This document shows, one piece after another, positions 1 to 45,840 of a stretch of DNA of 45,840 bases. The stretch lies in contig PCTW01000039.1 in NCBI GenBank assembly GCA_002786715.1, positions 1 through 45,840 of the forward strand, written 5' to 3'. This DNA comes from Bdellovibrio sp. CG22_combo_CG10-13_8_21_14_all_39_27 (GTDB taxonomy: Bacteria; Bdellovibrionota; Bacteriovoracia; Bacteriovoracales; Bacteriovoracaceae). Position 1 is the stretch's first letter, and each line of letters begins with the position of its first letter. The position numbers and the translations under genes are program-made. The notes below the pieces were generated by a model, which was not told the origin of the DNA, ran no database searches, and saw only the letters and a program-made list of their open reading frames with translations.

Positions 1-152
1 CCAACTGATACAATGGGAACTAAATATTTTTTTTGTTCGAATGCTCCATACTTATAGAAAAAGCGACGAACGCGATAGATGAACGTCCACATCCAAGAAA
101 AGGGCGTCAAAAAAAGATTGATCAATATATTGAAGAGCTTAAATTTCTTCAT
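1..152 (-). CDS. lpxK: Tetraacyldisaccharide 4'-kinase LpxK, N-terminal fragment (runs off the window)
   Basis: LpxK phosphorylates the 4' position of the lipid A disaccharide at the inner membrane. Only the first 50 codons are present. They read a basic, aromatic membrane-associating start (MKKFKLFNILINLFLTPFSW), then an RVRRFFYKYGAF stretch and YLVPIVSVG, the usual LpxK N-terminus before its P-loop; the P-loop itself lies outside the window. The ATG lies inside the end of lpxB (14-base overlap), so the two are probably translationally coupled. Position directly after lpxB fits the pathway order. The identification rests on a short fragment and on context. Confidence 0.75.
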   Translation of the reverse strand, partial: MKKFKLFNILINLFLTPFSWMWTFIYRVRRFFYKYGAFEQKKYLVPIVSV

Positions 153-1278
153 GGTCTGATTGTATCACCTTAGCGATGTATTCGGCGACATCTGTGCCCT
201 CGCCTTTAAGCATTAATCTTGTTCCTGCCAGCTCTTTTTTTATTTCCCGATAAGCTTCCTCGGACAAAAGCCATTTCTCCATGGCCCTCACCATTTCAAA
301 GGAATTAGCACGCTCAAGAATAAGCTCGGGAAAGAGCAATTTCTGATGAATGATATTGGTTAAAGAAGCAAAGCCATCATAAGTTACAAAAGTTTGGTAA
401 ATAAATTCATTGAGTCGACTCGTGTCGTAAGCCACTACGGTTGGTACTTCAAACAAGCCACAGGAGAGCGTGACTGTCCCCGAAGCCGCATAAGAAAAAT
501 GGGCCCAACGCAAAGCTTGGCTCAAATCTTTATGGCTCCATTCTTTAGACCAACAGTCTTGATAAGGTTGGTAAAGTGAAGATGAAACCGATGGCGATTT
601 CACTATTCCCACTTCAATCGGAAATTTTTGTTGAAGAATTTTTATCGCCTTACAGAACTCAGGCAAAAGGTTACGAACTTCAAATTTTCTTGAACCTGGT
701 AGCAGAAGAACTTTCACTTTCTGTTGAACTTCAGAAAAGGGACGGGCAGGCAAATCCAGCATGGATTCACCATGATAGTTGAGAATGGGATGAGGAATAT
801 TCACCACTCTCTTCACTCCTCTCTCTGAAAACCATTGTTTTTCAAAAGGAATGATGGCGAACAAAGAATGGATTGTTTTAGCGAGTACGCCAGCACGCCA
901 GGCTTTCCAGGCCCATGCTTGAGGCGCAACATATTGAATAACTCTCACACCATGGCGTGAAAGTTTCTTAGCGAGTTTAAGATTGAAATCTTGATAATCA
1001 ATAAGAATCGCCGTTCTCGTACCACGGGTCACGGCTTCTTTTTCAATTCGTTTTAACGCCTTAAAGTAAAAGGGAATTTTATGAATGACTTCGCTAAAAC
1101 CCCAAGTTGAAAAATCATTGAGATGATAAAGAAGTTCAACTCCAGTTTCGGCCATATCATCGCCACCAACTCCCCAAAAGTGAGTGTCTGGTGAAATTCT
1201 TTTCAAGGAATGAAGAAAGCTCAAAGCATGCTCTTCGCCCGATTTTTCTCCCGCAATGATTAAGCAATTCTCTGTCAT
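139..1278 (-). CDS. lpxB: Lipid-A-disaccharide synthase LpxB
   Basis: LpxB is the GT19 glycosyltransferase that condenses UDP-2,3-diacylglucosamine with lipid X to form the lipid A disaccharide, at the cytoplasmic face of the inner membrane. The protein (379 residues, normal for the family) starts MTENCLIIAGEKSGEEHA, with the AGE-SGE motif near the N-terminus. It continues with ILIDYQDFN, YVAPQAWAW and LLLPGSRKFEV, all characteristic LpxB blocks, and ASGTVTLSCGLFEVPTVV near the donor site. A TTG three codons upstream (1287) would overlap the previous gene; I chose the ATG one base after its stop codon. It is followed by lpxK and preceded by the Gfo/Idh gene in one operon. Confidence 0.95.
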   Translation of the reverse strand: MTENCLIIAGEKSGEEHALSFLHSLKRISPDTHFWGVGGDDMAETGVELLYHLNDFSTWGFSEVIHKIPFYFKALKRIEKEAVTRGTRTAILIDYQDFNLKLAKKLSRHGVRVIQYVAPQAWAWKAWRAGVLAKTIHSLFAIIPFEKQWFSERGVKRVVNIPHPILNYHGESMLDLPARPFSEVQQKVKVLLLPGSRKFEVRNLLPEFCKAIKILQQKFPIEVGIVKSPSVSSSLYQPYQDCWSKEWSHKDLSQALRWAHFSYAASGTVTLSCGLFEVPTVVAYDTSRLNEFIYQTFVTYDGFASLTNIIHQKLLFPELILERANSFEMVRAMEKWLLSEEAYREIKKELAGTRLMLKGEGTDVAEYIAKVIQSDHEEI

Positions 1279-1279
1279 T

Positions 1280-2224
1280 TTACTCAATGTCCACGAGTTG
1301 TCTTTTTTCTAGTGATTCGAGGACTTTTTCGACTAATAAGACTGCGGTGACGCCATCATGTACGTCAACTATGGCAGGTTGATTATCTATAATTGAGCGA
1401 TAAAATTCTTTTTGTTCGAGGAGAAGATGGTCACGAGAAGGATAAGATTGAGTTTCAACATCGAGCTGATTAAAACGTGCGACTTTATACTCTTTGTTCA
1501 TCAAATCGACAAAAAAACAGCCATGCTTGTTCGTCATCTCGATATCACGAACTTCTTTAATATGATTTCGTCCAACCGTAATAAAGGCATCTTTACCATG
1601 CTTAAAAAAGAATTGCGCTGAAACATAATCCCATTTATCAGTTCTAATCTTGTGTCCGATGGCACGCACTTGGCGAGGTTTCTCATGAAAAAGATGGACC
1701 AATAAATCCAAATCATGAATCATCAGATCTTGTACGACATCAACATCAGTTGCCCGACCTTTGAAAGGAGCGAGACGGTTCATGCGAATGGTTAAGTCAC
1801 CTGTGAAGAACTCACTATATTTTTCTTTGTAGTCCCAAACTTCGTGAAAGCGTTCACTGTGACCGACTTGAACAATCTTTTTTGTTTTAAAGGCCAACTT
1901 TTGAATTTCTTTTGCTTCTTCAAAAGTAGAAGTCAGGGGCTTTTCGCAAAAGACATGCTTATTAGCTTCGAGTAGCTGAGTGACCAATTGATAATGAAGT
2001 GAAGTCGGAGTTGCTACTACTGCCGCCTCAATTTCATTCATCACTTCGCTAATGTCCTTAACAAATTTAACCTTCGGAAATTTCTCTCCGAGTGTTTTCC
2101 ATACTTCAGGATTAGGTTCGACGGCCGCGATCACTTCGCAGTCAGTAAGACTTAAGGCTTTTTCTAAATGCCACTTCCCTAAAAAACCACAGCCGATAAT
2201 GGCCACTTTTATTTTCTTTGTCAT
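1280..2224 (-). CDS. Gfo/Idh/MocA family NAD(P)-dependent oxidoreductase within the lpx operon (GnnA-like?)
   Basis: A 314-residue sugar-nucleotide-type dehydrogenase. The N-terminal Rossmann fold has VAIIGCGFLGKWH (residues about 7-19), then AAVVATPTSLHY and the family's CEKPLTS motif carrying the conserved Lys. A C-terminal substrate domain follows, with DLMIHDLDLL holding the usual catalytic His/Asp region. It sits tightly between lpxA and lpxB. In bacteria that make 3-amino lipid A, a Gfo/Idh enzyme called GnnA oxidises UDP-GlcNAc at C3 and works with the aminotransferase GnnB. No GnnB is visible here, so the exact reaction is open. A role in lipid A or LPS sugar modification is an inference from position; the family call is firm. 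Confidence 0.85.
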   Translation of the reverse strand: MTKKIKVAIIGCGFLGKWHLEKALSLTDCEVIAAVEPNPEVWKTLGEKFPKVKFVKDISEVMNEIEAAVVATPTSLHYQLVTQLLEANKHVFCEKPLTSTFEEAKEIQKLAFKTKKIVQVGHSERFHEVWDYKEKYSEFFTGDLTIRMNRLAPFKGRATDVDVVQDLMIHDLDLLVHLFHEKPRQVRAIGHKIRTDKWDYVSAQFFFKHGKDAFITVGRNHIKEVRDIEMTNKHGCFFVDLMNKEYKVARFNQLDVETQSYPSRDHLLLEQKEFYRSIIDNQPAIVDVHDGVTAVLLVEKVLESLEKRQLVDIE

Positions 2225-2236
2225 AGAAACCTAAAC

Positions 2237-3031
2237 TTATGCCATGAAAGGGGCAATTCCCACTTCACTCACTTTAATCATATGGATCATTTCTTGAATG
2301 ACGACATTATCTTTAAATTCTGAAATCAATTCTTCATGCTCCACGAAAGCACGCGGAGACAATGCTGAAGATTCCATGGTTCGGTAAAAATCAACAACCT
2401 CTGAAACTTGAGGTTTTGTGTATCCTTGTCTCTTCAAACCAATAATATTAATTCCCTTCAAACGAGCTCTATTTCCGTAGGCCGTGCAAAAGGGAGGAAT
2501 ATCTTTATCAATCGCTGAAGCACCACCGAGGTAAGATCCGCGACCTAAAGTGATAAACTGAGAAACGTTTGTTCCCCCACCGATGATCACTCGGTCACCA
2601 ATGTGAACGTGACCAGCAAAATTAGTCGAGTTAGCGATTACACAATTATTTCCGAGAATAACATCATGACCAACGTGTACATAGGCCATAAGTAAGGAGT
2701 TGTTTCCAACAATCGTTTTCCCTTGTTCCTTAAGCGTTCCTCTGTGGATAGAAACATATTCTCTGAATACATTATTCTCACCAATGATCACTTCAGTGGG
2801 TTCGCCTTTGTAAGTCATATCTTGAGGAGCAGCACCAATTGAGCAAAAAGGAAAAAACTCATTATTGTTTCCGATAGTAAGATGTCCATCGAGCATACAA
2901 TGAGAATGAACTTTACAGTTATTACCAATAACAACATGGGGACCGACAATACTAAAAGCACCAATGGAGACATTCTCTCCAATTTTAGCTTCAGGTGAAA
3001 CGATGGCCGTAGGATGAAATTGATGTCCCAT
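2237..3031 (-). CDS. lpxA: UDP-N-acetylglucosamine O-acyltransferase LpxA
   Basis: LpxA catalyses the first step of lipid A synthesis, moving a 3-hydroxyacyl chain from ACP to C3 of UDP-GlcNAc, as a cytoplasmic homotrimer. The 264-residue protein shows left-handed beta-helix hexapeptide repeats from residue 5 to about 185 (for example IGENVSIGAF, IGNNCKVHSH). HVGHDVILGNNC carries the catalytic His, and a helical C-terminal domain starts at GINIIGLKRQGY. Length matches the family. If the neighbouring oxidoreductase supplies an amino sugar, the acyl acceptor could be an amine instead of a hydroxyl; that cannot be read from the sequence. The ATG is preceded by AGGAAGTAT. Confidence 0.95.
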   Translation of the reverse strand: MGHQFHPTAIVSPEAKIGENVSIGAFSIVGPHVVIGNNCKVHSHCMLDGHLTIGNNNEFFPFCSIGAAPQDMTYKGEPTEVIIGENNVFREYVSIHRGTLKEQGKTIVGNNSLLMAYVHVGHDVILGNNCVIANSTNFAGHVHIGDRVIIGGGTNVSQFITLGRGSYLGGASAIDKDIPPFCTAYGNRARLKGINIIGLKRQGYTKPQVSEVVDFYRTMESSALSPRAFVEHEELISEFKDNVVIQEMIHMIKVSEVGIAPFMA

Positions 3032-3039
3032 ATACTTCC

Positions 3040-3531
3040 TTATTTAATTTTGACTGAAGCCATAACAGAAGCTTCACTCATTAGTTCTCCATTACATTCA
3101 ATCTGACAGCTAAAACTCATAAAAGGACCGCGAGACTTAGTACATTTCGCTGTCACCTTTAAATCCATCTCTGGAAAAATGGGTTTTCTAAATTTTGCGT
3201 TCTCAATTGATAACAAGGCCACATCGAGTTTGGTATCAAAGGGATTTTCCAAAAAAGCCATCAGCATAAAACTTGAACATTGGGCCATCATCTCAACCTG
3301 AACCACTCCTGGAAGAATTGGATAATCGGGAAAATGCCCTTTAAAAATAGAATGATCTTTTTTCGTTTTATAATTGGCAGTTATTGATGAATTGATTACT
3401 TCTTTTAAATCTTTGTTATCGCCGGGCTTTGCTTGAACTCCATTAACTTCAATACTCTCCACGGAATCAACAAAGAGAAAAGGATCGCGATGGGGCAAAA
3501 AACTCATCACTTGTTCAAGATTCACTAACAT
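3040..3531 (-). CDS. fabZ: 3-hydroxyacyl-[acyl-carrier-protein] dehydratase FabZ
   Basis: FabZ dehydrates 3-hydroxyacyl-ACP in fatty acid elongation and competes with LpxA and LpxD for that substrate, which explains its usual place in lpx operons. The 163-residue hotdog-fold protein begins with FLPHRDPFLFVD. The active-site helix segment GHFPDYPILPGVVQVEMMAQ contains the catalytic His and the downstream Glu. The protein is slightly longer than typical FabZ (about 140-150) because of a charged insertion near residues 34-56 (GDNKDLKEV region) between the first strands. The 8-base gap to lpxA and 15-base gap to lpxD indicate one transcript. Confidence 0.93.
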   Translation of the reverse strand: MLVNLEQVMSFLPHRDPFLFVDSVESIEVNGVQAKPGDNKDLKEVINSSITANYKTKKDHSIFKGHFPDYPILPGVVQVEMMAQCSSFMLMAFLENPFDTKLDVALLSIENAKFRKPIFPEMDLKVTAKCTKSRGPFMSFSCQIECNGELMSEASVMASVKIK

Positions 3532-3546
3532 ATATAGTACTCCTCA

Positions 3547-4572
3547 CTACTGCTTTTTTTCAGATTCTCTCAATGAAACTTTACGTAGATAGGCCAATCC
3601 TCTCATCCATTCTTTTAAAGGTCGCGCAGGATGTCCACCGACAATACTCTTGTCTGGCCAATCGCAATTAACCAGGGCTCCACCAGCAATCTGGCACTGA
3701 GCTCCAATATTATAATTATCTCCAGATCCAGATTTTCCACCAAAGACTGTGTAATCACCAATCTTAGTTGAGCCCCCAATGGCTACGTGCCCGCAAATAA
3801 TGACTCCTGTTCCCAACTGACAGTTGTGCCCGATTTGAACATGGTTATCAAGTTTCGTTCCATTTCCAATTAATGTTGGAGAAAATGTTCCACCATCGAC
3901 ACAAGAATTGGCACCAATCTCAACATAATTGCCGAGTCGGGCACCACCAAAATGCCAAATCTTTAAATGCGATCCTTGGTGAAAAACATAACCAAAACCA
4001 TCCGCTCCAATGACAGTGCCTGCATGGATACGACAATGATTTCCAAGATGAACATTCTGATAAATGGTAACGTTAGAATATATTTCGCAATTATCCCCAA
4101 TCACTGAGTGAGAATAAATAACTGAACCTGAGGCAATTTTAGTATTGGCGCCAATCACGACATTCTTTCCAATAAAAACATTTTGAGCGATCAAAGCTGT
4201 TGGATGAATTTTAGCGGTTCCCATTTGGCGACCATCAACAAAATCGTTGTCGTCAGCACGAGCAGCTCTAAAAAATTCTTCGCTCCATTTGGCCAAGGCT
4301 ACAGCGGGATCATCAATGGTAAAAATATTTTGAAATTTTGAAAGTGCCGGATGATCTTTAAGAGATTCCCAATGTTTGCTCGAGAGGACCACTGTCATTT
4401 TTTCTGGTACTTCATTCAGACTATCAATCAATTTTTTATCTTTGATGATCACCAGACCACTGGCCAGGAGAAGCTGTGGTGAACACAGGGCCTGTAGGGC
4501 AAGGTCACTCTTGCCTTTTACTAATTGAAGAGGTGTTTTAAATTTTTCTTCGAGTGTTTGAATTGTAATCAT
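3547..4572 (-). CDS. lpxD: UDP-3-O-acylglucosamine N-acyltransferase LpxD
   Basis: LpxD adds the N-linked 3-hydroxyacyl chain to UDP-3-O-acylglucosamine, the third step of lipid A synthesis. The 341-residue protein has an N-terminal uridine-binding domain (residues about 1-105), then a left-handed beta-helix starting at IHPTALIAQNVFIG. GADGFGYVF and HVQIGHNC are diagnostic; the His of the latter block is the family's catalytic base. A helical tail ends the protein. It lies between skp/ompH and fabZ, the same order as in proteobacterial bamA-skp-lpxD-fabZ-lpxA-lpxB clusters. Confidence 0.95.
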   Translation of the reverse strand: MITIQTLEEKFKTPLQLVKGKSDLALQALCSPQLLLASGLVIIKDKKLIDSLNEVPEKMTVVLSSKHWESLKDHPALSKFQNIFTIDDPAVALAKWSEEFFRAARADDNDFVDGRQMGTAKIHPTALIAQNVFIGKNVVIGANTKIASGSVIYSHSVIGDNCEIYSNVTIYQNVHLGNHCRIHAGTVIGADGFGYVFHQGSHLKIWHFGGARLGNYVEIGANSCVDGGTFSPTLIGNGTKLDNHVQIGHNCQLGTGVIICGHVAIGGSTKIGDYTVFGGKSGSGDNYNIGAQCQIAGGALVNCDWPDKSIVGGHPARPLKEWMRGLAYLRKVSLRESEKKQ

Positions 4573-4644
4573 TTTACTCGCTCTTTAAAAAGGAACGGGG
4601 AACCTGAGTTCCCCGCAACTTTTGAACTCAATGTTCGAAACTTA

Positions 4645-5157
4645 TTACTTATACTTCTTGTTGTACTTCTTGATCACTTCATCAGTGAGATCTTTTTCTT
4701 CTTTAGCATAAATGACTGGAGCTGTTGAAACTTCAAAAGTCACATCAACGTTTGAATCTTTTGAAACTTCCTCAACGATCTTCTTGATGTTTTCAAGGAT
4801 TGGTCTCTTAAGGTTATTTTCCATGTCTTGGATTGTTTTTTGGTAATCCATTGATTTTTGCTGAAGACCCATAATTTGATCTTGAATTTCTTTTTGCTTT
4901 TTTCCCTTCGCTTTGTCATTCATCACAGCAGATTGCTTTTCAAAATCTTGCTGAAGTTTACGAATCTTATCTTCTTCTTTTTTAATTTCATTTTGTTTCG
5001 TATCGAATTCTTTTTTAAGCTGATCGCGAACTTTTTTCCCTTGATCAACCGAGACTAAAACTTTTTGAACATCAACTTTCCCAAGAACCAAAGCAAAAGC
5101 TTGGCCTGAAACAAGTAAAGAACTAACTAATAAACCAATAGAAAAAAGAGTCTTCAT
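4645..5157 (-). CDS. skp: Periplasmic chaperone Skp/OmpH family
   Basis: A 170-residue periplasmic chaperone of the Skp/OmpH family, which holds unfolded outer-membrane proteins on the way to BamA. It has a clear signal peptide (MKTLFSIGLLVSSLLVSGQAFA), the family's VGKVDVQKVL-type first strand (LGKVDVQKVL), and a long, highly charged coiled coil from about residue 35 to 125 (KKEEDKIRKLQQDFEKQ region) that forms the tentacles. I chose the ATG at 5157 because GAGAGGTG precedes it at good spacing and the signal peptide starts there; a second ATG lies 15 bases upstream. It follows bamA by about 25 bases. Confidence 0.9.
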   Translation of the reverse strand: MKTLFSIGLLVSSLLVSGQAFALVLGKVDVQKVLVSVDQGKKVRDQLKKEFDTKQNEIKKEEDKIRKLQQDFEKQSAVMNDKAKGKKQKEIQDQIMGLQQKSMDYQKTIQDMENNLKRPILENIKKIVEEVSKDSNVDVTFEVSTAPVIYAKEEKDLTDEVIKKYNKKYK

Positions 5158-5182
5158 TGACACACCTCTCATAATTAAAAAA

Positions 5183-7483
5183 CTAGAATAATTGTCCTAT
5201 ATCAAAATGGAATTGGCTACCGTACTCTTTACCTTCGTCACCCAACGGGAAGCCCCATTCGAAACGAAGAATACCGATTGGTGAGAACCATCTCAATCCA
5301 AAACCATAATCTTTATGCAATTTAAGATCATTATACTTTCCAGCATCACCAGCATCAAAAAAGACCACCCATTTTAGTCCAGCTTCTCTGGCCAATGGAT
5401 GCTCTAACTCAAGAGTTGTGTAAGCCGCAAAAAGTCCACGCTCATTAAATGTTCGCAATTTCCCGTCTACCAGCACTGAACGCTTTGGACCTACGGCATC
5501 ATATGGATAGCCACGAAGGTTGCGCGCTCCTCCTAAGAAAAATCTCTCTGATCTTGGAATCGCCTGGCCATCCACCACTTCGAGTTTAGAGCCATAAAGA
5601 CGTGACCTAAAAACAAGATCGCCTACGACGTTTTTAAACCAGCGCAGATCAGCTTCATTCTTTACCCATTTCTTCTCACCACCAACACCGGCATACTCAA
5701 TCGCATAACTGGCGTATGTCCCTTTGGTAGGTTCAAATTTATTATCTCTGACGTCGTAAACGACTGTCGATTGAACCGAAGATGCAAGTCCATTTTCCAC
5801 GGCCTCATCAATGGTCGGATCGTTCACGGCCTTGATTTTTGTATCTTCGAATTTATAAACAAAGAACAAACGAGTGTACTCAGCAATAGGGTGACCCACT
5901 CTTATGTCAAAACCTTGTTTCTTATAACTAAAAGAATCCGAGTCTTCGTTGCTGGTTGAGAAAATATCTCCTCCGGCCGTCCATTTCGTGTCCCAAAGAT
6001 AAGGTTCAGTGAAACCTAAGTTATAAGTTTTGTTAGTATCAGATAAGGTCAAAGAGAAACTTAAATTCTGACCTAAACCGCGAAAGTTGTTCTGCGCGAT
6101 TGAAGCGTTAAGAAATCCACCAGTGGCCGTAGAATAACCTGCGCCCAAAGTAATCTGTCCGGTATTTCTCTCTTTCACTTGAATTTCAACGTCAAGAAGA
6201 TCGTCTTTTCCAGGAGGTGAAATAGTATTGAAGATAATCGAGTTCGGTTCAAAGAAACCTAAACGATTAACGTTCTCTTTTGATTCGCGAAGAGCTGTTC
6301 CCGAGAATTGCTCGCCTTCTTTAATCTTTAGTTCACGACGAATAACTTTATCGCGTGTCTTAGTATTACCTTTAACGTAAATCTTACCAAACTTGGCCTT
6401 TTTGCCGCGTTCAAAAGAAAATTCGACATCAACCTTATTTTCACCTGGAACAACATCCAAAGTTCGAAGAACGTTGGCAAAGGCATAGCCTTCATCTTGA
6501 TAAAGTTCAGTTAATAATTGAATGTCGCCTCTTAATACGTCTTCAGAATAGAGAGTTTGTTCTTTAGTCGTGATCTTTTCTAAAAGTTCGCTAGACGGAA
6601 AAAGAAGCTCGCCTTGAAAAGTAATTCTATTGACTGTGAATTGCGGCCCCTCAACCACCTTTATAGTGATGAAAACCCATTTCTTATCCTCAGAAACAGT
6701 AATATCTGGAGTTCCGACATTGACTTGAAGGTGACCTTTGTTTTGATAAAAGCGCTTTAATCTTTCAAGATCCACTTGAAAGTTAAACTCTTTGTAATTT
6801 CCAGCACCAGACATAAAAGAGAAAAGACCCTCTTCACGAGTCTCCATAATATCTTTAAGTTGGTCGTCTGAAAAAGCGGAGTTTCCGAGGAAAGTGATCT
6901 TCTTCACTTTTACTTTGTCATATTCTTGAATATGGAAAACCAATTCGACGTTTTCATTATCTTTCTTCACCAACTCATAATCGATTTTGGCGAGAAAGAA
7001 ACCTTTGTCTTCGTAAAATTTGGCAAGGGCTGCGAGATCAATCTTAATCGTATTGATATCGAGAATAGCAAAGTTCTTAGTCTTCACTTGGCCTTTGAGA
7101 TCGTCTTCGCTTAATTCATCATTACCCTCAAAAACAATTTGGCTAATGATGGGCTTCTCTTTCACCTTGAATGAGAGAATATTTTTTCCACCCTTCGTTT
7201 CTTGGTGGGCTTCAATGTAATCAAAATATTTGAGAGAGTAGATACGTTCGATATCTTTGCGAAGAAGGTAATTGTCGAGCATCATCCCTTTTTTGGTATT
7301 GATCCTCTCAAGAACAGCTTCTTTCTCAACTTTTTTCAAGCCTTCGACTTCAATCCCATCGACTCGAAAAAGATTTTGTCGTGGACCTAAATCTTCTATT
7401 GCCCAAAGAATATTAGGAATAAAAAGAAGTGCCGTTAAAAGCATGGTTAAACGACGGAATGATCCCGTTGTCACAATTTTCAA
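5183..7483 (-). CDS. bamA: Outer membrane assembly factor BamA (Omp85)
   Basis: BamA is the outer-membrane barrel that folds and inserts other barrel proteins. The protein has five N-terminal POTRA domains (first at FRVDGIEVEGLKKVEKEAV, later ones opening KKITFLGNSAF and KIYVKGNTKTRDKVIRREL). A C-terminal barrel carries the NLRGYPYDAVGP block (the L6 RGY/F motif), and the protein ends in a beta-signal, FDIGQLF, with terminal Phe. Start choice is uncertain. A TTG at 7483 has GAGGA eight bases upstream and gives a normal basic, hydrophobic signal peptide (MKIVTTGSFRRLTMLLTALL). An ATG at 7444 would give a shorter one, and a TTG at 7549 a long leader. It lies 107 bases after lolD, so an internal promoter is possible. 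Confidence 0.95.
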   Translation of the reverse strand: MKIVTTGSFRRLTMLLTALLFIPNILWAIEDLGPRQNLFRVDGIEVEGLKKVEKEAVLERINTKKGMMLDNYLLRKDIERIYSLKYFDYIEAHQETKGGKNILSFKVKEKPIISQIVFEGNDELSEDDLKGQVKTKNFAILDINTIKIDLAALAKFYEDKGFFLAKIDYELVKKDNENVELVFHIQEYDKVKVKKITFLGNSAFSDDQLKDIMETREEGLFSFMSGAGNYKEFNFQVDLERLKRFYQNKGHLQVNVGTPDITVSEDKKWVFITIKVVEGPQFTVNRITFQGELLFPSSELLEKITTKEQTLYSEDVLRGDIQLLTELYQDEGYAFANVLRTLDVVPGENKVDVEFSFERGKKAKFGKIYVKGNTKTRDKVIRRELKIKEGEQFSGTALRESKENVNRLGFFEPNSIIFNTISPPGKDDLLDVEIQVKERNTGQITLGAGYSTATGGFLNASIAQNNFRGLGQNLSFSLTLSDTNKTYNLGFTEPYLWDTKWTAGGDIFSTSNEDSDSFSYKKQGFDIRVGHPIAEYTRLFFVYKFEDTKIKAVNDPTIDEAVENGLASSVQSTVVYDVRDNKFEPTKGTYASYAIEYAGVGGEKKWVKNEADLRWFKNVVGDLVFRSRLYGSKLEVVDGQAIPRSERFFLGGARNLRGYPYDAVGPKRSVLVDGKLRTFNERGLFAAYTTLELEHPLAREAGLKWVVFFDAGDAGKYNDLKLHKDYGFGLRWFSPIGILRFEWGFPLGDEGKEYGSQFHFDIGQLF

Positions 7484-7590
7484 AATCCGATTCCTCGTGT
7501 GTGACGAGCTGTTTCTCAACTGATTCGCTCTAAAATAAAAAAGTACCAATAATGTCTTGAATATTAAAGGAATATTCTAAACACTACGCA

Positions 7591-8253
7591 CTAATTGACT
7601 AGTAATTTTCCGTCCTGCATATGCATTCTCAAGTCAAACTTTTGAGCCACAGCATCATCATGGGTAACAACGATTAAAGTACTCCCCGAAGCCTTGGAAA
7701 GCTCTTTGAGCAAATCAATAACGTTGGCCGAATTAACTGAATCCAAGTTTCCAGTGGGCTCGTCGCACAATAATACTGGTGGCGATAAAATCAAGGCGCG
7801 CATAATACTAATTCTTTGTTGCTCTCCGCCAGAAAGTTGAAAAGGAAATTTCTTTAGGCAGGACTTCACTCCTAATCTTTCGGCGTACTGATCAATCACG
7901 GCCAAGTATTTTTTCTCTTTTAGTCCTGCAATCCGCACTGGCATTAAAATATTATCAAGAGCTGTGAGCGTAGATAAAAGAAAATGGAATTGAAAAACAA
8001 ATCCCACTTTTTGATTTCTAAAATTGGCCAAAGCTTGGTCGCTTGATTTTACCAAATCTAGCCCATCGATTTTAATGGCGCCGTGACTTGGTCGTTCAAG
8101 TCCTCCCAGCATATAAAGAAGAGTCGACTTACCAGAACCAGAGGCTCCTTTAATGGCAAGATGATCTCCCTTATTCAAAGAGAGAGTGACTCCATTGACG
8201 GCCCATTGATCACCATAGTTTCTTTTAACATCAACTGCATTAATGATCGTCAT
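7591..8253 (-). CDS. lolD: Lipoprotein-releasing ABC transporter ATP-binding protein LolD
   Basis: LolD powers release of outer-membrane lipoproteins from the inner membrane to LolA. The 220-residue ATPase has Walker A GASGSGKS (residues 36-43), a Q-loop near QKVGFVFQFHFLL, the signature LSGGEQQR, Walker B LLCDEP followed by TGNLD, and the switch His in VVTHDD. It belongs to the MacB/LolD subfamily. The start codon overlaps the stop of the permease gene by one base (TAATG) with GGAG upstream, so the two are coupled. The pairing with a LolC/E-type permease and the operon with bamA and lpx genes support LolD over MacB. Confidence 0.9.
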   Translation of the reverse strand: MTIINAVDVKRNYGDQWAVNGVTLSLNKGDHLAIKGASGSGKSTLLYMLGGLERPSHGAIKIDGLDLVKSSDQALANFRNQKVGFVFQFHFLLSTLTALDNILMPVRIAGLKEKKYLAVIDQYAERLGVKSCLKKFPFQLSGGEQQRISIMRALILSPPVLLCDEPTGNLDSVNSANVIDLLKELSKASGSTLIVVTHDDAVAQKFDLRMHMQDGKLLVN

Positions 8254-9452
8254 TAATTAAACTCCTTCCTCAATCCCGATAGCAAGCTTTGTCTCGATAA
8301 TTTAATCAGACTATAAGAGGCTAAAAGGAGAACCCAGATGAGACTCACGAGAAATACTAAAAGATAATCCCCGGTTTCTAAATTGAGTTTCATTCTTCCT
8401 AAATAATAAATATCTCCTGGCAAATGCAGAAATGACCAATTGGCGAGAAGCCAATCGAAAACCCACACAAATACATTGGAAGCGAGGATCGCGCTGGACC
8501 ACAAGATAAAAACCAGCATAAACCAACCCGAGGCCAAACGTTTTTGCGAAAGACCCAAAGCTCGGAACAAAAAAAGTTCTTTTGATTTGCGCTCATTGAT
8601 AAATGTTGTAAAGGCAATGACATTAAAAATTGAAACGACCACAATCACTTGGAGAATGAGACCAATCATTATCTTTTCAACTTTAACTGCCTCAATCAAA
8701 GTTGAGAACTCATGCCAGAAGGGCCTGACTCTGAAATCAAAACCCAAACGATCGCCCAATTCGTAAACCATTTGATCTACTTCAAGTGCGTGATGAGCTT
8801 CAGTGGATTGATCTTGAATTTTAGCTGTCACCACATTAATTTTATTTTCAGTATTAAGCCATGTTTGAAGATCAGATAGGTTAACGTACATAAGGCGTAA
8901 ATCTTTTTGATAAATACCATGCTCCACGATGCCATCCACTCGTAAGCGAATAATCAAAGGCAGGCCTTTAAAATTTCTATTACCACTGGCCAATGCCACC
9001 ACCACATCTTGTCCAACTGAGACTTTGAGTTTAAGCGCCAGCTCAGTTCCGATCACCACTCCTCCCAATTGAGGGCGAGCTTCTAGTCCTGTCACTTTCG
9101 GATAGGTGTCTAAGTTTATCCCTCGAAGAAGCACTGCTTGTGAGGCATTCTCATCAATCAGAAAAGCTTCGGTTTCAATATATTCCGAGTAGCTGTCAAT
9201 TTTGAGTGAATTTAAAATATCTTTTTCATGTTGATTAAGATTAAAAAATCCATTCTTCGAATAAAAATAAATATCACCTTGGGTTTTCGCCAGGGCTTGC
9301 TTCAACGTTGTTTCAAACCCGTCCATAAGACCAATCGTGCACAAAATAACAGCGATCGAAAAGGCCATGCCGAAAATGACTCCAAAGGCGAACTTAATTG
9401 AAGACCAATCGAGAAGAAGAACTTTAATTAAGGATCGTTCGGCACCTTTCAC
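8253..9452 (-). CDS. Lipoprotein-releasing system permease, LolC/LolE type
   Basis: The membrane subunit of the Lol exporter. The 399-residue protein has one transmembrane helix near residues 18-42 (KFAFGVIFGMAFSIAVILCT). A large periplasmic domain runs from about 45 to 255. Three more helices follow near 262-290, 310-335 and 365-390, the FtsX-type topology of LolC/LolE. Only one permease gene is present, so the complex may be a homodimer, as in many non-enteric bacteria, unless a second copy lies elsewhere. It starts with GTG inside the prfB stop (GTGA overlap). Confidence 0.87.
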   Translation of the reverse strand: MKGAERSLIKVLLLDWSSIKFAFGVIFGMAFSIAVILCTIGLMDGFETTLKQALAKTQGDIYFYSKNGFFNLNQHEKDILNSLKIDSYSEYIETEAFLIDENASQAVLLRGINLDTYPKVTGLEARPQLGGVVIGTELALKLKVSVGQDVVVALASGNRNFKGLPLIIRLRVDGIVEHGIYQKDLRLMYVNLSDLQTWLNTENKINVVTAKIQDQSTEAHHALEVDQMVYELGDRLGFDFRVRPFWHEFSTLIEAVKVEKIMIGLILQVIVVVSIFNVIAFTTFINERKSKELFLFRALGLSQKRLASGWFMLVFILWSSAILASNVFVWVFDWLLANWSFLHLPGDIYYLGRMKLNLETGDYLLVFLVSLIWVLLLASYSLIKLSRQSLLSGLRKEFN

Positions 9453-10595
9453 TGATGTTGTTCCCGAGCTTCGATTGACTGTTGAACAGTCCAGCGCAAA
9501 TAGGCATCCATGAAATCATCCAGATCACCTTCTAGCACATTTTCTGCGGCAGAAATTTCAAAATCAGTACGATGATCCTTAACTAATTTGTACGGGTGCA
9601 AAACATAAGAGCGGATTTGCGAGCCCCATTCAATTTTCTTTTGGGTCGCGAGCTGAGCGTCTTCTTTTTCACGCTTCTTCGCCATTTCCATATCATAAAT
9701 ACGTGAACGTAAGACCTTCATCGCCTGCAATTTGTTTTGCAACTGCGAGCGCTCGTTCTGACAAGTCACTACAATTCCCGTCGGAAGATGGGTCATACGA
9801 ACTGCAGAGTCCGTGGTGTTCACCGACTGACCACCGGCCCCACCAGAGCGGTAAACATCAATCTTTAAATCTTTATCCAGAATTTCAATTTCAATATCGT
9901 CATCCACTTCTGGCGTCACGAAGACAGAAGCAAACGACGTGTGTCTGCGGGCGTTGGAATCAAAAGGAGAAATGCGAACCAAACGATGAACGCCTGTTTC
10001 CGATTTTAATAAACCATAAGCATAAGGACCTTGAATCAACATGGTGGCGGACTTGATTCCGGCAGCCTCCCCCTCTTGCAGATCGAGCATTTGAATTTTG
10101 AAACCGCGCTTTTCTGCCCAACGAAAAATCATTCGTTGAATCATGTAGGCCCAATCATTCGATTCAGTACCTCCGGCACCCGAGTTGATATTGACGATAG
10201 CATTATTGGAATCGACTTCGCCAGAGAGCAGAACTTTTTGTTCAGCAGCGGAGAAGCTTTGGAGAAATTTTTGGGAGAGAGTTATTGCTTCATTAGCTGA
10301 AGCTTCATCACCTTCTTTGGCAAAATCAGAGAGCACTCCAAAATCATCGAAAAGAGACTGAATATTTTCATAAGTATTCACGACATCTTCGAGCACGGCC
10401 TTTTCTTTTTGAATTTTTGCGGCATTGTCGGTGTCGTTCCAGAAACCGTCGAGAGATTCTAAGTCGGCAATTGTTTTAAGACGATCTTTCTTTTTATCAA
10501 TTTCAAAGTGACCTCCGAAGTTCGGAAAGTTTGTCTCCAAATCCTCGAAGTTTTGAGCGGCTCTCGTCCAGTTGAATTTTGAGTGTATCGTCCAT
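9449..10595 (-). CDS. prfB: Peptide chain release factor 2, made by programmed +1 frameshift
   Basis: RF2 ends translation at UAA and UGA. The gene is split in two frames. An ATG at 10595 (overlapping the ybeY stop as TAATG) opens 30 codons ending CGG AGG TCA CTT, followed by an in-frame TGA at 10505-10503. Skipping the T at 10505 gives GAA ATT GAT and the rest of RF2 to 9449, about 381 residues in all. This is the classic RF2 autoregulatory site: a Shine-Dalgarno-like GGAGG three bases before CTT TGA. The body has the SPF stop-recognition motif (RISPFDSNARRHTS) and the GGQ peptidyl-hydrolysis motif (SGGAGGQSVN). The stop is followed by A, not the C common in enterics. Confidence 0.95.
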
Positions 10596-11116
10596 TATTT
10601 CCTCTGCTTTCTCTTTTTCGAAATCGTATCAATAATCTGCTTTTCATGTTTTTGCATAATCGCTTCTTCCTTCGCTGAGATCTCGTGATCAAAGCCGCAA
10701 AGATGAAGCAATCCATGAACCGCCAGATGAATCCATTCATCTTGCTCGCTAATCTTAAATTCACGAGCTTGCGAGATGGCAACTTCTCTGCAAATAAAAA
10801 CATCACCGAGATGATTCTGCGGCAGCGGCCATACTTTCAACTCCCGAGCATTATCCTGCATTTGGAACGAAAGGACGTCAGTAATTTTGTCCTTTTTGCG
10901 AAATTCTCGATTCAAACTGCGAATCTTCGCCTTGCCACACAAATGAAGCGAAACGGAGATCTTGCCCTTGGGTAAATTCTTGCGAGCAAAGGCTTCAAAA
11001 CTAGAAGCTACCTGCGTCATCGCCAAGCTAAACTGATTCCATTCGCGGGCCGACAGATTTAAGCTGCTTCCCATTTGAACTTCAAGTTGTGCAAGTTGCT
11101 TAATGCTGTTTTTCAT
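10595..11116 (-). CDS. ybeY: Endoribonuclease YbeY (rRNA maturation factor)
   Basis: YbeY is a zinc-dependent RNase needed for 16S rRNA 3'-end maturation and ribosome quality control. The 173-residue protein shows the signature HGLLHLCGFDHE, an H-x3-H-x5-H metal site, near residues 134-146. Upstream is SLNREFRKKDKITDVLSF, the conserved LN-x-FR-x-KD-x-TDVLSF block, followed by LGDVFIC. The start ATG at 11116 is the first gene of the minus-strand envelope operon. Its stop shares a base with the prfB start. The promoter must lie within the 52 bases before mazG or inside mazG's 5' end. Confidence 0.95.
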   Translation of the reverse strand: MKNSIKQLAQLEVQMGSSLNLSAREWNQFSLAMTQVASSFEAFARKNLPKGKISVSLHLCGKAKIRSLNREFRKKDKITDVLSFQMQDNARELKVWPLPQNHLGDVFICREVAISQAREFKISEQDEWIHLAVHGLLHLCGFDHEISAKEEAIMQKHEKQIIDTISKKRKQRK

Positions 11117-11168
11117 AGTCCCCTTATTTTGATAAGGTAGTCTAACAAATGAGATGCTGGGAGTAAAA

Positions 11169-11966
11169 ATGAACTATCCTGAATTTGAACGACTTGTTGA
11201 TGTCGTCAATGCCTTGCGACATCCAGAAACCGGCTGTCCTTGGGACCTTGAGCAAACTCATCAAAGCCTCCTCCGCTATCTGATGGAAGAGTCCTACGAA
11301 TTTATGCACGCGGTAGAGCAAAAAAACGACACTCATATGAATGAAGAGATCGGCGATGTGCTGTTGCAAGTTCTGCTTCATTGTCGCTTAGGCCAAGAGC
11401 GCGGAGCTTTTGATTTAGAGAGCGCCAGCAAAGGCTTGGCCGACAAACTTGTTCGTCGCCATCCGCACGTTTTTGAGGCCTCTGATAAAAAAATCGATAG
11501 CGATCAAGTGGTCGAGAATTGGGATAAGATTAAAAAAGCTGAAAAACCCAAAGCCGATTCAGAAATTCCCAACGATGTTTTGAATTTCCCCTCTCTCTTT
11601 AGCAGTTACAAAATTGGCAAGAAAACGGAGAAGCTCAACTTCGATTGGGATGACGCCGGTCAAGTTCTCTACAAAGTTGAAGAAGAGTGGCAAGAACTGA
11701 AAGAACAACTGGCCCCGGGCTTAACTCCCAATAGCGAAGCGATTGAAGAAGAGCTAGGTGATTTTCTCTTTACCGTCGCGCAACTGGCCCGTCACTTAAG
11801 CAAAGAACCGGAAGAATGTTTAAGGCGCGCCAATGTCAAATTTCTGAAACGCTTTCACGCCATGGAGAAATTACTCAAGGCCGATGGCAAAAATTTTGAA
11901 GAGATGACTCAGATGCAATTAGATCACTATTGGAATCAAGTGAAACAAATGCAAAAAAATAAATGA
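11169..11966 (+). CDS. mazG: Nucleoside triphosphate pyrophosphohydrolase MazG
   Basis: MazG hydrolyses (d)NTPs to monophosphates and pyrophosphate, a house-cleaning role. The protein has two MazG repeats. The first carries GCPWDLEQTHQSL, EESYEFMHAV and EEIGDVLLQVLLHC, with the acidic metal-binding EExxE...ExxD arrangement. RRHPHVFE links to the second, with KVEEEWQELKEQL and EEELGDFLFTVAQLARH. Length (265 residues) matches E. coli MazG. I chose the ATG at 11169 because GGGAG lies just upstream and it matches the family start (MNYPEFERL); another ATG is 15 bases upstream. coaE overlaps its stop. Confidence 0.95.
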   Translation: MNYPEFERLVDVVNALRHPETGCPWDLEQTHQSLLRYLMEESYEFMHAVEQKNDTHMNEEIGDVLLQVLLHCRLGQERGAFDLESASKGLADKLVRRHPHVFEASDKKIDSDQVVENWDKIKKAEKPKADSEIPNDVLNFPSLFSSYKIGKKTEKLNFDWDDAGQVLYKVEEEWQELKEQLAPGLTPNSEAIEEELGDFLFTVAQLARHLSKEPEECLRRANVKFLKRFHAMEKLLKADGKNFEEMTQMQLDHYWNQVKQMQKNK

Positions 11967-12601
11967 AACTAAAAGCTGAATTGATCAAATTAAAAGAAGG
12001 CCAACGCCTGCATCAGTGTGATGTTCCGATTATCGCCATCACCGGAGGCATCGCTTGCGGCAAATCCACCGTCTCGGATTACCTAAGCTCGCTCGGGCAC
12101 TTCGTGATCAACGCCGATCAGTTGGTGAAAGAGATTTATCAAACGACGGAAGCCGTAAACTTCATCAAGGCTACGTGTCCTAATGCTATTTCAGAAGGCT
12201 CAATTGATTTTAAAAAGCTGCGCCAAGAAGTTTTCAATAGTCCTGAATTAAAAAATAAAATTGAACAATTCATCTACCAACGTCTGCCTCAAGCTTTTTA
12301 CATCAAAAAGCAGGCGATGAAGCCCGATCAACAAGTCATCTTCTACGACGTGCCCCTCCTCTTTGAAAAAGGCCTCGACTCTCAAGTCGATCTTCATTGG
12401 TGTGTGTATGTCAGTGAACAAACGCAGATTGAAAGACTAGTGATCCGCGATTCCATCTCTGAGGCCGATGCCAAAAAAATCATCGCCCAACAAATGCCTA
12501 TAGAAGAAAAGAAAAAACGGGCACATCGCGTGATTGATAATTCAAAATCAAAAGAGCAAACCTTTCAACAACTCGAAAGTCTCCTGGGTGAATTGATTTA
12601 A
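11963..12601 (+). CDS. coaE: Dephospho-CoA kinase CoaE
   Basis: CoaE phosphorylates the 3'-OH of dephospho-CoA, the last step of coenzyme A synthesis. The P-loop is GGIACGKS (residues 28-35). It is followed by YLSSLGHFVINADQL, the conserved G-x-x-V-x-D/NAD substrate motif, FYDVPLLFEKGLD in place of the usual DVPLLFE block, and QMPIEEKKKRAHRVIDN, the lid and C-terminal motif. It has about 20 more residues before the P-loop than E. coli CoaE. The ATG overlaps the mazG stop (ATGA), so the two are coupled. It ends seven bases before the convergent VOC gene. Confidence 0.94.
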   Translation: MKLKAELIKLKEGQRLHQCDVPIIAITGGIACGKSTVSDYLSSLGHFVINADQLVKEIYQTTEAVNFIKATCPNAISEGSIDFKKLRQEVFNSPELKNKIEQFIYQRLPQAFYIKKQAMKPDQQVIFYDVPLLFEKGLDSQVDLHWCVYVSEQTQIERLVIRDSISEADAKKIIAQQMPIEEKKKRAHRVIDNSKSKEQTFQQLESLLGELI

Positions 12602-12608
12602 GCAGTGC

Positions 12609-12992
12609 TTAACTCAATCGGTGTTGGAACTTTTGGAAGACGATGATGTTGTCATCGGGATCTTGGACGGCGAACCAAGCTCTGCCCCACTGGTTGATCT
12701 CGAGAGGAAGACAGATGTCCGTTTGCTTTTCTAGTTTTTGAAAATGTTCTTTGAGCTCTTCGACTTCGACCACCAGACTTGGCTTACCAAGGATCATGCC
12801 ATCATGGGCGTGTTCGGCGTCGGTTTCATCTGTCAGAATAATTTTAAAGGTGTCAGAGACTTGGAAGATGGCTCCTCTTTCACCACTTTTCTCGCCCCAT
12901 TGGGAGAGCAGTTTAAAACTGAGTTTCTTTTGGTAAAAGAGAAAACTTTCATCGTAGTTTTTGGGACGCAGAAGATGAAAGATGGAACTCAT
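12609..12992 (-). CDS. VOC (glyoxalase/bleomycin-resistance) superfamily protein
   Basis: A 127-residue single-repeat vicinal-oxygen-chelate protein. It has the N-terminal FHLLRPKNYDESFLFYQKKLSFK helix and strand typical of the fold, a middle KPSLVVEVEELKEHFQKLEK section, and the terminal WFAVQDPDDNIIVFQKF, where the Asp-Pro-Asp-x-N block is a common VOC signature. Substrate is unknown. Its start overlaps the stop of the upstream sensor gene (ATGA), making it the last gene of the flagellar transcript. A metabolic or regulatory link to motility is therefore possible but unproven. Confidence 0.75.
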   Translation of the reverse strand: MSSIFHLLRPKNYDESFLFYQKKLSFKLLSQWGEKSGERGAIFQVSDTFKIILTDETDAEHAHDGMILGKPSLVVEVEELKEHFQKLEKQTDICLPLEINQWGRAWFAVQDPDDNIIVFQKFQHRLS

Positions 12993-15376
12993 ACGTCGAG
13001 TGTTCTTTCTTTCTCACTATGGATGGGTTGAAGGACTTGTTCTTCATAACCCATCTCTTGAACATCGTGACGACGTTCTGTTACAAGTTCTTGTCCCCAT
13101 TGCACATGACGTCTGACTGATTGGAATGATTCATACATTTCTTTGAGGGATTTGATGATCATCTCTTCACTCTTTTCAGATTGTCTGGTCACGCGACCGA
13201 CGTGGTATTGGTTTTCTTCAATCGCTTGAACTAATTTAGTTTGTGATTGAGTAATCGCCGAAATGTCTTGGCCACTTGCGGTTTGGCTGATCATTTCAAT
13301 TTTTGAGAAAGTGACATCGAGGCCTTTGATGGAGTGGTTCAATTGATTAAGCACTCTCTCAAATCCCTTAATTTCCATTTTAATTTTACCAAAAGCACCT
13401 TCGAGTGAACTATCAAGTCCTTCTCTGCGACAGAAAACTAAGGTTTGTTCAAAAGTTTGCACTAATTGGAAGCGGTAGTTTTCAATTTCTTCTCTGAGCT
13501 TATGGAACTCTTCGCGCATATTGCGAACGCCGGTTAGGGCCTTTACATTTTCAGCGAGAATATCGTTCGAGTGGTGAGTCATGGTAAAGAGCGAGTGAAC
13601 GTTCTTTTGAATGTCTTTGATAATATTCTTTTGACCTTGATCCATTTCATCTAACTCATAGCGAGTTTGAACATAAGACATCAAGAGCTTCTTCACGTCT
13701 TCGAAAGAGGCAACGATCTTGGTATTGTCTTCATTTAAGGCCATCAACTTGTCATTCAAATCATCGACTAATTTATGTTCGTCGTAGAGATGATTTTCAA
13801 GTCTTTCAATTTCGGCCAGAAGAGAATTTTTTTGCTGGTTAAAAAGCGTGTTGACTTGAACAAATTTTGAAAAGACGTCTTCAATTCCCGCAATGCCAAA
13901 ATCTTTCTCAATTTTGTCCATAAATTGCTGATTGAAACTATTATTCATCAAGCAGTCGAGTGACTTCGAAACTGGACTTAAGATCGCGCGAGTTTGGTTT
14001 GCCATGGTTTCTTCTACTGAGCGAAGCGGATAGAAGAAGATCATGATACGGCGTTGTTCTGCGTATTCAACCGGAGACACGTACATTTCGTAAGGAAGCG
14101 ACTCTGATTGTCCGTGTTGAACTTGAATTTGATAAATACCTGCTATGCCTTCTTTAAGCGCCATCATGACTGGGTCAACGTCACCGAGGTTGGTTGATTG
14201 TTGGAGGTAATCCCACGACCACGTCTTCTCTCTTTGGTTTTGATCTATCGACCAGTTATCAAAAAAGAGTTGATTGGCCCAAACCATATTAAGATTGCTA
14301 TCAAGAAGTAAAGCAGAGAATGGAAGGGCATCTTGAAAGATCGCTCCAAAGCTCATGCGCTTGTGGACATACTCGCGATTCTTTTGCATTTCATCGTTAA
14401 AGTGCGGACTCATTTGATAAGGAAGCTTCGGAGATAGAGGAAGCAGACCTTCTTTAATGATAGTCATCGAAAATTCTTCGAGCTTCTTCTCCATTCTTTT
14501 TCTGTCGATCTTTGAGATGACTAGAGTCATTCCTGCAAAGCCCATCATCATGGCCGCGAGACCTACGATCAAATAGAGAAAATATTCTGAGTATTTCTCA
14601 ATTTCTAATTTCTTTAAGCTCATTTGGGGTTCAATGGATTGCATCCATTCCCCATAGGAATTGACCAATTTTTTATGACTAGTGTTGAAGCGACGAAGCT
14701 GCTCAACATAAGTTTCCATCATACCGATTTCTTTATCGAGTGAGGCCAAGCGAGAAATAATATTGGCCTTATCTTTTTCAGGAAGAACTGATCCCGAAGT
14801 AATCGATACCATATTTTTGATATCGCTCTTGAGGTTGAGGACAAGTGAGGAAACTTTATTATAGCTAAACGAGCGCTCTGTTCTGAAATTCCCTGGCGAA
14901 GATCTGAGCATTAGTCTTTGACTGATTCGCATCAAAGTAGGCCATCTGTTCTCGGTTACAAAATTCGAGAAGTTTCCTAATTTATCACTGAGAACGGAGA
15001 GAATATTTTTAAACTCAGGAACCGCAATCATCAGCTTTAAGACTTCTTTGCTTTCTTTTAATTGGTTTGAGAAGTTGTTTTCATTAGTTTGAGAAAAAGT
15101 CTTTTGAACTTCATCAACTTTTTTCTCAAAGCTTTCCAATTCAGTAAGCGCACTTCTTGATTCATCAGATTCAACTAACTCAAAAAGTCTTTCCACTTTC
15201 TTTTGTTTTTTGAGGCCATCCATCATTTGATTGGTTTCATAGATAGATGAAGCAACGTCTGGATTGAGTAATCCCTTTTGCCAAAATGAATATGAGAGCC
15301 AACTTATTCCAACCGCGGAAAGAATAAAAGCCACTACTGCAAAAGGAAATAGATAACTACGAAATGATAGTTTCAT
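12989..15376 (-). CDS. Membrane sensor with chemoreceptor-like layout, PAS domain and long coiled coil
   Basis: A 795-residue protein. A first transmembrane helix (residues about 8-30) is followed by an extracytoplasmic helical region to about 265, then a second helix (YLIVGLAAMMMGFAGMTLVI). A PAS-like domain spans about 345-455 (FSALLLDSNLNMVWANQLFFDNW). From there to the C-terminus it is predicted helical coiled coil. The shape resembles a methyl-accepting chemotaxis protein. However, I do not find the conserved hairpin tip (the NLLALNAAIEAARAGE-type sequence) or a kinase, GGDEF or phosphatase domain. How it signals is unknown. It is co-transcribed with fliA and the 301-residue gene upstream, so a role in flagellar control is plausible. 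Confidence 0.6.
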   Translation of the reverse strand: MKLSFRSYLFPFAVVAFILSAVGISWLSYSFWQKGLLNPDVASSIYETNQMMDGLKKQKKVERLFELVESDESRSALTELESFEKKVDEVQKTFSQTNENNFSNQLKESKEVLKLMIAVPEFKNILSVLSDKLGNFSNFVTENRWPTLMRISQRLMLRSSPGNFRTERSFSYNKVSSLVLNLKSDIKNMVSITSGSVLPEKDKANIISRLASLDKEIGMMETYVEQLRRFNTSHKKLVNSYGEWMQSIEPQMSLKKLEIEKYSEYFLYLIVGLAAMMMGFAGMTLVISKIDRKRMEKKLEEFSMTIIKEGLLPLSPKLPYQMSPHFNDEMQKNREYVHKRMSFGAIFQDALPFSALLLDSNLNMVWANQLFFDNWSIDQNQREKTWSWDYLQQSTNLGDVDPVMMALKEGIAGIYQIQVQHGQSESLPYEMYVSPVEYAEQRRIMIFFYPLRSVEETMANQTRAILSPVSKSLDCLMNNSFNQQFMDKIEKDFGIAGIEDVFSKFVQVNTLFNQQKNSLLAEIERLENHLYDEHKLVDDLNDKLMALNEDNTKIVASFEDVKKLLMSYVQTRYELDEMDQGQKNIIKDIQKNVHSLFTMTHHSNDILAENVKALTGVRNMREEFHKLREEIENYRFQLVQTFEQTLVFCRREGLDSSLEGAFGKIKMEIKGFERVLNQLNHSIKGLDVTFSKIEMISQTASGQDISAITQSQTKLVQAIEENQYHVGRVTRQSEKSEEMIIKSLKEMYESFQSVRRHVQWGQELVTERRHDVQEMGYEEQVLQPIHSEKERTLDV

Positions 15377-15409
15377 AACAACTGAACTCCAACTATTGTC
15401 TTATGATTT

Positions 15410-16315
15410 TTATGATTGAATAAGCTTGAACCAATCGATGAATTGAATACTAATTTGACCAACATCCTGTCCACTCCACAGCGGCTGCCATCCTGGCTTC
15501 CCTTGAATTCTCGTTGCAGGCAAAATCTGCCCCTCATAAGGTATTATGAAGGATACGGGACGAAAGAGAAAGGAAAAATGGAGTATTGTCTGAGCATCTT
15601 TTTGCTCACTATTTTGTAAGTTCTCAGTTTCTCGAAGAGAGAAATTCCGATCAAATGTGTAGGTCAAATGCTTGCCTTTTTTGGCCAAGCTTTCTGATGT
15701 TATTTCATAGTTAGAAATTAGTTTTGGAAGTGCAAAGTGAATACCAGTTTCGGCTTCTTGAAAGACCCAAAGATAATTTTGATGTTCTTCCCAACATAGA
15801 ACGAACTCTAGCCCATCTTCGAGGACGTTGAAGGTCAGCATCCCTTGGTGATCAAGCAGCTCTCTCGTGAGTGAATAGCTTCTAGGACGGACCAGTTCAA
15901 CATCAAAGTCACCGAGACGATCAAATTTCAAGGTGAGCTTGTTTGCTGTCATCGTACATGCAAAGTTCCCCTGTGGTTGAAACAAGGTCACGAGCTCCAA
16001 GACTTTTGTCGTCCAAGTAAGATTGCGGTTCCAAGCTTCAATGTCTTGGTTGCGATCGACTTGAACAGACACTTGTTGTAGTGAATGATTTTTTTCAGCA
16101 AAAGACAGGAAAAGACCATCGAGCTCTCGCTCGAGCAAGTTTTTAACCGCTGGATGCTTATCCAGCTTAAAACTTTTTTCGACTTCAGCCTTGAGGGAAT
16201 TTACTCTGCTATAAACTTCACTTACTTTAGTCAGGTCCTTCAGATCAACCATTTCAAAAAGCTCGTTTAAAGCTGTTAGAGTTTGATTGTATTTACCTTC
16301 TAAAGTTTCATTCAT
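15410..16315 (-). CDS. Uncharacterised 301-residue protein in the flagellar operon
   Basis: I do not recognise this gene. The protein lacks a signal peptide and transmembrane helices, so it is probably cytoplasmic. Residues 1-95 look helical and charged (TALNELFEMVDLKDLTKV). The rest looks beta-rich with many aromatic residues (FVLCWEEHQNYLWVFQEAETG; PGWQPLWSGQDVGQISIQFIDW). Its ATG lies two bases after the fliA stop, with no clear ribosome-binding site of its own, which suggests coupling to fliA. The PAS sensor gene follows 33 bases later. The three may form one regulatory group, but that is inferred only from order. Confidence 0.6.
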   Translation of the reverse strand: MNETLEGKYNQTLTALNELFEMVDLKDLTKVSEVYSRVNSLKAEVEKSFKLDKHPAVKNLLERELDGLFLSFAEKNHSLQQVSVQVDRNQDIEAWNRNLTWTTKVLELVTLFQPQGNFACTMTANKLTLKFDRLGDFDVELVRPRSYSLTRELLDHQGMLTFNVLEDGLEFVLCWEEHQNYLWVFQEAETGIHFALPKLISNYEITSESLAKKGKHLTYTFDRNFSLRETENLQNSEQKDAQTILHFSFLFRPVSFIIPYEGQILPATRIQGKPGWQPLWSGQDVGQISIQFIDWFKLIQS

Positions 16316-16317
16316 TT

Positions 16318-17103
16318 CTAGCTAGCAAGATCTTCTGGTCCGTCCACCACTGTTCTCAGTTTTGCACGAAGCTTTAAGACAGCTTGTGTATGCAATTGAG
16401 AGACGCGTGATTCTGTGACGTCGAGAACTTGTCCTATTTCTTTGAGGTTAAGATCTTCGTAATAATAAAGTGACAATACAAGACGTTGCTTCTCAGGAAG
16501 CGACTTGATCGACTCTTTAATTTTCTCTCTCAAATTCTTGTGATTAACAGCATGAAATGGGTTCGTGCTGCGACTATCTTCCATCAAACCAGCAATCAGT
16601 TTACGATCGCCTTTATTGAAAGTTGCTGAGTCATCAATATTGAGAACAGAAATTGATTTTGCTTTATTTAAAAGATCATAGAAATCATCTTGGCTTAAGC
16701 TTAATTCTTTACACATTTCATCGTCAGTCGCTGGGCGACCAAGATCAGCTTCGAGCTTGGCATAAGTTCTTTCAACAAGCTTGGCCTTTTCTCTGATTGA
16801 ACGAGGAACCCAGTCTTGAGCGCGCAATTCATCAAGAATCGCTCCTCTTACTCTGAATTCAGCATAAGTTTTAAATTTGTTATCGCGACCTGGATCGAAC
16901 TTGTCGATGGCGTCCATTAGACCGATCACACCGCAAGAGATCAGGTCATCAAGTTCAATATTAGAAGGTAATCTAGACGCAATTTTTTGCGCAATATATT
17001 TAATGAGCGGAGCATATTCTACAATAATTTCATCTTTTGTCTTAGGGTCGATAGTCGTTCTGTAATCTTTGAGGTTCTTTAATTTTTTTGCCAGTGTAGA
17101 CAT
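16318..17103 (-). CDS. fliA: Flagellar sigma factor sigma28, FliA/WhiG family
   Basis: Directs RNA polymerase to late flagellar and chemotaxis promoters. The protein has a region 2 typical of FliA (DLISCGVIGLMDAIDKFDP, then FKTYAEFRVRGAILDELRAQDW) and region 3 (IREKAKLVERTYAKLEADLGRPATDDEM). Region 4 carries LPEKQRLVLSLYYYEDLNLK and a helix-turn-helix at EIGQVLDVTESRVSQLH. I chose the ATG at 17103, which has AAGGAG seven bases upstream; a TTG codon precedes it. It follows flhG by 11 bases. Targets may include the glycine-rich protein gene at 38495, whose upstream region carries a CCGATAA box. Confidence 0.95.
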   Translation of the reverse strand: MSTLAKKLKNLKDYRTTIDPKTKDEIIVEYAPLIKYIAQKIASRLPSNIELDDLISCGVIGLMDAIDKFDPGRDNKFKTYAEFRVRGAILDELRAQDWVPRSIREKAKLVERTYAKLEADLGRPATDDEMCKELSLSQDDFYDLLNKAKSISVLNIDDSATFNKGDRKLIAGLMEDSRSTNPFHAVNHKNLREKIKESIKSLPEKQRLVLSLYYYEDLNLKEIGQVLDVTESRVSQLHTQAVLKLRAKLRTVVDGPEDLAS

Positions 17104-17114
17104 CAACGAGCTCC

Positions 17115-18062
17115 TTAGATGTGGTTAGTACGGACTTCTTGTCCTTGTTGTGGACCCCTGTAAGGAGTAACAGAGATGGCCTTTCCAATCCTGTTCCCCG
17201 ACAAAGGCAGTCGACTAATTCCCTCGTGAGAAGGAACGTCGTCGAGATACTCGTCGGTGAAGGATTTTATGATTTTAATAAAATCAGAATGTATATTTGT
17301 ACCGGCAGATTTTAACAGCTCTTGATCAAATTGATCCACGGATTCGGTCTGAAAACGAATGCCACCTAGCACTCGAACACGACACTGAAGGAATTGGTTT
17401 ACGGTATCTCCGAAAGCTTTAATCAGGCGAAGATATTGAGTTTCACTGCTGATTTTGTTCAACACGAGATGGAAATCATTCACGCCATATTTGTTATTCA
17501 AAATTTTCACTAGCGAGTACGCATCTGTAATGGAAGAACGATCCGGAGCCAACACCACCATACGGTGATCACAATAAGCACAAATAGATAGGTTTTCTTT
17601 CACTAGACCGGCAGGACAATCGAGCAAAATAAAATCGTAATTATTTTCTTGTTGGGCCATCACTTCAAACAAAATCCGATCGACCATCGATTGATTTTCG
17701 AATAAATCTTCATTGCCGTTACAGCCTTTCAAGAGATGAAACTGGCCGTCTTGATAAATACTTTGACTGAACTCTAAATTCGAATTTACAAATTCGTTAA
17801 ACTTATTATCGAGAGGGATTCCAAGCTTAACTGCCGTGTTTGAGAGATTGTAATCACAATCAATCAGAAGAACTTTATAGCCTTGGTCAGCGAGAATTTT
17901 TGCTGTTTTGATTGAGACAGAGGTCTTACCAACGCCGCCTTTTCCAGAAGCAATAGCGATTGTTTTCGCTCTTCCAGTAAGTCTACGACTCCCCTTGGTT
18001 TGTGTCTGCTGATCATTTTGATGGTGCGAAAGCAACCAATCCCTGGTCTTCGATTCGGACAT
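17115..18062 (-). CDS. flhG: Flagellar number regulator FlhG/FleN (MinD-like ATPase)
   Basis: FlhG is a MinD-type ATPase that limits flagellar number and placement together with FlhF. The P-loop is the deviant Walker form SGKGGVGKTS, with lysines at 41 and 46. It is followed by LIDCDYNLSN and the switch-II block FILLDCPAGL. The C-terminal helix that would bind membrane is not obvious. The N-terminal tail, which in many FlhGs carries a DQAxxLR motif activating the FlhF GTPase, here reads only DQQTQTK. The ATG at 18062 is preceded by AGGGG; another ATG is 15 bases upstream. It lies 38 bases after flhF and immediately before fliA. Confidence 0.9.
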   Translation of the reverse strand: MSESKTRDWLLSHHQNDQQTQTKGSRRLTGRAKTIAIASGKGGVGKTSVSIKTAKILADQGYKVLLIDCDYNLSNTAVKLGIPLDNKFNEFVNSNLEFSQSIYQDGQFHLLKGCNGNEDLFENQSMVDRILFEVMAQQENNYDFILLDCPAGLVKENLSICAYCDHRMVVLAPDRSSITDAYSLVKILNNKYGVNDFHLVLNKISSETQYLRLIKAFGDTVNQFLQCRVRVLGGIRFQTESVDQFDQELLKSAGTNIHSDFIKIIKSFTDEYLDDVPSHEGISRLPLSGNRIGKAISVTPYRGPQQGQEVRTNHI

Positions 18063-18100
18063 CCTGTCCCCTCTCATGTTAATGTCTCTAAAAAATTTAG

Positions 18101-19528
18101 CTACACAAAATCAAACATACCGGCCAAAATCCTTTCAGCCGATGCTGCTTCTATATCCTCTGGGACAGTCGGTCCTGTTCCAAAAAAGACGTAGGGCAGT
18201 TTATTCACTTCATAGTTCAGGTTAAATAGTGAGCCGAAACTCAAACACTGATCTAGATGTGTTAACGCAATTCCATTGGCCAACGATTGATATCGTTTGC
18301 ACATTCTTAAATTGTAAATCTCTGCGTGAATTGAGGAAAGACATAACAAAATTTCCACATTGTCGAAAGCTCTTTTCAACCCATCAATCATCTGCTTTGT
18401 TTCATTCACTTCATTCGGCAAAGTCTTGAAGTCAATAAGAATTGATTGCCCCTTCTCAACTGCCTTTCTGGTTGCTGAAACGATCTCTGGAATGCTCTTA
18501 GCATTCACAACATCCATTCCAAAAACTTTTTCGGCCATGCTCTTGTTTTGGCTTTCTTCTTCTTTTCCAAATTTCACAATCGTCATCTTTTTTCTGAGTG
18601 CAGCGATTTTTTGAATCATCGATGTCTGACCGGTAGAGGTCTCAGATAACAAGACTGTAATAACGGGCTTATTTCCAGCTTCTTCTTTCGAGAAAAGCGG
18701 GGTGTCCACCTGAATTTGATTAATCATATCTTTAAGCGCCAACTCAAAAGGAGCTTCTTCGCTTTGTAATTCTTCTCTTGAAAGTTCAAAAACAGATTTC
18801 TTAACAAGCTCTTGAATATAAATTTCGTTCACTTCAAGACTGCGAAGAACGCTGCGAAGCTTATACACGCCAATCGGCTCAGGCTTCTCAATTCTCTCAA
18901 CCATCTTTGTGAGTTCATAAATTTTTCTTTCAAGATCTTCAATTTTTCTTAATTGATTTTCGTTGGTGGCTGCTTGAATAGTATTTGTTTCAACTTGTCG
19001 AGCCACTTGAGTTTCAACTTCTCTTTGAGCTTCTCTTACCGTTTGTCTTGGAGCAGGCGCTTGAACAGGTGCTTCATCCATAAAATCGTCAAAACTCTCT
19101 ACTGGTTCACCGGCACCTGTTCCTAAAAAATCGTCTAAGCTTGTGATGATCTTTTGACCAATATTTTTCACTTGCTGAACAGGCTTATTAAGTCCGGCTG
19201 CCCCATAACCTAGTGGGCCAGGTGCTCTGTCAACTCGTTGTCCTTGAGGCAAATGAGATTCATGCTGATCAATCATATTGGCAATATAAGAAGAAGGTGC
19301 TTGATAAAACTTTTCTTTTTGATCGAGAGGCATTTTTTGATCAACACGTGATTTTTTAACAAAGCTTTTTTCCGAAATAGCTGCAGTGATTTCAACTTTC
19401 TTTTTAAAAGCGCCTTTTATGCCTTTGTTGTTAACTGTTTTTAGAATAATCGCATCAGGGCCAAGCTCTTGCTTGATACTTCTGAGGGCTTCTTCCATGG
19501 TGTCAGCTTCAAACTTCTTTACGTACAT
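18101..19528 (-). CDS. flhF: FlhF, SRP-type GTPase homologue with degenerate nucleotide site
   Basis: FlhF normally recruits the first flagellar components to the pole as a GTP-dependent dimer. The N-terminal B domain is typical (MYVKKFEADTMEEALRSI, then ELGPDAIILKT). A linker rich in Pro, Gln and Glu runs from about 70 to 200, and the NG domain fills the rest. In the G domain the P-loop reads LSETSTGQTS (residues 294-303), so the first Gly and the essential Lys are lost (Gln301). The DTYR motif is missing and DTAGR is replaced by DFKT (residue 366). TKLD reads THLD. Only the terminal TGPTVPEDIE block is well kept. The frame is open, so this is not a pseudogene; it is probably a non-hydrolysing FlhF. 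Confidence 0.9.
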   Translation of the reverse strand: MYVKKFEADTMEEALRSIKQELGPDAIILKTVNNKGIKGAFKKKVEITAAISEKSFVKKSRVDQKMPLDQKEKFYQAPSSYIANMIDQHESHLPQGQRVDRAPGPLGYGAAGLNKPVQQVKNIGQKIITSLDDFLGTGAGEPVESFDDFMDEAPVQAPAPRQTVREAQREVETQVARQVETNTIQAATNENQLRKIEDLERKIYELTKMVERIEKPEPIGVYKLRSVLRSLEVNEIYIQELVKKSVFELSREELQSEEAPFELALKDMINQIQVDTPLFSKEEAGNKPVITVLLSETSTGQTSMIQKIAALRKKMTIVKFGKEEESQNKSMAEKVFGMDVVNAKSIPEIVSATRKAVEKGQSILIDFKTLPNEVNETKQMIDGLKRAFDNVEILLCLSSIHAEIYNLRMCKRYQSLANGIALTHLDQCLSFGSLFNLNYEVNKLPYVFFGTGPTVPEDIEAASAERILAGMFDFV

Positions 19529-19531
19529 AAA

Positions 19532-21607
19532 TTACAACCTCACTGTACCTAGAGATCTGATATTGGCATCAGGACTCAATTCATTGTGGCTAATCACAAC
19601 GAGATTAGGTATGAACTTTTCAGTTAATTTTTTAAAATGTTGCCGTATTACTGGCGAACATAAAACGACCATTTTCTCTCCAACGCTCGTCGCTTCCTCG
19701 ATCTTCTCATTTAAACTAGCAAGAATGGTTTGTGTGATTTTTGGATCAAGCGAAAGCTGCTGACCTTGTTCAGTTTGAACAAGATTATGTGCAATGTTTT
19801 CTTCAATCTTACGATCCAATGTAAATAATGGCACGTCACCCTTCTGGCTACGCACGTACTCTGTTATAGTACGATATAAAGCTTGTCGGACAAATTCAGT
19901 TAACATATCCGTGTCTTTTATTTTACCACCATACTCAGCAAGTGTCTCAAGTATTGTCCGAAGATCTCGGATTGAAACACCCTCTCTTAATAGATTTTGT
20001 AGAACTTTTAAAATCTGGCCAAGATTTAAAATATCGGGAATTAGGTCGGCGACAATTTTTGGATATTGTTCTTTAAAATGATCAAGTATTCTGACCAATT
20101 CTTGACGACCAAAGAGCTCTTGCATATTGGTCTTGAGTATTTCAGTCAAATGAGTGGCAACGACAGTGGCAAGATCAACTACTGTATAGCCATTGAATTG
20201 AGCATCGTCTTTTTGATCTTCAGTAATCCAAACAGCTGGCAATCCAAAGACAGGTTCAACTGTAGTAATCCCATCCATCTGCTCAATCACAGTTCCAGGA
20301 TCCATCGCCAAGAAGTGATCTGACATCAACTCACCTTTAGCAACTTCAATCCCTTTGATCATAATTCTGTAACCAGCAGGCTTGAGTTCGAGGTTATCTT
20401 TGATTCGAACCGAAGGAATGATAATCCCCCAGTCGATAGCAAATTGTTTTCTGATATGAGTAATGCGCTCAAGAAGATCACCATTTTGTTCGGCATCTAC
20501 CAAGTTGACCAATCCATAACCCACTTCAAGTTCAATCAGCTCGAGAGAAAGGAGATCTTCGAGATTGTCAGGTGTTGCCTTTTTATCTTCAACGATTTTT
20601 TGTGAAGCTTCGAGAGACTCTCTAGCCGCACCTTTCTCAATTCGATTGGCGGCGAAAGTCAGCATCAGCCCAATCATGATAAAAGGAAACTTTGGTAGAC
20701 CAGGAATTAATGAAAGCACAAACAAAGATCCTGCGGCGATATAGATGGCCTTTGGATGAACTTTGAATTGCTTACCAATTTGTCCACCGAGATTGTCATC
20801 TGATGTATTTCTTGTGGCAATAATACCAGCAGCAGTAGAAATAATAATGGCAGGAATCTGAGCGACGAGACCATCACCAACTGTCAAAAGAGTAAAGACT
20901 TCTGTCGCTTGAGAGAAGTCCATATTGTTTTGAATCATACCGACGATAATACCGCCAATCACGTTAATGGCCGTAATCAAAATACCGGCAATAGCATCTC
21001 CGCGAACAAACTTACTGGCACCGTCCATAGACCCGTAAAAGTCAGCTTCTTCAGCGACTTCACGTCTTCTTCTTTTGGCTTCTTTGTCGTCAATCAATCC
21101 AGCATTTAAATCCGCATCGATCGCCATTTGCTTACCTGGCATGGCATCCAAGGTAAATCGAGCAGCGACTTCGGCCACACGACCAGCACCTTTGGTGATA
21201 ACCATAAAGTTTATGATCACGAGGATAGTAAAAACGATAATACCGACAACGTAATTCCCTTCAACCACGAACTCACCGAAGGACCGAATAATTTCTCCGG
21301 CCGCTGCTGTTCCTTCTCCACCACCTCTCAAAAGAATGTTACGAGTGGACGCGACGTTAAGTGACAAGCGAAACAAAGTCATCACGAGGAGGACTGTTGG
21401 AAAGGTTGAAAAATCGAGAGGTTTTTTTGAATAAACCGCTACCAGCAAGATCAATACAGATAAGGCCAAGGTAAGCGAGAGAAGCAAATCGAGGACGATT
21501 GGTGGAATAGGAACCACCATCACGGTCAAAATAAGAATAAGACCAACAGCAACCGCGAGGTCAGAATTCTTTGTTAGAAAGGCGAATCTATCCATGAATG
21601 ATTTCAT
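19532..21607 (-). CDS. flhA: Flagellar type III export gate protein FlhA
   Basis: FlhA is the large export-gate protein that forms a nonameric ring and receives chaperone-substrate complexes. The 691-residue protein has about eight transmembrane helices in the first 330 residues. It carries the FHIPEP family block RLSLNVASTRNILL and a cytoplasmic loop with KGAGRVAEVAARFTLDAMPGKQMAID. The soluble C-terminal domain starts near residue 340. Length and motifs are normal. The ATG overlaps the flhB stop (ATGA), with AGAGG upstream. It precedes flhF by four bases. Confidence 0.97.
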   Translation of the reverse strand: MKSFMDRFAFLTKNSDLAVAVGLILILTVMVVPIPPIVLDLLLSLTLALSVLILLVAVYSKKPLDFSTFPTVLLVMTLFRLSLNVASTRNILLRGGGEGTAAAGEIIRSFGEFVVEGNYVVGIIVFTILVIINFMVITKGAGRVAEVAARFTLDAMPGKQMAIDADLNAGLIDDKEAKRRRREVAEEADFYGSMDGASKFVRGDAIAGILITAINVIGGIIVGMIQNNMDFSQATEVFTLLTVGDGLVAQIPAIIISTAAGIIATRNTSDDNLGGQIGKQFKVHPKAIYIAAGSLFVLSLIPGLPKFPFIMIGLMLTFAANRIEKGAARESLEASQKIVEDKKATPDNLEDLLSLELIELEVGYGLVNLVDAEQNGDLLERITHIRKQFAIDWGIIIPSVRIKDNLELKPAGYRIMIKGIEVAKGELMSDHFLAMDPGTVIEQMDGITTVEPVFGLPAVWITEDQKDDAQFNGYTVVDLATVVATHLTEILKTNMQELFGRQELVRILDHFKEQYPKIVADLIPDILNLGQILKVLQNLLREGVSIRDLRTILETLAEYGGKIKDTDMLTEFVRQALYRTITEYVRSQKGDVPLFTLDRKIEENIAHNLVQTEQGQQLSLDPKITQTILASLNEKIEEATSVGEKMVVLCSPVIRQHFKKLTEKFIPNLVVISHNELSPDANIRSLGTVRL

Positions 21608-22704
21608 AACCTAACCTCTGATTCCAAAGCTTTTTGCTTTCTTCTAATCTTGTAAACAAAGGCCAAGACTTCTGCGACTGCCTTATAGAGATTTCGAGGT
21701 ACGGCATGCCCTACCTTCACTGTTTTATACAAAGTACGTGCCAAAGGAACGTTTTCAACTATCGGAATGTTATGCTCTTTTGCGATTTCTCTGATCCTTA
21801 ATGCCACCGCATCGGAGCCCTTTGCCACCACTTCTGGGGACACCATATTCTCACGGTCATACTTAATAGCTATCGAAATATGGGTAGGGTTGGTGATAAT
21901 AGCGTCAGCCTTGGGAATGCTATTCATCATGCGTTTTTGAGACATTTCTTTCTGAATAGCACGAATTCTTTGACGAACTTCAGGGTTACCATCTTGTTCT
22001 TTTGACTCTTTCTTTGCCTGTTCTTTTGTCATCATGAGTTTTTGTTTATAGGTATATTTTTGATAAGCAAAATCGATGAGGGCAATCACTCCCATCCCTA
22101 AAAAGATCGAGAAGCCCAGCTTCGTCAAAATGGATTGGCCCTTTAAAAAGGAATTTAAAAAGTCCAAATGAAAGAAGCCTTGATAGGAATTCACTTCATC
22201 TTTCATAAAGAGATAAACAATCGCTATGATAACTGTAAACTTCATGAGGCCTTTCACAGCTTCAAAGGCAGCTTTCATTGAGAACAATCTTTTAAAACCG
22301 CTAAGAGGATTAATCTTACTCAAATCCCATTGAAGAACTTCTGGAGCGTAGAGAAAGCCCACTTGGGCAATATTCATGAAAACACCGATGCATAAAGTAA
22401 CCAAAAAAATTGGAGCTGCACATTTCAAGCTTGTCGTCACAGTTTTTGAAGCTATCGTCTTCAATGATTTAATAGTGAATGCCACTTCATGATCGAGCGT
22501 GTACATCCATCTTAAAAACTCATCCATTTGTTCGTAAATATACACAAGGGATAAAGTAAGAGTTAAAGCAGACGCAGCAAGAACCAACACGTTCGTGAGT
22601 TCTTTCGAGGAAGCAACTTCCCCTCTTTTGCGAAATTCGTCGATCCGATGCTGGGTCGGGTCTTCTGTTTTTTCGCCATCATCTTGGTCTGATTCTTCAG
22701 CCAT
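21604..22704 (-). CDS. flhB: Flagellar type III export switch protein FlhB
   Basis: FlhB controls the switch from rod/hook to filament export. The 366-residue protein opens with the family's DGEKTEDPTQHRIDEFRKRGEVASSKEL segment. It has four transmembrane helices up to about residue 215, and then a cytoplasmic domain with the autocleavage motif NPTH in AIITNPTHISIAIKYD. The C-terminal part keeps IPIVENVPLARTLY. All sites needed for self-cleavage between Asn and Pro are present. It starts nine bases after fliR. Confidence 0.97.
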   Translation of the reverse strand: MAEESDQDDGEKTEDPTQHRIDEFRKRGEVASSKELTNVLVLAASALTLTLSLVYIYEQMDEFLRWMYTLDHEVAFTIKSLKTIASKTVTTSLKCAAPIFLVTLCIGVFMNIAQVGFLYAPEVLQWDLSKINPLSGFKRLFSMKAAFEAVKGLMKFTVIIAIVYLFMKDEVNSYQGFFHLDFLNSFLKGQSILTKLGFSIFLGMGVIALIDFAYQKYTYKQKLMMTKEQAKKESKEQDGNPEVRQRIRAIQKEMSQKRMMNSIPKADAIITNPTHISIAIKYDRENMVSPEVVAKGSDAVALRIREIAKEHNIPIVENVPLARTLYKTVKVGHAVPRNLYKAVAEVLAFVYKIRRKQKALESEVRL

Positions 22705-22712
22705 TTATATCC

Positions 22713-23486
22713 CTAAATTATATACTGGAACCATCTTCCCAGATGATCCGTATACTTTTGAAAAGCCACATAAAAAAATTCGCTTGAACTTGCTGAAAAG
22801 ATCAACAAGCCAAGCCCGATGTTCAAAACGAAACTCACCATGATGATATTCATTTGAGGAACCGCTTTCGAAATAATTCCTAAAACAGTCATGATCAACA
22901 TGTTGATAAAAATTAAGGGAGTTGCCAGTAAAAGACTCGACATGAACAAGCCTTTAAACATATCTAAAAAGAATGGTGTTATGGTCGAAAAATCTTTTAA
23001 CGAGTGAAGATTCACTGTCGCAAAACTTAGATGAACACCTTTGAACATGGGAATAAGGGCACCTGAACCGATCACGATGATCAACATAGTCCATTGAATG
23101 ATTTGTTCAAAAGGACCAACTTGCTCTGCACTCATTGGATCGAAGTATCTGATAGCACCAAAACCAATTTGTTGAGTAATGATTGAACCAGAAGCTGTAA
23201 AGATCGACATGATTGAACGAACGAGATAACCAATAAGGAGACCGCTCAATGTATAAAAAATTGTAAGAACCCAAAAAGAATCATTGAACAAAATCACATC
23301 TTTCATTACTTCATTAGAAACACCAGGAAAAAAACCGTAGCTAATAATAAGGGCAGTTAAAACTTTGACCAACGGAGGAATGTTCACATGCTCAAAAAGA
23401 GGTAATTGAATGAGAATACTCAACCAACGACTGAAAACAAGCCAAAAGGCCGTTAACAAATTGAGGTCTGTAATCGTTATATTCAA
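22713..23486 (-). CDS. fliR: Flagellar export gate protein FliR
   Basis: FliR is one of the FliP-FliQ-FliR core proteins of the flagellar export gate. The 257-residue protein is strongly hydrophobic with about six helices (for example AFWLVFSRWLSILIQLPLF and LKVLTALIISYGFF-like VKVLTALIISYGFFPG). The family LIGYLVR segment is kept. The start is a TTG codon with AGGAG eight bases upstream; no ATG is available in the right place. It lies between fliQ and flhB. Confidence 0.95.
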   Translation of the reverse strand: MNITITDLNLLTAFWLVFSRWLSILIQLPLFEHVNIPPLVKVLTALIISYGFFPGVSNEVMKDVILFNDSFWVLTIFYTLSGLLIGYLVRSIMSIFTASGSIITQQIGFGAIRYFDPMSAEQVGPFEQIIQWTMLIIVIGSGALIPMFKGVHLSFATVNLHSLKDFSTITPFFLDMFKGLFMSSLLLATPLIFINMLIMTVLGIISKAVPQMNIIMVSFVLNIGLGLLIFSASSSEFFYVAFQKYTDHLGRWFQYII

Positions 23487-23500
23487 CTAGTAAACTCCTC

Positions 23501-23770
23501 TTAATGAATCAAGTTAGGAATGTTAATAATAAGTTCTCTGGTAAAGCTAGTGAGCGTCTCACTCATCCATGGAGCAAAGATAACTAAAGCTCCAACAATC
23601 ACTAAAATCTTGGGAATAAACGAAAGTGTTTGCTCGTTGATCTGAGTCACTGCTTGAAAAAGAGAAACAATAATACCGATAACGAGAGCACCGATAAGCA
23701 TTGGCGAGGAAACATAAAGAGTTACCTTTATGGCCTGGTTCGTGATTTCTGCAAAATTATCAATTCCCAT
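23501..23770 (-). CDS. fliQ: Flagellar export gate protein FliQ
   Basis: A small (89-residue) two-helix protein of the export gate core. It has the conserved SPMLIGALVIGIIVSLFQAVTQINEQTLSFIPK segment, in which the Q-A-x-T-Q-I-x-E-Q-T-L pattern is diagnostic for FliQ, and a second helix ending in FAPWM. Length is normal. The ATG is preceded by GAGGAG. It is 18 bases from fliP and 14 from fliR. Confidence 0.96.
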   Translation of the reverse strand: MGIDNFAEITNQAIKVTLYVSSPMLIGALVIGIIVSLFQAVTQINEQTLSFIPKILVIVGALVIFAPWMSETLTSFTRELIINIPNLIH

Positions 23771-23788
23771 AAATACTCCTCATCGTTA

Positions 23789-24529
23789 TCAGTGAAACGA
23801 TCTTAAAATCGAACCTGTAACGAGTTGCCAACCATCCACAAGAACAAATAATAAAAGCTTAAAAGGTAAAGAAACGATAACTGGAGGTAACATCATCATC
23901 CCCATGGCCATAAGAACTGAAGCCACAACCATGTCTAAAATCAGAAAGGGAATATAGAGAAGAAAGCCAATTTGAAAAGCCGTCTTCAATTCACTGATGA
24001 TAAAAGCAGGAATCAAATAATGAATAGGAACATCATTGATATCTTGAGGAGAAGGAGCTCCTGTCACATCATAAAAAAGAGAAATATCGGCTTTGCGAAC
24101 TTGCTTGCTCATAAATTCTCTTAAATGAATCTGAACACCATCGATTGCAACAGAAGTTGAGATCTTCTTGTCCATGTAAGGCTTAATCGCTTGATCATAA
24201 ATTTTCATTCCTGTCGGTTGCATGACAAAGACAGACAAGAACATAGCAAGACCAATCAAGAGTTGGTTCGGTGGCATGTTCTGAGTACCGATCGCTTGTC
24301 TAATAAAAGAGAGAACAACGATGATACGAGTAAAGCTTGTACAAAGAATCAAAATAGCTGGAGCAAGAGAGAGCACCGTAAAGAGAACGAGGATTTCCAT
24401 TGTATCGACAAGATTAACACCTTGTCCGAAGTTGACGCTTAATCCAGGAAGATTAACACCAGAAGCTTGGGCCCAAACAGGGCTTGAAATGAGAGTGAAT
24501 AGAGTCGCCATCATAGCTTTCTTCAACAC
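23789..24529 (-). CDS. fliP: Flagellar export gate protein FliP
   Basis: FliP forms the pentameric core of the export gate. The 246-residue protein has a cleavable signal peptide (MLKKAMMATLFTLISSPVWA). It carries the family blocks SFTRIIVVLSFIRQAIGTQNMPPNQLLIGLAMFL and PFLILDMVVASVLMAMGMMMLPP. Four transmembrane helices are expected. The start is a GTG codon with AGGAG five bases before it. It lies between fliO and fliQ. Confidence 0.97.
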   Translation of the reverse strand: MLKKAMMATLFTLISSPVWAQASGVNLPGLSVNFGQGVNLVDTMEILVLFTVLSLAPAILILCTSFTRIIVVLSFIRQAIGTQNMPPNQLLIGLAMFLSVFVMQPTGMKIYDQAIKPYMDKKISTSVAIDGVQIHLREFMSKQVRKADISLFYDVTGAPSPQDINDVPIHYLIPAFIISELKTAFQIGFLLYIPFLILDMVVASVLMAMGMMMLPPVIVSLPFKLLLFVLVDGWQLVTGSILRSFH

Positions 24530-24538
24530 GGGAACTCC

Positions 24539-25645
24539 TTACTGGAGAGGCTTTAAGTTTTTAATCTTTGTCTTAATTTGGTCAGATAACTTTACTGTTT
24601 CCTTAATTTCTTGATTTTCAGCAGGTGCATCAAGAACAGTTTTTAAGTTAAATTCTTTTTCAGTAGTCTCAGCTTGTGAATAGCTTGAATCAAAGTTGTC
24701 ACCGGCCAAACTCTTCTCCCCTTCTTTGATCACACCAGGAAGATCATTCACTTCTGAGATCAATTGCAAGCCACTTTCACTGCTTCCAACAAGAAAGACT
24801 TGCTTATGAGCGCGAACCAGAATCATACTTCTTTTTGGACCCACATAAGTTGTGCTCATGACTTCAACCGCTTTAGTTGAATTGAGAAATCCCAATTTTG
24901 TTTTACCAAGAACACCTTTCTTTAAGAAAGAAACCGCACCGTAGAGAATCACGATAAAGAGAGCAAGGAAAGCGACGAACTTGGCCGCATATCCAGCGAG
25001 AGAGAAACCTTGGACTTTTTCAGTGGCAGCTTGGGCAACGTTCACTTTGTCTTCAGCATCGGCCATAACATTTTTGGCACTGTCTGTTTGACCCACGAAC
25101 TTTGACTTATCCAATTCCATATTAAGATTGTCTTTATCAGCAAGAAGCTTTTTTAAATAAGACTCATCATATTTCTCACTATTGCCTTTGCGTGATGCTG
25201 GATCAAGGGCTGGAGCTCTTGAAACAGCAGGAACAGCTTTTGCTGATTCGATTTTTCCCGAGATTGGAAACTCAAGCCAAATCGCCTTGTCCTTCATTCT
25301 CAAAGTTACTTTATTCTTGTTGAGATCTTTTCCACCAGGGACATAGGCACGGAAACGAACACTATTATTATCAAATTGGTATGCTGATAGCGTTGTATCC
25401 ATTGAGTTTTGGATGGAGACTTTCTTTTCCATCTTTGGCCAAACAAAAGCATCAAAAAGTGAAACCTGAATAAATCCATCTCTAATCTCAAGCTCTGGAG
25501 TCCTATCAAGATCCTGCTCAAGACCAATTTCGATCCGTCCAATCTGACCATCTCGATTAAAGTTCATCGAGTTCATTTTGACTTTAGCTTGCGCTGTCGT
25601 CATAACGGCGATTGAGAGGAAAAGTGCTAGATTTAAAAATTTCAT
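24539..25645 (-). CDS. fliO: FliO-type flagellar export assembly protein with large periplasmic domain
   Basis: FliO helps FliP assemble. The C-terminal part is FliO-like: one transmembrane helix near residues 217-240 (YAAKFVAFLALFIVILYGAVSF), then a cytoplasmic beta domain (LNSTKAVEVMSTTYVGPKRSMILVRAHKQVFLVGSSESGLQLI). Unusually, it is preceded by a signal peptide and about 190 periplasmic residues. Of these, residues about 22-135 resemble an AMIN-type beta-sandwich (IGRIEIGLEQDL, VRFRAYVPGG, AIWLEFP). Enteric FliO is about 120 residues, so this is about three times longer. Its place before fliP makes the identification sound; the AMIN comparison is my inference from pattern only. Confidence 0.82.
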   Translation of the reverse strand: MKFLNLALFLSIAVMTTAQAKVKMNSMNFNRDGQIGRIEIGLEQDLDRTPELEIRDGFIQVSLFDAFVWPKMEKKVSIQNSMDTTLSAYQFDNNSVRFRAYVPGGKDLNKNKVTLRMKDKAIWLEFPISGKIESAKAVPAVSRAPALDPASRKGNSEKYDESYLKKLLADKDNLNMELDKSKFVGQTDSAKNVMADAEDKVNVAQAATEKVQGFSLAGYAAKFVAFLALFIVILYGAVSFLKKGVLGKTKLGFLNSTKAVEVMSTTYVGPKRSMILVRAHKQVFLVGSSESGLQLISEVNDLPGVIKEGEKSLAGDNFDSSYSQAETTEKEFNLKTVLDAPAENQEIKETVKLSDQIKTKIKNLKPLQ

Positions 25646-25670
25646 GTCCCTATTCCTTGCTTAAGTCTAA

Positions 25671-26042
25671 TTATTTAAGAGTTTCAATTCTCTCAATTGG
25701 ACTAATAATATCTGTCAAACGAATACCAAATTTCTCATTCACAACCACAACTTCGCCCTTGGCAACGAGTTTTCCGTTAACCAAAATCTCTAGAGGTTCA
25801 CCGGCCAACTTATCCAACTCCAAAACTGAACCTTGTCCTAGCTGAAGAAGGTCTTTCACCATCACGTTTGTGCGTCCTAGTTCCACTGTCACTTTAAGTG
25901 GGATATCGAGAATAAAGTCTAAGTTTTGAACTTTTAACTTATTAAGAGCATCATCACCTGCACGAATTTCGTCAGCAAGTTTCGCAATTTGAACTTTGTC
26001 TTTTTGATCTAGTCCTTGAGATTCTGCTTTTTCGTTTTCCAT
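25671..26042 (-). CDS. fliN: Flagellar motor switch protein FliN
   Basis: FliN forms the lower part of the C-ring. The 123-residue protein has a charged N-terminal extension and a single SpoA domain: [68 protein letters not shown] contains all the family blocks, of which [16 protein letters not shown] and [17 protein letters not shown] are the most diagnostic. The ATG has AAGGGG upstream. It follows fliM by 14 bases. Confidence 0.97.
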
Positions 26043-26056
26043 TTGAGACCCCTTAT

Positions 26057-27058
26057 TTATCGATTTGTCTTAGTTACTTGTACGGCACGATTGCCCTTAT
26101 GAACTCCAATGAGGCATTTCATTTTTTCCACGCCTTCAATTGTTAAGCTCACTTCGCCTGATGCTTCTGAATCGAGAGGGATGATATCTCCTCTTTCTAA
26201 AGTCACGAGATCGCCTACAGTGATGTCTGCTTCACCGAGTTTTACAACCACAGTCGATTTCGTTTCAAGAATGTGTTCGTGCATTGCCGAAGTCCAAATA
26301 CTGTCGGCCATGTCGTTATCAGTTTGGAAGTTAGAACTCAATTTTTGCTTAATCGGTTCAATTGTCGAATAAGGAACAACGATCATAATGGTTCCTGAAG
26401 CTGATTCAAATTCAACTTCAAGAGTCGTTGCGATAATAACATCAGATGGAGGAACAACTCCTACGAACTGAGGGTTAATTTCTGTTCTTAAGTATTGAGC
26501 ATCAATTCTATGAACAGGTGCCCAAGCTTCTTCGAGATCAGAAATTGCCATATCCATAACTTTCTTCATAAAAGAGAGCTCGATCATGGTGAATTCTTTT
26601 CCTTCGATTTTGGTGAATGGTCTATCCGTTCCACCAAAATAAGAATCGATAATGGCATAAGCGAGCTTTGATTCGAAAACAAGAAGAGCTGGTCCTCTTA
26701 GTTCGTTAAATCTCATAATGCACATACATGATGGAATGGGGAGCGTGTTTACGAATTCACCAAACTTCAAAAGATCGGTCGAAATCATTGAGATTGTCGA
26801 AATCTTTCTTAAGGAGTTTGAAAGTGAAACTCGAAATGAACGAATAAATCTTTCATAAATGATTTCAAGAATAGGCATTCTTCCGCGAATAACCCTGTCT
26901 TGATTGGTAAGATCATAGGGTTGAATATTTTCATCAACCTCATCTGCACCGCCGTCAAAATCACCACCGAGATCTCCACCGAGAACATCCGAGGCATCGC
27001 CGTCGTTTACCGCATTTAATAGTGCATCTACTTCATCTTGGCTAAGAACTTGCGCCAT
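26057..27058 (-). CDS. fliM: Flagellar motor switch protein FliM
   Basis: FliM links the C-ring to the rotor and binds phosphorylated CheY. The N-terminus [17 protein letters not shown] contains the LSQxE(I/V)DALL peptide that binds CheY-P. It is followed by an acidic Gly/Asp-rich linker, the central domain (RIRGRMP-like [29 protein letters not shown], with GGTDRPF and a GRE-like [11 protein letters not shown] region) and a C-terminal SpoA domain ([27 protein letters not shown]). I chose the ATG at 27058, which has AGGAGGGG upstream; a further in-frame ATG lies 33 bases earlier. A functional CheY site implies chemotaxis genes elsewhere in the genome. Confidence 0.96.
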
Positions 27059-27114
27059 GTTGTCCCCTCCTGGGTATTGGGCTTCACACACTCTTCCTGA
27101 GTTTGTGAGTTCTC

Positions 27115-27663
27115 TTAATTAATTTGAAAACCTACGTAATAGACATCTATTACATTTCCATCGACCAAAAACGCATTGATGGCCGATTTAATTTCTTCTT
27201 TTAAGTAATTCTTCCCTTCTTGTTTAAGAAGGTCTTCCGGACGCTTTGAGTTCAATGTCGAAATAATGACATCGCGAATCTGTGGCTTTCTTGCCTTGAA
27301 CTCTTCTTCGCTTGAACCCTTTGAGAACTTCAATACTGCCTGCATTCTTAAATAGCGACGTGGCCCATCACCTTGTGCCAAGTTGGCCGTGAAACCATCT
27401 AAAGGCAATAAGACGCCGTCTTCTTCGCGAGCTTCGCCAGTCTTTTCTTTTTCATCATCAGGATTCATTTTTTTAACTTCAGCGGCAACAACCTCTCTCA
27501 CGTCGGGTTGAACACTGAATTTTTGAAACATAGTCCATTGGAAGTAACCAACACCAGCAACTAATAAACAATTTACTAAAACGAGAATAGTTAAAAGAGG
27601 ATTCTTTCCACCTGTGGAAACATTCGCTGGAGGTTGAATATCTAATTGTTGCTCATCGGCCAT
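27115..27663 (-). CDS. fliL: Flagellar basal body-associated protein FliL
   Basis: FliL is an inner-membrane protein that surrounds the stators and affects torque. The 182-residue protein has a short cytoplasmic tail, one transmembrane helix at about residues 23-44 (LLTILVLVNCLLVAGVGYF) and a periplasmic stomatin-like FliL domain. That domain carries LPLDGFTANLAQGDGPRRYLRMQAVLKF and the terminal VIDVYYVGFQIN. It is the first gene of the flagellar operon. AAGG lies eight bases before the ATG, and a sigma70-like promoter lies about 80 bases upstream. Confidence 0.93.
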   Translation of the reverse strand: MADEQQLDIQPPANVSTGGKNPLLTILVLVNCLLVAGVGYFQWTMFQKFSVQPDVREVVAAEVKKMNPDDEKEKTGEAREEDGVLLPLDGFTANLAQGDGPRRYLRMQAVLKFSKGSSEEEFKARKPQIRDVIISTLNSKRPEDLLKQEGKNYLKEEIKSAINAFLVDGNVIDVYYVGFQIN

Positions 27664-27712
27664 GTGTGAAACCTTCCCTGGTCTGTTCTGAAGCGTTCAT
27701 TAATCCTGTCCT

Positions 27713-27727
27713 TGGAAAAATTTTCCA
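27713..27727. promoter_or_regulatory. Palindrome downstream of the predicted fliL start site
   Basis: TGGAAAA-A-TTTTCCA is a perfect 7-bp inverted repeat around one base. It covers about +7 to +21 relative to the predicted start of the fliL transcript, a common place for a repressor site. AT-rich palindromes also arise by chance, so this is only a candidate. Confidence 0.3.
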
Positions 27728-27740
27728 CGCCTCTGTCAAA

Positions 27741-27770
27741 ATTATACTGATCAACTGTGAATTCTTGCAA
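27741..27770 (-). promoter_or_regulatory. Sigma70-type promoter of the fliL flagellar operon
   Basis: On the minus strand, TTGCAA (27770-27765) and TATAAT (27746-27741) are separated by 18 bases: a consensus -10 and a -35 matching four of six positions. Transcription would start near 27734, giving a leader of about 70 bases before fliL. A 15-base palindrome (TGGAAAAATTTTCCA, 27713-27727) lies just downstream of the predicted start and could be an operator. No sigma54 or sigma28 box was seen here. Confidence 0.65.
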
Positions 27771-27862
27771 CATTTTTGCGATGGGGAAGGAATTTTCTAC
27801 CTATTTATTTCTGACTTTCCACGCAGGTTGTTGAAATGTCGAAAAAGAGGGGGTCAAATAAA

Positions 27863-27886
27863 TGACGGGGAGCTTGCTCCCCGTCA
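27863..27886 (-). terminator. Rho-independent terminator after the HU gene
   Basis: An 11-bp perfect stem (TGACGGGGAGC / GCTCCCCGTCA) around a two-base centre. On the minus strand it is followed by TTTATTTG. It lies 33 bases past the HU stop and separates the HU gene from the fliL promoter region. Confidence 0.85.
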
Positions 27887-27918
27887 CATTAATTCAAAAT
27901 AAAAAACTGACAAAAAGA

Positions 27919-28197
27919 CTACAGCATTTCTTTCCAAGCTTTTCCTGGACGGAATTTTGGAAGAGTTTTTGCCTTAATTTTGATTTTTTCACCAGTTGCA
28001 GGATTTACACCAGCGCGAGCTGCTCTGCGAACTTTTGTAAATGTTCCGAAACCAACAAGAGAAACTTCGTCGCCTTTCTTGATCGTCTTCTTGATTGTAT
28101 CAAGCATAACGTTTACCAATTGATCAGCATCTTTCTTTGTGATGTGAGAAAGAGTCTTGTCTGCGAGAATTGTTTCAATGAGTTCTTTTCTGTTCAT
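27919..28197 (-). CDS. HU-family DNA-binding protein
   Basis: A 92-residue histone-like protein that bends and compacts DNA as a dimer. It starts MNRKELIETILADK and has the core GDEVSLVGFGTFTKVRRAARAGVNPATGEKIKIKAKTLPKFRPGKAWKEML; the GFGTF and R-x-GxNPxTGE blocks with the Pro at the tip of the DNA-binding arm are diagnostic of the HU/IHF family. Length is standard for HU. AAGGAG lies seven bases before the ATG. It has its own terminator downstream and another upstream, so it is a single-gene unit. Confidence 0.96.
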   Translation of the reverse strand: MNRKELIETILADKTLSHITKKDADQLVNVMLDTIKKTIKKGDEVSLVGFGTFTKVRRAARAGVNPATGEKIKIKAKTLPKFRPGKAWKEML

Positions 28198-28283
28198 AAT
28201 CTTACTCCTTACAAGTAATAGTTGTGTGTAATAGAATGTTTCCCTAATTTTTTTAGTATGACAAATATTTTTTGAAATAAAAA

Positions 28284-28306
28284 AAGCCCAAGCATTGCTT
28301 GGGCTT
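28284..28306 (-). terminator. Rho-independent terminator after the DsbA-like gene
   Basis: A 10-bp stem (AAGCCCAAGC / GCTTGGGCTT) around a three-base loop. On the minus strand it is followed by TTTTTATTTC, and on the plus strand by AAATTTTTT, so it may work both ways. It lies about 29 bases past the stop of the minus-strand DsbA-like gene. Confidence 0.88.
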
Positions 28307-28334
28307 AAATTTTTTAATTATTTTATTTAGAACT

Positions 28335-29126
28335 TTACAGAGTCAATTTCTTCTTTTCTACCAGTTGAGAAATGATCTTATCAAACTCAGAAGCTGGATA
28401 GGCGCCTCTAACCGGCACACCATTGATTAAAAACCCTGGGGTTCCTTGCATATCAAACTTAGCCGCTTCGGCCATGTCTTCTTGAATACGCTTGTTTACT
28501 TTTTCAGATTCAAGAGCTTTCTTCACTTTCGCTACATCAGCGCCAACTTTCTTGGCCATATCTTGAAGAAATTTTTCACCGTTACGAAGACCTTGTTGAT
28601 TTTCAAAAATCATATCGTGAAATTTAAAAGCCTTCTCATTACTTTGAAGACGAATAGCTTCATAATATTTTGCTGAAATCATGGCCTGTTGGTGAAAACT
28701 TAAAGGAAGATGCTTGTAAACAAAGCGAATTTTCCCTTTGTATTTTTCCATAAGCTCCATAACTGTCTTGTAACCTCTTGAGCAGAATGGACATTCAAAA
28801 TCTGAGTACTCAATCAATGTAATAGGAGCATCGGCTGGGCCACGAATGGCATCAGTATGAACGACGCCATCAAGTGGCTTGTCAAAACTTTCTTCAAGTT
28901 TTTTCTTTTCTTCTTCTTCACGTTTCTTGGCCAGTTCGTCGCGAGCTGACATAGCGGCATTTTGCAAAGCATCCATTACTTCAGCGGGATGGGCCTTAAT
29001 GGCTTCAGCGAGAATAGTTGGATCTTCTTTAATAACCTTTTTTACTTTTTCAGCTATATCTTTTTCAGATACGCAACCAGTAATGGTTAAGCTTAAGAGA
29101 AAAAGTATCGACATCATTTTTTTCAT
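28335..29126 (-). CDS. DsbA/BdbD-type thioredoxin-fold lipoprotein
   Basis: A 263-residue predicted lipoprotein. It has a lipobox-type signal peptide (MKKMMSILFLLSLTITGC) and a helical, Lys/Glu-rich segment at about 20-90. A thioredoxin_4 (DsbA-like) domain follows, with YSDFECPFCSRG giving the CPFC redox site and GTPGFLING giving the cis-proline loop. It probably oxidises or isomerises disulphides in the periplasm while anchored to a membrane. The residue after the lipid Cys is Val, not Asp, so the enteric inner-membrane retention rule does not apply. The start overlaps the stop of the two-HAMP membrane protein gene (ATGA). Confidence 0.88.
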   Translation of the reverse strand: MKKMMSILFLLSLTITGCVSEKDIAEKVKKVIKEDPTILAEAIKAHPAEVMDALQNAAMSARDELAKKREEEEKKKLEESFDKPLDGVVHTDAIRGPADAPITLIEYSDFECPFCSRGYKTVMELMEKYKGKIRFVYKHLPLSFHQQAMISAKYYEAIRLQSNEKAFKFHDMIFENQQGLRNGEKFLQDMAKKVGADVAKVKKALESEKVNKRIQEDMAEAAKFDMQGTPGFLINGVPVRGAYPASEFDKIISQLVEKKKLTL

Positions 29127-30145
29127 TCGGAATCCTTTATCGTTGAATGTTTACCGGTTTGATTATGGACTAAATTCTTTTCTATGTAATCTAGATATTT
29201 GTTAAGCTTGCGACAATGACTTCTCAAATAGGAATATCCAATGAGGTGAACCCGAGAAGAATAGTTGCCTTTCAAAAATGATCGCATCGTGGCAAAAATT
29301 CCAAACGCAGGAGTCGCCACACTTTGATAAAGGTTCAATGACAAGAAAGAAAAGAGCAAAGTATGAAGAAGAATTCCTCCCCCAATGTACATGGTAAAGA
29401 TCTCTGTTTGCTTCTTGAAGAAAGCGAGCATTGCTTTAGTTGGACTAATGGTGCTAAGAGCAAGCTGAATCATTGAATCGTTAAGCTCAACACCCATCAC
29501 AAACAATGCAACAGAAGTACAGATGACGGCCATGAACACAAGTAATGAGAACTGAATAAAAAAGGCTTTTTCAAATACTGGTTTGTGTATTTTTGTGTAC
29601 TTTTCCGGAACCTGAAAGGGCTCCATTTTATTTTTCTCAAACATCTGCTCAATCGAAACGAAAAAAAGATCACTAAATTGTGTCAAAAGCTTAAGATCTG
29701 CAAAAAACTCTGGGTCATAAGAAGCTTTCTCCCCTTTAGAGCGAGCTTCACAATAATCACCAATGGCCCTGAAAGGACGAATAAACATATCCGCAACGTA
29801 CATTGCCATAAAGACAAGAAAGATAAAAAAGATGGCAACGTATGGCAGATAATCTGAAAGCTCATTAAAAAGGTATTCATAAAAAGCACCTTCAAGTGCT
29901 TTCACTTCACCGATTAGTCCATGAGCTTCAAAATAATAAAGATCGAGCTTTAGTAAAACCGCAACGAAACTTGAAATAATAATGAGAAACAATGTAGGGA
30001 TAGATAAAATTTTTAATGTCGTATAAAGACGAAATTGTACCTCTTCGTCATTTAAGCCTTTGACTAATTTGTTTAAATAATAAATAAGTTTCGAGCGTAG
30101 ACCTTCCAAACTTAAAAACTCCCCTTTTGTATTTACCTTATCCAT
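29123..30145 (-). CDS. Membrane protein with four helices and two HAMP-like segments, no output domain
   Basis: A 340-residue protein with transmembrane helices near residues 45-68, 98-122, 193-217 and 250-275. After the second helix comes FIRPFRAIGDYCEARSKGEK. After the fourth comes ATPAFGIFATMRSFLKGNYSSRVHLIG, then a helical end (HCRKLNKYLDYIEKNL). Both resemble HAMP linkers (Pro, then a heptad helix, then a G-x-x-S-x-R turn); the second is the better match. No kinase, receptor, cyclase or GGDEF domain follows either. It is coupled to a DsbA-like lipoprotein. A CCGATAA box 54 bases upstream could be a sigma28 -10 element, but no -35 is seen. Function unknown. Confidence 0.6.
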   Translation of the reverse strand: MDKVNTKGEFLSLEGLRSKLIYYLNKLVKGLNDEEVQFRLYTTLKILSIPTLFLIIISSFVAVLLKLDLYYFEAHGLIGEVKALEGAFYEYLFNELSDYLPYVAIFFIFLVFMAMYVADMFIRPFRAIGDYCEARSKGEKASYDPEFFADLKLLTQFSDLFFVSIEQMFEKNKMEPFQVPEKYTKIHKPVFEKAFFIQFSLLVFMAVICTSVALFVMGVELNDSMIQLALSTISPTKAMLAFFKKQTEIFTMYIGGGILLHTLLFSFLSLNLYQSVATPAFGIFATMRSFLKGNYSSRVHLIGYSYLRSHCRKLNKYLDYIEKNLVHNQTGKHSTIKDSE

Positions 30146-30198
30146 TATATTTTCTTTTTCATTTTAGGCACCTATTGATTGTGCTGGACAATTTTACC

Positions 30199-30206
30199 AT
30201 TATCGG
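30199..30206 (-). promoter_or_regulatory. Possible sigma28 -10 box upstream of the two-HAMP membrane protein
   Basis: The minus strand reads TCCGATAA, one base from the sigma28 -10 consensus GCCGATAA, 54 bases before the ATG at 30145. I do not find a TAAA or TCAA -35 element at 15-17 bases upstream, only CTTT. It is kept as a weak candidate because the flagellar sigma gene is in this window. Confidence 0.25.
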
Positions 30207-30294
30207 ATGATTTTGCTTTGCTAAAGTCATCTCTTTGTCAATTTAATGTCATTAATCACATTGCGAGTCCTTTGAGAATGGTTAGAATGTTTTG

Positions 30295-31242
30295 ATGGAA
30301 TCACATTTTATTTATAATCCAGCTAATGTTGGTAATCATTGCCACTCTCCTTCACTGACTCAAGATCAGAATTATATTTACCTTGCTTGGTATGCCTATC
30401 CTGAGAAGGAACATGAAAATGCTCAAATATGTGTCGCAAAAAAAGCGAAGAAGGAAAATTCAAACTGGGAAACTTCGCAAATAGTCTTTGAAGAGAGACT
30501 TCATAACACGCAAGGAAACCCTGTACTCTTTTTTGATCCAAAGACCCAAACTCTTCATCTCTTTTTTGTTATTCTAAAATGGACGTATTGGGATTCAGCT
30601 AAAATCATGCATTCACAATGGAACAATGTAGACAAGTGTTGGACTCGGCCCAATTCAATCAATACTCCAGAAGGTGTCATGCTCAGACATCGCCCTCTTC
30701 TTTATGATGATCTCGCCTTATTTCCAGCTTATGATGAAAAAACATTAACCACTCAGTATTATGAAGCCCATGCCCCTTTTGATCATTGGGAAATGGTTTC
30801 ACAGCATGACACTAAAACGATTCAAGCAGATTTGATTGAGCTCTCACCTAATGAAATGATTTCTTTTATGAGAGCTGCTGGTGATCACAAAAAAGTTTTT
30901 CGCTCTTTATCTGCTGACCGAGGTCACTCTTGGTCTTCTGTTATGGAAACCACATGCCTGTGTCCCTTATCTGGGATTGCAGCCATCAAGATAAATCCAC
31001 AAACCATTATTTTAGCCCACAATAATACGGAAGCGCACTCTCGTGGGCATCTCTCTCTTTCGGTTACTCATAATTGTGGTCAAAGTTTCAAACCTCCTTA
31101 TCCATTAGAAAGAGATGGGATTGAAGTTTCTTATCCAACCTTATTAAGGATCAATGATGAGCAGTTTGCCATCGCTTATACATATAATAGGAAGATGATA
31201 AAGTTTTTAATGATGACGACTCAGGAGCTTAGCAGCTTATGA
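30295..31242 (+). CDS. Sialidase-fold (BNR/Asp-box) protein
   Basis: A 315-residue protein that looks like a six-bladed propeller of the exo-alpha-sialidase superfamily. It has a perfect Asp box SADRGHSW (S-x-D-x-G-x-x-W), a degenerate one at THNCGQSF, and repeated blade-like segments (YIYLAWYAYP; QTLHLFFVILKW; HLSLSVTH). There is no signal peptide, so it is probably cytoplasmic, which does not suit a host-sugar scavenger. I could not place the arginine triad and nucleophile Tyr of active sialidases. The first codon could also be a TTG three bases upstream. Its stop overlaps the start of the DUF115-like gene, so the two probably act together on a glycan or nucleotide sugar. Confidence 0.65.
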   Translation: MESHFIYNPANVGNHCHSPSLTQDQNYIYLAWYAYPEKEHENAQICVAKKAKKENSNWETSQIVFEERLHNTQGNPVLFFDPKTQTLHLFFVILKWTYWDSAKIMHSQWNNVDKCWTRPNSINTPEGVMLRHRPLLYDDLALFPAYDEKTLTTQYYEAHAPFDHWEMVSQHDTKTIQADLIELSPNEMISFMRAAGDHKKVFRSLSADRGHSWSSVMETTCLCPLSGIAAIKINPQTIILAHNNTEAHSRGHLSLSVTHNCGQSFKPPYPLERDGIEVSYPTLLRINDEQFAIAYTYNRKMIKFLMMTTQELSSL

Positions 31243-31844
31243 TGAAAACCATAAAAGACTTTCAAGGATTGCATCCAGGAAAAAGGGTTTTTATTATTTC
31301 CTCTGGCCCAAGTATAGAGAATTATGATTTCAAACCATTAGAACGCCGAATGACCATTGGTCTTAATCGTTCATTTATGGCCTATCACCCAGCCACTTAT
31401 CATTGTGTAATGGATTTGCGTTTATACGAACTCTATAAGGATGAGCTCAGTAAAAGTCGCTACCTCTTTACCTTTCCCGATCGCCCATTTGGAATTCCCA
31501 TTCAACTGCTTGGAGCGGAAGGATTTAGTTGGGATTTGACCCAAGGAATTTATAGTGGCTATACGGTTAGTTACTATGCCCTTCAGCTGGCCGTATATAT
31601 GGGATTCGAAGAAATCTTTTTCTTAGGGTTAGATTTAAAGAACAGGCCTAAACAAACTCATTTCTTTGGTCATGACTATCATTCTCAAGATCATGAAACG
31701 ACTGAATTTCCAAAAATGCGTAAAAGCTTTGAATCCATTGCTCCAACTTTAAAAGAACGTGGCTTTAAAATATACAATTGTTCAGCAGAATCGAGCTTGG
31801 AATGCTTTCCTTATATGAGTTATGAGAAGGCAATCTCGCTATAA
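31239..31844 (+). CDS. DUF115/MAF-like (or CstII-like) glycan-modifying protein
   Basis: A 201-residue Rossmann-like protein. It opens with GKRVFIISSGPSIENYDF, a G-x-GPS nucleotide-binding loop, and TIGLNRSFMAYHP. FFLGLDLK and HFFGHDYHS follow, the pattern shared by DUF115 motility-associated factors and by Campylobacter-type sialyltransferases. Such proteins use CMP-activated sialic, pseudaminic or legionaminic acids. The order next to a sialidase-fold gene and the flagellar region fits flagellar or surface glycan transfer, but this is an inference. MAF proteins are normally much longer, so this is a minimal catalytic-core version. Translation is coupled to the gene before it (ATGATGA overlap). 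Confidence 0.6.
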   Translation: MMKTIKDFQGLHPGKRVFIISSGPSIENYDFKPLERRMTIGLNRSFMAYHPATYHCVMDLRLYELYKDELSKSRYLFTFPDRPFGIPIQLLGAEGFSWDLTQGIYSGYTVSYYALQLAVYMGFEEIFFLGLDLKNRPKQTHFFGHDYHSQDHETTEFPKMRKSFESIAPTLKERGFKIYNCSAESSLECFPYMSYEKAISL

Positions 31845-31904
31845 TCACATCATTTCGCCCTAAATCCTGTCTTTTAACCTCTATAAAAAAGGAGCACTTT
31901 TTTA

Positions 31905-31933
31905 AGCACATGTCTAAAAAGTAGACATGAGCT
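31905..31933. promoter_or_regulatory. Inverted repeat, possible activator site for the sigma54 promoter
   Basis: AGCaCATGTCTA and TAGACATGaGCT flank five bases (AAAAG), giving 11 of 12 paired positions. The centre (31919) lies about 110 bases upstream of the start predicted from the sigma54 promoter at 32001, a usual distance for an enhancer-binding activator. There is no T-run, so it is not a typical terminator for the DUF115-like gene. Confidence 0.55.
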
Positions 31934-32000
31934 AACCCCTTAAAACCATATAAGCTATTGATTTTACTCTATGTAAATTCCCTCTCATAGCTCCTCGACA

Positions 32001-32016
32001 TTGGCACGGTTCATGC
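32001..32016 (+). promoter_or_regulatory. Sigma54 (-24/-12) promoter of the lipoprotein gene
   Basis: TTGGCACGGTTCATGC keeps the invariant GG (32003-32004) and GC (32015-32016) with exactly ten bases between, and matches the YTGGCACG half almost perfectly. Transcription would begin near 32028, leaving a leader of about 50 bases with AAAGGAGAG before the ATG at 32080. Sigma54 promoters need an ATP-driven activator; none is encoded in this window. Confidence 0.85.
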
Positions 32017-32079
32017 ACATAGATAGGGAAACAAGATAGGTTTGTTGGATAAAAACCTTAAATTGAAAGGAGAGAGATT

Positions 32080-32715
32080 ATGAAAACGGTAAAAGGTTTA
32101 AAGTTTAGAAAGTTAGGCAAGTCACTTGCCCTAACATTAGTAACAGCTTCATTGGTTGTCTCTTGCGGTAAAGACGCAAATAAAACCAATTCAAGCGACA
32201 CGTATGTGGGATCAAATCCTGTATTCCAAAGCAGTCCTACGGATTTGTCTCATTGGAATGCTATTAAAAACAAATTTGCGTGTAACCCACAAGTTTCTTC
32301 AGGCAGACTACCTGACCTCGTCTTTACAGTGCAAGGCGGTTCACAAGGTGGATACTATGGAGGATATGGGAACACAGTATCTGGACAACTTGTACCAGGT
32401 GGAGCTTCAGGTTCTATCCAAGGTAGTTACGCAGGCGTGAACGTTGGAACGAAAGATGCAGTTTATATTACAAAAATGGCAAACGGCTCTCAAGTTGTAT
32501 ATAACGTCGTTGTTTCACTCTGTTCATATGGTAACTTTATCGGTGGAAATGGACAGTTATCAAACTTTACAATTACGACTCCGATCGTATTGAATTCATC
32601 GTCAAATTGTCCAATCGGTAACGTATCGATAGGAGAAATTGGCTTTACTTCATCAACATATACGTATGGCCCAATCTATGCAGGTTTCACAAGTAACTCA
32701 TGTTTACTTCAGTAA
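32080..32715 (+). CDS. Secreted lipoprotein of unknown function
   Basis: A 211-residue predicted lipoprotein. A long basic signal peptide (MKTVKGLKFRKLGKSLALTL) ends in the lipobox LVVSC with Cys near residue 29, followed by GKDANK. The mature part has a Gly/Tyr/Ser-rich stretch (GGSQGGYYGGYGN) and three further Cys near the end that could form disulphides; the rest looks like beta structure. I do not recognise a family. It has its own sigma54 promoter upstream and a terminator downstream, so it is a single-gene unit. A regulated surface protein is the natural reading, but its role is unknown. Confidence 0.75.
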   Translation: MKTVKGLKFRKLGKSLALTLVTASLVVSCGKDANKTNSSDTYVGSNPVFQSSPTDLSHWNAIKNKFACNPQVSSGRLPDLVFTVQGGSQGGYYGGYGNTVSGQLVPGGASGSIQGSYAGVNVGTKDAVYITKMANGSQVVYNVVVSLCSYGNFIGGNGQLSNFTITTPIVLNSSSNCPIGNVSIGEIGFTSSTYTYGPIYAGFTSNSCLLQ

Positions 32716-32762
32716 TCTGTAGAGCACAAAAGACAAAGTTTTAAAAAAATTGAGAACTCTCT

Positions 32763-32781
32763 GCTTCCATGGGATGGAAGC
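32763..32781. repeat. Short perfect hairpin after the lipoprotein gene
   Basis: GCTTCCAT-GGG-ATGGAAGC, eight paired bases around a three-base loop, 47 bases after the lipoprotein stop. No T-run follows, so it is not a terminator on its own; it may stabilise the 3' end ahead of the terminator at 32803. Confidence 0.5.
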
Positions 32782-32802
32782 AACTCTCTCCTCTCCAAAA
32801 TG

Positions 32803-32833
32803 AGGAGCAAGGCTTTGTCTTGCTCCTTATTTT
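32803..32833 (+). terminator. Terminator between the lipoprotein and amidase genes
   Basis: A nine-base stem (AGGAGCAAG / CTTGCTCCT) with a seven-base loop, then TATTTTATTT on the plus strand. It ends the lipoprotein transcript. On the minus strand the stem lies 10 bases past the amidase stop and is followed by CATTTTGG, so it may also end that operon. Confidence 0.75.
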
Positions 32834-32837
32834 ATTT

Positions 32838-33611
32838 CTAGAACAACGGCAACGTTGCATTTGACTTCTTCTTCAAATAATCAGCAATTCCTTTCGCCAC
32901 AGCTTTCGCATAACGCCGCTGAAATTCTTTAGTCATTAATCGCTTAAGCTCTTTCTCATTTGAAATAAATCCCACTTCTAATAAAATGGCTGGTCGTTTG
33001 GCCAAGGCCAAAACATAGAAGAGTCCAGGTTTGATTCCACGGTTTACCAGTCCGAAAGATTTTCCTATATCGGCATGGATTTGATTATGAATTTTAAGGG
33101 CCAAACCTTTCGATGTTTCAACAGTTTTGTCGATAACCAGATCTGTCAGTATTTGATTCACAATTAAAGCTTCACCTGAGAGATCCTTATTCTCCGCTTC
33201 TTCAACTTTCCTAACGGCTGCATCTTGATGGTTATCTAAATAATAAGTTTCAAAACCACGCGGCTCTTTTTGAGTACTAGCATTGAGGTGAACCGAAATA
33301 TACAAATCGGCTTTGATCTTTTCGGCCATTTGGGCCCGATCCGCGAGGGAAACGGTACGATCAATACTTCTGCTCAAGAAGCCTTTAATCCCTTTCCCTT
33401 TTAGCTCTAATAATATTCTTTTCGAGAGATCGAGAGATACATCCTTTTCATAAACGGCCACTTCCTTTTTTCGAGGGCCAACCTCAATCTGTCCAACCGC
33501 TCCTAAATCATCTCCACCGTGACCAGGATCAATTAAAACAGTGAAGCCAAAGGCTTTAGCTGAAAAAAGAATAGTGATAAGTATAATTTTATAAAATTCT
33601 CTCGCTTTCAT
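32838..33611 (-). CDS. N-acetylmuramoyl-L-alanine amidase (Amidase_3)
   Basis: A secreted zinc amidase that removes stem peptides from peptidoglycan. It has a signal peptide (MKAREFYKIILITILFSAKA). The zinc ligands are His in VLIDPGHGG, Glu in VYEKDVSLDLSKRI and His in YISVHLNAS, and the catalytic Glu lies in ILLEVGFISN. Length (257) is typical of a catalytic domain without a LysM or AMIN module. An insertion (about residues 128-185) probably includes the regulatory helix that covers the active site in AmiB-type enzymes. The start shares one base with the stop of the SpoIID gene (TAATG), so both are made together. Confidence 0.92.
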   Translation of the reverse strand: MKAREFYKIILITILFSAKAFGFTVLIDPGHGGDDLGAVGQIEVGPRKKEVAVYEKDVSLDLSKRILLELKGKGIKGFLSRSIDRTVSLADRAQMAEKIKADLYISVHLNASTQKEPRGFETYYLDNHQDAAVRKVEEAENKDLSGEALIVNQILTDLVIDKTVETSKGLALKIHNQIHADIGKSFGLVNRGIKPGLFYVLALAKRPAILLEVGFISNEKELKRLMTKEFQRRYAKAVAKGIADYLKKKSNATLPLF

Positions 33612-34807
33612 TAATACACTTTACGAATTTCGAAACCAGGTAAATAGTGTTTGAGAATTTTGCGGTAATCCCAACCTTTTTTGGCCAAATCATGGGCACC
33701 GATTTGGCACATACCCACCCCGTGACCATTTCCATTACCATTCATCAGAAAGTTTTTTCCGTCAAACACGACATAAAAGTTATTAGATGGTATTTCTACT
33801 CTTCCAAAGAATTTTCGAAAGAGAACCTTTTTCAAAATGACTATTTTGTCATCGAGGTAAATTCGAACATAGGTTTTTGGGCCTTTGTTATCGAGAACTT
33901 TTATTTTTTTATTTTTTAATTGAGAAATTTTTTGATCAAGATGTCCATTTTCAACAGCCCAATCAAGAAAGGCGGCAAAACGAGAGATTGTGACTTTTCG
34001 ATTCCAAAGATGATTTTTGCGAGCGGCACAAGTGGGACAAGGAACATTGTCATATCCTTTGACGGGATGACTCCACACTTGATCTGGTCTCAGAGTGGTG
34101 CCTCCGCACATGGCATGGAAAAAAATCGGCGTTACCGAGCCATCGAGTCCAACTAAAATTTCACCTTCAGTTTCTCTGGCCGCAAGATCGGTTTTATCGG
34201 TTGTATCGTAAAGTCCGCCACTGACTTGGTGTTTCTCAGAACTTTCTAAATCGTAGAATACATCATGGCCTGTTTCTTTGGAAACTTGCTGACTCTTAAT
34301 TTTGTACATGGCATAGGTTCTTGCAGCCACGGCTTGAGCTTTAAGGGCTTCCAATGGCCAAGCCGCATTCATCTCTTTTGACAAAAGACTAGAGATATAA
34401 TCTTCCATATGAGTTTCATTGATCAATTCGCAGGATTTTCCATCAGCACCTAACGTGACATTCATTGATCCGCGAAAACGATCTTTCTCAAAATTGAGAA
34501 AGCCAGTTGGAGATTCGATCTTGGCCAATAAAACATTCTTCTCAATTCTAAATTTATCTTTGACCAATCCATCGCAGTTGAATCGAATCGCTTTTAAGCC
34601 GTTAAAGTTTTTACTTTCATTATTCAGAAAAAGTTTACGAGAAAGATCCATACCTGAAATGAAGAAGCGTTTTAACTTATCAGCTAATTTAACTCTTATC
34701 TTTGGAGTGAAATCAGAAAATTGAATAATGGGGATACTTGGTGAAGCCCAAAGATTAAAAGAAAGTAGAAAGGATAAAACCAAAAACTTCAAAAATCTTC
34801 CTTCCAT
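33611..34807 (-). CDS. SpoIID/LytB-domain protein (peptidoglycan lytic transglycosylase)
   Basis: SpoIID-type proteins cut glycan strands that amidases have stripped of peptides. The 398-residue protein has a signal peptide (FLKFLVLSFLLSFNLWA) and then the SpoIID domain: LLSKEMNAAWPLEALKAQAVAARTYA carries the catalytic Glu, FFHAMCGGTTLRPDQVW and CPTC provide the metal-binding Cys/His, and HGVGMCQIGAHDLAKKGWDYRKIL is the closing block. All signature residues are kept. The direct coupling to an amidase gene gives a two-step wall-cutting pair. A perfect 11-bp inverted repeat lies just upstream of the ATG. Confidence 0.88.
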   Translation of the reverse strand: MEGRFLKFLVLSFLLSFNLWASPSIPIIQFSDFTPKIRVKLADKLKRFFISGMDLSRKLFLNNESKNFNGLKAIRFNCDGLVKDKFRIEKNVLLAKIESPTGFLNFEKDRFRGSMNVTLGADGKSCELINETHMEDYISSLLSKEMNAAWPLEALKAQAVAARTYAMYKIKSQQVSKETGHDVFYDLESSEKHQVSGGLYDTTDKTDLAARETEGEILVGLDGSVTPIFFHAMCGGTTLRPDQVWSHPVKGYDNVPCPTCAARKNHLWNRKVTISRFAAFLDWAVENGHLDQKISQLKNKKIKVLDNKGPKTYVRIYLDDKIVILKKVLFRKFFGRVEIPSNNFYVVFDGKNFLMNGNGNGHGVGMCQIGAHDLAKKGWDYRKILKHYLPGFEIRKVY

Positions 34808-34813
34808 GGAAAT

Positions 34814-34844
34814 CTTAGCTTCTCAAATCATTCGAGAAGCTAAG
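34814..34844. repeat. Perfect 11-bp inverted repeat in front of the SpoIID gene
   Basis: CTTAGCTTCTC and GAGAAGCTAAG flank nine bases. On the minus strand the stem ends seven bases before the SpoIID ATG and takes in the AAG that would serve as its ribosome-binding site. It lies 36 bases after the UDG-like stop, without a T-run. It could control SpoIID translation, act as an operator, or end the upstream transcript poorly. Confidence 0.6.
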
Positions 34845-34879
34845 TTATTGTAACACATAGAATTGAAATTTTGTGAGGT

Positions 34880-35710
34880 CTAGGAAATCCTTTTCATCAC
34901 TTTTTGCAGATCTTCCCAGGCTGTCCTTTTCATTGAGGGATTGATCTGCAAATAATCGGGATGAAAGACTGGGAATATTTCAAAAGGGCGATTCTCTTTT
35001 TGAAATTCAACTTCGATTTTAAGAAATCTGCCATGAACACTGCTCAAACGCTCTTTCTTATTAATTAAGAGTGAGGTAGCGCGGGCACCGAGAGCGACTA
35101 CAATTTCAGCACCTAGGACATAAAGTTCGCGATAAATGAGTTCTTGAGTCTTTTCGTCTTCATTTTTATCTATAAAAAGAAGTGCTGTTTTTTGAATATC
35201 GAGACCCATGGCTTTGACCATTTTACTCAACAAATCAGTCCCTGGGTTCTCTTCGTCCCAATCTTTGGGCTTTTCTCCGACAAAAGCAATTTTTGAAGTA
35301 GGACTTTGAACGAAATTATAAGGGATATCTCCGAGCTCAGAAATGGACTTAGGAGCTTCTTTCTCAAATTTCAAATGATAGTGATTACCCGATGCCGTAG
35401 AGCTTACCTTGGCCCCTTCAAGCTCGACTGCGGCGCCTTGTTCAGCCACGAATTTTTCCATGGATTTTAAAATTTCTTCTTTCTCAAAACTTTTTTCAAC
35501 AATGGAAGTTTGCTCAAATTCTTCAACTGGCTGATCATGCAAAAGCTCAACAACTTCTTCTGATATTGCCTCCGATTCAGAGGAGAGAATCCAAAGCGGA
35601 TGAGGATAGAGGTTCTCTTTGAGAGACAATTTTGCCTCTCTTTGAGTTAAAGATTTAGTTTGATTATTTCTCAAATCGGCAAAAATGTTTTGGTAATCCT
35701 TCTTTTCCAT
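34880..35710 (-). CDS. Uracil-DNA-glycosylase-superfamily protein, divergent and cysteine-free
   Basis: A 276-residue protein whose last 150 residues follow the type-4/5 UDG layout. KIAFVGEKPKDWDEENPGTDLLSKMVKAMGL is in the place of motif A, EIVVALGARATSLLI follows, and PVFHPDYLQINPSMKRTAWEDLQKVM is in the place of motif B (usually HPAYLLRNPxxKRxxWEDLQ). The 4Fe-4S cysteines of type-4 enzymes are all gone; the protein has no Cys at all. Motif A lacks the usual GExPGxxED. The first 120 residues are an acidic, probably disordered extension. It may be inactive or have another substrate. The ATG is preceded by AGAAGG. Confidence 0.7.
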   Translation of the reverse strand: MEKKDYQNIFADLRNNQTKSLTQREAKLSLKENLYPHPLWILSSESEAISEEVVELLHDQPVEEFEQTSIVEKSFEKEEILKSMEKFVAEQGAAVELEGAKVSSTASGNHYHLKFEKEAPKSISELGDIPYNFVQSPTSKIAFVGEKPKDWDEENPGTDLLSKMVKAMGLDIQKTALLFIDKNEDEKTQELIYRELYVLGAEIVVALGARATSLLINKKERLSSVHGRFLKIEVEFQKENRPFEIFPVFHPDYLQINPSMKRTAWEDLQKVMKRIS

Positions 35711-35836
35711 TTACGTGCCTTCTTTTATTGGCGGTAAAAAAATCCTTAAGCTCAGGTCTTCAACAAACTTTTGTAAAGGGCCTCCCAAGATATCCGAAAG
35801 GGTAATATGCGCTTCCTGCAAGCTAAGGAGAACCAA

Positions 35837-36049
35837 ATGTCTAACGAAGCTGATTTTAAATTTGAAACTTTCGAAGAGTACTATGGAGACGTTCGAGAGG
35901 TTTCTAAAATCATCAATGAGTGCCGTCTTTGTGGAACGAAACTCATTTTTACTCATCTATCAGACTATCGTAATTTTTTCGTTCAAGAAACTTCACAATG
36001 TCCAGACTGTGGTGGAAATCACAAAAAGATGATTCACATTCTCAACTAA
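35837..36049 (+). CDS. Small zinc-ribbon protein
   Basis: A 70-residue protein (start MSNEADFKFETFEEYYGDV) with two Cys pairs, CRLC near residues 29-32 and CPDC near 57-60, which form a four-Cys zinc ribbon. The ATG at 35837 has AAGGAG eight bases upstream and good codon context; an in-frame ATG 30 bases upstream lacks a site. It overlaps the end of uvrC by four bases on the opposite strand, and its promoter shares 126 bases with that of the UDG-like gene. Function unknown. Confidence 0.75.
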   Translation: MSNEADFKFETFEEYYGDVREVSKIINECRLCGTKLIFTHLSDYRNFFVQETSQCPDCGGNHKKMIHILN

Positions 36050-37953
36050 GAGTCTTCGGAGAGGTCACTGGCCTCTTCGTTAAGCTCCTTAAGTACTGTC
36101 AGCATTTTCATTGCTATTTTCTCGTTCACATCAAAATAACTCATTAATTCGTGACTTGTCATCACGCCTAGCTCTTCAATTGTTCTATCTAATTTCGCTA
36201 GCATAAGCTCTCTTTTCTTCGGCCCAACTCCATCTACCATATCAAGCCAAGAGCTCATTACCCTTTTCGACTCTCCTTTGTGATGTAGTCTGCGAGAAAA
36301 GCGATGCGCTTCGTTTCGCATATTAACTATAATCTTAAGTAGTGATTTATTTTTATTGAGGATATAGGGGTTTGCTCTCCCTGGTATCACAAGTCTTTCA
36401 TCAGATTTGTTCACAACTTCACTTTTAAATCTCATTTTAGATTTAAGACTTTTTTCTTTGGCAATCCCGACGACTGGAACATCGAGATTATTTTCCTTTA
36501 AGACGGCCTGGAAGGAAGAAACTTGTCCCTTACCACCATCAACAATAAAAACATCAGGCAAATCACCATGCTTAATTCTACGAGAAAGCACTTCTTTCAT
36601 CATGGCAAAGTCGTTATTGCCCTCTGGACGCTCTTGCAATTTATAATGTCGATATTGAGAGCGATCTTCGCGCCCTTCGATAAAAACGATTTGAGAGGCA
36701 GCGGGTGAAGTTCCTTGAAAAATGGCAATATCATAACACTCTAGTTTGCGTGGTCGCTCTTTCAAGTTGAGTAATTCTTTTAATTTATTAAGCCCGACAA
36801 AAACGCTGTCCTCGTTACTTATTCGAACTCGTTGTTGTTCCTTAGCATGATCTTTCGTTAATTCTAAAAGGGATGCATATTTTCGTCCTGGAGTTCTGAC
36901 TGATATATTCATGGCCTCTTTCATGGTCTCTTCGAGCAGTTTAAATTTCTCCGACTGAAAATCAGTCACGACGATGCTCGGTAGAGTATCGTGGGATTGT
37001 GAATAATACTGAAAAACAAAATTCATAATTTCATCTTCAACATCTTCTTCACAATCACTTAACGGAAAATTAAAATTCTTGTGTCCTAAGAGCATATGAT
37101 TGCGAATCAAATAAAGTGAAATATCAACTTCTTCTTCGCCAATGTAATAAGCAAGAATATCAAGATCAGGTACGCCTTTATCAATTTCGGCATTCTTCTG
37201 ATCAGACACATCTAAAAACTGTTGCAGCAAAGAAATATTATCTCGAAGCTGAGCGGCCATTTCAAATTCTTCTGCCTCCGCTGCTTTCTCCATTCGCTCT
37301 TGCAGAACATCTATTGAAAGTTTGGCGCGACCTTTGAAGAAATGGCTAGCGAGCAAAAGATCACGATCATAATCTTCTTTTGAAATCAGCCCTACACAAG
37401 GACCCGAGCATTGTTTGATTTGATAAAGGAGACATGGCTCTTTTCGCGAATGGAATTCACGTAAAGTACAATCCCTTAATTGAAAAGATTTTCGAATAAT
37501 CTTTAAAACTTCAGAGATATTTGAACCCACCACAAAGGGACCAAAAACTTCTTTATGGGAGCCTCTTTTGACGCGTCGTTCATAGAGCAATCGAGGAAAT
37601 GGCTCACTGCCATCAATGACCACATAGGGGTATGACTTATCATCACGCATGCGAATGTTGTATTTCGGAGCATGTTTTTTAATCAGATTATTTTCAAGAA
37701 CGAAAGCTTCAGTATCAGTGTCCGTCATAATAAAATCAAAATCGCGTACATGACTCACCATGTATTCGGTTTTAGTCGATTTTTGTGACTGATTAAAATA
37801 ACTACTGACTCGAGAACGAAGATTTTTTGCTTTACCAATATACAAAACTTTTTCATCATTTGATTTCATCAAATAGCAACCCGATTTAGTCGGGAGAGAT
37901 CGAGCTTTCTCAAGTAGCTTTACAATGTATGGTGTCTTTACGAAGTCGTTCAT
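36046..37953 (-). CDS. uvrC: Excinuclease ABC subunit C (UvrC)
   Basis: UvrC makes both incisions in nucleotide excision repair. The 635-residue protein has an N-terminal GIY-YIG nuclease domain (SGCYLMKSNDEKVLYIGKAKNLRSRVSSYF), a Cys-containing linker (CLLYQIKQCSGPC), a UvrB-binding UVR motif (MEKAAEAEEFEMAAQLRDNI), an RNase H-like C-terminal nuclease (LECYDIAIFQGTSPAASQIVF; DVFIVDGGKGQ) and terminal helix-hairpin-helix motifs (LDMVDGVGPKKRELML). All regions expected of a working UvrC are present. The site in front of the ATG is weak. Confidence 0.97.
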   Translation of the reverse strand: MNDFVKTPYIVKLLEKARSLPTKSGCYLMKSNDEKVLYIGKAKNLRSRVSSYFNQSQKSTKTEYMVSHVRDFDFIMTDTDTEAFVLENNLIKKHAPKYNIRMRDDKSYPYVVIDGSEPFPRLLYERRVKRGSHKEVFGPFVVGSNISEVLKIIRKSFQLRDCTLREFHSRKEPCLLYQIKQCSGPCVGLISKEDYDRDLLLASHFFKGRAKLSIDVLQERMEKAAEAEEFEMAAQLRDNISLLQQFLDVSDQKNAEIDKGVPDLDILAYYIGEEEVDISLYLIRNHMLLGHKNFNFPLSDCEEDVEDEIMNFVFQYYSQSHDTLPSIVVTDFQSEKFKLLEETMKEAMNISVRTPGRKYASLLELTKDHAKEQQRVRISNEDSVFVGLNKLKELLNLKERPRKLECYDIAIFQGTSPAASQIVFIEGREDRSQYRHYKLQERPEGNNDFAMMKEVLSRRIKHGDLPDVFIVDGGKGQVSSFQAVLKENNLDVPVVGIAKEKSLKSKMRFKSEVVNKSDERLVIPGRANPYILNKNKSLLKIIVNMRNEAHRFSRRLHHKGESKRVMSSWLDMVDGVGPKKRELMLAKLDRTIEELGVMTSHELMSYFDVNEKIAMKMLTVLKELNEEASDLSEDS

Positions 37954-38000
37954 ATTTTATATGTTATTCAGCTCATTCCTTTTACTTAAAGTAGGCATTT

Positions 38001-38444
38001 ATGCAGCAACAGCTCGGCGTCGGTAAAGAAGTTCTCTCTCATTGTAACAAATGTAAAATGCCTTTGGCACATCTCATCGTTTCCATGAAGAATGAAAATA
38101 CTATCGGCAAAGTTGAATGCAAAACTTGTAAAACAGTACACGCATACAAGGACCCTTCTCAAGTAAAAGCTACTAAGACAAAATCTGGCAAGAAAAGAAC
38201 TGCTACAACAAGTTCAAGCCGTTCATTGCGCGCAGGCCAATCGATTGCTGATATTTGGATGAATGCTATTTCTAAAACAGATAACAAGTCACAAGCCTAC
38301 AGCACAAAAGCTTGCTTTCATGTTGATGATATTATCGACCATCCAAAATTTGGTCCTGGTATTGTTGAGAGAGTGATCGATAACGACAAGATTCAAGTCA
38401 TCTTTAGACATGAAGTAAAAACATTGATTCATAATCGCGTATAA
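38001..38444 (+). CDS. Zinc-ribbon protein with a C-terminal HPKFG-type domain
   Basis: A 147-residue protein. It starts with a four-Cys zinc finger (HCNKCKMPLAHLI, then CKTCKTVHAY). A Lys/Ser-rich linker follows (residues 54-78). It ends with FHVDDIIDHPKFGPGIVERVIDNDKIQVIFRHEVKTLIH, a small beta-barrel resembling the HPKFGxGxV modules seen at the ends of some DNA-repair helicases and in CarD-like proteins. This layout suggests a nucleic-acid or RNA-polymerase contact, but no precise function can be given. A bidirectional terminator follows. Confidence 0.65.
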   Translation: MQQQLGVGKEVLSHCNKCKMPLAHLIVSMKNENTIGKVECKTCKTVHAYKDPSQVKATKTKSGKKRTATTSSSRSLRAGQSIADIWMNAISKTDNKSQAYSTKACFHVDDIIDHPKFGPGIVERVIDNDKIQVIFRHEVKTLIHNRV

Positions 38445-38447
38445 AAA

Positions 38448-38469
38448 AAGGGCCTCGCAAGAGGCCCTT
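38448..38469. terminator. Bidirectional terminator between convergent genes
   Basis: A nine-base stem (AAGGGCCTC / GAGGCCCTT) around a GCAA loop. The plus strand continues CTTGTTTTAG and the minus strand TTTTTATACG. It ends the zinc-ribbon gene and the minus-strand glycine-rich gene. Confidence 0.9.
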
Positions 38470-38494
38470 CTTGTTTTAGAAGTTTTTATTTATA

Positions 38495-40147
38495 TTAGAA
38501 TCCAAATCCGGCATAGCCACCGATGCTAAAGTTCGCACCAAGGTTCCCCATACCGTAAGCATTGCCACCATAGTAGCCTCCGCCCATTCCACCCATGCCG
38601 GCATAGCCCGTTCCCATTGCATAGTTCTGACCGGCATTAGCATACTGCGAATATAAATTCTGGCCAGCTGCTTGTCCTGTCATCATGTTGCCTTGGTTTC
38701 TGTAGCTAGCAAAAGCACTCGCTTCTTGCATCTGCATTTGTTGCTGATACATTTGTTGTTGATATCCACCAGCATTCCAGCCTCCGGTATTTCCCCAGTA
38801 TGATCCACTAGGATATCCACCCATGCCGCCGATGCCTCCGTATCCGCCCATGCCTCCACCGCCGTAGCCGCCTAAGCCTCCACCGCCGTAGCCGCCTAAG
38901 CCACCACCGCCGTATCCGCCCATGCCACCACCACAAGGTGAAGTGATACACATCATTCCGCCACCGTAGCCGCCATAGCCTGGATTCATTCCCCAGCCCA
39001 CACCACTACCAACGCCTAAACCAATTCCAGCTCCGATCATTCCCGGTCCGCCGTATCCATATCCTGGGTATCCACCCATGCCGCCGCCTAAGCCGCCACC
39101 GAAGTTAATTCCGCCACCGATTCCGATACCGCCTGGGTATGGCATTCCCATGCCGTAGCCCATTCCCATACCGTTACCCATTCCTGATCCCATTCCGTAT
39201 CCCATGCCGTAGCCCATCCCAAAACCGGGGCCACCACCCATACCGAATCCGCCACCCATTCCTGGGCCACCGAACCCGCCGCCGAATCCACCCATTCCTG
39301 GGCCACCGAATCCGCCACCAATATTAATTCCGATTCCCCCACCAATACCTGGTCCACCGAATCCGCCCATTCCATATCCGCCCATGCCCATTCCAGGCAT
39401 TCCCATTCCATATCCACCGCCCATTCCATATCCGCCAGGCATTCCGAATCCACCGCCTAGGCCTCCACCAATTCCAAGATATCCACCGATACCAATTCCT
39501 GGTCCGCCCATGCCGTAACCGCCCATGCCGCCGCCATACATTCCGCCGCCCATTCCAAAACCAGGGCCCATCATTCCGCCCATAAAGCCTGGAGAATAGC
39601 CTGCTGACAAAAAGGGATTTCCGCCTCCGCCATATCCAGATCCATACATCCCACCCATACCTGCAAATCCGCCCATGCCATAAGAGTTACATGAGTTCAT
39701 GAGGCCTTGAGCTTCGTCTGGAAGAATGGGGTTAGCTCCTCTTTGAATAGAGTAGTCCATATAAGAATTAAATCTTGCAGTACAACCTGCGTGACCAGCT
39801 TCATAAGCACCGGCCCATTCTTTTTGAGTCTTGTATTGATATTTTGCACCGACATAGGCCGTACCAAAAAGTGCGAGTGGACCGGCCACAATACTTAAAG
39901 CATCTACCCATGGGTTACTTTGTTTTTCTTGATAGAAAAGACATTCGACACAGTCGACGTCCATGCCTGAAGCGATACTGCCTTTCAAACAGGCTGAGTA
40001 TTCGTTCCGAAATCTATTTTGATTGATACCATTACAATCATCAATAGACATGGCTTGAGCGACTTCCAAATGGGCCATCGTTAGCGTTAGAAATAATCCA
40101 ACACCTATCTTGCGCCACTTGAGAGAATTTTCAGAAGGTCCTTTCAT
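38495..40147 (-). CDS. Secreted glycine/methionine/tyrosine-rich low-complexity protein
   Basis: A 550-residue protein. A signal peptide (KWRKIGVGLFLTLTMAHLEVAQA) is followed by a Cys-rich head of about 140 residues with six Cys (DCNG, YSAC, DCVEC, GC, NSC). A hydrophobic stretch (IVAGPLALFGTAYVGA) lies inside the head. About 290 residues of GMGGYG, GGFG and GGGL repeats follow, with two further Cys in CITSPC, then a Gln/Met-rich spacer (QQQMYQQQMQMQ) and a final Gly/Tyr part. Repeats of this kind form flexible or adhesive extracellular structures in other proteins; here the function is unknown. I chose the ATG with GGAG upstream; a TTG lies 12 bases before. A sigma28-like promoter with a C7 run lies upstream. 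Confidence 0.85.
   Translation of the reverse strand: MKGPSENSLKWRKIGVGLFLTLTMAHLEVAQAMSIDDCNGINQNRFRNEYSACLKGSIASGMDVDCVECLFYQEKQSNPWVDALSIVAGPLALFGTAYVGAKYQYKTQKEWAGAYEAGHAGCTARFNSYMDYSIQRGANPILPDEAQGLMNSCNSYGMGGFAGMGGMYGSGYGGGGNPFLSAGYSPGFMGGMMGPGFGMGGGMYGGGMGGYGMGGPGIGIGGYLGIGGGLGGGFGMPGGYGMGGGYGMGMPGMGMGGYGMGGFGGPGIGGGIGINIGGGFGGPGMGGFGGGFGGPGMGGGFGMGGGPGFGMGYGMGYGMGSGMGNGMGMGYGMGMPYPGGIGIGGGINFGGGLGGGMGGYPGYGYGGPGMIGAGIGLGVGSGVGWGMNPGYGGYGGGMMCITSPCGGGMGGYGGGGLGGYGGGGLGGYGGGGMGGYGGIGGMGGYPSGSYWGNTGGWNAGGYQQQMYQQQMQMQEASAFASYRNQGNMMTGQAAGQNLYSQYANAGQNYAMGTGYAGMGGMGGGYYGGNAYGMGNLGANFSIGGYAGFGF
38853..38924. repeat. Three tandem 24-base repeats in the glycine-rich gene
   Basis: Two identical 24-base units (38853-38876 and 38877-38900) and a third variant (38901-38924) encode three GGYGGGGL/M-type octapeptides. 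Perfect in-frame units like these can expand or contract by slippage without breaking the reading frame. Confidence 0.8.
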
Positions 40148-40204
40148 GGGATACTCCAAAGTACATCATTTAATTTATTAGGTTCACACACCTATACCTT
40201 CGTC

Positions 40205-40232
40205 TTATCGGGGGGGTTTTGAAAAAACTTGA
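40205..40232 (-). promoter_or_regulatory. Sigma28-type promoter with a C7 run in its spacer
   Basis: On the minus strand, TCAAGTTT (starting 40232) and CCCGATAA (ending 40205) match the sigma28 -35 and -10 elements (TAAAGTTT and GCCGATAA). The TCAA-to-box spacing is 16, one more than the usual 15. The spacer ends in a run of seven C that reaches into the -10 box. The predicted start is about 50 bases before the glycine-rich gene's ATG. The fliA product encoded at 16318 would be the matching sigma factor. Confidence 0.6.
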
Positions 40233-40303
40233 GTGCCGACATCATTTTTCTTCTTTAAATGCCGCGACTTGCTTGATTTAAACCTTCGATCTTTAATTAA
40301 GTC

Positions 40304-40879
40304 ATGGAAAATAAAATGATTATGGAATGGGGGATCGTAATCCTCCTGATTTTTGGTCTACTCTACACAATGATTGTTGTGAAAGAGGAAAAGCGAGCTT
40401 ATGAAGAGAATAGTGTAGCGAAAAGGATAGGTAATTTCCTCTTTCCTATACCTTCTTGGTGGGGAATTTTAGAAGAATCAGAAGGCAAGATGGTTTTTGA
40501 GCGAACAGACACTCGCTATGATTGGCGCGCTCAATACGAATGGTTCTCATCTATTCCTGAACAATCGATTGAAGAACAAATGCGCGACTTTATCCAATCG
40601 CAAAATATTCTTTTCGATCCCGACTCAACTGTCATTCAAACACCACAAAATTATCTCACTCACAAAGAAGTAATGGAGGGACGCTGTAGCGTGGTTCGGA
40701 TTGAAGGAACAGCAACTGAAAATGAAATCGATCGTATCTATTACGATGCCTTTCTGATTCGCGATCTCGTCGAGAATGGCTATATACTGGCAACCAGCAA
40801 GAGCTCTGTTTTGAACGGACTTATAGAAGGACCTTACTTCGAGGCGACACTTCAAAATTTTCAGAGAGCAAGAAAATGA
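40304..40879 (+). CDS. Single-helix membrane-anchored protein of unknown function
   Basis: A 191-residue protein with one N-terminal helix (IMEWGIVILLIFGLLYTMIVV) and a soluble domain of about 160 residues. The soluble part begins with a motif-like PIPSWWGILEESEGKMVFERTDTRYDWRAQYEWF and contains one Cys. I do not recognise a family. There is no ribosome-binding site before the ATG, and a possible -10 (TTTAAT, 40292) lies so close that the message may be leaderless. The next gene overlaps its stop (ATGA), so it probably works with the b-type cytochrome-like protein. Confidence 0.6.
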   Translation: MENKMIMEWGIVILLIFGLLYTMIVVKEEKRAYEENSVAKRIGNFLFPIPSWWGILEESEGKMVFERTDTRYDWRAQYEWFSSIPEQSIEEQMRDFIQSQNILFDPDSTVIQTPQNYLTHKEVMEGRCSVVRIEGTATENEIDRIYYDAFLIRDLVENGYILATSKSSVLNGLIEGPYFEATLQNFQRARK

Positions 40880-41697
40880 AATTTAAACACTATGAATTTA
40901 TCTGTATTATTGTCAGTCTTTATTTAGGTTACGAATACGCTATTTTCAATAAATTGATTGTTTCAGCAAGCCCGTTGCAAATGATTCTCAAAAAAGAGCT
41001 GGATCCAACTCCAGGCTATCCTCTCAGCTATTTTTTGGGAATTCTAGGCTTTGGCATCATGTGCGTAACTAATTTTTATATTATGAGAAAGCGACTGGGT
41101 TTATTCAAAAACTGGGGTACAACAAATGGCTGGCTGGATTTTCATATTTTCTGTGGATTGATTGGGCCTATTTTTATTATTTTTCACTCTAACTTCAAAA
41201 TCGATGGGCTGGTCTCAATTAGCTTTTGGAGCATGATCATTTGCTCATCGAGTGGAATCGTTGGACGCTATTTCTACATTCAAACTTTGAAAAAAAGTGA
41301 AGAGCTCAAAAAGTACATTCATTCCCTTGAAGAAAAATTTAAAAAAACTTATCAGAAAAAATTCAATGAAGAACGAATGATTGAAATTTTTGCTCATGTT
41401 GATAATTTAGCAGGCGTTAGTGTTATAAAAAGCAATCCCCTTGCAGCTTTTATTTCTTCTTTACGTTCCGACATCCTCTTAATGTTCGTCAATCCAGGCA
41501 AACCTTTTGGATTGAGCAAAAATGCTGGTCGCACATTGAAAAGAATTGGAATCGAAAAGAGAAGATCACAACTCCTCGTTCCTTTTAAGAAACTTCTCGG
41601 TTATTGGCATTCATTCCACTTACCTTTTGCCATCTTCATGTATGTGGTAGCGATAATCCATATCGCCACAGCCTTACTTTTTGGAGTGAAGCACTAG
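40876..41697 (+). CDS. Membrane protein with two bis-His pairs, probable b-type cytochrome
   Basis: A 273-residue protein with about five transmembrane helices and a charged cytoplasmic loop of about 100 residues (residues 140-240). Two helices each carry two His with 13 residues between: His90 and His104 in WLDFHIFCGLIGPIFIIFHS, and His248 and His262 in HLPFAIFMYVVAIIHI. This HX13H spacing on two helices is typical of ferric-reductase-type and other haem-b membrane proteins, so two haems could be bound. No flavin or NAD(P) domain is attached. Its 3' end overlaps ccsA by 24 bases on the other strand. Electron donor and acceptor are unknown; the Fe-S/FAD protein at 45139 is a candidate partner. 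Confidence 0.6.
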   Translation: MKFKHYEFICIIVSLYLGYEYAIFNKLIVSASPLQMILKKELDPTPGYPLSYFLGILGFGIMCVTNFYIMRKRLGLFKNWGTTNGWLDFHIFCGLIGPIFIIFHSNFKIDGLVSISFWSMIICSSSGIVGRYFYIQTLKKSEELKKYIHSLEEKFKKTYQKKFNEERMIEIFAHVDNLAGVSVIKSNPLAAFISSLRSDILLMFVNPGKPFGLSKNAGRTLKRIGIEKRRSQLLVPFKKLLGYWHSFHLPFAIFMYVVAIIHIATALLFGVKH

Positions 41698-43302
41698 TTT
41701 CGACGAATAGGCTGCGTACAGCAAAAGTTGAACTGCAATAACGGTCACAACCATAAAAGTACCACCAGAGGAAAAGCCGTAGGAATGCAGACCTGCTGAT
41801 AAAACAAAGTTCACTCCAAACCAGGCCATAATAACAAGAAGATACGTCAGAGGGGCTAAAACTAATAATCTCATGGGACGAATCCAACCGACATAACGTC
41901 CGTGAAGCAAGGCCAGAAAACCAAGATCAGCAATCAAGGCCCATGTCTCTTTTGGATCCCAACCCCAAAATCGTCCCCAAGAATAATCGGCCCAAACGCC
42001 ACCCAAAATAATTCCTGCAGTAAGAAGCAAAACACCCAATTGAATTGAACGATAAGCATAATGGGAAAAGCGCTTCACTTCTTCATCGTTCACTTTATTC
42101 AGTAAGGACTTCACGATGATGACGTTTCCTAAAATCATGGCCATTGAAAAAGCAGCATAGGAAATAGTGACGGTCAAAACATGAATCGTTAACCAATAAC
42201 TACTGCGCAAAACGGCCATTATCGGGTCCATACTTGGGCTGATGATGAGAGGGATATTGTCTGTTAATAATAAAAGTAGCGCTATTCCGAGCGACATAAT
42301 CCCAAGGATGCTGCGGTCTTTATAAAGGAAATAGAAAATATAACTGAAGAGAGATATCCCAAAGGAAACCCAAACCATCGTGCCATACATATTGGTGACT
42401 GGCGGGAAGTCTGTAATATAAACTCTCAGAGAGAAACCTGTTATGAGAAAAAGAAGAGGAATTGTAAGCAGGGTAACGATAGTTCTATCACTTAGTTTCT
42501 TTTCGACATAAGGAAGGAATAAAGCAAAAGACAGCAGGAGATAAAAAAGACCCGCAAATAAAAAGAAGTTCCACTGATTGTAAAAGACTTCTATTCCCAT
42601 CTTAGTGCGCTGAATTTCAAATTCAGGATTCATTTTTTGATTGAGCACAGTTTGATGAATTTCTTTAGTCATCGAGTTCATTACTGATTCATTATTATTA
42701 AATTGAGCGAGACTCAAAAGTCCCTCAAGCGACTCGGGGAGATAATGATCAGAAGGAAAATCATCATAAATTAAACCTTGAGTGAGCACATCTCCACTTC
42801 CAATAGAACGAACAACAGAAGTTTGATGTACCAATTCGATTTGGGAGGTCTGCAAAGGAGTTAAAAGCTTTTTATTTTTTTGTTCAACTTCAAAAGCCGG
42901 CATCGCTAGTTGTTGAATATTGGTTTTTTCAATTTCATTAAGACTGAAAAGAGTTCTCCCTTTTTCAAGATTAAGCGACTCTCGTAAATGTGTATCGCGA
43001 ATATTTATTATTCTAAGTGAGCTGATATTAGGGTACTTATGAAGAGCGAGAAAAAAAGAACTAGCAGAAAGACCAAAAAGTGACTTTTTTCCTGTCACAA
43101 AAAGATTGGTCTCTCTTGCAAAAGTATCAAGTGGCTTCAAACGACCGTTGTCTTTAATCGGAAGACTTTCAAGGTGCAAGCTTTCGAGCTTTTTACCAAT
43201 AGAATTAAATTCATTGTGAAAACTATCATCAGCAACGATCGGACTACTTGTGATCAATGAGAAAACAAAAAAAAGTTTCAACCAAGAGTCAGTAATCTTC
43301 AT
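41674..43302 (-). CDS. ccsA: System II cytochrome c biogenesis protein CcsA, with N-terminal extension
   Basis: CcsA handles haem and attaches it to apocytochromes c in the periplasm. The C-terminal 320 residues hold eight or more helices and the WWD signature WGRFWGWDPKETWALI. Haem-ligand His candidates are in LTIHVLTVTISYAAF and GLHSYGF. The first 220 residues are a signal-peptide-led periplasmic extension with the block LPIKDNGRLKPLDTFARE, seen in some system II proteins. The gene starts inside the resB stop (ATGA overlap), so the two form the standard CcsA/ResB pair. Confidence 0.9.
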   Translation of the reverse strand: MKITDSWLKLFFVFSLITSSPIVADDSFHNEFNSIGKKLESLHLESLPIKDNGRLKPLDTFARETNLFVTGKKSLFGLSASSFFLALHKYPNISSLRIINIRDTHLRESLNLEKGRTLFSLNEIEKTNIQQLAMPAFEVEQKNKKLLTPLQTSQIELVHQTSVVRSIGSGDVLTQGLIYDDFPSDHYLPESLEGLLSLAQFNNNESVMNSMTKEIHQTVLNQKMNPEFEIQRTKMGIEVFYNQWNFFLFAGLFYLLLSFALFLPYVEKKLSDRTIVTLLTIPLLFLITGFSLRVYITDFPPVTNMYGTMVWVSFGISLFSYIFYFLYKDRSILGIMSLGIALLLLLTDNIPLIISPSMDPIMAVLRSSYWLTIHVLTVTISYAAFSMAMILGNVIIVKSLLNKVNDEEVKRFSHYAYRSIQLGVLLLTAGIILGGVWADYSWGRFWGWDPKETWALIADLGFLALLHGRYVGWIRPMRLLVLAPLTYLLVIMAWFGVNFVLSAGLHSYGFSSGGTFMVVTVIAVQLLLYAAYSSKLVLHSKK

Positions 43303-45044
43303 AATGGAGTCCCCTCATTCACATTTTTTTGGCGAAATCTGCGACTGTGTTGAATAGTAAAAATAATAATTCCCGCACATAAAATAAGGCTGCCTAAATA
43401 CTTCAAAACTCTTCCAGGATCTTTATTCACAGAAAAGATACTGAGCGCTGGAGCATTGGGCTGAATTTGGTAACTCGACTGATAGAAAGTATAGCCACCA
43501 TATTTTAGCGGCTCATTCATGTAAATTTCATCAACTTTGAGAGAGCCATTCACCTTGACGTAACTTTTATAATTCATGGCTTGCTGGCTTCCGGGATAAT
43601 CTTTCTTCTCAAATTTTTCTAATTGGATATCAAAAGGTAGCTTAAGCCTTTGTTTCCCATAATACACAAGTAACTGCTGATCACCATTCAGCAAATACTG
43701 TTCGCTATTTTCAAAAAGCCAATGTCTCACACCATCTTCTGTGATGATTTCAAGTGCACTCGGTGGAAGGTCACTCTTCTCTTTGGGAATGGCCATTTTT
43801 GGAACATTATTGGAATGCGCGGCTTCTTCAAGGCCCAAAAAGGTCAATTCCATTCCCATCCAAGGAGTTTGAAAAACATCATTTGAGTTCAACCTTTTCT
43901 TTTCAACAAAGCTGCCATTCTTGAACAAAGCCACTTCTATTTGATTGTTAGCGACGACTTTGAACAGAACTTCATTTGAAGCTCTCGCACCACCAATTTG
44001 AGGATGCCCCGCTGGCATTCCTGAAGTCATTGGAGGAGGTGTCACTGAGGAGAGATTTGATTCAAAAGCAAATGTGTATCCAAAAAAGCCGTTGGGATTG
44101 AGCGAAAATTCAGGAATATTTTGATACACAATCTCTCTTAAAGATTCTTTCCCGCGAGAAATTTCGAGTTCAAGAACGGGGTTGATATTCCCCTCATCCC
44201 CCTCTTCTATTTTATTATTAACAATAATGGCATTTTTAAAATAGTTTTTAATCTTGATCGAAACATCTTTAATTTTAAAAGTTCTCTTTTTTGAAAAATC
44301 AAATTTTTGAACTATATTCCCCTCTGCATTTTTAACAAAGAGTTGGTCTTTGGTTATTTTATTTTTAACCACTTTAACTGATTCATTCGAGTCTTGAATT
44401 TCATCAACTAGCTTAAAAGAAGCAGGTCCCATTTTAAGCTCTTTATTCATCTCTGAATTGAGAGTTTGGGTAACATCGAAAAATTGACTTTTCAGACGAA
44501 AATTAAGATTGAGCCCCCGACTAAATCGTTGCTCCGCAGTTTCAACAAACGGTAAGTATTCTCCCAATCGCATTTGAACGGGACTTATACTCAAATCACC
44601 GAGATATTCTTTATCTAATGAACGCTTTATAGGAAACTGCTGACCGTCAACTTCGAGCACATTTTGGGAGAGAAAAACTAAATTAGATTGATCGCCTTCA
44701 TAAACTTGCATCGACCCATCAATCCCCCAAATCATAGTGAGGAAAGATCCAAAGAGAAGGGTGAGCATACCCAAGTGAGTAATCAAAAATCCGATATGAC
44801 GCTTTTTCCATGGAAGACGTGATAAGGCCGCGAACAGAATATTGATCCAAAGAAGCAAGAGGATAGCTAAAAACCAAGGAGTTTTGTAGACTTTTAAGGC
44901 TGCATACTCAGCATTGAATTGGCTCTCATAAAGAGTTCCAATGACACTACAGACGAGTAAAATAAGCATGATAGGTATCGCTAATTTTACTGAAGATAAA
45001 AATTTAAACAATTTCTTTAGAACATCTTTCATGAGACACATCAT
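43299..45044 (-). CDS. resB: System II cytochrome c biogenesis protein ResB/Ccs1
   Basis: ResB partners CcsA in covalent haem attachment. It has three transmembrane helices in the first 130 residues (LSSVKLAIPIMLILLVCSVIGTLY; FLAILLLLWINILFAAL; HIGFLITHLGMLTLLFGSFL), a large periplasmic domain, and a final helix (YLGSLILCAGIIIFTI). His in KRHIGFLITHLGM are candidate haem ligands. A Pro/Met/His-rich insert (PPPMTSGMPAGHPQIGG) lies in the periplasmic domain. The start is uncertain: GTG at 45083, ATG at 45044 and ATG at 45032 are all possible and none has a strong ribosome-binding site. Confidence 0.88.
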   Translation of the reverse strand: MMCLMKDVLKKLFKFLSSVKLAIPIMLILLVCSVIGTLYESQFNAEYAALKVYKTPWFLAILLLLWINILFAALSRLPWKKRHIGFLITHLGMLTLLFGSFLTMIWGIDGSMQVYEGDQSNLVFLSQNVLEVDGQQFPIKRSLDKEYLGDLSISPVQMRLGEYLPFVETAEQRFSRGLNLNFRLKSQFFDVTQTLNSEMNKELKMGPASFKLVDEIQDSNESVKVVKNKITKDQLFVKNAEGNIVQKFDFSKKRTFKIKDVSIKIKNYFKNAIIVNNKIEEGDEGNINPVLELEISRGKESLREIVYQNIPEFSLNPNGFFGYTFAFESNLSSVTPPPMTSGMPAGHPQIGGARASNEVLFKVVANNQIEVALFKNGSFVEKKRLNSNDVFQTPWMGMELTFLGLEEAAHSNNVPKMAIPKEKSDLPPSALEIITEDGVRHWLFENSEQYLLNGDQQLLVYYGKQRLKLPFDIQLEKFEKKDYPGSQQAMNYKSYVKVNGSLKVDEIYMNEPLKYGGYTFYQSSYQIQPNAPALSIFSVNKDPGRVLKYLGSLILCAGIIIFTIQHSRRFRQKNVNEGTPL

Positions 45045-45138
45045 CTTTTTCAATTTAATAATTTTCACTCTAGCATAAGCCACTTGCTCTTACACCCAAA
45101 TACTCAAGAAGAAGTCTTATCTTTCCGATATTTACCTT

Positions 45139-45840
45139 ATGAATGAGCTCATAAAACTACTTACAACTTCGTTTCAAAATTTTGATTTTCTGACATTTTT
45201 ATCTGACCATCTCACGGGCATTGGTTATGGCTTGATGTTCTTAGTTGCAGCAGTTGGCATTTTTAAGCGCTCACGAAAAAATCGCAAAGCGATTAAAGTG
45301 CTTGAGAAAAATATTAAGGCCAGTTTAAATGAACCCGTTACTCTTCACCCAGAAATTGACAATGCTCTTTGTGCTGGTTGTGGCTCATGTGTCAAAGCTT
45401 GTCCCGAAGGCGAGATCTTACAATTGATTGATCACAAGGCAGTGCTCGTTTCTCCCACTAAATGTGTGGGACACGGAGCATGCGAACAGTCTTGTCCCTT
45501 TGGTGCCATTGATTTGGTTTTTGGTACGAAAACCAGAGGAATGGAAATTCCTCGCATTAGCTCTGATTTTGAAACGAATATTCCTGGTCTCTACATTGCG
45601 GGAGAATTGGGAGGTATGGGACTTATTCGCAATGCGATCAAACAAGGAAAACTGGCCGCTCATCATGCCGCTTCAAAAGCGAAGAAGCTCAATATCAAAA
45701 CAGATTACGATCTTTTTATCATAGGAGCTGGTCCTGCAGGCTTTAGCGCAGGACTTACTGCCGTCGAATTAAAGTCTCGCTACAAACTCATTGAACAAAA
45801 TAGTTTCGGAGGCACCATCTTTAATTTTCCCAGACAAAAA
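45139..45840 (+). CDS. 4Fe-4S ferredoxin domain fused to a thioredoxin-reductase-like FAD protein (5' part)
   Basis: The reading frame is open to the window's end (234 codons visible). An N-terminal transmembrane helix is likely at about residues 26-43 (GIGYGLMFLVAAVGIF). Two 4Fe-4S motifs follow, CAGCGSCVKACP (residues 79-90) and CVGHGACEQSCP. A GLYIAGELGGMGLIRNAI block follows, a typical flavoprotein segment placed unusually early. FIIGAGPAGFSAGL then opens an FAD-binding Rossmann fold. It likely passes electrons between a nicotinamide, Fe-S clusters and a membrane partner. It is divergent from resB, 55 to 95 bases apart depending on the resB start. No ribosome-binding site precedes the ATG. 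Its end is outside the window. Confidence 0.85.
   Translation, partial: MNELIKLLTTSFQNFDFLTFLSDHLTGIGYGLMFLVAAVGIFKRSRKNRKAIKVLEKNIKASLNEPVTLHPEIDNALCAGCGSCVKACPEGEILQLIDHKAVLVSPTKCVGHGACEQSCPFGAIDLVFGTKTRGMEIPRISSDFETNIPGLYIAGELGGMGLIRNAIKQGKLAAHHAASKAKKLNIKTDYDLFIIGAGPAGFSAGLTAVELKSRYKLIEQNSFGGTIFNFPRQK

Follow-up and report, generated by a model that had tools for sequence, protein, structure and literature searches.

An FlhF-like protein without canonical GTPase motifs, conserved across the Bacteriovoracaceae

Introduction

SRP-type GTPases share four motifs: the P-loop GxxGxGK[ST], the G2 motif DTYR or DTxK, the G3 motif DTAGR and the G4 motif [TS]KxD. FlhF is the third SRP-type GTPase; its family, its SRP fold and its pairing with FlhG are known already. 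Canonical FlhG stimulates FlhF via a DQAxxLR activator, the Gln of which is co-catalytic in GTP hydrolysis by FlhF (PMC12826062). In Shewanella, FlhF contacts FliG through its B domain and the landmark HubP through its NG domain, the latter regardless of nucleotide; hydrolysis stimulated by FlhG is thought to reset FlhF (PMC11236974).

The need for the GTP cycle of FlhF in polar placement is disputed, since point mutants disagree between species. In Vibrio alginolyticus, flagella are still made by the K305A mutant, in lower number, and are abolished by T306A and D439A; K305A and K437A are each tolerated, with number and polarity lowered (PMC6092412). According to reports on Vibrio and Pseudomonas, placement needs GTP binding and not hydrolysis (PMC12713375, PMC6092412).

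A dead nucleotide-binding protein beside a MinD-like ATPase has been described in another pathway: BcsE, with degenerate NTPase and GGDEF domains, is a partner of BcsQ (PMC7439463). The likeness to the FlhF presented here would be a nucleotide-binding fold that has lost catalysis and serves a SIMIBI ATPase as binding platform, whereas the fold (RecA-like plus GGDEF) and the pathway (cellulose secretion) differ. The open-licence literature searched yielded no degenerate or pseudo-GTPase FlhF, no clade-wide case with a replaced FlhG motif, and no function of FlhF in Bdellovibrio or Bacteriovorax.

Results

The flhF locus

The window is a stretch of 45,840 nucleotides of contig PCTW01000039.1, from a member of the phylum Bdellovibrionota and the GTDB family Bacteriovoracaceae (code f1), of which the other named loci are from Bacteriovorax, Halobacteriovorax and uncultured Bacteriovoracaceae. 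The gene order flhA-flhF-flhG-fliA, all on the minus strand, is that of the FlhF lineage. The flhF frame runs from ATG to stop and is frameshift-free. Its features and its two outer neighbours are as follows.

19532..21607, minus strand: flhA, upstream neighbour of flhF
18101..19528, minus strand: flhF-lineage gene, putative FlhF-like pseudo-GTPase of 475 aa, from profile scores
19328..19528, minus strand: N-terminal B domain of the FliG-interaction type, residues 1-67, highly conserved
18671..18886, minus strand: N domain, residues 215-286, helical
18620..18646, minus strand: former P-loop (G1), residues 295-303, S-E-T-S-T-G-Q-T-S, from alignments
18527..18571, minus strand: former G2 region, residues 320-334, lacking DTYR and under no constraint
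18422..18433, minus strand: former G3, residues 366-369, DFKT, Asp kept and Gly lost
18311..18331, minus strand: new family-specific fixed block IHAEIYN, residues 400-406 (E403, Y405, N406), from column entropy and conservation
18245..18262, minus strand: former G4, residues 423-428, THLDQC, with an invariant Asp, no Lys and a new C428
18149..18181, minus strand: G5 or closing block GTGPTVPEDIE, residues 450-460, kept
16318..17106, minus strand: fliA-type sigma factor, downstream of flhG

None of the four SRP GTPase motifs is present in the protein, which reads SETSTGQTS at the P-loop, DFKT at G3 and THLD at G4 and has no DTYR or DTxK. Within residues 289-307 (VITVLLSETSTGQTSMIQK, with S295, G300 and Q301), the Lys is changed to Gln at 301, the first Gly to Ser at 295 and the Pro to Glu at 296. 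Compared with canonical FlhF (8r9r, 2px3, 2px0), the B domain, linker, NG fold, operon order and terminal TG..VPEDIE are alike, but the family protein has lost the G1 Lys, the G2 DTYR, the G3 Gly and the G4 Lys. The GPDAIILKT block of the B domain is conserved inside and outside the Bacteriovoracaceae.

The Pfam SRP54 profile matches FlhF with 27.5 bits (cut-off 22.7), starting only at residue 337. With the NCBIfam equivalog TIGR03499, the score is 61.9 bits against a curated cut-off of 174.15, a value that no Bacteriovoracaceae genome reaches. A second, canonical FlhF backing up the degenerate copy was considered and rejected: in a search of the whole own genome, SRP54 matched only two other proteins, which are read as Ffh and FtsY from their frame length, and no family member passes TIGR03499.

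A preliminary description of this DNA had recognized an FlhF with an intact frame that lost its GTPase motifs. The lineage is borne out by the gene order, the B domain and the predicted NG fold, and the motif changes (Gln301 for Lys, no DTYR, DFKT for DTAGR) recur in the relatives. The B domain and the closing block TGPTVPEDIE are kept as claimed; THLD, listed with them, is so only by half, as its Asp is retained and the Lys has become His.

Elsewhere in the window, positions 38495-40159 (minus strand) encode a protein of 554 aa that matches no NCBIfam profile and contains a very long low-complexity stretch rich in Gly, Met and Tyr. In the own genome (G000), the flagellin N-terminal domain is matched eight times, on contigs C34, C45, C83 and C87.

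Predicted structure

In the AlphaFold model of FlhF, the B and NG domains are confident and the linker is disordered. The B domain is predicted as beta-alpha-beta-beta, with a pLDDT of about 92 over most of it. The solved structures nearest to the NG model are SRP GTPases: it superposes on the FlhF structures 8r9r (Z = 20.0, rmsd 3.1 over 223) and 2px3 (Z = 20.0, rmsd 2.8 over 224), and E. coli FtsY (6fqd) ties with them at Z = 20.3; the predicted fold is of the SRP class and not specific to FlhF. A phmmer search against the PDB sequences gave no significant match (best E = 0.29; 0.36 for the B-domain chain 9en1), FlhF being too divergent for a single-sequence search.

Conservation in the family and the phylum

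The named set consists of the window and 80 named loci, hence 81 family proteins. Q301, S295, K307, D366, E403 and N406 are identical in 81/81. D426 is found in all 80 proteins scored, G300 in 80/81, and Ser or Thr at position 302 in 79/81. The retention of Gln and DFKT across relatives, a point raised in the preliminary description, is thus clear for Q301 and D366, and relatives with an intact P-loop, sought within the Bacteriovoracaceae as counter-evidence, were not found.

The phylum-wide alignment reaches into deep lineages of the family and takes in 88 FlhFs from outside it; one family sequence is present twice. Position 301 is Gln in 38/38 family rows and Lys in 88/88 rows of other families. 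Residue 296 is acidic in 31 of the 38 family rows and Pro in most others; an acidic residue at this place would be unfavourable for phosphates. When the motif columns are omitted from tree building, one change accounts for the Lys/Gln state at 301, and the family forms one side of a branch with an SH-aLRT of 100 and a length of 1.87. Because this branch is long, the tree does not settle the nearest outgroup. Three lineages (G001, G003 and G140) are very divergent in it.

The fates of the motifs differ: the P-loop is remodelled and G2 is lost. Within the family, the column entropy of the former P-loop is 1.18 bits, against a G-domain mean of 1.84, and that of the former G2 stretch is 3.27 bits, against 1.64 in other families. 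The IHAEIYN block is fixed at 92-95% in the family and has other residues elsewhere. S295, Q301, E403, Y405, N406 and C428 were switched to, or are fixed only in, this family. The equivalents of the nucleotide contacts (D366, G300, S/T302, D426 and T451-G452) hardly vary, as though something still sat in the pocket.

Between related species, the dN of the G domain is about 0.02-0.13, well below that of the linker, for a dS of 0.5-1.2. The remodelled FlhF is under strong purifying selection. This agrees, together with the intact 475-aa frame, with the earlier opinion that the loss is unlikely to be decay.

The FlhG partner

The gene following flhF encodes a MinD-type ATPase with a changed N-terminus.

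17115..18077, minus strand: flhG, MinD-type ATPase, KGGVGKT intact
18027..18056, minus strand: N-terminal helix of FlhG with a new [DE]-W-L-x-S motif, residues 8-17 (W14), replacing DQAxxLR

As in the FlhG/FleN system with DQAxxLR, a MinD-type ATPase with an N-terminal helix adjoins FlhF. Unlike there, the DQAxxLR activator is found in 0/75 of the named family FlhGs, and [DE]-W-L-x-S in 75/75. Among the sequences found with a pattern requiring the Trp, W is present in 103/103, L in 101/103 and S in 91/103; W14 is also invariant in a 42-row FlhG alignment. In the FlhG model, residues 8-24 form a helix, with modest confidence. A link between the Trp motif and E403/N406 across divergent lineages was dropped, being inconsistent by eye.

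In the phylum, DQAxxLR is seen only in FlhGs whose FlhF neighbour has GK[ST] and [TS]KxD intact (families f7, f8, f9, f27 and f29). In the Bdellovibrionaceae-like families it is absent, the P-loop of FlhF is kept and the G4 Lys is lost in 37/48. There are also 11 outgroup FlhGs without DQAxxLR that adjoin an FlhF carrying the G4 Lys, and Pseudomonas FleN is reported to lack the motif although its FlhF is intact (PMC12713375). Because of these two cases, the loss of DQAxxLR alone is no proof of a dead FlhF. The replacement of the motif in FlhG points to a lost GTP cycle, and is the strongest corroboration that the sequences offer for it.

The FlhF of the Bdellovibrionaceae-like family (f6, e.g., L182; a family name that we infer) shares with the Bacteriovoracaceae protein the phylum, the operon, an altered G3 and G4 (DYTGL, TSLD) and an FlhG without DQAxxLR, but it retains a GPAGSGKTS P-loop and DTFK, and is presumably still a nucleotide binder. 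The Bdellovibrionaceae-like loci L182, L151, L154, L158 and L177 combine an intact P-loop with DFTGL or DYTGL at G3, TSLD or TGLD at G4 and an FlhG without DQAxxLR. This pair is possibly a half-way state. Both the GTPase motifs and the activator seem to have eroded stepwise, with the Bacteriovoracaceae as the end point.

FlhF in a genus without detectable flagellum genes

Among the 129 family genomes searched, FlhF was found in 119 and FlhA in 117, and nine lack both. In G008, G013, G026, G030, G036 and G147, FliG is present and both FlhA and FlhF are missing; these are either incomplete bins or cases of real operon loss.

Genus g33 comprises four genomes, two of them at 98-99% completeness, and gene absence is only as good as the completeness of the assembly. 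Flagellar export, C-ring and flagellin genes are undetected: FlhA, FliG, FliP and flagellin have no match in any of the four. Three of them keep FlhF with the Gln motif, its gene directly followed by those of a FliA-type sigma factor and a PAS-like membrane protein. No flhG was found at the flhF locus, and the best FlhG-like match reaches only E = 1e-9 to 1e-14. Between two g33 species, the G domain of FlhF has a dN of 0.05 with a saturated dS; given this value and the unmatched flagellar genes, FlhF is conserved there without a detectable flagellum.

A FliF-like protein of g33 lies just downstream of a sigma-54 regulator, i.e., at the syntenic fliF site: the regulator is 53% identical to the one before flgB-flgC-fliE-fliF-fliG in the genome of the window (names other than FliF and FliG given by order and sequence reading). 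The assignment comes from a profile comparison (E = 2e-7, probability 94%). A FliG domain fused to this protein was unsupported (E = 0.016, probability 3%). The g33 loci are L046 (3544-4671), L222, L220, L221 and L234 (7642-9135). In G028, a genome of 1.6 Mb, a sigma-54 regulator likewise precedes a FliF-like protein (L237, 7148-9690; PF01514, E = 6e-16); no further fli genes lie beside it, and FlhF and FlhA were not found in that genome.

The PAS-like protein is encoded near fliA.

12989..15376, minus strand: membrane, PAS-like, coiled-coil protein, family-specific; PAS and membrane character read by eye

It is present in 69/85 family loci, including all three g33 loci, and in 0/6 outgroup loci, and it gave no informative family match. 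It is a candidate partner. The HubP/FimV profile TIGR03505 gave no match, but neither did it in control genomes.

Discussion

FlhF of the Bacteriovoracaceae very likely does not hydrolyse GTP and likely does not bind nucleotide, judging from its motifs. We consider it somewhat probable that it is an FlhF-derived pseudo-GTPase that serves as a polar tether irrespective of nucleotide, and that FlhG has come to bind or regulate it differently. The preliminary description had suggested, on FlhF alone and without the changes in FlhG or genus g33, a version that may not bind or hydrolyse GTP and is perhaps a permanent scaffold. If the cycle is removed from a scheme of the Shewanella type, a tether remains. 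By analogy with Shewanella, the B domain would hold FliG/FliF and the NG domain a polar partner. FlhF would no longer switch from GTP dimer to monomer and back, and would be permanently competent. Its release, or the control of its number, may have shifted to FlhG, which in its ATP cycle would offer its Trp helix for direct binding to what was the GTPase domain. S295, Q301, E403, Y405 and N406 could stabilise the empty pocket or make a new contact.

The Vibrio mutants fit this scheme in part: the equivalents of T306 and D439 are kept in the family, and those of K305 and K437 are lost. Since K305A keeps its flagella, a missing Lys is not by itself a sign that function or all binding is gone. 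Cells of Halobacteriovorax marinus BE01 carry one flagellum, which is polar (PMC5760749). The locus named H. marinus, from an isolate other than BE01, has the Gln form.

Our confidence in the tether goes no further because the near-invariant contacts and the Vibrio data allow a ligand in the pocket. FlhF might be a sensor, or a switch that is slow or locked, with loose binding of a guanine nucleotide, be it GDP, GTP or an alarmone (e.g., ppGpp), and no hydrolysis; the ligand would be held via the G4 Asp, the G5 block, Ser/Thr302 and the Gln. The invariance of D426 and D366 and the near-invariance of G300 and Ser/Thr302 go beyond the apparent need of a pure scaffold, and the fold matches of the model include FtsY and Ffh structures with (p)ppGpp. 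Against binding speaks the joint loss of the G1 Lys, the first and second Gly of the P-loop, G2, the G3 Gly and the G4 Lys with the following Glu, as does the acidic residue within the P-loop; we regard this explanation as unlikely.

It is improbable that the chief role of FlhF in this family lies in a different polar structure, as partner of FliF and of the PAS-like membrane protein, with its flagellar use secondary. Genus g33 is in line with it, as it keeps FlhF, FliA, the PAS-like protein and the FliF-like protein without detectable flagellum genes or FlhG, but most flhF genes lie directly after flhA, and the nine family genomes that lack FlhF and FlhA jointly show the pattern of a flagellar gene. 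A wider version of the tether is doubtful, though conceivable: nucleotide-free FlhF would be the core of a permanent tether with a new FlhG contact, and the FlhF/FliF-like pair of g33 would survive as a flagellum-independent polar platform.

Neutral decay, with FlhF dispensable and drifting to a pseudogene, is very improbable. The unconstrained G2 region and the very divergent FlhFs of G001, G003 and G140 could suggest it, but the frame is open in nearly all of the 119 matching genomes, with stops in just two, and both purifying selection and the complete identity of Q301, S295, D366, E403 and N406 contradict drift. An artefact of sequencing, assembly or annotation in a single genome has practically no chance, the motif being common to dozens of independent assemblies, including that of the isolate Bacteriovorax DB6_IX. 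Sequencing error and pseudogene were both rejected on the family-wide residues, the open frames and dN/dS.

This family of predators appears as evolution's own experiment: the GTPase and activator motifs are gone and FlhF is strictly conserved. It gives material to separate tethering from switching, and to study the action of FlhG without hydrolysis, and g33 allows asking what FlhF and FliF do alone. If true, the wider reading, tether plus platform, would separate placement by FlhF from the GTP cycle and from the flagellum.
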